A DNA stretch of 64,000 bases from Siphonodentalium dalli (taxonomy: Eukaryota > Mollusca > Scaphopoda > Gadilida > Siphonodentaliidae), in assembly GCA_032622095.1 (NCBI GenBank), contig CP136061.1, forward strand, positions 116,756,754-116,820,753, in the 5' to 3' direction. The notes beneath the pieces were generated by a model. That model worked only from the letters and a program-made list of their open reading frames with translations. It did not search any database and was not told where the DNA came from. The position numbers and the translations under genes were made by a program. Positions 1-64,000 of the stretch are shown here, piece by piece (position 1 is the first letter of the stretch; each line of letters begins with the position of its first letter).

Positions 1-2400
1 CTTAATCATAGTTGTTTCATAATTATTGATAAACATATTGTGTTCCTTCAGACAATGTAATGCCTAGTAATCTGAAAGAAGTTGGATTCCACTGAATTTT
101 CCATCTATCGCACATGACTTCAGTACAATGTTTACTACCAATCCACACCGCAAACGTTTTGTTATAATTAATTTTTAAACCTGAAATAGACCAAAAACTT
201 TCAAGCAACTGAAATGTACTGTCAAGAGACAGGGGATCGCCATCTAAAAGCAAAGTTGAGTCATCCGCGTATTGTGTTATCTTGATTTCCGCATCACCAA
301 TTTTGATGCCCTTAATAGTTTTGCAATTCCTTACAGACATACTTAATATTTCTGCACATAATAAAAAAATATACGGAGATATTGGATCTCCTTGGCGACA
401 GCCTCTCTGGATGCAAACCGCTGGAGATATTTTCCATTAGTTTCCATTAGTTTCCATTAATATTCAAATTTGAATTGATACCATTGTATAACGTTTGGAT
501 ATAGCCGATAAATTTTGAACTGAATTTGATTTTTTTTAGCACACTTGACATGAATGACCAAGAAATTGAATCAAACGCTTTCTCAAAGTCTAAAAGAAGC
601 AAAAGGCCTGGAATATTCTTTTCTCTGGTAAAATTGATCACCTCTGAAATTAATCTAATATTTTCTCCAATGTACCTCCCGGCCATAAAACCTTTTTGAT
701 CTTCGTGTATACCTTGCGGTAAAACTGTCTTTAGACGATTGGCCAACACACCAGATAGAATTTTATAACTAACATTTAGTAAGGAAATTGGTCTCCAGTT
801 TGATAAAAATTGTCGAGGTTTATTGTCTTTTGGTATCAAAGTGACCACTCCATGTTTCTGTGACAACGATAATTTACCGTTGGATAAACGATAATTTAGA
901 GAACGTATCAAGTAGATTCCAATGTTTTTCCAAAACATTTTGTAAAATTCAACTGTAAACCCAGATGAGCCTGGACTTTTGTTATTTTTTATTGTTTTTA
1001 AGTAAGATACAGTTTCAGAATATGTAATAGGCTGTTCCAATTGACTAGCCGCGTTACTGGAAATATGATTTGAAATCGGGTTTTTATTTACTGGATCAAT
1101 TAATATTTTAATATCCTGTTTTGTTACTACTTCGTTTCTATTTTTGTATAACTGTTCGTAATATTTGCTGGCTTCTAATAATATATCATCTTGCTTTGAA
1201 ACGATTTTTCCATCAGATGTTTCTAATATCTTTATCGCTTTGTTTATGTAATGTCTCTGTTCTAAGTTTTAAAAATATTTACTAGGTTTTTCACCTTCAT
1301 TAAGCCATTTCGCTCGTGATCTTACCAACATACCTTCTAATTTGTTTTTACGAATTTCTTCCAATTTTTTCTTGCATTGTTCAATGTGCATTTCCATTTG
1401 AGTTGTCATCTCATTTAGTTGTTCGTGTTTTTCTATTTCAGCCCTCAAAGTTCTTTCTTCTTTGTTTCTATGTTTATTAAGTTTAGCACTGAATGAGATT
1501 GTAGTTTTTCTTATTTCCATCAAAAGAGTTTCAAAAAACAGTTGATCACTTATTTCAGAATTATTGTTTTCTCCATTATTTTCAGTTTTAATGGCATATT
1601 GGTTTACAATTTTTTCAATAACTATATTTATTTCTTTAATATATTCTGCATTTTTAAGTAGAGAATTGTTAAATTTCCAGTAACCCCGGCCGCGTTTGGT
1701 CTCGTTTAAATTGATTTCCAGCCAGGTAATAGAGTGGTCAGTTCAATATCCAGGATCGATACCTGTTTTGTCAATTAAAGATAAAATATGTTACGACACA
1801 AGAAAATAGTCCAGTCTGGCTTGTTTAACAGGTGTCTTTTTTCGCCACGTATAACGTTTAATGTTCTGATTGAGTAATCTCCAAACGTCGATTAAACTCC
1901 TTTCTTCAATTGTCTTTAAAAGAACTTTACGTGCATTTCGATTATTTACGTGTAAATAGTTATATGAATCAAGTTCCTGATTTGGCACAATATTAAAATC
2001 ACCACATATAATGTAATTGGCATCATCTTTCTCTTTAAGGTATGTGTTTAAATCAACATAAAAATTTGGAGTATCTGAATTGGGCCCATATACCGTTATC
2101 AATATAAATTCTGTACCATTAATAATAACTTCTATCGCTAAAAAGTTACCGTTTTTATCTCGTTTCACATTTTGAACTTTACTTTCAAAAGTATTCCTTA
2201 AAAATATGGCCACACCGCGAGATGACGTGTTATAATTGCAAAAATGGCATTCATAACCCCATTCTGATCTAAAAAAAATCCTGTTTTGTATCAAAATGAG
2301 TATCTTGTAAACATAATATATCGACATTTTTACTTTTTAAGTACTCAAAAACATCTCTTCGTTTGTGGCGATCTCCCAGACCTTGACAGTTCATTGACAT
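1..2400 (-). pseudogene. L1/Tx1-type LINE ORF2 (endonuclease + reverse transcriptase), broken and cut by the window edge
   Basis: Read on the minus strand, this is the replicative polyprotein of a non-LTR retrotransposon. It begins near 2400 with an N-terminal endonuclease signature (MNCQGLGDRHKR, then ILCLQDTHF). It continues in another frame through the endonuclease body (GDFNI near 2000, ending RLDYFLVS at 1791). The switch lies at a run of eight T at about 2277-2284. A linker rich in charged helix (1269-1523, ending KWLNEGEKPSKYF) leads into the reverse transcriptase fingers and palm (447-1040; PGSSGFTVEFYK, NWRPISLLNVSYK, DFEKAFDSISW). The catalytic YADD box is in 23-340. Domain order, the WLNEGEKPSKYF linker and QYADDSTLLL are typical of the L1/Tx1 group (family knowledge). 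Several frameshifts and stops show it is dead. A short triplicated TTTCCATTAG lies at 432-462. The 3' part is beyond base 1. Confidence 0.88.
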
Positions 2401-2804
2401 AACTTTAATTGACTTAGTTTTAAACAATTGACATACGACACTGACCATGAAACTTGAAAATTGTAATTCACAAGGATTAAAAAGAAGATAGTTGGGTTAA
2501 AGGCGAAAGCAGACAGATTGAAAGATAAAGGATAGAGTAGAGTATATTGTAGAATCATACTACCAGTTAATATGATCGGGAATATTTCAAGAAACATAGA
2601 GAACCTTAAATTAGAACATAGAACATAGAGAACCTTAAATTATAATCACACACGTATATAGGCATAACATAACAAGAGCATCGCTAGGGCGTGGCAAAAT
2701 ACGCCCTTTAGCCATTTCGAATTGTACTGCCGCAAAATAAAGTTATACTTTGAGCTTACATTTGAAGAAAATCTGATATACCCCTAATTTCAATGCCAAA
2801 ATAA
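2401..2804. other. No gene seen; 5' flank of the first LINE
   Basis: AT-rich sequence upstream of the broken ORF2. A 20-odd-base motif (ACATAGAGAACCTTAAATTA and variants) is repeated at about 2597-2640. I see no ORF1 of the LINE here, so the element is probably truncated or its leader has decayed. Confidence 0.4.
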
Positions 2805-3144
2805 GGTCAAATTCTTAGTCGAAAAATGATCGTAAATTCATGTAAAAATAATTAGACAAAACCTAATTCGAACTTGGTCTGTAGTTTTAACTGGGAACTA
2901 CACATAGCAGCTTTGGTTCAGATCAAATAATCAAAACTGGAGTTATCGGTCGGAAACCGAATTATTATGAAATTGGTCAAATTCTAAGTCGAATAAGTGT
3001 CGTAACTCATGTAAAAATAATTGGACGGAACCCATATTGGCATATTCGAACTTGGTCTGTATCTTTATCTGGGAAATACATATACCAACTTTGGTTTAGA
3101 TCACATAATCCGAACTGGAGTTATCGGTCGGAAACCAAAATTGC
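2805..3144 (+). repeat. Two tandem units of about 170 bp
   Basis: The segment from GGTCAAATTCT at 2805 recurs at 2975 with the same following blocks: CATGTAAAAATAATT, then TTCGAACTTGGTCTGTA, then GGAGTTATCGGTCGGAAACC. Period is 170 bp. It abuts the R repeat at about 3170 and may be part of the same larger element (inference). Confidence 0.75.
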
Positions 3145-3169
3145 TAACATATAGCACACACGGTAGAAC

Positions 3170-4300
3170 AAGTTAAAACTAACTTTTTTTAAAGGAGAAA
3201 AATATACTGTAGACGAAAATGATAGTCAAAAATAACGGAATTGGTGGTGGCTATTCTCAAATCGACGATAAACGATACCCACCAGTGACTTTTCCCAGAA
3301 ATTAACGATTTTGGTAAAGTGAGCCCTGCGGCTATGTCCTAAGATATTAGCCCACATTGTAGGCGTTAAAATGACTACAGCATACCATATCTGTACCTGA
3401 TATGCAAGAAGTGTTGGTTAATTTGATTTTCGTGCCATTTGGAGCCGAAACATTTATTTTTTGTTGAAAAATCGCTCTTTTTCAAAAGAATTATATTTTT
3501 CGAACATTATCATTCAAACGGATATTGCAATACTATTGAAATATTTAGTCCATATGGTGTAGTAGTTATCTGTCAAGCATATGGAGAAAGAAGTTAACAA
3601 AAATTTTGAACGGTTTGCGAGATATTGGATTTTAGCTACCCCTCCCCCAAACACGTTTTTGGTCGAAAAAAATACATATTTTTGATAATGACATTACAAA
3701 CATTTTCGAATTGATCTGCATGGGACCCAATATGAATCTTGTACTGAAAGTGTTGTCCAGAGATGCCGTTTAATCAATTACAGATGTGTTCAGGCTTTCA
3801 GACCCCAGTTACAACAACAACAATTATTTTATTGATAACAGTTAATTTTGCATGCATTAACATCGATGTTAAGTACTAAAACCTTTGTTATAAACAATAC
3901 GTGACCAACTATATAATTCATATGGCTAAGTAGTTATCTGGACATCACAAGTAGAAAGAATTTGACAGAAATTGTCAACGGTTTTCAAGATATTTGAATT
4001 AGGTACCGCTCCCCCTAATTTGGTAGAAAAACTACATATTTATGATAACAAGACAGACCTTTCTAAATTATTCTAATGAGCATCTAATCATTATTCGTGT
4101 GATGAAAACCTGATCCGTAGACACCGCGAGCCTGGTTTTAGATGACCTCAGGTTTCCAATTAAACCCCCAATTACAACAACAACAACACAATATTTTATT
4201 TATGACATGTAATTTTATATTAACACATATCGACTTTGAGCAACGGAAGTATTTGTTCTAAACGACACATAATATATACTAACATAATCAAACAGAACAA
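3170..4300 (-). repeat. R repeat, copy 1 (inverted relative to copies 2 and 3)
   Basis: 3175-4000 is the reverse complement of 14,000-14,786 along its whole length. For example GCCATTTGGAGCCGAAACAT here matches the complement of the segment near 14,520. 3990-4300 is a more diverged second unit of the 3590-3920 part (both contain the AATTACAACAACAACAA / CAGTTACAACAACAACAA block), so the family itself has an internal tandem unit of about 350-400 bp. No coding potential recognised. Confidence 0.8.
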
Positions 4301-4309
4301 AATCATTGT

Positions 4310-6850
4310 TGCTCCCCTGCCCTAATAGACGTCCTGAACACACCACGAACTGAACAAAATATGATCTCAGTATTAAGAATCATGTAATTATAAAGGATAA
4401 TTACATAAGGAAATATACAATCTTTATGGATGGGTTTGTTCCCGAAACAGTGTGGCACTTTGCTTGGCAAATATGAAGGGCGAATTTGCTATATTTTTCA
4501 AGAACACTCTACCCAATTTAAAGACTTCAACGCAATACGAAATTAAGCTATATGATCTCTAATTCTCTATATTCACCGAGAGTGCATGTGACGGGAATGT
4601 AGTTCTATCAGAGAATACATAATTTGTATGGATGGGTTGTGCATGTGTCGCTTTACACAAAGTGGCTGATAAATAAGAAAGACGAATTTGCTGTTTTAGG
4701 CCCATCTACACAATTGAAGTGTTAAAGTTGAACAACTCACGAACTGAAATGATTGCTGTAAATATTAACTGAGGATGTGGGCAAAAATAGTAATATCGGG
4801 GCGCATACATGGTGTTGATGGATGGGTTGGTTGGATCCCGAAAGCCTTTAGCACTTTACGAAAATCGGATGGCAAACTCCAAAGGCGAATATTTTTTGTT
4901 TTGTGGGACCCCTTTATATGCCCATTTAAACACACCATGCGCCGAATATTCATGCTTTTATTATTAAATCACAGTGTGAACGAAAGGTAGTTCTATCAGG
5001 GAATATACATGTTATATGGGTAGTTTGGTTCCCAAAATCCTAGGGTACTTTACAAAAGGCGGCTGGCAAAAACCAAAGCTGAATATTTTCTTTCAGCACC
5101 CTACCCCATTTAAAGTCTTAAACACACTAATGGATGGACATGTTCTCAATATTAACTGGGGTGTGGACAAATGGTATGTAATTCAGGAAATATACCTCTT
5201 CATTGCACGATGGGTGGGTTGGCTGGCTTCCCAATGTCTGGGGCACTTTACAAAAAGTAGCTAGCAAAGAGAAGGCGAAATCTCACTGTTTTGGGTACCC
5301 ATAACCCTTCTAAACTCTTTAGCACACACTGAACCGAATCTATATGCTCTCATGTATCATTTACAATTTGTATGGGTGGTTTTGTTCTCGAAATCCTGGA
5401 ACACTTTACAAAAGGCGGCTGGCAAATACGAAATGTAATGTGTTAGGCAACACTACCCCATTTGCAGTCTTGGGACACACAATGAACCGAAAGGATGTGC
5501 TCCCATTATTAACTGCGTTTGTAGAGAAATGGACGCTATATAAAGAGTATAGTATACCAGGGTCTTGAATGTCTGGGTCACTTTACAAAAAGTTGTTGAT
5601 GAAAGAGAAAGGCGAATACTCACTGTTTTGGGGGGGGGGGCCCATTAACCCATTTAATATATTGATCAGAGCATGAACTGAAGTTATATTCGCTCATACT
5701 TAGCTGAGTGTGTGATCGAAAGGTATTGCTGTCATGGAATTATTAATTGATATATGGGTGATTTGGTTCCCTCGAAATCCTGGAACACTTTACAAAAAGC
5801 GGCTGGCAAACAAGAAGGCGAATTTTCTATGTCTTGAGGACCCCACTATCCAACTTGAAGTCTTAACAAAATGATATGCTCTGAAGTTGTGGACAAATGG
5901 GATTATTATCTGGCAATACGAATCTGTTATGGATGAGATGGTTCCCGATAGCCTATGGCACTTTACAACAAATGGTCAGCAAATGAAAGGGCTAAATTTT
6001 ACTCTCAGGGGACTCCATCCCTATATGAAGTCTTGAACACAACACTAGCTCAAGGCATAAGCGATCCATATTACCCGAGATTGTGGCCGATTGGCAATGG
6101 TCTCGCGAGCCCGCCGTTCGCGAGAACATCGTGGCACCTTACACAAAGCAGATGGCAAACGGTGAAGGCGAATTTTAAGGGGCCCCTACCCATGTTAACC
6201 ATTGAACCTACCACGAACTGAATGGATGTGCCCTCATGGTCAAACGACGATATGGACAAATGGCTATTCTATAAAGAAATACACAATTGTTATAGATGGG
6301 TTAATACCCGACAGTCAGGGACACTTTACAAAAAGCGACTGAAAAATAAATAATGCGATTTTTCAATGTTTGTATTACCCCCTTCCCAATTTGAAGACTA
6401 GAACACACCACGGATTGGAACGATATCATCATTGACTGTGTGTATGGACAATGGCGAGTTAATTGTAAAAGGACGTAAACAATGTAAATAGATGGATTTG
6501 GGTTCTGAAAGAATGAGCACTTAACGAAAAGTGACTGGAAAATAAGAAAGGCAAAATTTTGAGGACCCCTACTTTACATGGTGAAATTATATGACCCCAA
6601 TATTAATTGAGGGCTTGACCAAAGGTTAGTTTTTATCAGAATATACATATGTGTTGGTTCCCGAAAGTCTGCATCATGTGGCACTCCACAACAAGCGGCT
6701 GGCAAATGTTCACATGTACCCCTACCCTATTTGAGGTCTTGAACACATCATGTACTGAAGGGATTATGAATTCAATATCAACATATATTGTGGCCGAAAC
6801 TATGCGATATATAAGTATGTGGTAGTTCTATCCGGAGGTAAACAATTTAT
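4310..6850 (+). repeat. Degenerate satellite array, about 14 units of about 185 bp
   Basis: A recurring order of short blocks marks each unit: GGATGGGTTGGTTCCCGAAA, then CACTTTACAAAA, then CGGCTGGCAAA, then GAAGGCGAAT, then CCCATTTGAAGTCTTGAACA, then ACACCATGAACTGAA, then AATATTAACTG, then GGTAGTTCTATCAGGGAATA. Copies of the CACACCATGAACTGA block occur near 4334, 4715, 4925, 5127, 5320, 5475, 5665, 6035, 6205, 6400 and 6740. Units are visibly diverged, with local G-runs (5630-5641). Short reading frames in this stretch arise from the repeat and are not genes. A stray piece lies at about 40,548-40,660. Confidence 0.85.
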
Positions 6851-7480
6851 CTGGGAGGGAGATTGTATGGGGAAAATTAGGATGTAATCCAGTTGGAACT
6901 GATTGGATACAATGATATATACATAGTTTCGTTGGAGCTGATTGGACGCAATGCTACACAGATAATGTTGTTTTCGTCATTGATACGCCCGTCGCCGTGA
7001 GATTGCAGACGATCTGGAAGTGGTAAATTTCGCGCTCACAGGGTTTCAATGCTTTTCACGAAGTTTTAACAAATGGCAGCATTATGGAAATCGCTTTGTT
7101 TTCGAGATAAATGTCTGAACCCCGTCAACTATTTTAATATTTTCGCGCTGACTGAGTTGCTGTACATAAAAAGAGTATTTCTGATAAAATTACATTCCGT
7201 ATGGCGCATAGAAGTTCAGTCTTAGGACCACTGTATTCCAAAAAGTAATGATATGCTTTTTCTATTTGCCACAATGACAGAGAGTGGACGTTTTAATGTG
7301 ATTACTCAATTGGCCATAGTTCAAACTACTGCATTTCAATCTTAAACGCGAATGGAGTACTTGTGCATCTATACGTCGGACATGCTGGGTTCTCCAGCTG
7401 TCCAATTATTGTAATCTCTGTATACCATTATTAGTTTTTTGAGAATAAACTATTGATTGATTGATTGATATGCGACACTT
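6851..7480. other. No gene seen
   Basis: Unique-looking sequence between the satellite and copy 2 of the R repeat. ATTGATTGATTGAT microrepeat at about 7453-7469. No reading frame or structural RNA recognised. Confidence 0.4.
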
Positions 7481-7794
7481 ATTGTATGTAATAGCTATAA
7501 AATGCGTTGTTGTTGTAATTTGGGGTCTGGAAGCCTGAACACGTCTTTAATCACTTAAGCAATGTCCCCGGGCTCAATTCTCAACTAAAGAATTATGTTG
7601 GGTCCCAGTATGATCAATTGGGAAATTTGGTAAAGTTCTGAACAAAAATATGTAATTTTTCGACCAAAAACGTGTTTGGGGGAGGTGCAGCTAAAATCCA
7701 TTATTTCGCAAATTGTTCAAAATTTCTGTTAACTTCTTTCTGCATATGCTTGGCAGATAACTGCATCACCATAAGAATTAAATATTTGGGCATT
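7481..7794 (+). repeat. R repeat, copy 2, left half
   Basis: Matches copy 3 from about 14,145 to 14,430 in the same orientation (TTGTTGTTGTAATTTGGGGT, CCAAAAACGTGTTTGGGGGA, TTAACTTCTTTCTGCATATG). The match stops near TAAATATTT at about 7785-7793, where the tail of LINE A begins. It resumes at about 13,684. The two halves together make one R copy split by the LINE. Confidence 0.8.
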
Positions 7795-8032
7795 ATATAT
7801 ATATATATATCTTTATTTCCTCCTCTTGGGAGATCATTGATACATATACAATTAAATCACACAAAAACAAATATATCAACAGAAAATGGCAATATAAGCA
7901 CATAGGACATAGCGCTATATATTATTTATTCACAATGAAATGATAAAAATATAGCAATATTGTAAATCGAACAATTCTTATTTCAAAGCGTGCCTGACAT
8001 ATATCTCTCTCTCCCTCCCTCTCTCTCCCTCT

Positions 8033-8066
<34 letters not shown>

Positions 8067-8665
8067 ATATATATCTCGCACACACACCTTCGCCCACATA
8101 CACTCACACAATTATCGAGTATTACTACACACCATGCATGGATGCTACTCCGGTCTAGCACAGATTAGGCCAAGATGTCAATATAAGTTCATGACATCTC
8201 CAATCGGAGTGCAAGCAAAATGTAAGACATACATAATCAGATTAGGAAATTTACACAAGTATGTTAGGGATACAATGCAAGTAGAACATTGGCACGGTCA
8301 TGATCGATTACATACACATGCATGCACCATGTGAGCTTACACGAACCTATAATGCATGATCTACATGCACATATACATAAAATGATTGTCGATGTAAATG
8401 TAATCCAAGCATTATCGGGTAAATATATCGCCGAAAACAACCTCAATGTTTTGCGACCATTTGGTGTCATGAGTGTGTGGTATTTGCGAATAACGCCCAC
8501 CCGAACATAGCTGTTATAATACATGTATGCATGTATATTTCCTTTAGTTGTATATTGAATATGTCAACCTTCACTGACGTGCTGGAGCTGAAAATGTCGC
8601 TTAATTCGTTGCATTCTCAGATAATATTATTAAGTCAACATAGCGTTTCCATAGATCAGCGGACT

Positions 8666-11600
8666 TTAAAAAAAATAAATAATTGGGTCTTCCGTATATT
8701 CCAGTGGAATCGTCATAAAATCTGATAATCCAGAAAGAAAAAGTCGAGTTTTAGATTCTGGACTCAGTTTATCGAATTTTAGGTAGAATTCGATATCAAA
8801 GTTGTTCAAAATGTCGAATTCCACAAGGTTCCTCTCCGATGTTATTGACGTGCATTCACATATGGTATGTTTAACAACGTCGCTGTGTTCGCGACTGCAG
8901 AGAGGACATACCTGTTTCTCACCAGGTAACATAGCCATAAGGCGAGCAACAAGCGTGTACGATGATTTATATTTTGGGAAGCATCGACATTTTCCCCAAA
9001 GATGAGACATGGTTAATTCTTGTTGTATGGCAGCGAAACGAGCAAGTCTATTGTCGCCATTTATAATTGCTGTCCACTCTTCAGAACACCCGATTTTCCA
9101 TTTGTCTCTCAATACATTTTTCCATGTTAGTTTATTCGGGAATTCATGTAAATCAATAAAAGTTACCAGGTAGTCGACCATGTTATATTTCTGGAGTGTT
9201 GTAATCATGTCAGCTATGAAATTTGTATCACTTATCTCTGAGCACCCCACGACATATTGATACAAACTGGTTAAGAAAATAGATTTAACAGTTTTGTTTT
9301 GCGACAGATTACACAGCGAGCCAAAGAGTGATAGTTTGCGTTTATCGATTAAAGACATGAGTGGAGGCAGACCGACTAACCCAAGGGCTATTTCTGTCTT
9401 TGTGCGTGTATGTAGACCCTGGAAAAATTTAACGCAAAATCGGTGTGTTCTTTCTAGACGATCACGGTTATTCTGGCACAAATTCCAAAGTAATTCAGAA
9501 CCGTACAATCCCCCCGGAAGAACCACAGACGAGTAGATAATCGAACAACTCTTTGGAGTTATACCACCCGGATGAATACCAGCATTTGTGAGCATCATAA
9601 ATGTACTTCTAGTTTTTTCGCAAATATTTTCAACAAAGGCACCGTTGAAATCGTATTTATCGAGTGGTATCCCCAGATGAGTTGTTCGCGTATCCTCCCT
9701 GATCTGCGATTCCCCTAGATTCCATGTGCGATTTTGACGAGTATAATTCGCTTTTGTCTCATTAAAAACAATTATACAACATTTATTGGGGTTATATCTG
9801 TACCTCCATGTGTTACTGTAAGAAACGCATATTTCACAAAGTTTTTGTAATCCCTTTTTACTGAGGGACAATAACACCATATCGTCCGCGTGTGTAGGGC
9901 TGGTGCAATTTATGCCCAACATTTGTAGTCCATATCCTGAGCTGGCTAATTGATTGATCAATTCGTCTACGTAAATCATATAGTAAAATGGCGATAATAT
10001 ACTTCCTTGTCTAGCTCCCTGTAATACTTTTACCACTGAGGTGAAGTATGTTGGTATCGAACTGAACATGATACATTTGTCAAAAGGTTGTATAATAATG
10101 TGAACAAATGTCCCTGCACCCCGCGTTCGTAAAGTTTGTACAATAGACCATTTACCCAGACGGTGTCAAAGGCCTTCCACACATCGAGGAAACACGAATA
10201 CAAATTTTGTTTGCTTTCGGATACGTATGAAATGCATTCTCTCATCAAGTAGGAGGTCATGTTTGCACTTATTCCTTTTTGGAATCCGTGCTGCAATGGG
10301 TTAACTTCGATTAAGTATGGTGTATATCGCTCTAATCGAGTCTGGATTATTATTTCAAGTATTTTGTAAAGTACAGGCATCAATGTGATTGCTCTATAAC
10401 TATCATAATCTGTTTTTGGTTTGGACCCTCCTTTATATAAATTAATAATAACGCCGCGCTTCATATGTTCAGGGACTGTCTGTTCTGTAATAATATCAGT
10501 AAGTAGGTCTGACACCGCCTGGATTAACACAGGACCACCATATATAATATGTTCGTTTGCGATGAGATCCCACCCTGCTGCTTTACCGCGATTAAGATTT
10601 CGACAAATAACAGCCAGTTCGCTGGCTGTTACCGGGAATATGATATTCTTGTCAATTTTACTTTCACTTGTATTGGTCACTTCTCGGTCAACAAAAGAAT
10701 TAACACGATTAAATTGTACTGAGACAAAGCTCGGTTGATATAACGGCGAGTAGAGATTTTTGAAGTATGTCGCCCAACCTTCAGTTATTTCAGATTCCCC
10801 ACGAAGAACAGTTCCATTGTGTACGAAAAATGGATTTTTGTTAGCGTGTAAGTTTTTTATTTTCGCGTTTAACATGCGGAAAAGGTAATCTTGGTCGACC
10901 TCAGCGCGTTCATATATTTCGTTTACCACTTCTGTCATGTGTTTATGAGATGCTCTCCTATAAAGTCTACGAAAGTTGCATTTGGTTTCTTTATACTCAA
11001 CATAAGTTCCGAAATCGATTTCGTTTTGTTCTCGGGGTCTTCCTGACTCTATCCATTTTCTCCGATGTGCACGCATTTTTTCGTGTAACGCTTTTAACTC
11101 ATCATTCCAGAAGGGTTTAAGATTTCGTTTGAAACGTTTACGAGGAAAACACGCAACCGATGCGTTTGCAATTGCTTGTACGATTTCTGCATATCTACAT
11201 ACTGCGTCAATTCGATACAAATTGGGGTCACGGTTTTTTACTTTGATAATTTCAGTATCAAGATATCTCTGATACTCTTCGATGATTTATGGGTGAATCT
11301 CACTCGCTTCCAGTCGATCCCACCATCAGCATTAGCATCTAGCCCTCCGATGGTGCGATCATCTACGGGCAAAGAAATATTTGCGGATATTGGACGATGA
11401 TTTGACACATCTATAGAGTTATCGTCCATTACATCAATACTGCGTACAAAATGTATGAATATATCAGGTATCAATATATGGTCGATTATTGTGCCGTTAT
11501 TGTTGCCTCTCTGGCCAAATGGTAAACAAGTAGCTCGAGGCGATATCTCATAATTGGCTGATTTCAATTCAAGGGCTTTAACAAATTTAATGAATGCTGA

Positions 11601-12116
11601 GTTTCGCTTATCTGATTTATCGAAATTACCATTCAGATCGCCCATTATGATGAGGTTACCGTGTATTTTATATATATCGCATATATCTCTAAGCGTATTT
11701 ATATATGCTATATATTCTTCAGCGGGATAATTCGTGGATGGTAAGTAAACTTGGAAGATATACAAATAGCTCCCACCTGGCAGCTTTAATTGAATCCCGA
11801 TGATGCGATCATCTGCAATGTCAAGTGGACATATACAGTGTGACAGCCTGTTGTGCCACATTAGGGCCACACCGCCCTTGGGTCTACCTGGCTTTATGGT
11901 ATGGATGGGAACTTGTTGGCTATAATCGCAGACAGCATGATATTCATAATTGGACCCCAGCATTCCGAGAAAATCTACATTGGTTTGGTATAACCAATGC
12001 TCACTTAGACCCATAATGTCATAATGACCATTTCTAATTAGTTCTGTGATATATGCACCTGATGACATAATTCCCGTACAATTCCAGGTAAGGAAATTTA
12101 ATGTCATATTCTCCAT
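8666..12116 (-). pseudogene. LINE A ORF2: APE-type endonuclease + reverse transcriptase + C-terminal zinc motif, two frameshifts
   Basis: The endonuclease (12116 down to about 11,280) shows LTWNCTGIMSSG, GLSEHWLY, MGDLNGNFD, IDHILIPD and SNHRPI. These are the ordered metal-binding and catalytic blocks of the apurinic-like nucleases that nick target DNA. A one-base frameshift near 11,282 separates it from the reverse transcriptase, and a second near 10,040-10,060 lies just before QGARQGSILSPFYYMIYVDE. RT landmarks are AITLMPVLYKILE, FLDVWKAFDTVW and HADDMVLLS, with His for the usual Tyr or Phe before ADD. The C-terminal part has YGSELLWNL and a CPLCSREH...C zinc-like motif. The intact relative at 14,802-17,738 shows the same protein continuous, which locates both breaks. 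The start could instead be at 12,227, which adds a hydrophobic leader of doubtful meaning. ORF1 ends 80-190 bp upstream. Confidence 0.85.
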
Positions 12117-12306
12117 ATATTTAAGCTTGGTGGGATACGATAAGCTGGTATGGTATTGATTTCGTGTACGGTAATCGAATATGATTACAAACAATAATGA
12201 TATACATAGATGGCGCACATTAGACATCTCTAGAAAAGAAGAAAATAATCAGGAATCATTACATTAAAGAATGGTATATGATAGTCGACATTCGAACATA
12301 ATTATT

Positions 12307-13632
12307 TCAGAATTCTGGTTCTTTGCGGACCCACATCCTACAAGTTGCACCAACTGGCCAGAATTTCGGACCGAGGACTATGTCGATATCATTGTCACAA
12401 ATGTTGATTCGAGCTGCGTTACTTCTTAACATTCTGATGACTGTGAACCGAATTTTGTAATGGAGAAGGTGTGACTTGATATCGAACACTGTTACGGAAT
12501 CGTCAAAACCGGCGAGATATACTTGTGATGATTTGACTGGTCCATCCATTCTGTTAAAATAGGAATCACTTTGGGACTGACGGTCATAGTTTCTGTGAAC
12601 TTCCTGTTTAGGTGGTGCCTGTTTATAACTGTGATTCGGGTATTCGGGTGCAACTTCTGATTCAACAGATATATTGTTTATGTCTCCTCGTTCACTGTTT
12701 ATGTCTTCACGTTCATTGTTTATGTCTTCTCGTTCACTGTGTGCTGATTGTGAAACATTATCGTCGTAACTGTAGTTCATTGCCATCTCCATTAATGTAG
12801 CCATGTCACGTTGTGTTTTTACCATCTCACCCATTGATCTGTCGACCACTTCAACAAACTGTTGCAAACTGTTGGTTGTCGCTGTAGTGAAACTTCTGAA
12901 TTCATCTTTCATTATAGTAACATTTTGTTTAATTGTTTCGTTAACCATTTTGTCGCATGCATGAGTCGGCTGAATGTTTTTCTTATTCACTAAATCTTTC
13001 AGTGTAGCAACTTGACCTTCCAGACTTTTCTGCTTTTTATGGAACTCACCAAGACCGCTTACTATTTCGCCAATATCAGACTTTATTTGGATTATGTCAC
13101 CCTTTAGTTTATTTACACCCGTATATTTGTCATCTTGTATTCGCTCGATGGTCAGTGTATCTGATTCAATTTGTTCGTCCAGTTCTTTAGTTTGTTTGTT
13201 TATCGTCGTTATGTCTGTTTTAGCCTTCTCGACGTCGTTTACTATTTGTAATTTCTCCTCGATTTTACTGAATCGCGACTCCAGGCTAGCAATTGATGAA
13301 TCTAACTTGGGAACTCGTTGATTGAAGTCTTTGTGGAAAATTTCGTTTTCTGTTTTCATGCATGAAATGTCGCGTTGAATTTTCACTAATGAATTGTTGA
13401 TACTGGATGTACAGGTGTCATCTTCATCTAGAATGGTTACATTTCCGGCTATTGACTGTCGACCAACACTCTTGCTTCGGCTACCTTTGCTAATAACATC
13501 GATTATGGAGTCACTGTCTTCATCTACCATGAACTTCATTATATTATAAATGTCATTAGACATTCGCTTGTTTCTGTTATTTCGATCAACCACATGGTTT
13601 CCAGATTGATTTCGGACAACTCGTTGTTTCAT
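12307..13632 (-). CDS. LINE A ORF1: coiled-coil nucleic-acid-binding type protein
   Basis: An open frame of 441 codons from the ATG at 13,632. The open frame extends 50 codons further upstream to 13,782, but those codons lie mostly in the flanking R repeat, so the internal ATG (MKQRVVRNQSG) is the sensible start. Residues about 75-220 are a long heptad-rich coiled coil (blocks such as LDSSIASLESRFSKIEEKL). A three-fold EREDINN/S repeat follows near residue 305. The C-terminal domain (about 365-441) begins VYLAGFDDSVTVFDIKSHL and contains the GPKFWPVGATCRMW block. A coiled coil plus a small C-terminal domain is the usual layout of LINE ORF1 proteins, which coat element RNA (family knowledge). 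No frameshift is seen, unlike ORF2. Confidence 0.8.
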   Translation of the reverse strand: MKQRVVRNQSGNHVVDRNNRNKRMSNDIYNIMKFMVDEDSDSIIDVISKGSRSKSVGRQSIAGNVTILDEDDTCTSSINNSLVKIQRDISCMKTENEIFHKDFNQRVPKLDSSIASLESRFSKIEEKLQIVNDVEKAKTDITTINKQTKELDEQIESDTLTIERIQDDKYTGVNKLKGDIIQIKSDIGEIVSGLGEFHKKQKSLEGQVATLKDLVNKKNIQPTHACDKMVNETIKQNVTIMKDEFRSFTTATTNSLQQFVEVVDRSMGEMVKTQRDMATLMEMAMNYSYDDNVSQSAHSEREDINNEREDINSERGDINNISVESEVAPEYPNHSYKQAPPKQEVHRNYDRQSQSDSYFNRMDGPVKSSQVYLAGFDDSVTVFDIKSHLLHYKIRFTVIRMLRSNAARINICDNDIDIVLGPKFWPVGATCRMWVRKEPEF

Positions 13633-13683
13633 CGAAGACGATTGCTCATATGGGAAATATTGCTTTGACTTGGCGTGAGTGAA

Positions 13684-14004
13684 TATATTATAACAATATC
13701 CATTTGAATGATAATGTTCGAAAAATAATATTTTTGTGAAAAAGTGCGATTTTTCAGCAAAAAATAAATATCTTGGCTCCAAATGGCAGGAAAATCTAAA
13801 TTAACCAACACTTTTTTTCATATCAGGTAGAAGTATGGTATGGTGTAGTAATTTTAACCCCAACAATATGGGCAAATAGGCTAGGACATAGCCACAGGGC
13901 TCGCTTTACCAAAATCGTTAATTTCTGGAAAAAGTCACTGGAGGGTATCGCTCATCGTCGATTTGACAATAGCCACCACCTATTCCGTTATTTTTCAATT
14001 TCTG
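13684..14004 (+). repeat. R repeat, copy 2, right half
   Basis: Resumes the R sequence (CATTTGAATGATAATGTTCG, CTCCAAATGGCAGGAAAATC, CACTGGAGGGTATCGCTCAT) interrupted at 7794. It corresponds to about 14,445-14,750 of copy 3. It runs directly into copy 3, so copies 2 and 3 were tandem neighbours before LINE A inserted. Confidence 0.8.
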
Positions 14005-14786
14005 TCAAATTCTTTCTACTTGTGTTGTCCAGATAACTACTGAGCCATATATTATATAGTTGGTCACGTTGTTTATAACAAAGGTTTTAGTACTTAACAT
14101 CGATGTTAATGCATGCAAAATTAACTGTTATCAATAAAATAATTGTTGTTGTTGTAACTGTGGGTCTGAAAGCCTGAACACATCTGTAATCGTTTAAACG
14201 GCATCTCTGGACAACACTTTCAGTACAAGATTCATATTGGGTCCCATTCAGATCAATTCAAAAATGTTTGTAATGACATTATCAAAAATATGTATTTTTT
14301 TCGACCAAAAACGTGTTTGGGGGAGGGTAGCTAAAATCCAATATCTCACAAACCGTTCAAAATTGTTGTTAACTTCTTTCTTCATATGCTTGTTCGATAA
14401 CTACTACACCATATGACCTAATTATTTCAATATTATTGCAATAAACGTTTGAATGATAATGTTCGAAAAATATATTTTTTTTGAAAAAGAGTGATTTTTC
14501 AACAAAAAATAAATGTTTCGGCTCCAAATGGCACGAAAATCCAAATTAACCAACACTTCTTGCATATCAGGTACAAATATGGTATGATGTAGTCATTTTA
14601 ACACCAACAATGTGGGCAAATAACTTAGGAAATAGCCGCAGGGCTCACTTTACCAAATCGTTAATTTCTGGGAAAAGTCACTGGTGGGTATCGTTCATCG
14701 TCAATTTGAGAATAGCCACCACCAATTCCGTTATTTTTCACTATCATTTTCGTAAAGAGTATATATTTCTCCTTTAAAAAAAGTTA
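14005..14786 (+). repeat. R repeat, copy 3
   Basis: Reverse complement of 3175-3990. It ends in TTTAAAAAAAGTTAGT at about 14,786, where copy 1 continues further (complement of ACAAGTTAAAACTAAC at 3168-3183). The right end of copy 3 is therefore cut off by LINE B. Confidence 0.8.
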
Positions 14787-17700
14787 GTCAAGCGAATCGA
14801 AATGGTGTCTGTGAACTATAATTACTGTCATGATTGTCCGCGATCGACATGCGTCCCCTTTGGCAACGGCATATATGAAGGAACTATTGTTGATCATATA
14901 CTGATACCAACCTCTTTTATTCCTTTCACGAGAGAGGTCCATGTCTTAGACGATGACGCAATTAATGTGTCAAATCACAGACCGGTTACTTGGAGCGTGA
15001 ACGTTGGATTACGAGATGGTCATAAAACAGAAGACACCGAAAAACGCGTTATCGTAGACTGGAAAAAAGCTAAATCTCAGCCGGAAATCCTTGAAAATTA
15101 TAAACAAATACTTGATTCAGAATTAAACTCATTTGACAAATTAGATAAACAGGAAAACGATGCATGCATAATATATGATTCAATTGTAAATGCAATATCA
15201 AATGCTTCTCAAACAACCTTGCCGAACAAGAAATATAATAAACGACTGAAACCCTTTTGGAATGAACACTTGAAAACTATGCATACAAATATGCGGACTC
15301 TCCGAAAAATTTGGGTGAATGAAGGCAGACCTCGCGCGGACACTCACTCAGAAAGTTACACGAACTATAAACTTGCGAAATGTAATTTCAGGAGAGAATA
15401 CAGAAAAACCTCTGTTCAATACTTGGCCGAACAAAATAATGAAATCGACGAACGCGCACAAATTGATCAGAATTATTTATTTCGCGTATTACATACCAAG
15501 CGTCAGAAAAATCATCTAGATATGAACGCATTTTTCTCTTATGGGGGACAAACTCTTCGGCACGATAACGAAATCGCGGAGGGATGGGCCTCCTACTTTG
15601 AGAAATTATATTCGCCATTGTACAGACCTGAGTTTGACAATAAACACTTCAACTACGTGAATGAATTTGTCACGCGAATAACCACCAGCGACCAAAATGA
15701 TGACAATGAAAATGACATACTCTTTACTGTAACTCCAAACGAATTGCTTTCTGTTTACCGCAGCTTGAGCTTTGGCAAAGCAACTGGTTGGGATGGCATA
15801 TCGAACGAACATTTGATATACGGAAGCCAGAAGTTAACACAGACGGTATCGAATCTCACGACAGTCCTAATTCAAACACAAACGGTCCCACAACAGATGA
15901 AACGTGGTATAATCATAACATTACACAAAGGTGGTTCGAAATCCAGAACTGACTTTGATAGCTACAAGGCTATAACTCTCATGCCCACTCTATACAAGCT
16001 TCTCGAAAAGATTTTACAATCTCGAATAGAACTATACGCTCCAAAATTGCTTGATATACACCCGCTTCAACATGGCTTCCAAAAGGGCATTAGTGCAACT
16101 ATGACGTCATATATAATGAAAGAATGTATTGCGTATGTATCCGAAAGTAAACAAAAGTTGTATAGCCTCTTTTTAGACGTCTGGAAAGCGTTCGATACTG
16201 TCTGGGTTAACGGATTGTTATACAAATTGCACACATGCGGATTCAGAGGAAACTTATTTCGATTGATGCGCGATCTTCTGATCAATGTAACCTGTTCCAT
16301 TCGTCATAACAACGTTTTTTCCAGGTGGTTTGGTGTGCGACAGGGAGCCAGGCAGGGAGGAATCCTCTCGCCGTTGTACTATATGATCTACGTTGACGAG
16401 TTGATACATATCCTTGCAAACTCGCCGTTTGGTTTAAACATGCTCGGTGTAAATTGTACGTCTCCGACACATGCAGACGATATGGTTCTGCTGTCTCTCA
16501 GCAAATCTGGTTTATCAGCACTTTGTGATATTTGCTACGATTACAGTAACAAATGGCGGTATCGATATAACCCAAATAAATGCGCTGTAGTGGTATTTAA
16601 TGAAACTAAATCCGAATTTTCGCGTCAGGATCGACTTTGGAACCTTGGTACCTCAGATGTCAAAGAAACCACCAACATAACTCATTTGGGCATTTATCTT
16701 GATAAGTATGACTTTAATGGAATATTCACAGAGCATATATGCGATAAGACTCGTAGCACGTTTATGATGCTCAACAACGCCGGCCTTTGCCCGGGTGGTA
16801 TGACCCCAACAAGTTGCTCGTTGATATATTCGTCGGTGGTCATACCTAAAGGGCTGTACGGGTCGGAACTTCTCTGGAATTTGAAACAAAAACACGTTGA
16901 TCGCCTGGAACGCACACACAGATTCTGTTTAAAGTATTACCAGGGCCTTCATCGTCGTACAAAAACGGTTATTGCGCAAGGATTAGTCGGAACCTCGTCT
17001 ATGATGTCACTTATCGAAAAACGTAAAATGTCATTCTTCGGCTCTTTGTGCAACTTAAAATCTTCTAAAACTGTGAAACAAGTATTTCTCACGCTCTTAT
17101 ATCAGTATATTGTTGGCACTACATGTTCATCATCAAGTTACATGTCTGACATCATTGACACTCTTAACAAATATGACATGACCGAAGCTCTTGAGAACTA
17201 CATCGAAAATTCAATATTCCCTAAGAAATCCACATGGAACGAATCATGGTCAAAAGTTAATAGAGAATATTGGGACATGAGCGTAAATGAGGATACTCGA
17301 CTTGCCAGGTTCTCTGCCGTCCATCCAACGTTATGCATGTCCCGGCTATGGGAAAATTGTCGCATATACCCAGCCCATAAAAAATCATATCTACTTATTG
17401 CACGCCTTAATTGTATCCTGGAAACAAATGAGGAAACCTGCGTATTATGTGACAACAAACATAAAGATCTTGTAAAACATGCCTTAATCGAATGTTCTTC
17501 CATTTGCGACAATCGAAATACTTTTGAATTCGGGCTACTAAACTTGTTTCATCTAGACATTTATATGCAGTATGACAAACTGGATGTAGAATCCAAAACG
17601 CGCGTTCTACTAACAGGTCTACATGAAAACATATACTGTGCTCCCGAAGAAGAAAAGCAACTAATAGACTTTTTCGTGAACAAAGCTGCATTCCTCTGGA

Positions 17701-17880
17701 GAGTATATGTTGATCGACTGACGCCAAGTCCTGACTAGGTCTCCCAAATCTTCATATAAACTCGATCATAACATGCAGTTATAAGCGTGTTCGTAATTGT
17801 TCATATCACATGTATCTGTGTATTGTTTTACCAGTAAGTACATTAGTCTGTATGTATGTATGTAAAATAAAATATGTTAC
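14787..17880 (+). mobile_element. LINE B: 5'-truncated relative of LINE A
   Basis: Begins inside the endonuclease domain immediately after the R repeat. It carries one long frame and a short 3' region ending in TGTATGTATGTATGTAAAATAAAAT (the last part at about 17,849-17,873). 5' truncation with a simple 3' tail is the normal product of target-primed reverse transcription. I could not identify a target duplication; the R repeat does not visibly resume after 17,880. Confidence 0.8.
14802..17738 (+). CDS. LINE B ORF2 fragment: end of endonuclease + complete reverse transcriptase, open
   Basis: 978 codons without a stop, the longest frame in the window. Residues 1-65 are the tail of the endonuclease (TIVDHILIP, NVSNHRPVTW). 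The linker carries RLKPFWNEHL near 150. The RT has GKATGWDGISNEH near 327, YKAITLMPTLYKLLEK near 388, FLDVWKAFDTVW near 455 and HADDMVLLS near 557. The distal part has YGSELLWNL near 687 and a CVLCDNKHKDLVKHALIEC zinc-like motif near 880. The annotated ATG is only the first Met in the truncated frame; the endonuclease frame is open back to the junction at about 14,787. An intact RT frame suggests relatively recent insertion, but without the endonuclease N terminus or ORF1 this copy cannot be autonomous. Confidence 0.88.
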   Translation: MVSVNYNYCHDCPRSTCVPFGNGIYEGTIVDHILIPTSFIPFTREVHVLDDDAINVSNHRPVTWSVNVGLRDGHKTEDTEKRVIVDWKKAKSQPEILENYKQILDSELNSFDKLDKQENDACIIYDSIVNAISNASQTTLPNKKYNKRLKPFWNEHLKTMHTNMRTLRKIWVNEGRPRADTHSESYTNYKLAKCNFRREYRKTSVQYLAEQNNEIDERAQIDQNYLFRVLHTKRQKNHLDMNAFFSYGGQTLRHDNEIAEGWASYFEKLYSPLYRPEFDNKHFNYVNEFVTRITTSDQNDDNENDILFTVTPNELLSVYRSLSFGKATGWDGISNEHLIYGSQKLTQTVSNLTTVLIQTQTVPQQMKRGIIITLHKGGSKSRTDFDSYKAITLMPTLYKLLEKILQSRIELYAPKLLDIHPLQHGFQKGISATMTSYIMKECIAYVSESKQKLYSLFLDVWKAFDTVWVNGLLYKLHTCGFRGNLFRLMRDLLINVTCSIRHNNVFSRWFGVRQGARQGGILSPLYYMIYVDELIHILANSPFGLNMLGVNCTSPTHADDMVLLSLSKSGLSALCDICYDYSNKWRYRYNPNKCAVVVFNETKSEFSRQDRLWNLGTSDVKETTNITHLGIYLDKYDFNGIFTEHICDKTRSTFMMLNNAGLCPGGMTPTSCSLIYSSVVIPKGLYGSELLWNLKQKHVDRLERTHRFCLKYYQGLHRRTKTVIAQGLVGTSSMMSLIEKRKMSFFGSLCNLKSSKTVKQVFLTLLYQYIVGTTCSSSSYMSDIIDTLNKYDMTEALENYIENSIFPKKSTWNESWSKVNREYWDMSVNEDTRLARFSAVHPTLCMSRLWENCRIYPAHKKSYLLIARLNCILETNEETCVLCDNKHKDLVKHALIECSSICDNRNTFEFGLLNLFHLDIYMQYDKLDVESKTRVLLTGLHENIYCAPEEEKQLIDFFVNKAAFLWRVYVDRLTPSPD

Positions 17881-17937
17881 AATTCTTTAGGAAATGTCTT
17901 GATTGATTTCTTTTTTGAAGAACGGGGAATAGTTTAT

Positions 17938-18926
17938 AAAGTTAACGAGCTTTGTGAGTGTCTTTAGCAATTACATCGTCGATGTTGTCGTAGATGTCGA
18001 ACTTCATCTTCCTGCCATCATTAAGTCTCGCCCATATGTGTCCATTCTTGTGATAGCCGAATTTGATCGCTCGATGATCAAATAACCTGTTCATGATATC
18101 CATATTGTCCTTTGTTAGCTCGTCTCTGTTTTGACTGACGTTTTGTTGACAACTGACTTTCTAGCATCAAATACCTTATTCCGTGTTTCATTTCTGAGGA
18201 ATTTAATAATACACGATGGAGGCAAATCCTTGTTACGAGAGGGTAATCTGTGAGCTGCGAGAATGTCTGCTGGTGTTATCTTGGTCTCGGTTTGCGAAGA
18301 ATTTACTATTTCACAAAAACGGGAGGTCAGCGTTTCGTTGTCATCTCCTGTGACTTTTATGTTGAGCACTCTCACACATGTTTTTCGGGAGTACTGTTCG
18401 GCCCTGTTAACATCGGCTCTGATTTTATTGAGATCGGTATTGTGTGTTGAAACTTTCACTTTCAGGGTGTTAACTTCCTTTTTAAGTTTTCCAACATCTT
18501 CAACTAGGGTTTCATTTTCAAATTTATAATGGTCTATTTCTTCCCTCAATTTATCATTTTCTTTTTCGGCTTCCTCAACTCGCTTTTCCCATTTTCCAAA
18601 TGCCTCTTTCATTTCTTGTCTTTTTCCATAAGTCGAATTTATCTTTAACTACCGTTTCTACAGTTTTATCGATGTCAGCTTTGGTTGCAAGATTCGTTAA
18701 CGTTTCTTCGATGCCACTCATTTTAGTCATAAGTTCCTGTAAACAACTATCCTGTCCATTCATCGAATCATTACCGAAACTTTCTTCAAGCGGTCTTCTC
18801 TTTTTTCTTCTCTGGGTTCCTAGAACGGTCACGGGATGGGTTTCTTGTCTTATCCTTTGGAGCTACTTTATCTTGTGAAATCCTTCGACCGCCTCCTCGT
18901 CCTTTCCTATCATTTTTATCGGCCAT
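17938..18926 (-). pseudogene. LINE ORF1 remnant (L1/Tx1-like coiled coil + RRM-like domain), frameshifted
   Basis: On the minus strand an ATG at 18,926 opens a very basic N terminus (ADKNDRKGRGGGRR). A frameshift near 18,800 leads to the segment with LEESFGNDSM, and another near 18,610 leads to the coiled coil (MKEAFGKWEKRVEEAEKEN onward). A central domain then has CVRVLNIKVTGDDNE, DILAAHRLPSRNK and IIKFLRNETRNKVFDARK. A third shift near 18,118 opens the C-terminal part (LTKDNMDIMNRLFDH, NGHIWARLNDGRK), which stops at 17,938. The AHRLP...IIKFL...RNKVFDARK order is typical of L1-type ORF1 proteins. No ORF2 follows; the remnant runs toward the tail of LINE B. It may belong to the same lineage as the 1-2.4 kb element (inference). 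Confidence 0.75.
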
Positions 18927-20200
18927 GGTAACAAATAGTTAATTTCTAGTGGCCTAATTGTGATTTTGAGCGCGAATCCGATACGCCTATATTGAGTGCA
19001 CAAATATCAATTCACAAGGAAATTTTAAACATTGATAGTCATGTCATAATATACTATGAATAACAGTTTATATCCAAGTCATTATCCAATATGAAAAGGT
19101 CCTTCCATTTATCCAAAAAGTTTCTTGAAATAAGAGCTTTGTTTACATTGTCATATCGTACAGATCACCAAACCGGAAGTGCGATGTCGATTTTGGTTTT
19201 ACACGCATATTTCAGTTTCCTGTCGCTTAAAGACTTGAGGTTTTATGTTTTTCAATAAGTTTAATTCTACATTATTATATTATGTTTACTTAATTTTATT
19301 TGAAATGCTTTTGGTACTTATATTGAAAATATAGAGTTTCATCACTTGAGTCACCGGAAAACGAGACGTAATATGCATGATATGTATACATGTAGAGCAG
19401 AAGTATACATTTAAAAATAGATTTCAAATACATTTAAAGATTTCAGCACGGTGTCTATTGATACATATAGTTACGTTCGGTGCTTGAACATATAAGAACA
19501 AATTTTGTCGAGAAATCGGAAAATGGATGTGGAAGGGAACAGTGTCGTTGTCGTGTGACTGAAGGTAAATATTGACAATCGGGAGGTGTATCATATCTAA
19601 TATGGAAACCTAATTCATGGTTTCGTCTTTGCCACAAATACCATCATCACAACTTGACGTACATATTTTTGACAACTAGTGATCAGCAACTTAAACAACT
19701 AGGCGTACATAGACTGACGAGTGGGGTGTCCAAATAAATGTCCTCTACTTTCATATTGTAAATACACTCGAGCCAAGGTAAAGTTAATATATGTTGCACA
19801 CACAACGGCCTTTCCGTTACATTATAGTGGGATTTCCGACATATGCTGTATATGTGTTAAAATGACATTTGAAGAGGGAATTTTTGCGAGAAAATTATTT
19901 TATGAAGTAATCAAAGGCCGTTTTAATCTATAGAAAAGAGTCCTTCGCTCAAAGGGAGCCCGCTTGCGATCAGAAAATGTGCATGTACAATTTATACTGA
20001 CGTTTATTGCGGTTGGGGAAACCGTTTATCCGGTCTAAAAACTTGTTTTGTCGTGTTATTTTGATTCTTCTGTTGTATTTATGTTCTAAAAATAGAATTT
20101 TTCGTCTTGGCGAAAGCAACTTCCGATTATATGTTTGTACGGTTTAGCCACTGTGACCTTGCACATCGCTCAAAGCGGCTAAACCGATGTTGTGTGAATT
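18927..20200. other. No gene seen
   Basis: AT-rich sequence without an ORF I can support. No clear repeat structure noticed. Confidence 0.4.
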
Positions 20201-20204
20201 CACA

Positions 20205-20285
20205 ATAAACCACCGGCGGGCTGCGAACTCATTTCTCTGTTGACAGCGAAGACACGCTGAGCACTGGACCAACGTGCTCCACGTG
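20205..20285 (-). mobile_element. tRNA-derived SINE head (possible)
   Basis: On the minus strand 20,271-20,257 reads TGGTCCAGTGCTCAG, close to an RNA polymerase III A box. 20,230-20,218 reads GAGTTCGCAGCCC, close to a B box (GTTCG core). The spacing of roughly 27 bp is near that of a tRNA. The acceptor stem does not pair obviously, so this looks like a SINE or tRNA relic rather than a working tRNA gene. Confidence 0.4.
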
Positions 20286-20339
20286 ACATATTTCCGATTT
20301 ACAGAAGAGACAAAAACATTATCTGATTCAAGTTCGAAG

Positions 20340-20575
20340 CAGTTTTCTCTTAGGACGCTTAATCTCAGTAGGGAATCGGGCTGAAGAATCGGCAGGACGC
20401 CAAGACCTTTCGTACTGAACTATTGGGGGAAAAATATCCAAGTTAGAACAATTGGAGTCTATTCTTGTGATGCGTGCGCTTAGTTGGGGTTCGCGATATT
20501 TGGTTCGGGAACTGAAGAATCGGCAGGCGTCCAGAACCTTTCGCGCATACTGAACTATTGGCGTTAATCCACTTG
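20340..20575 (+). repeat. Diverged tandem pair of about 131 bp
   Basis: CTGAAGAATCGGCAGG at 20,381 recurs at 20,512. It is followed in both places by a CGnCCA..ACCTTTCG segment and TACTGAACTATTGG. Each copy is preceded by a CTTA...TTGG/AATC stretch. No coding content recognised. Confidence 0.65.
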
Positions 20576-20579
20576 AATA

Positions 20580-22060
20580 GTATATACATATGTCGCACAC
20601 GAACCACCCGTGCAGTGGTTCGATTATAGCTCATGGGAGGGAAATGAAAGTTAATGATTCATAAGGTTCGTCTTCAAGAAGTCTGAACGTTTTGTTGTGC
20701 GACGAGTCGTCACCAGGTCATGATGGAGTAATATCGCCCCATCCAATGCGGCCCCCGCATAAATTTTACCGTTGCAATCACACGACGAACCCGCCTTATG
20801 GAAACACTGGCTACGCCTATGATAGTCAACATATGTCAAGGTTACTAACGGGGGAAAATGGTTTCTGGGGCCAAATTAGGATATATTTTATAACACGACC
20901 ACGCAGAGCCAATATTACAGAGAGGAATTATCATGCATCTTTTACCCTATTCTCAAATTTAATTGGGATCAATGCACATTCCTAATCCTTACACATTGCG
21001 GTAACCCATGAATTATGACGATAGTATCTAAAGCATGAAACTTGCATATTCGTCGAGTGACCTCAAGCTGAACATTGTTGGAGGTGGATATCCGGATGGG
21101 TTCAGATTGATCAAGGTCAGGTCAACATAATATATGTCAACATTTTCCCCTTATACTTTTATCATTTGTAGGCATTTATTTGAAATATGGGATATATTGA
21201 ACTTTCTCCGACAGCATGTACCATTTACAGAACCAGGCTGGCAAATAACTTGAACAACCACAATTCTTTTTATGTTTTTCATTATCTCATTCAAATACCC
21301 AAGCAAACCATGGAATACCACACAAAGACAATGGGATACGTGTGGCAAAGCGGCTGTGCTATTAGGCAGTGTGTGTTATTATTAATATAAAGTGGCATAT
21401 GGCACCACGGATTGAAAGAATATGATGCTTTGCTACCCTTAGGATTTGGCGAAAATGCTACTGGCGTAATGTGAGTTCTCAGTCGTAGACTATTTATACA
21501 AGATAGTCAATTGATGACTGTTGAGTCGTTCGCCTGACTGTAAAGACCGAGAATACTCGGACTCTGAAGATTATGGTTAGAACATGTAAAAATCACTTAA
21601 GTAGTTCTAAAAAGGGACGTCGCTTGATGGTCTCCGTTGTGCAGTGGGGTATCAACTCCCAACTGGAGCAAACATACTACCAAGTCCGTGAAATTCCTTT
21701 GCACATCCCCCTTAGATTGGAAGTGATGCCTCCAACCTGACATGCCCGCTTCCTTTTTTAATAGCCGACCCCATTCAAACATATTGGATTCCCAACTTTA
21801 TATGTACCCTAACACCAAAACGCAATTGCTTGACTGGTCGGACCCATTTTAACAAACCTAACCTTCCATACTATATATAGGCTAAACAGGACAATACATA
21901 TGACTTGCGGTTCTTGAGAAGATGTTGACGAATGGATGAGGAGCGATAAAAAGCCTCCACCCTCATCAAATTTCCCCATATGTAACTACCCAATAACACA
22001 GGTATTTATTGTTTAATGGTCTAACTGTCAGATCCACACTTGTAGTCAGGTTCGAAATGG
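20580..22060. other. No gene seen
   Basis: No supportable coding frame. Contains the short segment ATGGAATACCACACAAAGAC and other unique sequence. Nothing structured noticed. Confidence 0.35.
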
Positions 22061-22064
22061 AATA

Positions 22065-22600
22065 AGAGTGAAAGTGCGGGCATTTTTCTTTCAAAAGTTT
22101 TTGAGAATTGTTTCTAATGGTATTTTTTATGCTGATTTCAAAAACCAATGTTGGCAAGTTGAGAAATTATTATTTCTGACCCAAAATGACAATTCAAAAT
22201 GGCCGCCATAAGAACAAAGTCTGGATTTTCGTTTACTGTTATATGTTCTAAAACGTTTGAATATTATGCATTTCCGTCCTTTCGAACGAATTGTGACAAG
22301 AGACACTATACACAGAACATATGTGGTAATTTAAAGTGAACATGTATGACATTTAACCCAATTTATGCCCAAAAACTGAATGACAAAAAAACGCGAATTT
22401 TATAAATTATTGCGGTCTTAAAAGGCAGAAAGTGAAGTATGCCGGAAATATATCCTTCAAATGGTTTAGACAGTTGTGTCTAAATGTAATTTGTATTCTG
22501 ATTGCAAAAAAACAATGTTGGCAACTCGACAAATAATTATTTCTGACCTAAAATGACAATTCAAAATGGCTGCTATAATAATCAGTTAAAAATTCGAAAA
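22065..22600 (+). repeat. Diverged tandem pair with a 367-bp period
   Basis: CAATGTTGGCAA at 22,146 recurs at 22,513. Both copies are followed by an AAATTATTATTTCTGACC-like block and then ATGACAATTCAAAATGGC. The upstream 60-80 bp also align loosely (TTTCAAAAGTTTTTGAGA against TTCAAATGGTTTAGACAG). Confidence 0.65.
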
Positions 22601-22687
22601 TCATCAGTAATATTATGAAACTGGTTCATCAACACCCAATGCGACACAACTTGCCATAATATAGCCAAAAATCGTCACAAAAAGGCC

Positions 22688-23150
22688 TTATTTATTATTG
22701 CAGTCAGTTCCACAATTACAGAGTGGTGTGCAGGGTAACTCTGATTTTCTGCATGTACACCTTACTGTTACACCCTTCTTGCGCCCACATTTAATTATTT
22801 CGAGACATGATTTTGGAATGGGTTCTAGTGACATAATGGTTGGATCTAATTGACCATTTACTTCTTTCCATCCCATTGTCGAATGATCGGGTAATGTTTG
22901 CAGAGGAATGGTTACTTGTTTCCAAACTAAAACCTGGTAGTTTGTTCTCAAAAGGTGGTAATGAAATGAGTCACTGGTTGGTGGAAGCTTTTCATGAGAT
23001 TCAGTCCGAGTGAACATCCTAAATCTTGCATTGTTGAGTTTTGCATCGGAAACTCTATACAACTTGCATACAAAATGTTCAGCACTTTCAATTGTCTGAG
23101 TAGATATTGCAATATTACCTATACCATCCAGCCATGATTCAGCAGTTAAT
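22688..23150 (-). pseudogene. C-terminal fragment of a Cys-rich protein of unknown function
   Basis: The minus-strand frame is open from about 23,150 (AESWLDGIGNIA), through SAEHFVCKLYRVSDAKLNN, to a stop at 22,688. Visible parts are an FVCKLY...ARFRMFTR segment, then LPPTSDSFHYHLLRTNYQVLVW, then GWKEVNGQL, then a Cys cluster (CGRKK...CTCRKSELPCTPLCNC...C). From memory this arrangement recurs in large uncharacterised protein families of invertebrate genomes, with a terminal cluster resembling a CXC (tesmin/TSO1-like) motif. I cannot verify that here. No upstream exon or promoter is evident, so it is either the last exon of a gene or, more likely in this setting, a relic spread by a mobile element. 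Confidence 0.5.
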
Positions 23151-23286
23151 AGCTACAGGTCAAAGTTCTGGAGTAGCATTCTATATATGGAGTTTTGAAT
23201 ATTCACCAATTCCATATATGGAATTCATAAATATTCAAAAGCTCTACATATCGAATGCTACGCCAGAACATTGACGTGTAGCACTG
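23149..23286. repeat. 138-bp imperfect palindrome
   Basis: The left arm from GCTACAGGTCAAAGTTCTGG to AATTCC pairs with the right arm from GGAATT to CCAGAACATTGACGTGTAGC, with about 68 nt per arm and few mismatches. The centre is AATTCCATATATGGAATT, a perfect palindrome with almost no loop. It could be a tiny foldback element or give a long RNA hairpin. Confidence 0.8.
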
Positions 23287-23289
23287 AAT

Positions 23290-24060
23290 GCACGGAATGG
23301 ATCAAATATGATAGCGACTCAGTGATCTCACTTATCATGGGGATGGCTTTCAGGAGTAACGCTCTAGGTTTGTCGGAATATGAGACAATTAATATAAAAT
23401 AGACCAATAGATTGAACTTTTCCCAATGACATTGACCTTAGCAATTGACCGTGACCCTATATGTCCCAGTGGCCCAGTTCGTTTGATGGACCATTGATGG
23501 CACTATGAGTTCACTTCATTTATTCAATCACAAGTCTCATTGGGTTGCCAACAGTGGGCTTTTTCAACATTTCTCCAAATATGTGATGCCGTTGCCATGG
23601 AAACCATATTATATCCAGAAACCAGACCCCTCATTCGGGTACCCTGTCCAAAAAGTTTCCACTATAACTAAGCTACATATATGTGAAGTATCGAGTTTTA
23701 GTTACTAAAGTCACAAAATCGTGTTTAGTTTGGTCTGATGGTATCTTGACGATAATGTATCTTGACTTATGTATTGCCACAAGTGATATAACAATTAGTA
23801 CCTAAAATGTGATTATGTATAAATTAAATGTTGTAACGTTTTGAGATTGATCGTCTTATATCAAGTATGCCATATATCCAATTGAACGTGGCGATGGGGC
23901 CCTAATTTGTTTGCATTTTGATGGGGATTCTTTTTTATGACTAAAGCACTAGGGGTAGCAAAATAGGAGACGTTTTTCATTTGTTTTTTAATTTAGGAAA
24001 ACATTTTAAGTTTTTTAAGTTTTTCATTTTTTTTAATTTAAAAAAAAAATGAATTTTTCG
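23290..24060. other. No gene seen
   Basis: Ends in a T/A homopolymer stretch (about 23,930-24,055). No gene or RNA recognised. Confidence 0.35.
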
Positions 24061-24063
24061 CTG

Positions 24064-24195
24064 CGAGTGCCGTGCGTCACTTTAACATTCATCCACAGTG
24101 TGTGCCGTGTGTCACTTTAGCATTCATCCACAGTGAGTGCCGAGTGTCTCTTTAAATTCACTTTATGAGTACCGAGTGTCCCTTTAACATTCAAA
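24064..24195 (+). repeat. Minisatellite, about four units of about 35 bp
   Basis: GTGCCGTG/GTGCCGAG/GTACCGAG at 24,067, 24,102, 24,137 and 24,169, each followed by TGTC(A/T/C)CTTTAA and CATTC-like sequence. Confidence 0.8.
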
Positions 24196-24599
24196 CTACC
24201 CCTCGTTCAGCGAGGTCATGATATACATGTAGATAATACACCGTTCATAGGGAATGACCTAAAGTTATGCTAATTGGGCCCCAACCGGTATACAAATAGA
24301 CCATGGCGCAACAATATGTCTAGGATGGCCCCAAACAGGGGTACTGCAGAGAAAGTAAGTCATGTACTTCGGATAGAGTTATCGTTCCTGATCTGACGTC
24401 AAACAGGTGGGGTATCATCAGCTGGCATTTCGTAATAGAGAACCTAAATATGGTGGCATACTATTATTTGCAACATGCTTATAACATGCATCTTTTACCA
24501 AAGCTATCGACGTTAAAGTAAAATGTCTAGTTCCGCATGTAACGGTGCTCAATTTGCCTTTCAATACATGTGGAATTGATTCTTGCAAGATAGTTACAT

Positions 24600-25515
24600 G
24601 TAAAAGTGGAGATAAACCTGCTGCCTGTTGTGATTTTGGACGTATATATATCGGAGGGTTTTACGATGGAAAAATACAGTTTTACCGGCGACGGATGTTT
24701 TTCTTCGGAAAACCCACCGAGAAACCTCCCCAAATCACAACAGGCACCATGCGTATCCCCATTCTAATTCACACGGACCGAAAAATCATCATTCCGACGT
24801 CCTTCGATTGGTTTCGAAAAGCCTTGTTTCAATTAAAACTGGTTGTCAGAATAAATTCCCCTACATTCACTGACTCAAACTGATGTGCGATTCAATGAAA
24901 CATGTACTTCGAATTTCCCGTTGTTTACATTGTTGTCCATAGGAACGAGGGTACTACCGGACGAACCGCGTAACGAGTCAGATCAACGAGCAGGCCATTG
25001 TTTGTACGCATGCGTCGATTTTACGACATATGATTTTACGAAAGCTACAATTGGGAAACTGCCCAATCAACGCCGCGGAAATTGGATTAACCTGTCAGGA
25101 GAGTGAATGAATGAATTAGAATGCTGGTTTACTGGCAAATGTAAGTAGCGTCGTTGCAGGTGGACCATGTGTCTTTACTTCATTCACGTACATAGATAAG
25201 TGTGATATCGCTGTGTTGTATACATACACATTTTGTTCTGGCACATTATGGATTTCCGAAATGCCTGCAACACGATGCCGAACTACTCGCACCAATTATC
25301 ACGTAGCTATAGTTATCGACAGACTGGATCTGGAAACTAATTACCCATACAGACTTGATAAATAAAGTATATATATTTACGGTATAAGACTGTGGCAGAA
25401 CAACGAGGGCTTGTTGGTAAATAGAGAGCGCCACATACGACACGATCCTCTGGTGACAATATATTTCTCAAGTGGAATAAAGATAAAACGACACAAGTGT
25501 GTGAACTGGTTTAGT
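24600..25515 (+). repeat. Dispersed duplicated block, copy 1 (with an internal foldback)
   Basis: Shares ordered segments with 33,165-34,440. These are ATTTTGGACGTATAT, GATGGAAAAA, CGACGGAT, GGAAAACCCACCGA, CCATTCTAATTCACAC, then TTTTGTTCTGGCACATTAT, then AGAACAACGAGG and ATATATTTCTCAAGTGG..GTGTGAACTGGTT. Within it 24,614-24,755 is an inverted repeat: CCTGTTGTGATTTTGG on the left pairs with CCAAATCACAACAGG on the right, and the inner CGGAGGGTTTT pairs with AAAACCCACCG. It looks like a mobile element with a subterminal foldback; no coding region is visible. Confidence 0.65.
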
Positions 25516-27260
25516 TATACATATGTTTAGTGCTAATATAAATACAATATGGATTAGGGTACAAGTGATGACCACTTGGGCTTGCCCCGCTCATGATCGA
25601 TGTCAAAGTTCCCATGCACCGGCCACGGGCGCACGTGTACCATCTAACAACACCGTTAGACATTCCAGACGATATACACCAAGTACGAACAATGACCCTG
25701 GAGAGGTCGACGCGGTCCTCAACATAACCCAATGGTAGGCTCAAGTGAAATGGGCGTTTCGCGACCTTCAATTGGCGACCAACTGCCCACTCTTTTTCTC
25801 TGCAAGACAATATACCAATCATAGAACCCGGCAACCGGAACGAAACTGAACATAGCCAGCCATATCAGCAAGCAATGCCACTCGCAACGAAGAAACGGTA
25901 TACCAAACATTTCAGATAGCACCCCTACAACAATCGAGTCAAGAACAAAACAGTTCGAAGACGGACTCTTAATGCACCTCGGATAGTGTGGGGCCATATT
26001 AGCAGGGTGTATATCCAATTATGATGCAAAATTGAGTTTATTACGGGTATGACAGTGCATCCCGGGTTAAAAAGTGAATATAATTCTTAATATGGTTTCT
26101 ATCGGTTAACAGATATAAATAAGAATTTGGTTGAATAGTTGGTGCCCCAATGCCACACTAGCTGACTCAGACGGCGCCCGAAGGAATATTTAAACTATCC
26201 TCGATCGCAATGTTTTATCAAATTTGGTGGTTCTTTCTTTTTGCCCATTCCCGTCTCCGTTGTTGCCACTTTGGCAACTTTGAATCATAGCATAGGTGCC
26301 AGTTTTGTGGACATCGACGACAAAAAACGTTTTATCAATGTTTGTGCCCCTCCCATACTCCGATCTCTGACATGGACTGTGCCACTTAGATATTATTGAA
26401 CATTACCATTATAGTATATTGGAGATAACCAAAAGTTTGGTAGAAATAGGCGACTAAGTGTCTTTTTAGTATTAATTTTGGCGCCCATTCGCTAACCCCA
26501 GCACTGACTGGTATCTGTAAACTATACCATAACATCCCACGTGACATGGAGATGAATATATACATATACCAGTTGTTTATTTGAATTCGAACTACAGTTG
26601 GTATGATTGATGTACAGTTAGAAATTGGAACCCAATGGCCGGTTCAAATGGAATTTACAGAAGTTCGTAATTTGGACCAGGTTCAAGGGTGTGCAACGTC
26701 CCTTTATAGGAAGGGGTGCATGTCCTAGTCCCGATTACTTAAAAAAATCTATATTTGCAAACCGTAACATTTTGATCTGGTTTTGATTTTGGTCGTGCGT
26801 CCAAAATACTTTAAAAACAAATCACCTGTCATAAAGAACGTTCGTGGTTTACTTCCACATTTACAGCGCATATTAAAGATAGTTATCCAAATATTCTTGA
26901 ATTGTTATTATCTTCGTATTATTTTTGGATGTTCGTGTGTGGCTTTCGTGATGTGTGTGTTTTTAGAATTACGAATAATATTGATTGCAAATGATTTTTG
27001 AGTATTATTCTTTACACAAAAATCCAGCTTACATATGTGCATCTAAAGCACCGGAATCTCGCGTACCAAAAAAATGTGAATTTGTCACTCTCACAGTTTT
27101 TTTATTATAAAGTTACACATTACACATGCTTGAACAATTTAGAAATAAGTTACCCAGATTGTTTAGAAAGAAATTTGTACCGGCTCAACTCATAGTTATG
27201 ATTCTTTGATATAGGCCAGCACAGACACATTGTGGATGCTTTCATAATATCCAGTCTGAT
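25516..27260. other. No gene seen
   Basis: Mostly unique AT-rich sequence. A 100-bp stretch at about 26,260-26,360 (GCAACTTTGAATCATAGCAT) has a loose relative at 29,010-29,100 (GCCACTTTGAATCATACCAT), suggesting another dispersed repeat. Confidence 0.35.
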
Positions 27261-27274
27261 CAATGAAGTTGGGC

Positions 27275-27360
27275 TTTATATGCTTTATTGTTTTATCATA
27301 TTTAGTTTTATCATATTTATCATATTTAGTGATACTTTATTGTTTTATCATATTTAGTGC
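27275..27360 (+). repeat. Short tandem repeat of TTTTATCATATTTAGT
   Basis: TTTTATCATATTTAG occurs three times, two of them preceded by CTTTATTG. It is a simple minisatellite of AT-rich units. Confidence 0.75.
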
Positions 27361-27484
27361 ACTATATAAATGCAGAAAGTTAAGCACGAAGGATAGCACA
27401 TGCAATATTCTGATTACTTTCCTATGCGCGTATATGGATCGCCTCTCCTTTGAATGGCACACTCATAATCACGGCTCGCACTGC

Positions 27485-28045
27485 CACTTGCCAAATTTGC
27501 CAATGGCAAAAATAATTCACATTTGGCAAAAAATATTTTCATTTGGCAAAAATTTTGGCAAGTCACTTTTGATTCCTCAAGGAAGTTTATTAATATTTGT
27601 CAGTCAATACCACTCATTTCAAGAAACACTTTCATTATTAATGGTATTAGCGGCGACTTACACATGTATAAGGTTATGAAAAGTTAACACCTCTATCAAG
27701 ATGCAATTAATCTGATATCATTAATATCGACGGGTGAAGGGTTTGCTAGTATGTATGGTTGTGGTGTTTACATAGCTAATCCTCTTTGTTTTGATGTGCC
27801 TTTCTGACGAAGAAACCCTTCTACAATTGCATTGTTATGTTGTTGGTTTATTCTATGATAAACCCAAGTATAGAGGCGATAATTATTAGTAACTAACTGC
27901 TTTCCTATTGATATCAAAGGTCGCTCAAGCAGCGATTGTCGAAATAGTCAAAATAAAAGAAAAAATGTCGTAGAAACTGATAGCATTTGGCAATTAATAA
28001 CAGCATTTGGCAAAAATTATATTCATTTGGCAAAATATTTGGCAA
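27485..28045. repeat. Two clusters of the ATTTGGCAAA motif
   Basis: CATTTGGCAAAA or close variants occur several times at 27,485-27,565 (with one opposite-strand TTGCCAAATTTGCCAA) and again at 27,985-28,045. The two clusters are about 500 bp apart and in the same orientation. Function unknown. Confidence 0.6.
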
Positions 28046-28049
28046 AAGT

Positions 28050-30660
28050 AAATTTCGGGCCAGCGCGGACCCTTATCATAATGTTATTATTCAGATGCGC
28101 AACCCGGAGCGAAATTTGTGGAAATATTGGTCAGGTATCAATAATATATCTACCTAAACAACCATAAGATGTATATGTATAACATATCACACAACTGTAA
28201 GAAGGACACGACGATTTGCATATTACTTAGCACATTAATAGCAATTATTTTTCGCAAATATAGTCAAGTATGAACACGACCAGGAGGTCGGTGACTGACC
28301 TACACTGGAGACAGACCATCCGCTACCAATACGTCTGAACAAGGCAATCCATAAATACTAAAATAATACAATGAGCAAAATATGTTGTACTTGTTTTCTT
28401 GAAGCGACATCCAAATTGACGTAAGTGATGCTTGTAAAATGAGAGAATCCATCATTTCTCTTCCCATCGATTTTATGCAGAAATTACACCCTATAATTCC
28501 CAGCTGAAGCAGTCTTGCGCACGAAGTGTCCATTAAAGAAATACAAGTACCTGCGAAAATAAAAACATTTTGAAAACAAGCATTACGCTGCACTAAAGAT
28601 ATTACTATAGATCATTCGAGTGACACTTATCAGTAATGTCCATTACCCGACATCAATCCTGACTTGGACAGCACCAGTTTGGGAACTTCAAGCCGCATCA
28701 TTTGGTTCGTCGTATCACGGAGACGCCCGTGTGTGTATTTGTAGAGAATAGCGAACAACCGTTTTATCAATGTTGGTGCTCTCCTTGTTATCTCAACTCA
28801 TGGACAGCGATATCAATGTATATAATAAGTGTGGAGGGAATCCACAATAAAAATGTATGAACAATTTTGGTACTTCTCCCTCAACCACATCACTGACTGT
28901 GATTTAGTTTAAACAGTATTTATTCCATGTAATTTCATTATATATACAGTTACACATATAGGATGAATCAAGATTTTATGGATCGGATCCGACAGCAAGC
29001 GTATGCCAGTGCCATCTTCGCCACTTTGAATCATACCATAGATTCCCTGTATAATGTAGATAAATATATTTGGTGGAAATCGACAACCAAACAGTTTTTG
29101 TCAATTGGTTGTTGTCAATTGGTTTGCCCCGCTACGAACCCATCCCATGACAAGGGCGCGAAGGGCGACACTACTCAGGTACACACATACAGGCACATAT
29201 ATCGCACAATTATATTCCATATATCATGGCGACGACTATATATAAGCTTGGTTAAACAGTAACAAACTATTTTAATATGTTGTCTATCGATTACTATATA
29301 CATGCATACATACTAATTTTACTGCATGCATTGTTTTGCATTCTCGAACAATGCCAAAGACTAGCTCGAAAAGCTCACACTAGTATAGCCTGTCTTGCCT
29401 TCCATAAATTGTTATGTGGATTTCGCCATTTAATTAAGAGTTATTTCCTATTTATCGCAGTCCCGCTAGTGTTAGTTTGTGCTTAGAAGATTGCTACAAT
29501 CGCAACGGTTGGGCCATTTCCGTTTTCCCGTGGAAATAACCTCTTCCATAAATAGACCCCATATCTGCCGGACTATATTTTAATCACGTGACTGAAAATG
29601 TGCATAAGTGTAAACACTCTAAAAACAGAAGCAAATAAGCACATATAACTCAGCAAACAAACCGAGCTGTACAGGCAAGACAACTACATGTAAATATTCT
29701 TGTCAATACGACAAATTTTAACCAAAATAGTAATCTTAAAAACAAAACAAAATTATACGTGTACATATATGTATATATGGAAGCTCAACTCAAAAGCTCT
29801 TATGTGTTAATATACACACACAAATAATCTCTTAATTCACTATCACAACAGTTTTATCAACTCTTTTATCATTATGACAGTTTTACTAGATTTTTTACTA
29901 CCATTATTTTATATAATGGTGTGCTCCTCACCTAAAGAAGGGACTTCCACAACAAGCAAGCAAGCATACTACCGGTGAAACTCGTATATTGAACTTGAGC
30001 TACTTAATTAACAATTGGTATTATTACAATGCATCTCTAGTTATTGCTCTTTATTGAATTATTGATTTATTGATCTGTTGTAAGACTCTGCATTCTCCCA
30101 AACTGTTAGTCAAGGTCGTCGCCTTTTTGATCAGGGGCGTGTAATGTAGCTTTACGCGAATATGGTATCTATTGACGGGAGAGGTCATTTCCATGCGAAC
30201 GCGGAAACAGAAACAGTATAGGCTCCCACAGCGTCGCTAATATCTCGCGGATTTATGGTGGGCGAAAAGCGATTCTGGTAGATATATGCAGACAATATGA
30301 TGCTTCGAATCGAATTAAGCCATGTATCAACCACTCAAGAACATAATATTTCAATTGTGTTAAAATGTTGGTGTTGGTTGTGACCAAGCGACCATAATCA
30401 ATTCCTGAATGTTTCACGTAGACTCTACTTTGTCCTCGAATCGATCTGACTCGCAAATACCGCGACAATGCGTCACTTTGCCCCCGTATATATCATACGA
30501 AATATAGCAGGACCACTTGGCCACGATTAGTATCGATTTTGACCGCGCGTTCTACTAAATAGATGGACCGGTCAGCTTGCAACTTAAAGTCTTTCAGGTG
30601 TGAAGTGACACTGTTTAGTATTTAATTACACATAAGAGCGTTTCACCTTATCCCTCTTTG
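28050..30660. other. No gene supported
   Basis: No reading frame with recognisable protein features. A minus-strand frame at 28,300-28,593 has an acceptor-like TTTTATTTTCGCAG ahead of part of it but matches nothing I know. The rest is AT-rich with TATA-like microrepeats (29,765-29,778). Confidence 0.35.
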
Positions 30661-30670
30661 TGGCTGCATC

Positions 30671-31611
30671 CAGAGGCGGACTGGCCGATCGGGAGACCGG
30701 GAAATTTCCCGATGGGCCGGAGGCCGGAAAAATTCTGATTCCACGTGATTTTCTATCAAGCGAGAATCCGAGGGTTTTTTTACGGTTTGGGGGGGGGGGT
30801 ATATGTGGTTGGGCCGCCCAACCACAACTTGGGCCGCAAATGAAACCGACGTGGGCCGCCACATGTGTTGTTTAACCAGCCGTGTATCCAATAAGATGGT
30901 ACACTTCTCACATAAATTCATGAGGGCAGAGGCGGACTGCATGGCCGATCGGGAGACCGGGAAAATTCCGGACGTGGGCCGCCACATGTGTTGTTTAACC
31001 AGCCGAATTGGCTAATCGTAATTTTGACATTAAATGAACTTGTCGGCATCATATAACACCACGTAAAGACCCCATTAATCTCGAGATTTTAACGGTAACT
31101 CCCAGCTGTAAATCCCAAAAAAATTCTTACGCACCCCTCCCCCAATTGAAATTTACAAGAAAATAGGAACGCTTCAGTTGATGCCAGTCTAGTTTATCGG
31201 ATTCGAGATTTTCTTGTATAGTTTTCAAAATGTTCTCACCCGGGCCGAACAACCATGAACAGCCCGGTGTGTCCTGGTCTCTTGTCCGTAGCCGTGTGCA
31301 TTTGTCTGGAGTTAGACCGCTAGATGTTAGATTTTATGCAATTTTTCAGGTAAAAATATCTGAATGGTCTCATACCGGGAATATATAGAACCATGCATGG
31401 TTTATGAATATATAGGATATTAGACCAGAGGTGCAAATGGAATTATGCAAAAACATGTATTTGGTCTGCATCTGATTCAGGGGGGGGGGGGTGCAAACGG
31501 AATTATGCAAAAATATGTATTTGGTCTGACGCGCCCCCCCCCCCCCCCCAAACAGATGGGCCGGTATTATATTAATTTCCCGGGCCGGTTTTTTGGCCCA
31601 GTCCGCCTCTG
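30671..31611. mobile_element. hAT-type non-autonomous element with an 8-bp target duplication
   Basis: Begins CAGAGGCGGACTGG at 30,671 and ends with its complement CCAGTCCGCCTCTG at 31,611. It is flanked by perfect GCTGCATC direct repeats (30,663-30,670 and 31,612-31,619). CAG-type inverted ends with 8-bp target duplications define hAT elements (family knowledge). Internally a second CAGAGGCGGACTG and its following GATCGGGAGACCGGGAAA occur at about 30,927, and ACGTGGGCCGCCACATGTGT recurs at 30,850 and 30,971, so part of the end was duplicated. A second internal pair is GCAAAAATATGTATTTGGTCTG-like (31,446 and 31,507). G10-G12 and C16 runs are present. No transposase frame: a MITE of 941 bp. 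Confidence 0.92.
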
Positions 31612-31619
31612 GCTGCATC

Positions 31620-33160
31620 ATATATTTCCCCCCGAATATAATATGTATGGTAACACTTACAGAATATGTTGCAGAAGTGACTCAAATATTCATCGACCCA
31701 GAAAGTTGTTTTGACAATAAAATGTTACTTTATATCCTATCCCGATCCTAGTGATCTCTGAATAATAATGCTTCCTGTCCAACCTAATGTATCTCTTATA
31801 GTCGGATTCCTTATGCCATTTTGCATTTTTGGTTTGTTAAAAGCGATCTGAAAACGAAGTTGTTTGCCATGATTTATGGACTATAATGTTGTAATTTTAG
31901 AAAAATGGCGCCGACGTCCGCATGCAACGAGCAACAGTAACGATAACTCTTGCATACTTCATAGAAATGAGTACATATGCCTAACCCCAGGTTTCAGATT
32001 TGGATTTGATCAAATCCACCATGCACCGAGTAGTTTGTGTTTGTAGTCTCATATAAACCTGTCAATATTGTTTAAATAGGGAGCGATATCGGTTTCGGTC
32101 ATACTTTAGATACATATTGTTCCTTGTGGCAAGAAGTCTCATAACGTACACATATTCAGACATTGCCAATATGGAAACAGAGTAAAGCAGAATTAAGAAA
32201 TTATACTTTTTCTAAGTGCAAAATCGACATAATTTGGCACATGGGACAACCCTGCCCTGAAATAAATGTGAGATCTAAAATGTAATTTGCAAATTCAGAA
32301 TCGTAATTTAAGTCCGTGGTGTTATAAGTGCATACTATCGTACCTGCCTTTCTTACAAACTTGGATGCAGATATAGTCATCTGTGAATTCTTGTTAATTT
32401 AGAATGCTAGCAAAGACATTAATCTACCATGTTATCTTAGAATGTCAACAGTGAACCAACCAGTGAGATCGTAGCAACAGTTCAAACTCAATAAATCGAT
32501 TTACTCAAAACCATAAAAGGTGAACTTAGGATAGAATGGCTCTCTTGTCGCGAAATGCCGATATAATTTCGCTGAAATTTACTCGGCGCTACAAACGTGT
32601 AATTAATACCTGTTAAGAATCAACAGGGGCGATACATACTAATGGGGTATTCCCTCACAATTGAATGATAATAAAAAAATCATCGAAATTGATTAATTTC
32701 AACGCAAATTTCTAACTATGGTCATAACAACAGAGACAGGCATCAAGAACACAAGTAAGATTTACATCCATATTCTAAACCTTTATAGTTACAAAACTCG
32801 ACTTTTGGCGGTCGGTTGACGGTGGGCGGGAGTTCGGTCATTCGGCAATTAACATATATAACATAGCAGCTTATTGATGGACTTTGACATTTTGTGGTAC
32901 ATGTACATGTATGTGAGTTAATTGTCTGTGCGACAGCAGCTGTACACATAAAATTTGGTCCGCCCCGACTTTCTAACCAGAGTTATGCCACTTGTTTCTA
33001 TTCGTCGATTCTCTTAAATGGTCACATATCACACATTGTTTGCATGAAACGAGGCTGTCGACCGGGGTCCTGATATCGCCGTATATATTTCTCCTATGTT
33101 GAGAGATTCTAGCTCTAATGATAAGGAACAATAAGAATATGGAAGGTATCACCCCTGGTA
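31620..33160. other. No gene seen
   Basis: Unique-looking sequence. No frame, hairpin or tandem array recognised. Confidence 0.35.
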
Positions 33161-33164
33161 GTTG

Positions 33165-34440
33165 AATTTGGGGATAACCATGCTGTCTGGTGATATTTTG
33201 GACGTATATCGGTGTGTTTTCTGATGGAAAAATGTAGTTTTACCGACGACGGATAATTTTTATCGGAAAACCCACCGAAAAACGTCCCAAAATCACAAGA
33301 GACATCATGGTTATCCCATTCTAATTCACACCTAAAAATCATGCTAATACAATGAGATTTTGCCAAACAGTTGCTGAACTGGGCATGATTGACAGTTTAC
33401 AAACAAACCAAATCACTTCCTCCTAGAAATTGTACTCCACTCCATGAAGATATAGCTCCATATTTCGAATAGAAATATGCAATCCAAAGGAATCCACGAA
33501 ATCCATCAACTCGAAATTTCAACTTTATATGTGTACGTAGTTAGATGTGGTATCGTTGAATTTTATAAGCATTTTGTTCTGGCACATTATATATTTCCGA
33601 AATGTCCTCAAAATGATGCATCACTACTCTCACTAATTATCTGGTACACCATTAAAACCGCAGGTACTATATATCTGTCCCGTGGGCAGTAACAAGCAGT
33701 TGGTACTCTGGAGTACCCCTCTATAGAGGGTACTATGCAGAGTGCCCGTCCAGGTACTCTTGAGTCCGTGTCAGATACTCTCTGTAGTACCTATCCAGGT
33801 ACTATGTGGAGTACCAAATATCCAACTAATGTGCGAACTACCTTGTGGGGACATAATCGGCCAAATTTCCGAATTTGTGTTTAATTAAAGTACCATTATA
33901 AATCTAAACAACCTATGAATTGCACAGACAAGGCTGACAACCGGAAGTTCCCCAGCCATTCTACCACATTTTCACAATTGGATTGGGAAGGCGATCCGAT
34001 GCCACCATGTTTTTACTTTTGCACAGTGTTAATTGAACGTGCCCCACGTAGTCGACTGCAGCTTGGGTCACCAAAATAGTACTATACCAAAGTGCCTAGA
34101 GCATAACATAATATTATATGTAGCCAGTATAATTCCCATCGCGTTGGCTCTGGTGCCATAACATACTTGGTGTTATAAGGTTATACCAGAGTAGGCACTC
34201 CATGGCTTAAATGCACTCTATTGTGTCAATTTGGCTTGTTATATTTAAGAGTGTAGCTGGTTATCGAAAGGCCTGACCTTGGAATTGTTTAGCCGTACAA
34301 ACTTGATAGATAAGTATATAGATTTGCCAGATTTGCCAGAACAACGAGGACTTAACTTTCGTTAAAAAGAAACTGCAATATATTTCTCAAGTGGGATATA
34401 TATAACACGACACAATTGTGTGAACTGGTTAACTTTATCG
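33165..34440 (+). repeat. Dispersed duplicated block, copy 2, with an extra insert
   Basis: Same segments as 24,600-25,515, in the same order: the foldback part at 33,180-33,345, the TTTTGTTCTGGCACATTAT part at 33,570, and the AGAACAACGAGG / TTTCTCAAGTGG / GTGTGAACTGG part at 34,330-34,430. About 33,650-34,290 has no counterpart in copy 1 and contains the GTACTC array at 33,697-33,815, so it is either an insert here or a deletion there. Confidence 0.65.
33697..33815. repeat. GTACTC/GAGTAC short inverted and direct repeats
   Basis: GGTACTCTGGAGTACC, GAGGGTACTATGCAGAGT, CCAGGTACTCTTGAGTCC and CCAGGTACTATGTGGAGTAC are close variants of a small hairpin-capable unit, repeated about five times. 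Confidence 0.65.
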
Positions 34441-34753
34441 CATCCATTTGTTGTGACAACAGACACGTTCACACACAATACATGGTGTTCTAGATTTTGT
34501 GCACCCACTGAAGATTGTATATAATAATATACTGAAATATGTATTGATATTGCTTTATTTAAAGGGGCACTGAATAAAAGGAGATGGTTCCATACATGTC
34601 CGTATGTAGTGTACAGTCCGGTCATCCCCATTTAATTGAAAAAAATCTTGTGATTTATGTAGACTATACCTTCTAATTTAGTGGAGACATTTTCTATTAC
34701 AGTTGACATCTTCACTGACGTCAACGTAATATGGTCGTAAGGTTACTAACTCC

Positions 34754-35031
34754 TTGCAGAGTTCAGTCCCCTACGCAGGACTTACCGCTACCAGCACATA
34801 CACGTATAATGTGAAGAAATGTCGCATCTATTTATTTGAAATCTTTGTAGGTTACAATTCAGTCTGCATTATTCTGAGAAAATGAACTGTCCACATTCAT
34901 TTGAAAATTGTCTAGATAAAGCCAGAATGAATTGTAACTGACAAAACACTTCAATAAAATGTTAGATTTAATTAAGAAAATACACATGCCGACAGCGTTC
35001 AGCCATTGCGTAGCGAGGGGACATCAGCTAG
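34754..35031. mobile_element. Short element with GTCCCCT..ACGCA inverted ends (possible Helitron 3' end)
   Basis: CAGAGTTCAGTCCCCTACGC at 34,758 is matched in reverse by TTGCGTAGCGAGGGGAC ending at 35,021. The right part is a 39-bp segment (34,983-35,021) repeated nearly exactly at 36,838-36,876. The latter continues TGAACTCTG, the complement of the left end. At 35,031 it ends CATCAGCTAG|T after a small hairpin (TTGC-GTA-GCGA), which resembles a Helitron 3' terminus (CTRR before T). Assignment tentative. Confidence 0.45.
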
Positions 35032-35450
35032 TCTCATATATATTTTGAAGACCTCTGTTTGTCTGTATGTTTGTATGTTTGTCTGTCATTGATACAAATC
35101 TACGATTCTCGACCGATCGGGACGAAACTTGGTACGTGTGTGTAGTTTGACCAGGCGGTGAACGTTGTCGTATTGGCGAGCCCGTGCGGCGCCCGCTTCG
35201 CGCATGCGCAGACGAGATCTCGGAAACGGGTGGAGCTATCGACTTGAAATTTGCTATGTGAATGTACCTTGCCCCGATTACGAATTTGATCGGGTCGCCG
35301 AGCCCGTGCGACGCCAGCTTCGCGCATGCGCAGACGAGATCTCGGAAACGGGTGCTATCGACTTGAAATTTGGTTTTTTGAAACGGGTGGAGCTATCGAC
35401 TTGAAATTTGGTTTTTGAATAGCCCGGACAACGTCGGGCTCATCGGCTAG
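35032..35450 (+). mobile_element. Helitron-like non-autonomous element
   Basis: Starts TCTCATATATATTTTGAAGA and ends with a hairpin (AGCCCG...CGGGCT at 35,421-35,440) followed by CATCGGCTAG, then T. TC at the 5' end, CTAG at the 3' end, a hairpin about 6-10 nt before it and insertion before T are Helitron hallmarks (family knowledge). The body has GTTTGTCTGTATGTTTGTAT, a GACGAAACTTGGTACGTGTG block, and a duplicated GGTGGAGCTATCGACTTGAA / CGCATGCGCAGACGAGATCT unit (35,200-35,270 and 35,322-35,400). No Rep/helicase. The 52,621-53,526 element has the same layout. Confidence 0.7.
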
Positions 35451-35498
35451 TTAATATATAATTGTAAACGACAACCTATTGCATATATACTTATAAAA

Positions 35499-36011
35499 AT
35501 GTTTAGATCCAGTAACTTTAAAATCTTCAAACCTCAACTTTATATGCAAGTAGCATATAAAACCCATATATTAAATTACACAAATCTCAAATACAACAAC
35601 ATCAAATATGTTTCTAGTCAATCCAACAGTATAATAGTGGACCAACTATTTAACCTACAACGAGATATAATTGACACCTGGTCAAGAATATATCCTAAGC
35701 ATAATGACTGTAACATGGAATTTACTGATGATAATTCACAATCAGAGGTTGAAGAAGAATTTGGATCCCTTAACGAACTTCTCTCTGAATTTACTTATCA
35801 AATTACAGAGTTTGAACAAGTTGTACAAACTATACATAGTAAGACATGTGTAGATGAGAACATTAGCTATGCAGAAAGTGTCGTAGATTCATTAGGAAGA
35901 TGTACAAAGATTTGCAAATACATGTTATGTACAACATCTACAAATATTACTTCATGGCGGACATTGACTTTGAGTCACAAATGGTATACTAAATATAGAT
36001 GTGTTCTATGA
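35499..36011 (+). CDS. Unrecognised 170-codon open frame
   Basis: Opens 48 bp after the Helitron-like end and runs 170 codons in AT-rich DNA, longer than expected by chance. The protein has a basic, Asn/Lys/Tyr-rich first third. An acidic middle follows (FTDDNSQSEVEEEFGSLNEL, about residues 76-95), then a helical stretch and four scattered Cys. There is no signal peptide, transmembrane segment or known motif. After the stop (36,012) the sequence TGGTATACTAAATATAGATG is partly repeated, so the end may be degenerate. It could be a small retrogene, an exon or a chance frame. Confidence 0.25.
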   Translation: MFRSSNFKIFKPQLYMQVAYKTHILNYTNLKYNNIKYVSSQSNSIIVDQLFNLQRDIIDTWSRIYPKHNDCNMEFTDDNSQSEVEEEFGSLNELLSEFTYQITEFEQVVQTIHSKTCVDENISYAESVVDSLGRCTKICKYMLCTTSTNITSWRTLTLSHKWYTKYRCVL

Positions 36012-37320
36012 TTTAGTCACAAATGTTATACTGATTATAGATATGATGTTTCTATGATATCTTACTGATTTTTTACCTATAAAGGTAGTTTCTATAATAA
36101 CACAGAATAATTACTAAAACTACACGGGAATGGGTTGGGCCCAAAAATGTTAAACTCCCGGTGAGCATGATCTTGTCGGTAATTTTAGCCGGATGCGACG
36201 GCTACGGCCGGGGCATAGCTTGATTAGTACATATACCTTCTTGCTAGTTAAGTGCCGAAAAGGATAAACATGGCAACCGTTTAGGAAGTCATGAATCAAG
36301 CGCTAGCAACTGATGACGCTTCCGGTGTCAATTCTATCTTTCCAAAATGTGGGAGCTCTTTGTTAAAGTTCAAAATTATCTATTTTGGCTATTCAACTTT
36401 ACTTTGGTATGTACGTTCCAAATCTTTTCCAAATTTCTGTAAACCGCTCCTGGATCATGCCTCACAAATCTTATATCATGATGGACGGGGAAACCTGTAT
36501 CTGTACAAATTGGGCAACAGAACCTTAAACCACCCCCATATCTTTAATATGCTTTACAGCTACGTTCCTTTTCCATCATGATATACACACACCCGTTTTA
36601 TGCACGTATCACGTGAAAAATTATATTTATAGCGACAGAATTATCAGTCATTTTACTATTCTATATCCTTTGTTGACTTATAGATAGCCGAGGGTTCGCC
36701 CTCGGTTACCAGTCGATCTTCCATACTAGTTTTTTCCTGCTAGTCCGTGGGGTCGGTGTGGTGCAGTCCACCCAGGTTGTAGATTACTAGGCCTTGACAT
36801 CACCTTTGCCATTTGGCATAAACCATAAAACAAATACACATGCCGGCAGCGTTCAGCCATTGCGTAGCGAGGGGACTGAACTCTGTTTTGCAGCTTGGTA
36901 AGGTCCAATGACAAGACACATTTTTATTGAACGTTTTAAAAGCTCCTGTATTTCGCAAACATAAATCAATAGCTGGGCAACAAAAGATATTGAAATATTT
37001 CGCCATTTTTAATGATCACTCATTACCCCAGCTCACGATTCCGAACATTCAAGTGCCGATAAGTCGATAAGAACGTATTTTACGAAAAGGCCACACCGTT
37101 CCAGGTTGAAGGTACACAATAACCCGCTCCAAATAGCATCAGATATGTATACGCAATGACGCCCATTTTTGACCATCTATAGAATACTTAATTGTTTACT
37201 GTATGCACCAATCGATCCCACCATTATACGTTATATACAATTTTATATAATAATGGACTTACTACGGACAAAGCATCGGAAGGGTGATAACCCAATATAG
37301 AACTTACTTTCAACGAAATA
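36012..37320. other. No gene seen; hairpin at 36,688-36,705 and a repeat end at 36,838-36,876
   Basis: 36,688-36,705 is a perfect 7-bp stem with a TTCG loop (CCGAGGG-TTCG-CCCTCGG). 36,838-36,876 repeats 34,983-35,021 (GCGTTCAGCCATTGCGTAGC, then GAGGGGAC). Both look like ends of mobile elements. GGATGCGACGGCTACGGCC near 36,192 is a GC island within AT-rich DNA. Confidence 0.5.
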
Positions 37321-38575
37321 ATGGAGATCTCTGAAACAATTTTCAACACCACAAATGATAAAGTTTGTCCGTATATAAGTCAAATTCACCTATTGTGTGG
37401 GTGGTCTATGGTACCTAAACCCGGGAAATACCACAAAATACCCACAAAAGATAGACCAGTTAGCTTATTATCATACACGAGAAAACTTTTCCAACGGCTA
37501 GTAAGTAGCAGAATCAAATCCCATCTCGAGGGTACTTACTTCTTTATATTTCAAAGGCTTAAAGAAACGGCAAAGATGGTATTGCACATGTATATAGACT
37601 CACAGAAGATATACTAACGGCAATATATAGGGAATGGGAAACCGGGGCACTTTTCCTAGATGTATAAACGCGTTCGATTCAGTATGGTACAATGTCCTTA
37701 ATATAAAATAAGAATGACAACATACCTCCCCAAATATGGTAAGACTTCTATCATCATTCCTCACACATAGAACCATACAAGTCAAAATCAACGACGAAAT
37801 ATCATAAAGTGTCTTTTTAAAAGCTGGGACCCCTCAAGCATCAGTACCCAGTCATCTGCTATTATTAATAGACTTTCAATTTGCTGATGTCATTGGGCTG
37901 TGGACATCTGGCAACTCTGTTATATGTATGGATATAAGACTAAAAAAGACTGCTTCGTTTATTAGAACAATGGTACTCAGAATCAAATTAACCCACATAA
38001 AACACAATTAGTAGAATTTGGGAATAAACGAAATTACTCAAAGCCAAACTCTCTGTCTTTGACACAACAATCGTACAATCTAACGAATCCATACTATCGG
38101 GATACACTCTAAACTTAAACTAAAAAAAAATACCTAACCAATATTTCCACCAAAGCAAGACAAAAAATAACTGCCCTATTAACAAGACTCCAAGGCACTG
38201 GGTGGGGGTCAACCCATCCACTCTAATTAAAGTACACAACCAATTTATAAGACCAGTGATTGGCTGTGGGGTAATTATGACAGCATAATGTAAACCAACC
38301 CTGCTAAATAAATTACAAGTTGCCCAGAATATGGCCATCAGAAATGGACTAAAACAACGGATACGCCCCCTGTAATGACCCGACACTTGTCTGCAGACAT
38401 CCCCTTAATTATAGATAGGCTAAAACATCTTGCTGAAGAAACACTCAATAGTACCAGTAGCTCCAGCCGCATGCGTGAGCTTCATATTAGGAAGACCATC
38501 CTCGCTGAAAGCTATATACGAGCTTAGCAAGCCCCTATGAAAACGACGAGGATATTATTATTATTATTAACAGAC
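37321..38575 (+). pseudogene. Decayed LINE reverse transcriptase (CR1/Jockey-like), plus strand
   Basis: Fragments in three frames keep the order of a reverse transcriptase. VPKPGKYHK and RPVSLLSYTRKLFQRLVSS (about 37,410-37,510) are the finger motifs. Then comes ALFLDV followed by a degraded KAFDSVW at 37,650-37,685, then an AGTPQASVPSHLLLL degraded from the PQGS..SP..F block (37,820-37,870). The distal ISTKARQKITALLTRLQGTG and KVHNQFIRPVIGCG are at 38,140-38,270. It ends in an ATT trinucleotide run (38,554-38,570), a typical tail. Multiple stops and shifts show it is old. No endonuclease is visible, so it is 5'-truncated. This is a different lineage from LINEs A-D. Confidence 0.75.
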
Positions 38576-38579
38576 ATCA

Positions 38580-40540
38580 TTACTACCAACATCAAAATAT
38601 AGGATAGCGGGCTAATGCCCTAGATGGCTCACCGGGCGTGGATGGAAGCCACCGGACGGAGATGGAAAGGTTGGTCGTACCCGTAGTATAAGCCATTGAG
38701 TAATTATCGACTTCAAACGAATTACTAACAAACACTGCTGATCTTCAAATACCTTTACAGAAACTAGCAATGTGTTCAACACATTCCAACTCAAACGATA
38801 ACACCACCAAGGGGGATCCGGCGTAAAAACAGATCCAGCACAAGTATACAGGGTGGGCGCAAGGGACTTCAGACCCACAAGTGGTCAAACTTATAACTCT
38901 CATCGAGTTGGGACGGGCATATACCCACATATGTTCGACCCGCTTGCGGCTCTGGCCTTTCTTCAGTAGTCGAGGGAAGGCTTACCAAGAACACATATTA
39001 TCATTGTCCAAACCTGTAAATAAATCATTTTATTTAAAAATAAATACAAACAAAATAAAAACAAAAATAATTGACTGTTTATTGAATGCATATCCCCACC
39101 AATAATAATGCCAATCACGTTTATATCAGTTGTTTCAAAAATGTACCAAAATAATGTATGTCTAGAATTTGTCAATACATGATTCAACCCACGGCCGTGC
39201 CGCAGTCATGACCTGTCACACATATACCATTATCCAGTAGGCGGGCGAGATAAATCATAATGACACCTCATATCCAATGTAAAAGCTCTCTTAATAAACA
39301 TATATGGGCCGTGAAAAGGCTCGCCTTCAGGCCTGCACAGCTCTCGGTGACATCCATAGAATTATTAACACAGCATCACCGTCTAAAATAAAAGAAAAGA
39401 TAGATAATCACAACCATACACTATCAGTTACACAAACACCGTGCTAGTAGAGTGACGTACCATTTATAGCACAGTCATAAAATCCATGAGTTGTACAATG
39501 TGGTCGACCCTATCCGCCCGCTCATTGGCTTTCAAACTGTTGATTGAACACGACGTACTAATAATATTCTCCTTCTGCAATAGATTTAACCAAATCAACG
39601 GAATTTTGCCCTTACATTTCGGCAACTGTATTAAGGATATCGTATAACGTGACAAAGATGGCCGTATTAGCTTTTATGCCCTCACTCACACGAATGCCTG
39701 CCATTGCAAGACTACGACTCCGATTTTTTTGTTGGTATCACGTCCATATTTTTAAACGATATATTTGATTGACAAAATTAACTGGAATACCAGAAGTAAA
39801 AAAATAATAAAGCAAAAAAGTATAAGTATTGTGGATTCTTGTAAATTAGGGTCCCAGGATGAGGAGAGGGACCATCATTTTTCAAAAATATCTCACTGTT
39901 TTAGCTACATGTACAACTCCATTGCGTGCAATGCACCCGCCATCAGTTGAAAAATATGTGACCATTTGCTTTTTAGGGACTTTCTTCTGGTATAGGAAAC
40001 CAGGTAATCGAAGAAGCTGTCTATATTGCCCATATTTCACCAATGCCTCATTCAAAACTGATAAGTTACAACATATTGAAGCAGAAAATGAAATTTGTGA
40101 GCTATATATCTCCAACATTTCCTAAGATATCAGATGCATACTGGTGTATTTTGTGATACTGGTGTATTTTGATACAAATGGCCAGGCATACATTCATACC
40201 TCATAGATTTTATAACTGAATTACCTCAGACATTTGAAAAGCAACACGAAAAACTAGTATATATTATAATTGGACATAATTATATTATAATTACCCCTAA
40301 TAGCTTTTAAAAAACTATTGTGAACTCCTTTACAGTCATCCGTCAAACCGAAACCAAAACGAGATTTCGACATGTTCTTGTTTTTTTCTGAGAACGTTGA
40401 CCAAACAATACAACAACACTAAAATTAATTTGGATGAGGCATTGCGCAGTATACATGCATGAATTATAGATGTTGCAGAATATTTCAGCTGTGTATGCTG
40501 CGTGTAACGTTGTTTTTATTGCTATTAATAAGAATATTTC
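38580..40540. other. No gene seen
   Basis: No supportable coding frame. A short frame near 39,859-40,125 has no recognisable features. Confidence 0.35.
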
Positions 40541-40547
40541 GACTCAG

Positions 40548-40660
40548 GCTGATATGAGGTTCCCTGGGGCTGATGTCTATGGTACATGGTATGAACTGAA
40601 ATGATATGCTCTCAATGTTAACCGATGGCGTGAACAAAGGGTAAAATCTACAAACATGAG
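40548..40660 (+). repeat. Isolated fragment of the 185-bp satellite
   Basis: TGAACTGAAATGATATGCTC followed by TCAATGTTAACCGATGGCGTGA..AAAGGGTA matches the second half of the satellite unit at 4.3-6.85 kb (compare ACTGAAATGATTGCTG and ATATTAACTGAGG at 4745-4772). Confidence 0.55.
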
Positions 40661-40804
40661 GATGTTTACCCACGTGTGCAAACGAAGGTCGTTTGAAATA
40701 TAGTAAACCCGCTTGTTTGGGATATTACATACTAATTGATAGGCATCGATTTTACGCGACTGTAATATTGCTAGATATGGCTGGTATCTTGAGATACACC
40801 ATAC

Positions 40805-41509
40805 CTATTTGAAATATCACCTAATACGCACACGCTCTTTAAAGGCACGTCTTCAAACAGCTCCGTTATTCGTCAATAAATATTAAGTATCTTACGCTAT
40901 CCAATCGTTTGCGTATTGGCTGGACATATTCAATGAGACACATTCAATATTGTCCTGTGTCAATAGTATCTACATTCGCACGTTAGAAGCACTACTTTAA
41001 ACATCTCCGTTATTTCGTCAATAAGTATTAAGTATCTTCCACTATCAAATCGTGTGCGTATGGGCTGCAATTATTAATTGAAATAGTCCGTGTGTACATA
41101 TAATCTATACATTACCTCGCTGGCCACGAGTTTGGCAGATACGACATAGATACCACATGACGTAGTACCATTCTACACAAAATGAATATCTACATGTAGA
41201 AACAGACTAAGGCGAAAATAATACAATAACACATTCCTGGTAACTGTACAGCTAATTTGTCACTAATGGTATATGGCATATGATCTAGAAGGAACGCTTA
41301 ATTTCTAACACAATATTGAATACACTTCTCATTACGTAGCTCCAATCGGATAATTTTGTCTGAAGCCCAATGTGTGATGACATCCTATATTTATTGCAAA
41401 TGCACATTGATCCACTGGGCTATATTTGCGAAATATAGCAAAGCAGATGTTTCAATTCGGGGGTGGGGTGGGTAGCTGCGTGTTTTCAGGCACCCACCCC
41501 TTTATTTTT
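40805..41509 (+). repeat. 705-bp direct repeat, left copy
   Basis: From CTATTTGAAATATCACC to CACCCACCCCTTTATTTTT, matched over the full length by 42,924-43,627 with about eleven differences (ten substitutions, one single-base gap, by eye). It contains an internal diverged duplication: CTCCGTTATTCGTCAATAAA at 40,860 and CTCCGTTATTTCGTCAATAA at 41,001. The copy ends exactly where LINE C begins. Confidence 0.95.
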
Positions 41510-42923
41510 TAACGAATCGCGGCGTGATTACAATCGTCAACAGCGTAGATGGACGCTTGGCAGAGAAATTATAAAAGAATCCACTGAATGTCGTCACCTT
41601 GGAATAGTTCAGTCAAAATTTGATCACAATACAGTCCGCGCAGACGAAGCATCGCAGAAAATGCGCAGTAGTTACTTTTCGTTAGCAGGCAAAAAATCAC
41701 TTCAGATGGCTACACCAGTTACGATGTGCAAACTACTACACAGTGTCCTTATTCCGAAAGCTCTCTATGGATCTGAGCTTCTATCGAACCCCAACAACGA
41801 ACAGATACACACCATCGAAAAGTCACTTCGCACATGCGTGAAACACATGCAGTCTCTTCCCAGCCGCGCAAGTACAAACCTCTATCTGAGTCTTGTTGGA
41901 ATCATTCCTATTCGAAGGCAGCTTCATTTGAGGAAACTAGCTTTCCTCGCAGATCTAATCCACTTGCCTGCTACAAGAGATATTCCTCTTCGTGTATTCT
42001 TATGTAAACTCTACCACTATAATTTGTTCGGAGTGAAAACCACAGGATTCGTTTCTGACATCATCGATATTCTTAGAATCTATGATCTCGACTCTCACCT
42101 TAACCACTTTCTGTCAAGTGGATTCTTCATGACCAAAGCCAGTTGGAAACGTCTCACAAAAGCAACGGTCAAGGAGCGTCATTTTGAAGAGTGGCTGTCA
42201 TCCTGTGTGAATGCAAATAACCAGATGCGATTTCTTCCACATGCGGTCCCAATGTCATCATGGAGTATATGGAAACTCCTGGCAGATCATCCAGAACAAT
42301 CTCAGGAGTTGAAAAATCTGGCACAGCTTCTCAACCGAACACTCTTCACCAACAATTCTAAATGTAAGCTATGTGGGTGTATATATAACAATGAAATCGA
42401 ACATATCACCTCTTCGTGTAACACTCCTGTCATGCATGCTCTAAGATACCATTACTGGTGCATGATCATAGACCGTTTCGGCACGGATACGTTCGTCACT
42501 CTAGACTCTCTGCATCAAGACCACTTCCATGCGATCCTGTTCGGTGCCGCATTTGGTCGCCAAATTCTTCTCGGAGTTTTGTGGAGCGACTTCATTCTTG
42601 CTTCTGCAACATTCCTCTTCACGTGCACACAACTAATCCGCCCAAGATAACTTATGGGTGTTGCTAGCCCATACGGATGCGAGTGCGCTTCTTTCGTGTG
42701 CCATTTCATTTATTGCACATTTCTGATAATCGCAGGTTCTTCGACGCCTCAACAGTCTGAACTATCTTTCTATATTCTGTTCCTAAATTGCAAAACATGT
42801 ATATATCTTGAAACGATGTACATACCACGCATTATAGGCCATATAATATGTGTGGCCATACGCATAATACACTTGTATATACATATTCTCCTTTATTGGA
42901 GGTAAATAAATAAATAAAATGCA
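41510..42923 (+). mobile_element. LINE C: 5'-truncated LINE bracketed by the 705-bp direct repeats
   Basis: The insert between the two direct repeats starts inside the RT region, contains the C-terminal coding part and about 250 bp of 3' region, and ends in a TAAA tail (GGTAAATAAATAAATAAAAT at 42,901-42,920). 5' truncation at the left edge and a simple tail at the right edge are the two ends of a normal target-primed insertion. The direct repeats therefore sit in the position of a target-site duplication. Confidence 0.85.
41512..42650 (+). pseudogene. LINE C ORF2 C-terminal part
   Basis: The open frame starts upstream at 41,463 inside the direct repeat, so its first 16 codons are not element sequence. 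The element part begins NESRRDYNRQQRRWTLG, equivalent to the NETKSEFSRQDRLWNLG region of LINE B. The YADD-type catalytic centre is already lost. It keeps CRHLGIVQSKFDHNT, IPKALYGSELLSNPN, LYLSLVGIIPI and the CKLCGC...EIEHITSSC zinc-like motif near residue 302 of the frame, and stops at 42,650. No internal stop, so the truncated frame is still fairly fresh. Confidence 0.85.
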
Positions 42924-43627
42924 CTATTTGAAATATCACCTAATACGCACACGATCTTTAAAGGCACGTCTTCAAACAGCTCCGTTATTCGTCAATAAAT
43001 ATTACGTATCTTACGCTATCCAATCGTTTGCGTATTGGCTGGACATATTTAATGAGACACATTCAATATTGTCCTGTGTCAATAGTATCTACATTCGCAC
43101 GTTAGAAGCACTACTTTAAACATCTCCGTTATTTCGTCAATAAGTATTAAGTATCTTCCACTATCAAATCGTGTGCGTATGGGCTGCATTATTAATTGAA
43201 ATAGTCCGTGTGTACATATAATCTATACATTACCTCGCTGGCCACAAGTTTGGCAAATACGACATAGATACCACATGACGTAGTACCATTCTACACAAAA
43301 TGAATATCTACATGTAGAAACAGAATAAGGCGAAAATAATACAATAACACATTCCTGGTAACTGTACAGCTAATTTGTCACTAATGGTATATGGCATATG
43401 ATCTAGAAGGAACGCTTAATTTCTAACACAATATTGAATACACTTCTCATTACGTAGCTCCAATCGGATAAGGATGTCTGAAGCCCAATGTGTGATGACA
43501 TCCTATATTTATTGCAAATGCACATTGATCCACTGGGCTATATTTGCGAAATATAGCAAAGCAGATGTTTCAATTCGGGGGTGGGGTGGGTTGCTGCGTG
43601 TTTTCAGGCACCCACCCCTTTATTTTT
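42924..43627 (+). repeat. 705-bp direct repeat, right copy
   Basis: Second copy of 40,805-41,509, one base shorter (GCTGCATTATT against GCTGCAATTATT) and about 98 percent identical. It starts immediately after the LINE C tail. Confidence 0.95.
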
Positions 43628-43759
43628 ATTCAAATGTTTTACTCATTGTATGTCTAGACACCGCCCTCTTTAGAAGAATTTTCGTTAATACCTGCATATA
43701 GTTCAGGTATCCAATTCATCACATATCAAGTATGAGATTATCTGATACCAAATGTGTAG

Positions 43760-46700
43760 TTAACCCACCATGCCTGATGCTTCCTGAATGTTTCCGAAAA
43801 CCCTGAGCAAATGCATTTTCATATATATGCGAGTCTCCCGTAGGGAGCCTCGCATATATAAGATAATACATTGGCCTAACAATATTAAACTTGACCTCGT
43901 AATCCAGTATTTTTACATACCCCACAGGAGACTCGCATATATACGAGAATGCACTGGCACATGATACTTAATGCTGCACCAGCACATCTTCAGTCATGAA
44001 ATAATTAAGGTTAACTGAAATGTTTGTCAATCACCGATTTGTAGACAAGTTTCAAACTATATATATGAATAATAACCGTTTTTGGAGGTTTTGCTATCTT
44101 CAAGATACATGTAGTTGTTATACTCTCTTCCTAGATCTGGCAATATTAACACACGAGAAAAAGTACGAAGTATTATCAATGATGTTTTGATGATAAGTTA
44201 ACGATTAAAAATGCCATGTTAATACTATAGAGACAGATGCAAGGAAGTAAGAACAGACCAGAGCCACGAGTACATCTTCGTTGCGTTTCAAAGCTTTAAC
44301 TAATTTCATGACCGGAGCAGCGCTGGTGCAGCATTAATGATAAAGGCAATATATTCTGTTATATATGCGAGTCTCCAATATGGAGCATCGCATATAGAAG
44401 ATAATGCACTGGTTTACAATGTCAATGTAAATATTGTTAGGACAATGTATAATTATACGAGGCTCACTGTTAGTCCAGTGCATTTATGGTTTTACCCAGA
44501 ACTAATTGCAACAGAATTTTTTTTTGCTGGAATTGGTACATATACCCTCCATAAACAACATACTAAAAATCGGCAAAAATCGGAAAAAGGGAAATTAGTG
44601 AATTTCGTGAAAAAAAATTGAGAAAATTTGGTCAAATCATCAATTTATGGGTTTTCATGAATGTATATAAAAAATTCAAATTTACAAGTCCTACAAATAT
44701 CATGCCTATTTTGTCGACCACATTTTCCTGAATCCAGAACTGGAAACCATTCCCAGATTCCTTAAGTATTTTTCGAGTTGTGTGCCTTCAAAAACGCGAG
44801 TTTACCTGATTTCGGAGCCTTAATTTCGCAGAATGAGCCAAATGCCGTATTATATGGTTAATTATTTAAAAAACTAGAGCAAAATTAATTACTTTTACAC
44901 TGTTTTAGTAATTTCCTCACTAGATAAAACACAAAATATGATTAATATGTGCATCTATGAATAAGGAAAATAAAATATTCTCAAACAAAATGTGTGTTCC
45001 ATTGTATGGACTTAGCCAAATTTGCCTTGACACAGAACTCGTGTGATGAAATGCCATATTTGAGGTCATGTAACTCAATAAATTAATATCCATATGCTCT
45101 GCTTTTCTCATAACATTTTGAGAATACTAGATTGAACAAATTGTGAAGGAATTTCCAAATACATTGGTGAAGAAAATAAAATTATGGTCCTATGAACTCT
45201 TAGTCTAGCCTCTTTTTCCGAAAATGCTATTGTGGGACGTTTTTGTCAATTTTAAAAGGATTTTAGGCATATTCAGAAAAATTAATGAAAGTTTATTGTG
45301 TAAGATTATGTGATCTGTCTTCTTAAATCATTTTTTTGTTGAGAAAATAGCATTTCAATGGTTATACCAATGAATGTCACTGGATTTCACTCATCATTGT
45401 GGAAACATACTCCAAATTTGAACGGCAGAAAAATGGGGTAGGGGAAAGCATATCAACAAAATCTTAAAAATTATGCATCTTGAAGCAGAAAACTTTATAT
45501 TAACAGTTTCTGCTTACATTGTTCTTTCATACATAATTTCATATTTCCTTTGTTTATGTTTATTGACAGAGCTATAATATTTTTTGTCATAATTTGGCAG
45601 TGAAATGTCAAATTGGCTATTTTGAGATTGTTTTATACAACATAACCATACAATTCTAAATCAACGTCCGATCATGTATTAAGCAGTTTTATAATGCAAC
45701 AGGAATGTACACAAACTGGAAGAAAACAACATTGTGTCTGAAATGGCTGTAATTTGGTGATAAGATTGCATTTTGTGATTTTTCCTACCCCTATACCAAC
45801 GTTAAAATATGGAGTCAGTTTCCTGAAAAATGAAAAAAATCAAGTGAAATACTATGGCATAACCAATGTTAGGCTAATTTTTTATCACTAAATTGTTGTG
45901 GGAGGAAAGTTCAAATAATTTTACACATTAAAACACCCATTGTTTTTTGTTTTTATGGCCCAAAACCTTTTAGATTGGACAAAAATGCCTCAAACTGGCA
46001 TCTTTGGAAACAATCTAAAACTAAGTATTCAAAGGGCCATAAGTTGATTTTCTTAAATAATGTCCTGTTAATACCTTTACATTTTGTTCAATCCAACATA
46101 CTTAAAAGGTTATAAGAAAAGCATGGCATATGGGTATTAAATTATTGAGTTACATGACCTCAAATATTGCATTTCATCACACACGTTCAGTGTCAGAGGC
46201 AAAATTGGCCAAGTCCATACAGTGGAACACACATTTTGTTTGAGAATATAATCTTCTTCTTAATTATAGATACACATATTAATCATATTTTTGTGTTTAA
46301 TCTAGTGAGGAAATTACTATAACACTGAAAAATCCCTTCAGTTCGCTCTAGTTTTTTAAATAATTAATCATAAATAAGGCATTTTGGCTCATTCTTCGAA
46401 ATTGAGGCCCCGAAAATGGGCCGAAATCAGGTAAACTCGCGTTTTTGAAGGCACACAACTCGAAAAATACGTAATGAATCTGGGACTGGTTTTCAGTACT
46501 GGGTTCAGGAAATTGAGGTCGATACAATATACATACCATTTGTAGGATTTGTGAATTTGATTGTTTTTATATGCATCCATGAAAATCCATAAATTGATGA
46601 TTTGACCAAATTTCCCAAAATTTATTTCACGAAATTCACCAATTTCCCTTTTTCCGATTTTTGCCGATTTTTAGTATGTTGTTTATGGAGGGTTTATGTA

Positions 46701-46860
46701 CTTATTCCAGCAAAAAAAAATTCTGTTGCAATTAGTTCCGGGTGTGGCATTTTTTTCTCATAAATGCACTGGACTATGTGGAAGACTCGCATTTATAAGA
46801 TAATGTATTGGCACAGGGTTTTCGAAACATTTCAGGAAGCTCCAGACATGGAAGGGTTAA
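43760..46860. mobile_element. 3.1-kb piggyBac-type foldback element, TTAA target
   Basis: Flanked by TTAA (43,760-43,763 and 46,857-46,860) with ends CCCACCATGCCTG...CTTCCTGAA on the left and the complement CCCTTCCATGTCTGG...CTTCCTGAA on the right. TTAA duplications with CCC...GGG ends are the piggyBac signature (family knowledge). Most of its length is two long inverted arms (about 44,470-45,440 and 45,760-46,760, imperfect). They pair blocks such as GAACTAATTGCAACAGAATT, ATACTAAAAATCGGCAAAAA and GAGTTGTGTGCCTTCAAAAA with their complements. The left arm also carries hairpins at 43,822-43,862 and 44,358-44,397 and a nested insert. No transposase frame seen. Non-autonomous. Confidence 0.85.
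43977..44337. mobile_element. Nested MITE in the left arm of the foldback element
   Basis: TTAATGCTGCACCAGC at 43,978 is matched by its exact complement GCTGGTGCAGCATTAA at 44,322-44,337. The inner parts also pair: TCATGAAATAATTAA on the left against the complement of TTTAACTAATTTCATGA on the right. The right arm of the host element lacks this stretch. TGATA occurs at both flanks (43,972 and 44,338) as a possible short target duplication. Confidence 0.65.
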
Positions 46861-47892
46861 TGAAGGCAGTTTGTGACAGATATCGACATTTGGTTATATG
46901 CGCCAGATATTGTCAACTGTTTTTAGTTAGTTAATATATTTTATTCTGTTTGATTGATATTTTATTTCATTATATACCAGAACAATTCATTATTAGCTGT
47001 CCGTTATTATCTGATCTTGAGGGAGTGTTCTTGTTTTCCACAGCCACCACGTCAATAGTTGGGAATTTTCTTAGCAAAAACAAAACGAATTCAGACTTTT
47101 ATTCCGGAAACTCAAATCAACAAGATACAATCAAAATGTAGGAACAGACTTAAACTGCAACGAACTGCCGGTCCCGGACACAGTAAAAGTTGTAGTCTGA
47201 GTCAGAGTCGGGGGAAGGTTGTATTTGGGAGTTTCATTTTCGTTTATTGCCGTTAATATACACAAAAATGTTGAGCGTGATAATAGATATATGAATATTC
47301 AGTCGCAGACAAAACCAAGTTGGGTGTTCACGACAGAAATAGTTTGTATTTTGAGTAAGAAACGTTAGTCACTTTGTGACTAATAACAAAGTTAGTCACC
47401 ATAATTATAACCTAGTCAGAATGACTATATTCAGCCCCTGACTAAGCAATCCTAGTCATTTTACTAGGGTTTATTTTTCAGTGCTTCATTGTGAGACAAG
47501 TATAAACCGCTTTGGTATATGTACAAAACATACAGACCGTGGCGTTACCAGATTGTAAAGCCTAACTTTGAAAGAGTGAATTACATAGCCCTAGATGATA
47601 ACATAGTAGTTAACTATATACTATGACTTTCCGGACAAGAAACCATAAACTCATTAAAGAGTACGGTGCTTGGACAAATACGGATTATTCCGAACGAATT
47701 TGCATACTCTGTAATCATGGAATTGGCAATGAATACCACATGGTATTTGAATTTAGGAAACTCACAGTGTGACTTTGTCGATACCGTACCAGTGCTTCCG
47801 CGATAGCACAAAATCGATTTTGAAAGGGAGGCTTCTCTTTGTATGTGTACACGTATACAATTAATTTGATAAAATCTACTTGATTTCCACAG
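46861..47892. other. No gene supported; possible 5' flank or intron of the lectin gene
   Basis: Contains several GTTAGTCAC/TAGTCA motifs (47,367-47,462). An acceptor-like TTGTTTTCCACAG at about 47,032-47,044 precedes CCACCACGTCAATAG, but no protein feature supports an exon. No signal-peptide exon found. Confidence 0.35.
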
Positions 47893-48114
47893 TTGTGACT
47901 ACAACCACCACAACGACAACAACAACAACAACAACAACGACGACGACGACGACGACGACGACAACAACATCAACAACGACGACGACAACAACAACAACAA
48001 CAACAACAACAACGACAACAACGACTACTACTACAACAACAACGACTACTACTACAACAACGACTACTACTACAACAACAACGACGACCACTACACCTAC
48101 GACGACACCCGACG
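47893..48114 (+). CDS. Candidate mucin-like poly-threonine exon of the lectin gene
   Basis: Preceded by an acceptor-like TTGATTTCCACAG (ending 47,892) and followed by a donor-like ACG|GTTTGT at 48,114/48,115. The frame reads V-V-T, then roughly 65 threonines broken by a single Ser, then T-P-T-T-T-P-D. All four bases occur at third positions, while first and second positions hardly vary. Both ends are phase 1 (222 bp, 74 codons), the same symmetry as the lectin exon at 54,779, so splicing would place the Thr tract directly before the lectin domain and make the joining codon Ala. Poly-Thr would be an O-glycosylated stalk (inference). The alternative is a non-coding ACN microsatellite. No transcript evidence. 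Confidence 0.42.
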
Positions 48115-48120
48115 GTTTGT

Positions 48121-48523
48121 TTAACCCTTTACCCAACAAACCGGCCAAAACCGGCCAAATAAAGCTTCAACAGCCTAAAATATCTTCGGTCTGTCTCAAT
48201 AGAACCATACAAATATGGATATCATTGGAACCGGCTCCTTGACCACATTGTGATGGTTACAGTTATGCCCTGTGCCAATGCATTCTCTTATATATGCGAG
48301 TCGACCATAGGTCGCCTCGCATATATAAGAGAATGCATTGGCCTAAACAAACATATATTTTTTTAACACTTTTTACCATTTTTTCTTACATTCTTTAACA
48401 ATTTTATAATTTTTAATGTGTTAAGCCAATGCATTCTCTTATATATGCGAGGCGACCTATGGTCGACTCGCATATATAAGAGAATGCATTGGCACAGGGC
48501 CGTTCTGTTGTGTAAAGGGTTAA
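48121..48523. mobile_element. Small piggyBac-type MITE with paired 69-bp hairpins
   Basis: TTAA at 48,121-48,124 and 48,520-48,523 flank inverted ends CCCTTTACCCAACAAACC / complement CCCTTTACACAACAGAAC. Inside, two 69-bp hairpins (48,274-48,342 and 48,425-48,493) are exact reverse complements of each other, 82 bp apart. Each has a 27-bp perfect stem (GCCAATGCATTCTCTTATAT then ATGCGAG), one T/C mismatch, a CGACC/GGTCG inner stem and a 3-base loop. The left side carries about 120 bp more than the right. It starts six bases after the donor-like site of the Thr exon. Same family as 43,760-46,860. Confidence 0.88.
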
Positions 48524-49449
48524 TTAAATTAGCGTAGCAGTTTGTAGAACAGTACGTGACACACACACCCTGGAACTTGGCTCCGAAAAATATCAGTGGC
48601 AAACATGGTGACTTGTACTGAATACTCATCAAGCGTATATACGCCGCAACAACGTTTCCGCGCGGAGGTTGAGCTCGCCGAGTTAGAACGTAATATACGT
48701 GGGCCTTAGAATTAGATCGATGATTGATCACGCTTGGCAGAGCGCCAAAACGAATCTATTGCTTGGCTTGGCTTGTACACGTATCACGAATGGCTATGAA
48801 CCAATATGTGAATTCCGGGAGAGTTAATGAATAATATTGTAACTAATGACACATAAACTTAGCTTGTTGCATCTGTACTGTCGTTATGGATTCTTGATAG
48901 GTATTTGGAGGATAACTTTGAATAAATAATAACTGATATACAATCACAATAATACCATTCCCTGGTGTTGCGAGCGTACATTTTTATGGCAGTACATCGG
49001 TCACAGTCTGGGACTTATTGTCAGTATGTGGCTTTAGATATATATGTCGTCACCTTACATTCGAACGGACGTAAGTCGGTTTTTTTAGGAGAGACAGAAA
49101 AACTTATTTATTTTAATATGGCTGTTTATAAAGTGTAACACATGTCTGAAGAGAGACAAACAGACCGTTTGAGAATATATAACTTGATCCTTAGCCGACC
49201 TAATACGCCGCAAGTTACAGTATCACCCAAAATGTATTTTGACACAAGCTGAAGCTCTGGTAGAAAATCAGATTTTTGTGACATAACTACTCATGTCCCA
49301 TTATATTCCCATAACTTGATTCTAGGACATATAACACGACGTGTATATAATATCACTGTCCATATAGGTAGAACCCCAAACTCTAATATCCGTGTTCGGT
49401 TCCTTAGAGAGAGATATGTTTATTCCTCCAAATATGGAGACCATTATGG

Positions 49450-51150
49450 TACAATATATATATATACAAAAGTTACATGAAGACATATATACACATGCAA
49501 TATAATTTAACTTGAGAAATTCATTGTGGGAATGATATACTGCAAGACAAGATTTTTAAGACAAATATATAGTGAAGTATCCGATATCATAAAACTTAGT
49601 CAGAACACAGGATGAAAATAAACCTCACACATCGTTTGAAAAGACGATATTCATCACAAATCAGTTCAATTTGCATTGGGATACACCCTCCTAGGCAAAA
49701 CGCAAGGAATGTATCGCTATTCATGCTGTCAAGAAAGGTAAAAGTTTCAATTCCAAATATGTCAATCAGTGAATACCAAAATGTGTTCCGTACCATCTGT
49801 GCAAACTCAGATGTACATTCGAGATATCTATGAAACAAGAAATTTGAATATGTTTGGTTGCAGCGATTGCATTCAGCGTCATTGTCATACGTGGTTTTGG
49901 TCAAAATATTGGCCATCTTGATACAAATTGGAAAATACTCAGGTTCTTCTCGAGAGAGCTGCCAAAGTTTCCACAGTGACTGGTTGTCGGGTTTTACCTT
50001 GAAGAGAAAAGATAGAGAATCGTCTCTCTGACCACGCTGACTCACTTCGCGTGAGTAGTGAGCAGAGAGACAATCTCTGACAATTTTCTTCCAAGTGGAC
50101 TGGGTAGGGAAGAAACCCGTTTCCGTAAAAGATGGAAGATAATGGTATAAGTTGAATTTATGGAGAGTATCAGATATATCTTCTAGAAATCCTGTCATCG
50201 GGCGACCGTATATTCGATTACCGTGATAATTGAATAGGAATACACCCAGAGCTGCTCTGTGATTCCGTGGTAAGTTAATCAGTGTTCCAAGAAACAATAA
50301 TTTTCTCCGCTGAATTTCGTACTCTATAGGGAGAAGTCCGAGTAGTGATAGGGATAATATTGTATTACTGCGTTTCGGAATGCGCTGTAAATTCTTAACA
50401 CACATGCGATAAGCGCGTTCTATCATGGTATATTGCGCATGTGACAAATCCCACCATGATTCACAGCCATAAAGAGCTTTGGGAATAACGATATGTTTAA
50501 GAATCTTTAGGTTGGTTAAAGGAGAGAACTCGGTTGTAACAGGTGAGCGACAAGCTGAGAAGAATACTTTGCGTAGCATATCAGTAGCCTTCTCAACTTT
50601 CGGATTCTGTTTACCAGACGAGCTCTGAATATTACCCAGATGAGAGACTTCTTCTACTTTGGCGATATGTCTGGGTCCGAGCTCCCATGGTCTATCCTCA
50701 GTGTGACGCCGGCATTGGGGGGTGCCAATTACAACAACTTTGCTTTTCTCGTGTGAGAACTCGAAGCGCCACTTTAAACTATATAGGTGACATATGTTGA
50801 GGAGTCTACGGAGACCTCCGTCTGTGAATGAGAGAATAGTTATGTCATCAGCCGTCGTAGGGGACGAACATGAAATAGAGCTAATGTGAACGCCATCACG
50901 TGTATCTGACAGGGATTCCACAAGTTCATCAATAAAGACAAGATACAAGAAGGGCGACATTACCACTCCTTGCCTTGTTCCTTGCTCCACCGTGAAGGCT
51001 TCCGATGTTATCCCATTACAGAGAACATGGCTCTGTACATCTGAGTACATGTTTGAAATGACTCTGAGCATAGCGCCCGTTACACCTTTTTGAGATAATT
51101 TATAGATGAGCCCTTCATGCCAAACGCGATCAAAGGCTTTCTCGGATAGT
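49450..51150 (-). mobile_element. LINE D: 5'-truncated LINE, antisense in the putative lectin intron
   Basis: Minus-strand element of the A/B/C lineage. Its 3' end carries a TATATATATA run at 49,456-49,466 (plus coordinates) and its 5' end is truncated near 51,150, just before the SEKAFDRVW block. Target duplication not identified. Confidence 0.75.
49596..51150 (-). pseudogene. LINE D ORF2 fragment: reverse transcriptase from the catalytic core to the C terminus
   Basis: The frame is open for 528 codons from 51,182, but only the part from about 51,150 is element sequence. It shows SEKAFDRVWHEGLIYKL, QGTRQGVVMSPFLYLVFIDE and TADDITILS (Thr before ADD). Further on come IPKALYGCESWWDLS, LSLSLLGLLPI and a CNRCNQTYSNFLFHRYLEC zinc-like motif, with a stop at 49,596. 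No internal stops. It differs clearly in sequence from LINEs A-C and so represents another subfamily. It lies opposite to the lectin gene's direction, between the candidate Thr exon and the first lectin exon. Confidence 0.85.
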
Positions 51151-51189
51151 ATATAAGTAAATACAATTCCCCAAGATATCATGCTTTTC

Positions 51190-52097
51190 CTATTCCACTT
51201 CCGAGCCTCTAATACGTATATAGGCTCGACTACTCAGATACTTGGGTCATCGATCTGTCACATGTGTACACATCACTTGTAAATTATTCACGACATATTA
51301 AAGACTTGTACAAAAAAAAGAAAAGAATTTTGGCAGTAATTTGATGCTATGTAACTGCAAGTATGTTGTCACAGTGCCGTGGCGCTAGTTTGCAGAAATG
51401 AGCTTTCTTCAAAATCTTATTTCTGCGGTATATAAGACATGTATATTGAAATGAAGGAATAAAACAATTTAAGTTCAAATTAGCGTTGATTAGTGTGAAT
51501 CTATATTGTCTCAAATAAGCAATTTACATATCAATTACATATCCATCCAACAATGTAACACGGTTTACAACAAATATCATTTTTCCATTGACCTATTTGC
51601 ATTTCATATTTTATTATTCCATGAATTCATCATCTTTATACAATATTGTAATGAAGCCCTACTTGGTACTGTAAAGAAAACAAGCAACGATCTATATTGG
51701 TTATTCGATACAACTATATTGAAGTAGCTTATGTGTGCTAAACGGATATAAGGAAATTCTACTCTACAGGTTATTCCGTAAATTCAAAATAGAGAGTTTT
51801 TATAAGATAACGAAAGGTATTACAAATGTATGCTTCAACATTTCTCAAAATAAGCCTGAAATTTTCGTCGAATTCAATTTAAATTTCTAAAACAACTGCT
51901 TTTTCAACCAAAACAATTCCATTGGACTAACTAATACATACGATGGACATTCCAAATGTGTACTTTAATTTGTGCTGCAATTTAGTTGAAAGGCGCCTTA
52001 TGTAATTATCATTCCATGAGTATTCGCCCCCCTCCCCCCCCACCCACAGAGAAAGCTCTAAGCTATGGGGACCATGCAGCTGTTCCTGGAAATCAAT
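51190..52097. other. No gene seen
   Basis: AT-rich intron-like sequence. C-rich stretch CCCCCCTCCCCCCCCACCC at about 52,027-52,045. Nothing else recognised. Confidence 0.35.
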
Positions 52098-52180
52098 AAC
52101 AATGTACCGACACCTTTCTGTATAACAATGTGCCGACACCTTTCTGTGGGTAACAATGTACCGACACCTTTCTGTGGGTA
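52098..52180 (+). repeat. Three tandem units of about 27 bp
   Basis: AACAATGTACCGACACCTTT, then CTGT, at 52,098, 52,124 (G variant) and 52,152. Confidence 0.85.
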
Positions 52181-52572
52181 TAAGGAGTTGCGTCCGTTAT
52201 ATAACTTGTACAATATATACACATCACTTACACTTTCTCTGTGGGCATCGATCTCCACGGGCAAAAGTATCTCACAGTATGTTTAAACCACTATTAAGAA
52301 TGCAGCGACTATATTCAATATTTACAGTTACTCAGATTCAAAACCCCGCGTATCGGCATAAGACTCATACTTTTAACACATTGATATGCGAAAGAAATCG
52401 TACACACTGTTTGTGTGAACGCGAATAAAGTGAGAAGCAAGACATACTAAACTGAACTCTTTATGTGGGCGGGGATAAAGTGATATGTGAACTGTTTGCG
52501 TGGCACAAATACGCAGTGGCACAAGAAAACCATAGTCAGAAATGGTAATGCCCTCAATATCATATTATTCGG

Positions 52573-52620
<48 letters not shown>

Positions 52621-52623
<3 letters not shown>

Positions 52624-53526
52624 ATTATATATTTTGGAAGATCTGTTTGTTTGTTTGTTTGTTTGTGTGTTTGTTTGTGTGTAATCGATGGACTCGAAAA
52701 TGGCCCAGCCGATTTCGATGAAACTTGGTATGTGGGGGTATTTTCGGGTCAGGACCAACATAGGCCTATTAATTTGTCCGTGCGAGGTCAACTTTTCACG
52801 TGCCGAGGTCAAATCTGTTTTTACGCCGTTTTGCGCTAATATATTTCAGTTCGGTGCTTACAAATCGATTCGAAACATCGCGAATAATAACATGCCAGTC
52901 ATAATAATGACACTATGAGAATCTTTCGTGTTTCCTCTTTCCAACGATATATAATATGTATGTATCCGTTTTAGTTATCTGCCTCAATTATTAAGAAGAA
53001 GTGGTACGATCTTCTATCAGGGTAAAAACAATGCGTAACTTCTATGACGTCGTTAGAGGTCATAAAGTTAGATCACGTTAACTCTTAACAGGCCGATGCA
53101 TTTGACTGTTTCAGACGTCTTGGCGATATCTCGGGCACCGATGGTAATTTATCTTTACGTTGAAACTTGAGGCGCGTTTATATACTTCAGTGGAAATCAA
53201 ATCGGGTTAAACTGACGGATTTTTACGGACGAAATTTGATGCATAGGGTATCTCGGTATCCGCTGGGCCGATTTCCCGGTATCCGCTGGGCCGATTTCCA
53301 CCATTTTTGGGGTGTTGGTGTTTGACCCCACCCGACCTTGACCTTCAAAATGGTCAATTCAAGGTCAAATCGGGTAAAACCGGATGGATTTCGACGGGTA
53401 CTTTTGTCGGGTACTTTTGTTCGGGCACTGTGTTTTGGACGGGTCAAATCGTGACCCCACTTGACCTTGGCCTTCAAAATAGACAATTCAAGGTCAAAGC
53501 CCGGACGAAGTCGGGTCACCTTCTAG
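52621..53526 (+). mobile_element. Helitron-like non-autonomous element inserted in a TA microsatellite
   Basis: Starts TCTATTATATATTTTGGAAG right after a TA run (52,580-52,620). It ends with hairpin CCCGGACGAAGTCGGG (53,501-53,516), then TCACCTTCTAG, then T and a further TA run. So it sits between A and T of a dinucleotide repeat, as Helitrons do. The body has the TGTTTGTTTGTTTGTTTGTT block and GATGAAACTTGGTATGTG, shared with 35,032-35,450. The distal third has GACCTTGACCTTCAAAATGG / CTTGGCCTTCAAAATAGACA and TATCCGCTGGGCCGATTTCC duplications. No Rep/helicase frame. Confidence 0.82.
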
Positions 53527-53529
<3 letters not shown>

Positions 53530-53560
<31 letters not shown>

Positions 53561-54778
53561 CATTATAATATAAAATATATTGGTTTAATGAATGCACCAT
53601 ATCATAACCCCTTTAAAAATAGCTCATCTCTATCATTGAAAATTAATACGAAGATATTCGAAGCCGCCCAAACATTGATCTTGAAAAGTAATCGTTTCCG
53701 TCTATGAAGAGACGTGAAGCAGATTCATATCTTGATTTGACACACTGACGGTTGTCCCTTTACGGGCATCGCCTCTATCTCAAAAACTATTTCGCTGACA
53801 TGTCTGCAAACAAATTAACTGACGCATCAAACCTTCTACCTCTGCGAAGAACGCCAAACGTTATACGTATAGTTATTTCCTTATCTGTATTATTATTGAT
53901 ATTATCATTATTGTAGTGGCATAATGCTGATGTTTTTCTATTTACTTACTACTGATCTTCCTTCCGCTTAATTGTATGTCATGTTACACGCTTTCCTACT
54001 CCGATGAGATGGGTTACCATAAGCAGACAACGATTGAATCCAGATCCTCTTCTTCCTTATTGTGTCCGACATGTTTTCTTCATGTTTGTGTTATAATATA
54101 TCAACTAATATGTCAAATGCTTTGGGGAGTAATAAATAAAATTTTGTTGAAACGAATTGTGTACGAATTTAGCTGTACCAACTGCGAACGCCATATGGCA
54201 CATTCGCCGGACTTTAACCAGTCTCAAAACAGGGCTATTTCGGGCTACACAATCGCATTCACAATCATACATCGACATCGTGTTTAGACCAATAAGGACC
54301 AACATCAGATAGAAAACTGCAGTAAAACATTCTATACTGATATCAGTTTATTTTAAACCCGCTTACAAATACAATTGAGTGAGATGACAAATCAACATAA
54401 CCACCATCCACTCCCGGATATGAACCACATCACGAACTTTAAACTTAACACTATATAATGTTGATATTATACATATAAATTATCATATATTTGTGCAATC
54501 CTTATTGTATGTTAATTTTGTTGTGTCAAATTTTGTGGGGGAAAAGACGAACTGTCAGTTGAAAAACTTGTGTCTCAACCACTTTGCGATGTTTATAATT
54601 GCAATAAAATATGTTACACTTAGATGACTGCTTTTTGTTTGTATTTATGTTACTATAATCCCGGCGTACATGTGTGTTGCTGTTTATCTGTACTTTCTGT
54701 CTTGTATTGTGTTTGTTTGCAGATATCAGTAGACCATGTTATCCTTGCAACGGTCACATTTATATTTTACCTTTGCAG
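53530..54778. other. Intron-like sequence; no exon supported
   Basis: TA run to 53,560, then unique AT-rich sequence. TTGTTTGCAG at 54,713-54,722 is a second acceptor-like site, but the short segment after it leads directly to the better acceptor TTTTACCTTTGCAG ending at 54,778. Confidence 0.4.
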
Positions 54779-54985
54779 CTTGTCCTCCTGCTCTCGGCTA
54801 TGCTCGGTACACTATTAATGGGTTGGAGTACTGTTTGAAGTACTACGCCTTGGAGAAGTACGGTGATGATGCCCTGACCGTCTGCCATGCTGACGACACC
54901 AACGCTCACTTCATTTCAGTAACAAGTCGTGCCATGCTCGATGACCTTGAAACACAGTTGGTCTCCACATTCGGCCACGGGACAG
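54779..54985 (+). CDS. C-type lectin domain, first exon
   Basis: Acceptor TATTTTACCTTTGCAG ends at 54,778 and donor GACAG|GTATGT follows 54,985, so the exon is 207 bp, phase 1 at both ends. It encodes 69 residues starting (A)CPPALGYARYTINGLEYC. The first two Cys form the extra N-terminal disulfide of long-form lectin domains. VC in ALTVCHADDTNAHFISV is the conserved first core Cys, and ALEKYGDDALTVC and MLDDLETQL match the two helices of the fold. The second half of the domain is at 60,830, with a compatible phase (G + AC). C-type lectins are secreted or membrane-bound sugar-binding proteins of immunity and mucus (family knowledge). The signal-peptide exon was not found. Confidence 0.85.
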
Positions 54986-55444
54986 GTATGTGCACGTTTA
55001 AAGCGTTCAAGACCTCCAATTACAACAACATACAAACTTTAGCATCGCTTAATTTTGCTCCGTCCCAATGAAAAAAAAATGAAAACCAAAAGTGTCATAT
55101 AAATGGAAACTAGACCTAAACAATAAAATCTCGTATTCTTATTGAACCGAGTTATGTCCTATTGGCTGCAAAGCGACACTATACAACTGCCTTTATGTGA
55201 ACATAGCATAATTGTTCATCGAGCACCATTATGCAAATATATTCATTCAAACTTGTAATTGAAGAATTTCGTATGTGGTTGTTTAAAGGCCCTCAACGCA
55301 TTCGCAGTAAGAGAATAGGAAGTTATTGAAATTCAATCGATCTATAATATGATGAAGATATAATATAATGAAAATACAACCGCATTAACACAATTACATC
55401 ATATAACATATCTGCGTGTATATCAAGGATCTTCCTGATATTTA

Positions 55445-56060
55445 AATTCTAAAACAAGAATGTGTACAGATGACACATGTCTAACGACGAAACACTATGA
55501 CAATCTACTAGAAAGAAATATAATCCAAGACCTTAATAAGATATCAGATTGGGTCAGAAATTGGCTTTTAAATATAAATCCATCCACAACCAACGCAATG
55601 CTATTCTCATTGACTCTATGTGACGTTTCTTTCATTCTTCCCGTTCTTTGTAACTCATGGAACAAACTACCCAAGTGTATAATGGCAGCCGTGAACCTGT
55701 TAGATTTTAAGGATAACCTAAATATGATATATCCCACCAGAAAGCCGCCCAAATATTTTGAATCAGGAAATAGAAAATATAGTATATTCCGTTGTGTGAT
55801 ACGAAACTCATGCAGTGATCTCCTTGTGGATATGATCGATAATTATATTGCCAATTCCCCAAAATGTGGATGCGGATATGAATATGAAAGCTATACGCAC
55901 CTTTTTCCTCAATTGCCCATTATATGATGCACTCTACCTTAATCTGGATGACCACAACTTTCAAATTAATGATTTCAAGCTCTTGCTTTGGGAATTCCAA
56001 ATTAATCTTCATCTAGAAATAGAAATGTGTTCCATATCGTGTATTGGAACATTTTGAACC
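55445..56060 (+). pseudogene. LINE reverse transcriptase C-terminal fragment with internal deletion
   Basis: TDDTCLTTKHYDNLLERNII and ISDWVRNWLLNINPSTTNAM are the catalytic box (YADD degraded to CTDD) and the following helix of CR1/Jockey-like reverse transcriptases. A deletion then joins this to the distal region (CNSWNKLPKCI, LDFKDNL, RKYSIFRCVIRNSCSDLL, CGCGYEYESYTH). A frameshift near 55,900 moves the FFLNCPLYDALY end to another frame. Lies in the large intron of the lectin gene, same strand. Dead element, 5'-truncated. Confidence 0.78.
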
Positions 56061-56411
56061 GGACTAATGTCCAACGAACACACCAAATTATATACCCTTC
56101 ACACTATATTCGATCCCCGAGCCTACATAATAATGCAGACAATAATGAATACATAAATGCTACCAATGATTTACATTTTACTGACCGAAACAAATCAGTA
56201 AATATACCACACACAAATATACTGGTTAGCAATAATTAAAGGCCATTATACTCATTTTTATATGAAGTGAGTGATAGAGAGAGGGCTGGCAAAACACCCG
56301 AAGTACATACACAAAACCGCGGACTAGAACACACTCTTTACACCAACTGCCATTTTTTTTGTTGGCCAAATTTATTAATCTTCATTATGTATATTCTCTG
56401 TCATCTTGGTT

Positions 56412-56917
56412 AGAGGCCCACTTAATGTTCGAGTCACGGATTATTTGTTATAGTGCCTTGAAGTACGGTTTTAATAACAATCTACGCATAAAATATGATT
56501 AAAATACTATAATTCATCAACATTTGAAAAGTCTGTGTCTCAGAAGATGCCGATAGAGAAATAAAAACAGCGGAATTCATAGAAAGATTTTCCCGGTTAT
56601 GGCTCCCAGAATGCAACAAATTCAAATAAATAAATCTGTGTTCAATGGAAGGGGAACAACTCTATCTTTAAGATATAGAGTTATTCTCCCTTCATTGAAA
56701 ATAATACACTTTGCACAACAATCTAGATGAAACTCAAGCACAAAAAAACGCGTCAGTAACTCAACAAAAATAACATGTTAACAGTTTATTACACCGGATA
56801 CGTTGATAATACAATGTTTTGCAGCTTCCTCATTCAGATGGTATATATTATGGCATATATTTCAAATGTGTGAACTGGGGGGGGGGGGGGGGGGTAGAAA
56901 ATTAAGTGGGCCTTTAA
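56412..56917. mobile_element. MITE, copy 1 (AGGCCCACTTAATGTTCGA ends)
   Basis: Left AGGCCCACTTAATGTTCGA at 56,414 and right AAAATTAAGTGGGCCTTTAA ending about 56,917 are inverted ends. Internal segments match copy 2 at 58,711 (CTTCATTGAAAATAATACACT against CTTCCATTGAGAATAATACA, AACAGTTTATTACACCGGAT against CACAGTTTATTCGACCGGAT). It has a 16-bp foldback TCTTTAAGATATAGAG near 56,663 and a G16 run at 56,877-56,894. Confidence 0.75.
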
Positions 56918-56999
56918 ATTAATGTAAATGATTGTACTTGGGGGCGGGGACATCTGTATGTTGTAAAAAAACTTGTTCCTTACTCCCATTGTAAATGAA

Positions 57000-58700
57000 T
57001 TTACAATAAGACATGTTTAAAGTAAAACAATAATGTCGAGCCACTTTAGTGCAGCCATTGATCCTGCAAATAAGTTGATGTGGAAATACGCAGCGCCCCG
57101 TATCTTATCATGATCAAGTAGTTTGCCTTTTAGAGTTACTGTATAAACTATAACATAAATATAAAGTGAAATATCTTTAGCCTGGAGACCATCTAGTCTT
57201 TCTAAAATGATATCGGAGTTTTATTCTGCAAGGTGTGATATATCAACACTTCGCCTGATGAAATGTTTACACACGTTGGTATTCTGACGATGAAAGAGAA
57301 AAAGAGAATTAACTAATTGAATTCAAAGACTATTTTTCTGTATATACTATATATATACTGTATTCGCAGAGCCAATGTACATGGTACGGAGACATCGGCA
57401 TACATAAAACAATACCTACCACCTATCAAGTGCGGATGGACGATGGTTAATGTACATGTAATTAGTTAATTAATCATATTCAAGTTAATGTTGCCATCAG
57501 AACATGACACGGGGTTTGACAAATAAGAATAGACAATGTGTTATGGCAGTTTACAGGTTGCCACCATGTGAGGTGGAAACTACCTCATTTAACCTGGAGA
57601 ATAGGCAGCTACTGAAGTTTGAATCTCTTTGACAATTTTTCACGTTTACTTTAAAACAGATGGTCGTCTGCTCTCGTGATTCGAATTGTTCATGTGGATT
57701 AATATATCTGAGTCGAAATTAACAATAAATTCCACACACACATGGTGAATGATGATGAACTTTTCACATTGAATATATAGCAGGGAATGTAGAAATTAAG
57801 ACCCCATTGCGATATGATGCCTGGAATTATTTTCGCTTTTGATTGCCGGGGGTCAAAACATATAGGTCACCAAAATACGTTAAATAATTTTACAAGGATA
57901 AATTATTCAAGTATTACAATTTAGAAAAATGAGTCCCCGAATTTTCTTCAGCCGTGAACAACGAAAGGCACCCCTACAAATACCTATGTGAAAAATCACC
58001 GTTGTATTATATTCTATTTTGAAATCTATCCAATAACAATATCTCAAATATGTTCCAAATTTAAAATTCTTTGACTTTTTCAATATTTTCCGTCAATTGT
58101 TGATTAATAAACGGTGGTACCTTGGTAATTCCACTATAGCAGTAATGTTTACTTAACAATGGTTTCAATATGCGAAATCTCATTATTGGCGTGTTATTAA
58201 TAATGGAATTAAAAACAAGGTCAACCTATGTGTTCATGTACTTGTTGATAGTTGTTTTACATACTTTTATGTTAATCAGCATGAATTCACGTCGAAATCA
58301 TTAATGTTTCAACGCTGTGGAGTCATAGGAAATCATTATTTTCTGGTTCAGGATAGTTACGAATAACAGTTGTTTTGGTGTCAACTCGAATTGGGTATAA
58401 TTAATTTAGACACCATTTATACGGACGTACACCAAGTGAATTGAAATTCCATTATATAATAATGACTGAAAATGGCACCGATCACTGCCAGCGCAAAGGC
58501 ACTCTGTCAATGTGATCCACAATAATCCAACGAAAATAAGTGTAAACGTCGCTCGGTAGATATCGTGCGTATTGCAACATGTCATGTCATGGTATTAAAA
58601 TCGAGACGATACATTAGTGATGATGCAGTTTATCCTATAATTCACGAAAGTTTGACCAAACCACACATGATTTGTCGTCGTACTATTCCGTTTTGAGCCA
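57000..58700. other. Intron-like sequence; no exon supported
   Basis: AT-rich, unique by eye, without a frame or repeat I can support. Lies between the two MITE copies inside the lectin intron. Confidence 0.4.
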
Positions 58701-58710
58701 AAGTCCGACA

Positions 58711-59161
58711 TTTAAAAGTCCACTTAATGTTCGAATTCCAAGATCACATTATGCACAACATATTCCATATTATATACCATTTAGAAGAGGAAGCAAACAC
58801 TATATATATTCAACCATAATACGGAACATCTGTGGCTTAGGAGTGTCCCCCAAGTGATAGAGATTCTCAGATTCACACCAAGACTTCCGCCGTTATTTAC
58901 CCCAGAATGTATCATAAATCACAACTAAGAGATAGTTGTTTCCCTTCCATTGAGAATAATACACTGGCAGTACAGACCACATCGAAATTAAGCACAGAAC
59001 AACACGCAGGTACTATGACAAAAACAACACGTTCACAGTTTATTCGACCGGATAACTGGACAATACAATATTTTGGAGCTACCTCTTTCAAGTTGTATAT
59101 AATATGGAATATGTTGTACATAATGTGATCTGGTGATTCGAAATTTTAGTGGGCTTTTAAA
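58711..59161. mobile_element. MITE, copy 2 (same family as 56,412-56,917)
   Basis: Left end TTTAAAAGTCCACTTAATGT then TCGAA at 58,711 is mirrored by TTCGAAATTTTAGTGGGCTT then TTAAA ending 59,161. About 450 bp with no coding region. The internal order is the same as copy 1, but the foldback at 56,663 is replaced by CTAAGAGATAGTTGTTTCCC. Confidence 0.75.
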
Positions 59162-59169
59162 CACCATTG

Positions 59170-60310
59170 CTTATAAACTCAGAGGATAATAACGTTTTCG
59201 TTCCGCCTAATATTCAGCGAGCATAACATCATTAGCTTTTGCAGCTTAACAAATCCATAAAACTACTAAGTCGATCGGTGTATATGTCTAATTATGCAGC
59301 AATGAACATGCATCTTCGAACCTAAATTAATATGTGTGGGCAGTGTAAATTACTCATGGGTGTATGATCTTATCGCCAATTGTCATTTACTTTACCTGCC
59401 CATTTCATCCAACATTTGCTAGAAAGTGCAAATTAGGTATAACCGCCAACTGTTTGGCTAAATTGTGCGTCCGGACACACATCTCATAGACATATTTGAT
59501 ATTCTAAGTTCGCGGAACAAATTTGATTGCCATTCATTCATTGACAGTCCGATAAATTAAATAATCAACATTTTCCCAGGCTTCGAGAATACCAATTTGC
59601 CGATAATCAGCCTTACAATATTATTTCCACATATATATGTAATCGGCTCTATAAATCTGGAAGTCGGTCTGACACTTTTTCGTTATAACTACATAGCCTG
59701 GTGGTATGTTCATACTCTGGCAAGTTTGTCTGGTATGTTTTGCAACCATTTCGTCATACATTTAGATATAATCGGCTCTATAATTCTGGCGGTGGGTCTT
59801 TGTCATAAAAAAGATACGGTGCCAGATTATGAACAGCAACATACGTATGCAACTCATCTTTATACCAAGGCTAACCGCGTGACAAGTAAAATTTATACTG
59901 TTCCACATATAACGTTGCCACATACATTTGCCTTAAAATACCTGTGTGATTGATCCTTGCGAGACAATTATGTTGGTACATGTAGCATCGCTACAGGTGA
60001 AACTACATATTTTACTTCTCGTGTAGTTAGCTGTGGTACATATGCATTTTATAACAATTGTTTGCGTTCGTTTTATGGCAGAGTATAGCTTTCTGTATCG
60101 ATATGCCTGCAAAAAGTACCAGGAAAATTGGCGAGAGTGTGAACGTACCATTAGTCAACTACTTAGGCTTCCTTGTTAAACAGACATGGCTTATCTGTAA
60201 CTCCAAATCAGCCCTTTGTCATGGAATGGGACTGATTTCATGTTTATCTTGTAAATTTTACAATGTGTGTGAACTTACCCTTAATTGAAGCAAGATTAAT
60301 TTTGTGTATA
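59170..60310. other. Intron-like sequence; no exon supported
   Basis: A short duplication, TAATCGGCTCTATAA(A/T)TCTGG, occurs at 59,639 and 59,769. Open frames here have no recognisable domain. Confidence 0.4.
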
Positions 60311-60317
60311 ATTGAAT

Positions 60318-60785
60318 CACGGTGGGGAGGGAATCACGAGTTTTCGATGTTGGTGACAACCAGGCATTCAAAATGGCCGATGCGAGTTCAAACGCACAAA
60401 CATAATATATGAGGAACTGACACAAAATATAGCATTTTGACTGTTACGAGCATATGCTAGTTTAATTGTTTAACAAGTTGATACCTAATATGTTCTGAAA
60501 TACCCAGTAGTTGTCTGTTACAATCTGACCAAAGTTGCCAGTCGAGGTTCGTGGAATACACCAGCATTTTAGAGCAAACAACCACATGCGAGTTTGGACA
60601 TAAATGAGGTATGAGCTTGTTTGAAAAATAGTATCGCATATGATCGTAGCTGCCAAAATTATATGTAATATATTATTACCATCGTTTATTACCATTTTCC
60701 TCATTTCTGGACGTGTTTGCGATCGCCTCGGCCATTTTGAATGCGTGATACTCATCCACTCGAAACCACATGATTCCCCACCGTG
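60318..60785. mobile_element. MITE just upstream of the last lectin exon
   Basis: CACGGTGGGGAGGGAATCAC at 60,318 is mirrored by ATGATTCCCCACCGTG ending 60,785. Further in, GGCATTCAAAATGGCCGATG pairs with CTCGGCCATTTTGAATGCG (60,727-60,745). 468 bp, no coding region, target duplication not resolved. It ends 44 bp before the splice acceptor of the last exon. Confidence 0.75.
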
Positions 60786-60829
60786 TGAGTGGGAGCATCC
60801 AATCAGTTATTGAATGTTTAATAATTCAG

Positions 60830-61071
60830 ACCAAATGTGGATTGATGGGAGAGATCAGGGAGACACCGACGCTGGATGGAGGTTTCAAAACGGAGCCGGA
60901 ATCTTTATGCCATGGTTCGAATGGGCGAGTGGGGACCCAGACAAAGGCGATGATGACTGCATGAGGATATCGTACTCCAGTGGCAAATTCTTGACCAAGG
61001 ACATGGAATGTTTTGACTACTCATCCAGTTATCACTTCAAATTTCTATGTCAAATCGATATAGTTGCTTAA
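60830..61071 (+). CDS. C-type lectin domain, last exon
   Basis: Acceptor TTTAATAATTCAG ends at 60,829; the exon begins with AC, completing the codon opened by G at 54,985 (Asp). It encodes (D)QMWIDGRDQGDTDAGW onward, stopping at 61,069-61,071. WIDGRD is the invertebrate form of the conserved WIGL core. DDDCMR, DMECFD and FKFLCQ supply the last three of six Cys. At the usual sugar and calcium site, where EPN or QPD is expected, it has GDPDKGDDDC, and the WND position reads KDMEC, so classical mannose- or galactose-type binding is uncertain. The protein ends six residues after the final Cys, so the lectin domain is C-terminal. No convincing AATAAA lies within about 500 bp. Confidence 0.88.
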
Positions 61072-61079
61072 ATGATAAT

Positions 61080-61453
61080 ACTGAAGTTGCTGAACCAACA
61101 TGAGACATTTGTAGTACACACGTGTGTATATGCATGTGGTTATTCTATATATTTGATTACATAGCTCCAAATATTTAAGAGACGATGGACGTGCTGCCCG
61201 CCCTTTAGTTATATACTTATTGGGCATTGTATCAGCAAAGTTCAATCGTGTAGTTAAGCTGGTGCAAACATGGCTTGTTTAAACATGGACAGCCATGCAT
61301 GGCCAAATTTGAACAAATGTCGTTCTTACACCTTACACTTCGTACACCTTCTATGAAAAAGCTACCATTTGAAACTAGTACATTAATTGAGAAGCTGGAG
61401 CACTAAACGCTGCAATCAATGCCTTATATTCTTGGAAGTTAAACTGTTTGTTC

Positions 61454-61514
<61 letters not shown>

Positions 61515-61526
61515 TGGAGAGAGAGG

Positions 61527-61558
<32 letters not shown>

Positions 61559-62635
61559 TATGAGAGAGAGAGGGGGGTATAGATGTAGAAAGAGAGATGA
61601 TATATTGATAAAAGTGCATAAATAATAAACAAATACAAAGCATATATATAAATAAAATGTATCAAGATGTCTTGTATGCCGTTCTTGCCCATGTGGGGGG
61701 GGGGGGGGGGGGGGGTGGGTCAATGTGATGTATAAAACTACTTCACACCGACTCACAAGTGGGTGCAAGTTTGCCTGGAGTGGCCATAGCCATTTATTCC
61801 TGTCCACCCCATCATAAATGTTGGATCAACTCGGTTTATGATGGAGATGTTCATCATGGTTAAGTGTTTGACGGATTTGAAACAGAACACATTTAGCTGA
61901 ATCAGTGAAAACAAATATGTTCACAGCGTCACAGAGCAAATGTAAAACGATTATCTGGCAAACTTTTACAATATCCAATAGCGCTGATATAACTGACCCC
62001 AAATAAAAGAAGGAACCGTTAAATAGTAAATAAATTAAGAAGCTTAGACTGATGAACATGATGGCAGCTAACCCGAAAAATTACAATATGGCTGGGTAGC
62101 ATGAGGAGAATATGAAAAAATCATATTTTGCCCCCTATATTCAGCCCGCAACAACCTGATCCTGAAATTAGAATAGCTATGCTATATTGATGTGATGATT
62201 GCTGAAATTTCCCTTCCTGGTGACACATAGGTTAATGAGTTAATGAGAGCCCATACTACTTATTGTCAGTTTTATGATTACCCGTGCTTTTATTGTAATA
62301 TTGAATGTGCGAGTGAATTCATGGGTGAATACTAGTAAACTATATCTAAAATAACTAACTTCTAATTTCACAGAAATTAACGTCAATAGTCTAGATGTAG
62401 TCCTGAGCCATTCCTATTGATATTGACCGAGTTATAAGCCATTGTGCTTCATATACTCCATGTTGGACAAGTTATATTATTTCATTAATTGTAATACCAT
62501 CATGCATGCATCCATTTTTCCGAGTTGTTGAATAAAATTGTTTGTCGGCAATTTTGAGAGTTATTTAAAGTACCCTATTTTCCACGAATATAAGAAAAAA
62601 ATAGGGAAAAAGCCACAGAGCGTAGGGCTATATGC
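61080..62635. repeat. 3' flank with GA microsatellite (61,457-61,575) and G-run (61,696-61,716)
   Basis: The GA/GAGAGG run explains the Leu/Ser frames on the opposite strand. A run of about 20 G at 61,696 is followed by TGGGTC. The remainder is unique by eye and shows no gene. Confidence 0.8.
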
Positions 62636-62639
62636 GCTT

Positions 62640-63050
62640 TCAGATAGGTGTTCAACATTCAAATATAACTACACGCAGCTCGAACTATTGGACTGTAGGT
62701 CATCCCGGAGAAGGGAGACTCGCATATCACACGACTTGGCGTTATATGCATATATCTGTCCTCGTGATTTGCTGAATATAATTAGGACATGGTGTCTTAA
62801 TCTAAATATCACCACACGCAGCTCGAAATAGTGGATTATATGGCCCTTCGGACGTGGAGAGACCAACACATCACACGACTTAACGTTATATGCATATTCA
62901 AAGGGGTAGAACCCTACATTGCGACATATATCCTCTGGATTTTCGGAATGTAAGTAGGACAGGGTGTCCTACATCCAAATATAACAACACGCAGCTCGAA
63001 CTGTTGGAATCTAGGTCATCCCTGGGAAGAGAGTTCCACACAACATGTTT
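62640..63050 (+). repeat. Three diverged tandem units of about 145-175 bp
   Basis: ACACGCAGCTCGAA at 62,671, 62,814 and 62,987, each preceded by TCnAAATATnACnAC. The first and third are followed by TGTTGGA/TATTGGA..TAGGTCATCCC. ACACGACTTGGCGTTATATG and ACACGACTTAACGTTATATG mark units one and two. Confidence 0.8.
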
Positions 63051-63054
63051 GCGC

Positions 63055-64000
63055 ACTTGTTTTTCCTTATTCTGACACGAAGAATCCGGGGTCCGACTTA
63101 GTGTAACAGTATAACACCCATTGAAGTCAAACTCATGGCGGACCTTTTTAAATACACGACATAGCGTATTGTTTGACTTTGCTCAATGTGTCATTGAAAG
63201 CATCGCTATATGCTCCGGTCTGTGTCTTCTGCTTCGTTTTTTGTTTGAGTAGGATATTTCATTGGGGGTGTCATCTTCAAAGCTACTCCAACTTGAAGAT
63301 CTCGAGCGCTTAGCAGGTGCTTGCACAACACACTTGTCCTCTCTATGTATCGCATCGACGTCGTATGGAAGGTAATCTTTCGCTCACCTGGACGTTTCGG
63401 CAGCAAATTATTCGGCACTTCGGCACCTGTTTTGCCAACGAAAATATCACTGATGACTTGAAGTGATTTTTTAATTTTAATTTTTTACTTCAATAAAATG
63501 TTATAAAACAAATAAAGTGGAACAAATTATAACAATGGCGGCAAACATATAAAAATCACGAGTCATACGCACTAAGATATATGACAATATAATATATGGT
63601 CCCAAAGTGCCCACCAAATGATAGACTATTGTACATCAAGCCTTCTCGTTGTGCACGGAACAATAAAGAGCGTTACTTGCTACGTCGAAACAATGTCTGT
63701 CATCTCTGTGAACTGTTGAAGAAATCACTTATTCATTTGCATTACTTCTATTATGTCGGAATGAACCAATGATGGGAATTCACAAAGAAAAACTGTATGC
63801 AAAAACAGGCAACAGCTAAAAACCGCGGTTTAGCTGCCAAACTATATCCATGATATAATATCTGTAGATCATGAGAGGAGACTTAACTATTCTTGATTCG
63901 TGCAATTGAATTACTATTTTCATGTAGAAAGGCAACTACCCAAAATAATTTTCTATACTTGAGAATGTTAATGCCATGACTGTTGATCAATTGGGCTGAG
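63055..64000. other. No gene seen
   Basis: Unique AT-rich sequence. AATAAA-like motifs at about 63,492 and 63,513 without an associated frame. Confidence 0.35.

Follow-up and report, generated by a model that had tools for sequence, protein, structure and literature searches.

The locus analyzed here, in the genome of the scaphopod mollusc Siphonodentalium dalli, raises the question of how a LINE comes to lie between two near-identical direct repeats of 705 bp. The usual target-site duplication (TSD) of LINEs is 10 to 20 bases long. In the original prediction, made from the letters of the window (the whole stretch of 64,000 nucleotides that was analyzed), the repeats were read as a TSD of exceptional length, produced by the insertion of the LINE in a single odd event. 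The genome searched for further cases is represented by one assembly of 2,226,750,531 b in 9 contigs, in which the window is located at 116.76 Mb of C1.

The repeats and their borders

Global alignment of the two repeats (705 b on the left, 704 b on the right), which had been proposed with the prediction, yields 694 identities among 704 aligned bases; the differences are 10 mismatches, three of which are adjacent (TTT/GGA at 41354-41356), and a single one-base gap. Given the BLAST E value of 0.0, the match is not due to chance. Both copies abut the edges of the intervening element, LINE C, the left one ending at 41509 and the right one beginning at 42924 (Table 1), with a 4-nt overlap at the 5′ edge and a 5-nt gap at the 3′ edge; the repeats thus bracket the LINE and are placed like a TSD, as claimed.

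LINE C is 5′-truncated, because its frame begins downstream of the reverse transcriptase (RT) domain. The open reading frame (ORF) in the window has no Pfam match of its own, and the related LINE D (see below) has RVT_1. Other family copies, up to 98% identical to LINE C, extend upstream of its 5′ edge. The 3′ end is complete, the terminal hairpin and the (TAAA)4 tail being common to family copies.

The 5′ edge of the element was placed at 41506, the start of the six leftmost among the 21 family alignments listed. Given that the 705-bp unit ends with five T, that family copies carry five T before AACG and that the junction contains six T, target and LINE share a 4-nt T microhomology at this joint. 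At the opposite edge, the five nucleotides ATGCA separate the fourth TAAA of the tail from the right copy, so that the exact start of the latter is uncertain by a few bases; ATGCA is either filler or the decayed start of the duplication (the left flank reads ATAC).

A short second duplication directly flanking LINE C inside the repeats, named at the outset as evidence that would speak against a long TSD, was not found above chance level. The inner matches comprise one of 6 nt, which is located away from the edges, and TATTT, 3-6 nt from each edge. Swapped flanks of other copies (see below) often match over 5 nt as well; accordingly, a short inner TSD of LINE C was rejected.

Table 1. Features of the LINE C locus (window positions) and long duplications at other copies of the family
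Feature	Position	Strand	Evidence or description
Left copy of the putative TSD	40805..41509	+	694/704 identical to right copy; two full-length genome matches listed
4-nt T microhomology, target/LINE 5′ junction	41506..41509	+	T-run counts in the unit, the family copies and the junction
5′-truncated LINE C (C-terminal ORF part, 3′ UTR, tail)	41510..42919	+	At least 42 genome matches; 21 loci align at the 5′ edge, many continue upstream
LINE C ORF, 379 aa + stop, C-terminal to RT domain	41511..42650	+	33% identical to the LINE D ORF across 347 aa
3′-terminal hairpin CTCC-TTTATT-GGAG	42888..42901	+	Fold; LINE D hairpin at the same place; kept in many family copies, changed in some
(TAAA)4 tail	42903..42918	+	TAAA-repeat tail in most family copies listed
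ATGCA between tail and right copy	42919..42923	+	Sequence
Right copy of the putative TSD	42924..43627	+	Alignment with left copy
L020			275 bp, 96%, within 1-2 nt of both edges
L014			217 bp; small insert in right copy; templated filler at 5′ joint
L031			Left copy 651 bp; right copy retains first 27 and last 130 bp
L040			117-119 bp, 97-98%
L039	G000:C4:264250700-264255600		TSD-LINE-TSD-LINE-TSD; TSDs ~393-411 bp; both LINEs with the same 5′ truncation
L035			~101 bp duplication, in tandem repeats
L036			672 bp left, ~460 bp right; anchored at both edges only in pieces; in tandem repeats

Long duplications across the LINE C family

The genome search with LINE C gave at least 42 matches at 41 places (40 of the 245 first-look candidates were scored), and the survey set consists of 27 family copies with both edges readable. 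Left out were longer copies with the 5′ edge beyond the locus (L012, L013, L015, L016, L018, L019, L022 and L029), 3′-truncated copies (L023, L038 and L047), the copy at C6:61079685 and L045, a duplicate of L044; two matches at L039 were counted as one insertion. The automatic rule called for a repeat of at least 30 bp whose left copy ends no more than 20 nt from the 5′ edge and whose right copy begins between 20 nt upstream and 45 nt downstream of the 3′ edge. As a control, each left flank was paired with the right flank of every other copy, which makes 702 swapped pairs.

Seven of the 27 copies pass this rule (L009, which is the window copy, L014, L020, L031, L035, L039 and L040) compared to none of the 702 swapped pairs, the own flanks having been extended 14 nt past the edges and the swapped flanks cut at them. 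L037 was included in the automatic long-repeat and short-TSD counts with a misplaced 5′ edge (internal deletion); with the right edge, it has no long repeat. A clean long duplication at both edges is present in six of the 27 copies, the window copy included (705, ~650, ~400, 275, 217 and ~118 bp), two copies lie in tandem repeats, two are anchored at one edge, and the remaining 17 show none. The search for related LINEs with long duplications that had been suggested along with the prediction therefore changes one part of it: the duplication, treated there as a single odd event, recurs in the family.

The two copies in tandem repeats (L035 and L036) were kept apart because neighbouring tandem-repeat units could imitate a TSD. 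Of the copies anchored at one edge, L011 is anchored at the 5′ edge only, with ~375 bp in two pieces, and its right copy is separated from the tail by 1062 bp of unrelated sequence. The other, L010, resembled a multi-kb TSD but was not counted: another copy farther upstream and 776 bp without a match beside the LINE give it the look of a local segmental repeat. The locus could represent a multi-kb TSD within a segmental array. In this region (G000:C4:235197265-235212373, with L010, L048, L059 and L060), the LINE C copy is found beside kb-scale direct repeats, 95-98% identical, both upstream and downstream.

All eight anchored copies, namely L009, L014, L020, L031, L035, L036, L039 and L040, carry a TAAA-type tail at the 3′ edge. 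Eight left borders, positioned manually and uncertain by a base or two, are preceded by a pyrimidine in 8/8 and followed by A in 6/8, and several 5′ joints show microhomology or templated filler. At the six clean loci the targets lie outside arrays; the target of L039 has one further partial match of 66 b. The two LINEs of L039 differ at 2/686 bases, and its outer TSDs at 9/390 aligned bases plus gaps, a pattern that is expected if unequal exchange between the long TSDs built the array later, which is its likely origin.

Among the 17 copies without a long duplication, 5 kb upstream and a right flank of ~1.5 kb were read in 13 (L017, L021, L024, L025, L026, L027, L030, L032, L034, L028, L037, L042 and L043), and no anchored long repeat was found there; L033, L041, L044 and L046 were read in shorter flanks only. 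Weak repeats at L034 (47-51 b, 74-81%), located 24-29 nt after the tail and with many left matches, and a 47-b match at L024 that ends at the limit of the flank examined, were counted as none. In the same 17 copies and L010, no short TSD above chance was detected either, as judged from the best exact match at the edges: this match is shorter than 4 nt in 10 copies, 4 nt long in four, 5 nt in two and 6 nt in two, compared to 4 nt or more in 179 of 306 swapped pairs, which reach up to 13 nt. A short TSD could have decayed in the old copies L041 (83%), L033 (88%) and L046 (89%).

LINE D and other repeats of the window

The LINE D ORF (49.6-51.2 kb) is the relative of the LINE C ORF compared in Table 1. 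In the search with LINE D, the 40 scored of 880 candidates are 94-100% identical. The element of the window (49415-51142, minus strand) belongs to a very young family, with at least 20-odd of the 40 scored copies 99-100% identical. Ten insertions, representing 11 of the 40 matches, were examined, eight of them with both edges (all but Df and Di). Among the eight, a clean long TSD of 264 bp (99.2%) is present in one, located at C7:175.47 Mb. In the remaining seven, among them the window's LINE D, none was seen in left flanks of ~0.4-1.5 kb and right flanks of ~1 kb, and the longest short match is 5 nt, with 7 nt reached among 56 swapped pairs. A long TSD is thus not the rule, given that 17/27 LINE C and 7/8 LINE D copies show none in the flanks read.

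A pair of identically truncated LINE D copies, 1.7 kb apart and with a flanking repeat of 162 bp (91%), lies at G000:C7:144552800-144558770. This pair at C7:144.55 Mb was rejected as a long-TSD array, being better read as a tandem duplication through the 162-bp repeat.

The window contains further repeats. LINE A (13685-14788, minus strand), which encodes an APE endonuclease (Exo_endo_phos) and an RT, and LINE B (14778-17738, plus strand) are in a head-to-head arrangement in which the 5′ parts of the two meet near 14,780. The stretch 13996-14788 recurs in inverted orientation at 3178-3974 (94%). A large inverted repeat with arms of ~950 b and 81% identity spans 44471-46776.

The 705-bp unit in the genome

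Among the genome matches listed, only the two copies in the window cover the 705-bp unit over its full length; as the search skips very common words, this is not an absolute count. Many genomic copies of the unit, another finding that the prediction had named as contrary to a TSD, were accordingly not seen, and the unit as a whole was rejected as a dispersed element, a third full-length copy being absent from the matches listed. At least 51 partial matches of 30-110 b, with 75-98% identity, fall within residues 14-276 of the unit (40 of 234 candidates scored), and the loci of this short dispersed repeat that were looked at (L003-L008) do not share the borders of the unit. Two diverged copies of the short repeat, 144-145 bp apart and ~81% identical, occupy 40833-41081 of the window. 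The unit also contains inverted repeats. Searches with Rfam (gathering threshold), for tRNAs (bacterial code) and for viral contigs gave no matches. The best reading of the unit is that of ordinary target DNA carrying an old short repeat, rather than that of a mobile element.

Age of the LINE and of the duplication

In the clean cases, the difference within the TSD pairs is 0.7-2.9%; the distance of the LINE copies of these cases from their nearest copy, over the last 640 b, is on this scale (1.1-2.4%). In a simulation in which indels were ten times rarer than substitutions, the probability that the LINE C ORF is open is 0.32 at 0.71% divergence per lineage and 0.007 at 3%; a much older LINE is unlikely, since the ORF still is open. 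Taken with the open frame, the similar distances of TSD pairs and LINE copies fit one age for the LINE and the duplication. Part of the mismatch within the TSD could have arisen during gap filling.

A model of the insertion

The best reading of the 705-bp repeat pair is a TSD made by the insertion of LINE C, the reading that the prediction had offered; the abutment at both edges, the recurrence in the family and the lack of an inner short TSD support it. With a probability of about 0.88, we propose target-primed reverse transcription of LINE C with a distant second-strand break, giving rise to the 705-bp duplication, and the same outcome in its relatives. In the order of steps that we infer, a bottom-strand nick by the LINE endonuclease at the unit's left border would come first, and copying of the RNA tail would start there, as suggested by the hairpin and the TAAA tail at the 3′ edge. 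Reverse transcription would then stop early, and the end of the truncated cDNA would join the top-strand 3′ end ~705 nt downstream via the microhomology of four T, whereupon fill-in between the two breaks would double the stretch. Rather than being made close to the first nick, the second-strand cut would be taken from any nick, gap or break available at a distance. In the clean LINE C cases, the second break corresponds to a position ~118 to 705 bp downstream.

A 3′ tail combined with a truncated 5′ end that shows microhomology or templated filler bears the usual marks of target-primed reverse transcription with annealing-type 5′ joining (PMC4245944). Under the prevailing model, the site of the second-strand break sets the length of the duplication (PMC2666801), and the distance of this break has been argued to be usually fixed by the LINE species (PMC4245944). 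The LINE C element might leave the second cut undirected, such that a chance nick, a gap or a sister-chromatid break downstream would yield a long TSD, and trimmed ends would yield none.

An extension of this model, the odds of which we put at even, is that these elements represent a lineage without positioned second-strand cleavage, in which insertions would end as duplications of hundreds of bases, or with none or a deletion, and not as short TSDs. The long duplications would then act like LTRs: recombination between them would produce tandem LINE arrays (as at L039) and presumably also remove LINEs, a single copy of the duplication being left as a scar. The lineage would be a natural germline counterpart of what repair-deficient cells have shown.

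Alternative explanations

The alternative that survives best concerns the cause of the long duplications and not the TSD reading: the host, and not the LINE, might be responsible, if LINE intermediates of every kind are resolved in the germline by way of distant second breaks, for instance owing to weak nucleotide-excision repair (NER) at the cDNA flap. Every LINE family of the animal would then show long duplications. Both LINE C and LINE D, with proteins only 33% identical, do show them, although the two may belong to one clade and thus do not separate host from element; furthermore, L1 TSDs in NER-deficient human cells, in the part of the report available, range from 5 bp to 5.3 kb with a median of 1495 bp (PMC5223499). 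Nothing speaks directly against a host cause, although no clear duplication was seen at LINE A and LINE B of the window, whose edges lacked definition. We regard it as a real possibility, somewhat short of even odds.

Under a second alternative, the LINE cDNA was captured at a break independently of the endonuclease, the duplication being due to break repair alone. The microhomology or templated filler at several 5′ joints would suit such capture, but the TAAA-type tails of all eight anchored copies are expected for copying that starts at the tail, and capture appears unlikely.

The mismatch of 1.4% between the repeats lies within the heterozygosity known for many marine invertebrates, so two haplotypes, with and without the LINE, might have been laid end to end in the assembly. 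However, the false join would have to coincide with the LINE's own edge, and several widely separated loci share this structure, with differing lengths and identities; one locus has the order TSD-LINE-TSD-LINE-TSD. An assembly artefact is accordingly rejected as very improbable.

Only a slim chance attaches to a tandem duplication of 705 bp that arose first and received the LINE later, exactly on the junction and without a duplication of its own. It would account for the lack of an inner short TSD above chance, and insertions devoid of TSDs may be common in the LINE C family; yet the exact junction would have been needed each time. The six clean loci all have it, compared to 0/702 among swapped flanks, and the clean targets are not in arrays. 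This recurrence at the edges of several loci led to the rejection of a pre-existing tandem duplication.

The least credible alternative regards the 705-bp unit as a transposable element or terminal repeat in its own right, present as independent flanking insertions or as part of one composite element, which its inverted repeats and the dispersed matches of residues 14-276 might suggest, but which is contradicted by the lack of a third full-length copy among the matches listed in 2.23 Gb, by the different borders of the dispersed loci and by the absence of an anchored repeat common to the flanks of different copies (0/702). Nor were terminal repeats common to the copies, as in an LTR retrotransposon, seen among the same 702 flank pairs, none of which has an edge-anchored repeat.

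Comparison with known systems

How LINEs make the second cut is an open question, for which young copies with duplications of 100-700 bp offer a natural set for reading how far away the second break lies and what its sequence is. Such copies also show LINEs as a source of local duplications that are able to recombine.

The closest parallels, described here from the accessible parts of the cited reports, come mostly from cell culture. In wild-type DT40 cells, one of 25 inserts of ZfL2-2, a LINE of the L2 clade, had a TSD longer than 20 bp, namely 1228 bp, and the other 24 showed short alterations (PMC2666801). Like LINE C, this insert lies between long direct repeats of the target; the ZfL2-2 case, however, is 1/25 in chicken cell culture, whereas LINE C shows 6/27 clean cases in the germline and no short TSD above chance. 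For L1, TSDs longer than 100 bp never exceeded 10% of events in HeLa cells but formed the majority in NER-deficient cells (4/7, 21/23 and 22/28), compared to 3/9 in complemented cells, and a distant, unrelated nick was suggested as the second nick (PMC5223499). The likeness to LINE C lies in TSDs of up to 5.3 kb and in the supposed distance of the second nick; the differences are the repair defect in culture, the L1 clade and a usual range of 5-30 bp (PMC5223499). In tumours, L1-mediated tandem duplication of 22.6 Mb has been described, where the target is likewise duplicated with the LINE at the junction, under a model in which the cDNA joins a downstream break of the sister chromatid, but the scale is that of megabases and the event is somatic (PMC7058536).

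The nearest natural case is R9 of rotifers, a LINE with a long TSD of 126 bp (cited in the available part of PMC6895275); R9 is rDNA-specific by its title and a single length is given, whereas the sites and the lengths vary in LINE C. Otherwise, in the open-access literature, represented mostly by titles and abstracts, no natural LINE family with recurrent, variable TSDs of hundreds of bases was found, and the accessible text of PMC1925062 yielded no TSD terms. Families similar to LINE C could have been missed and scored as devoid of TSDs, because surveys, in the parts available, restrict TSD length to 30 or 49 bp, with windows of 5-30 bp (PMC2912911), 10-49 bp (PMC13295347) and, for high-quality calls, 10-30 bp (PMC13174262). 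Long LINE TSDs, up to 5.3 kb in cell culture, are thus already known; the new part is their recurrence in a germline LINE family.
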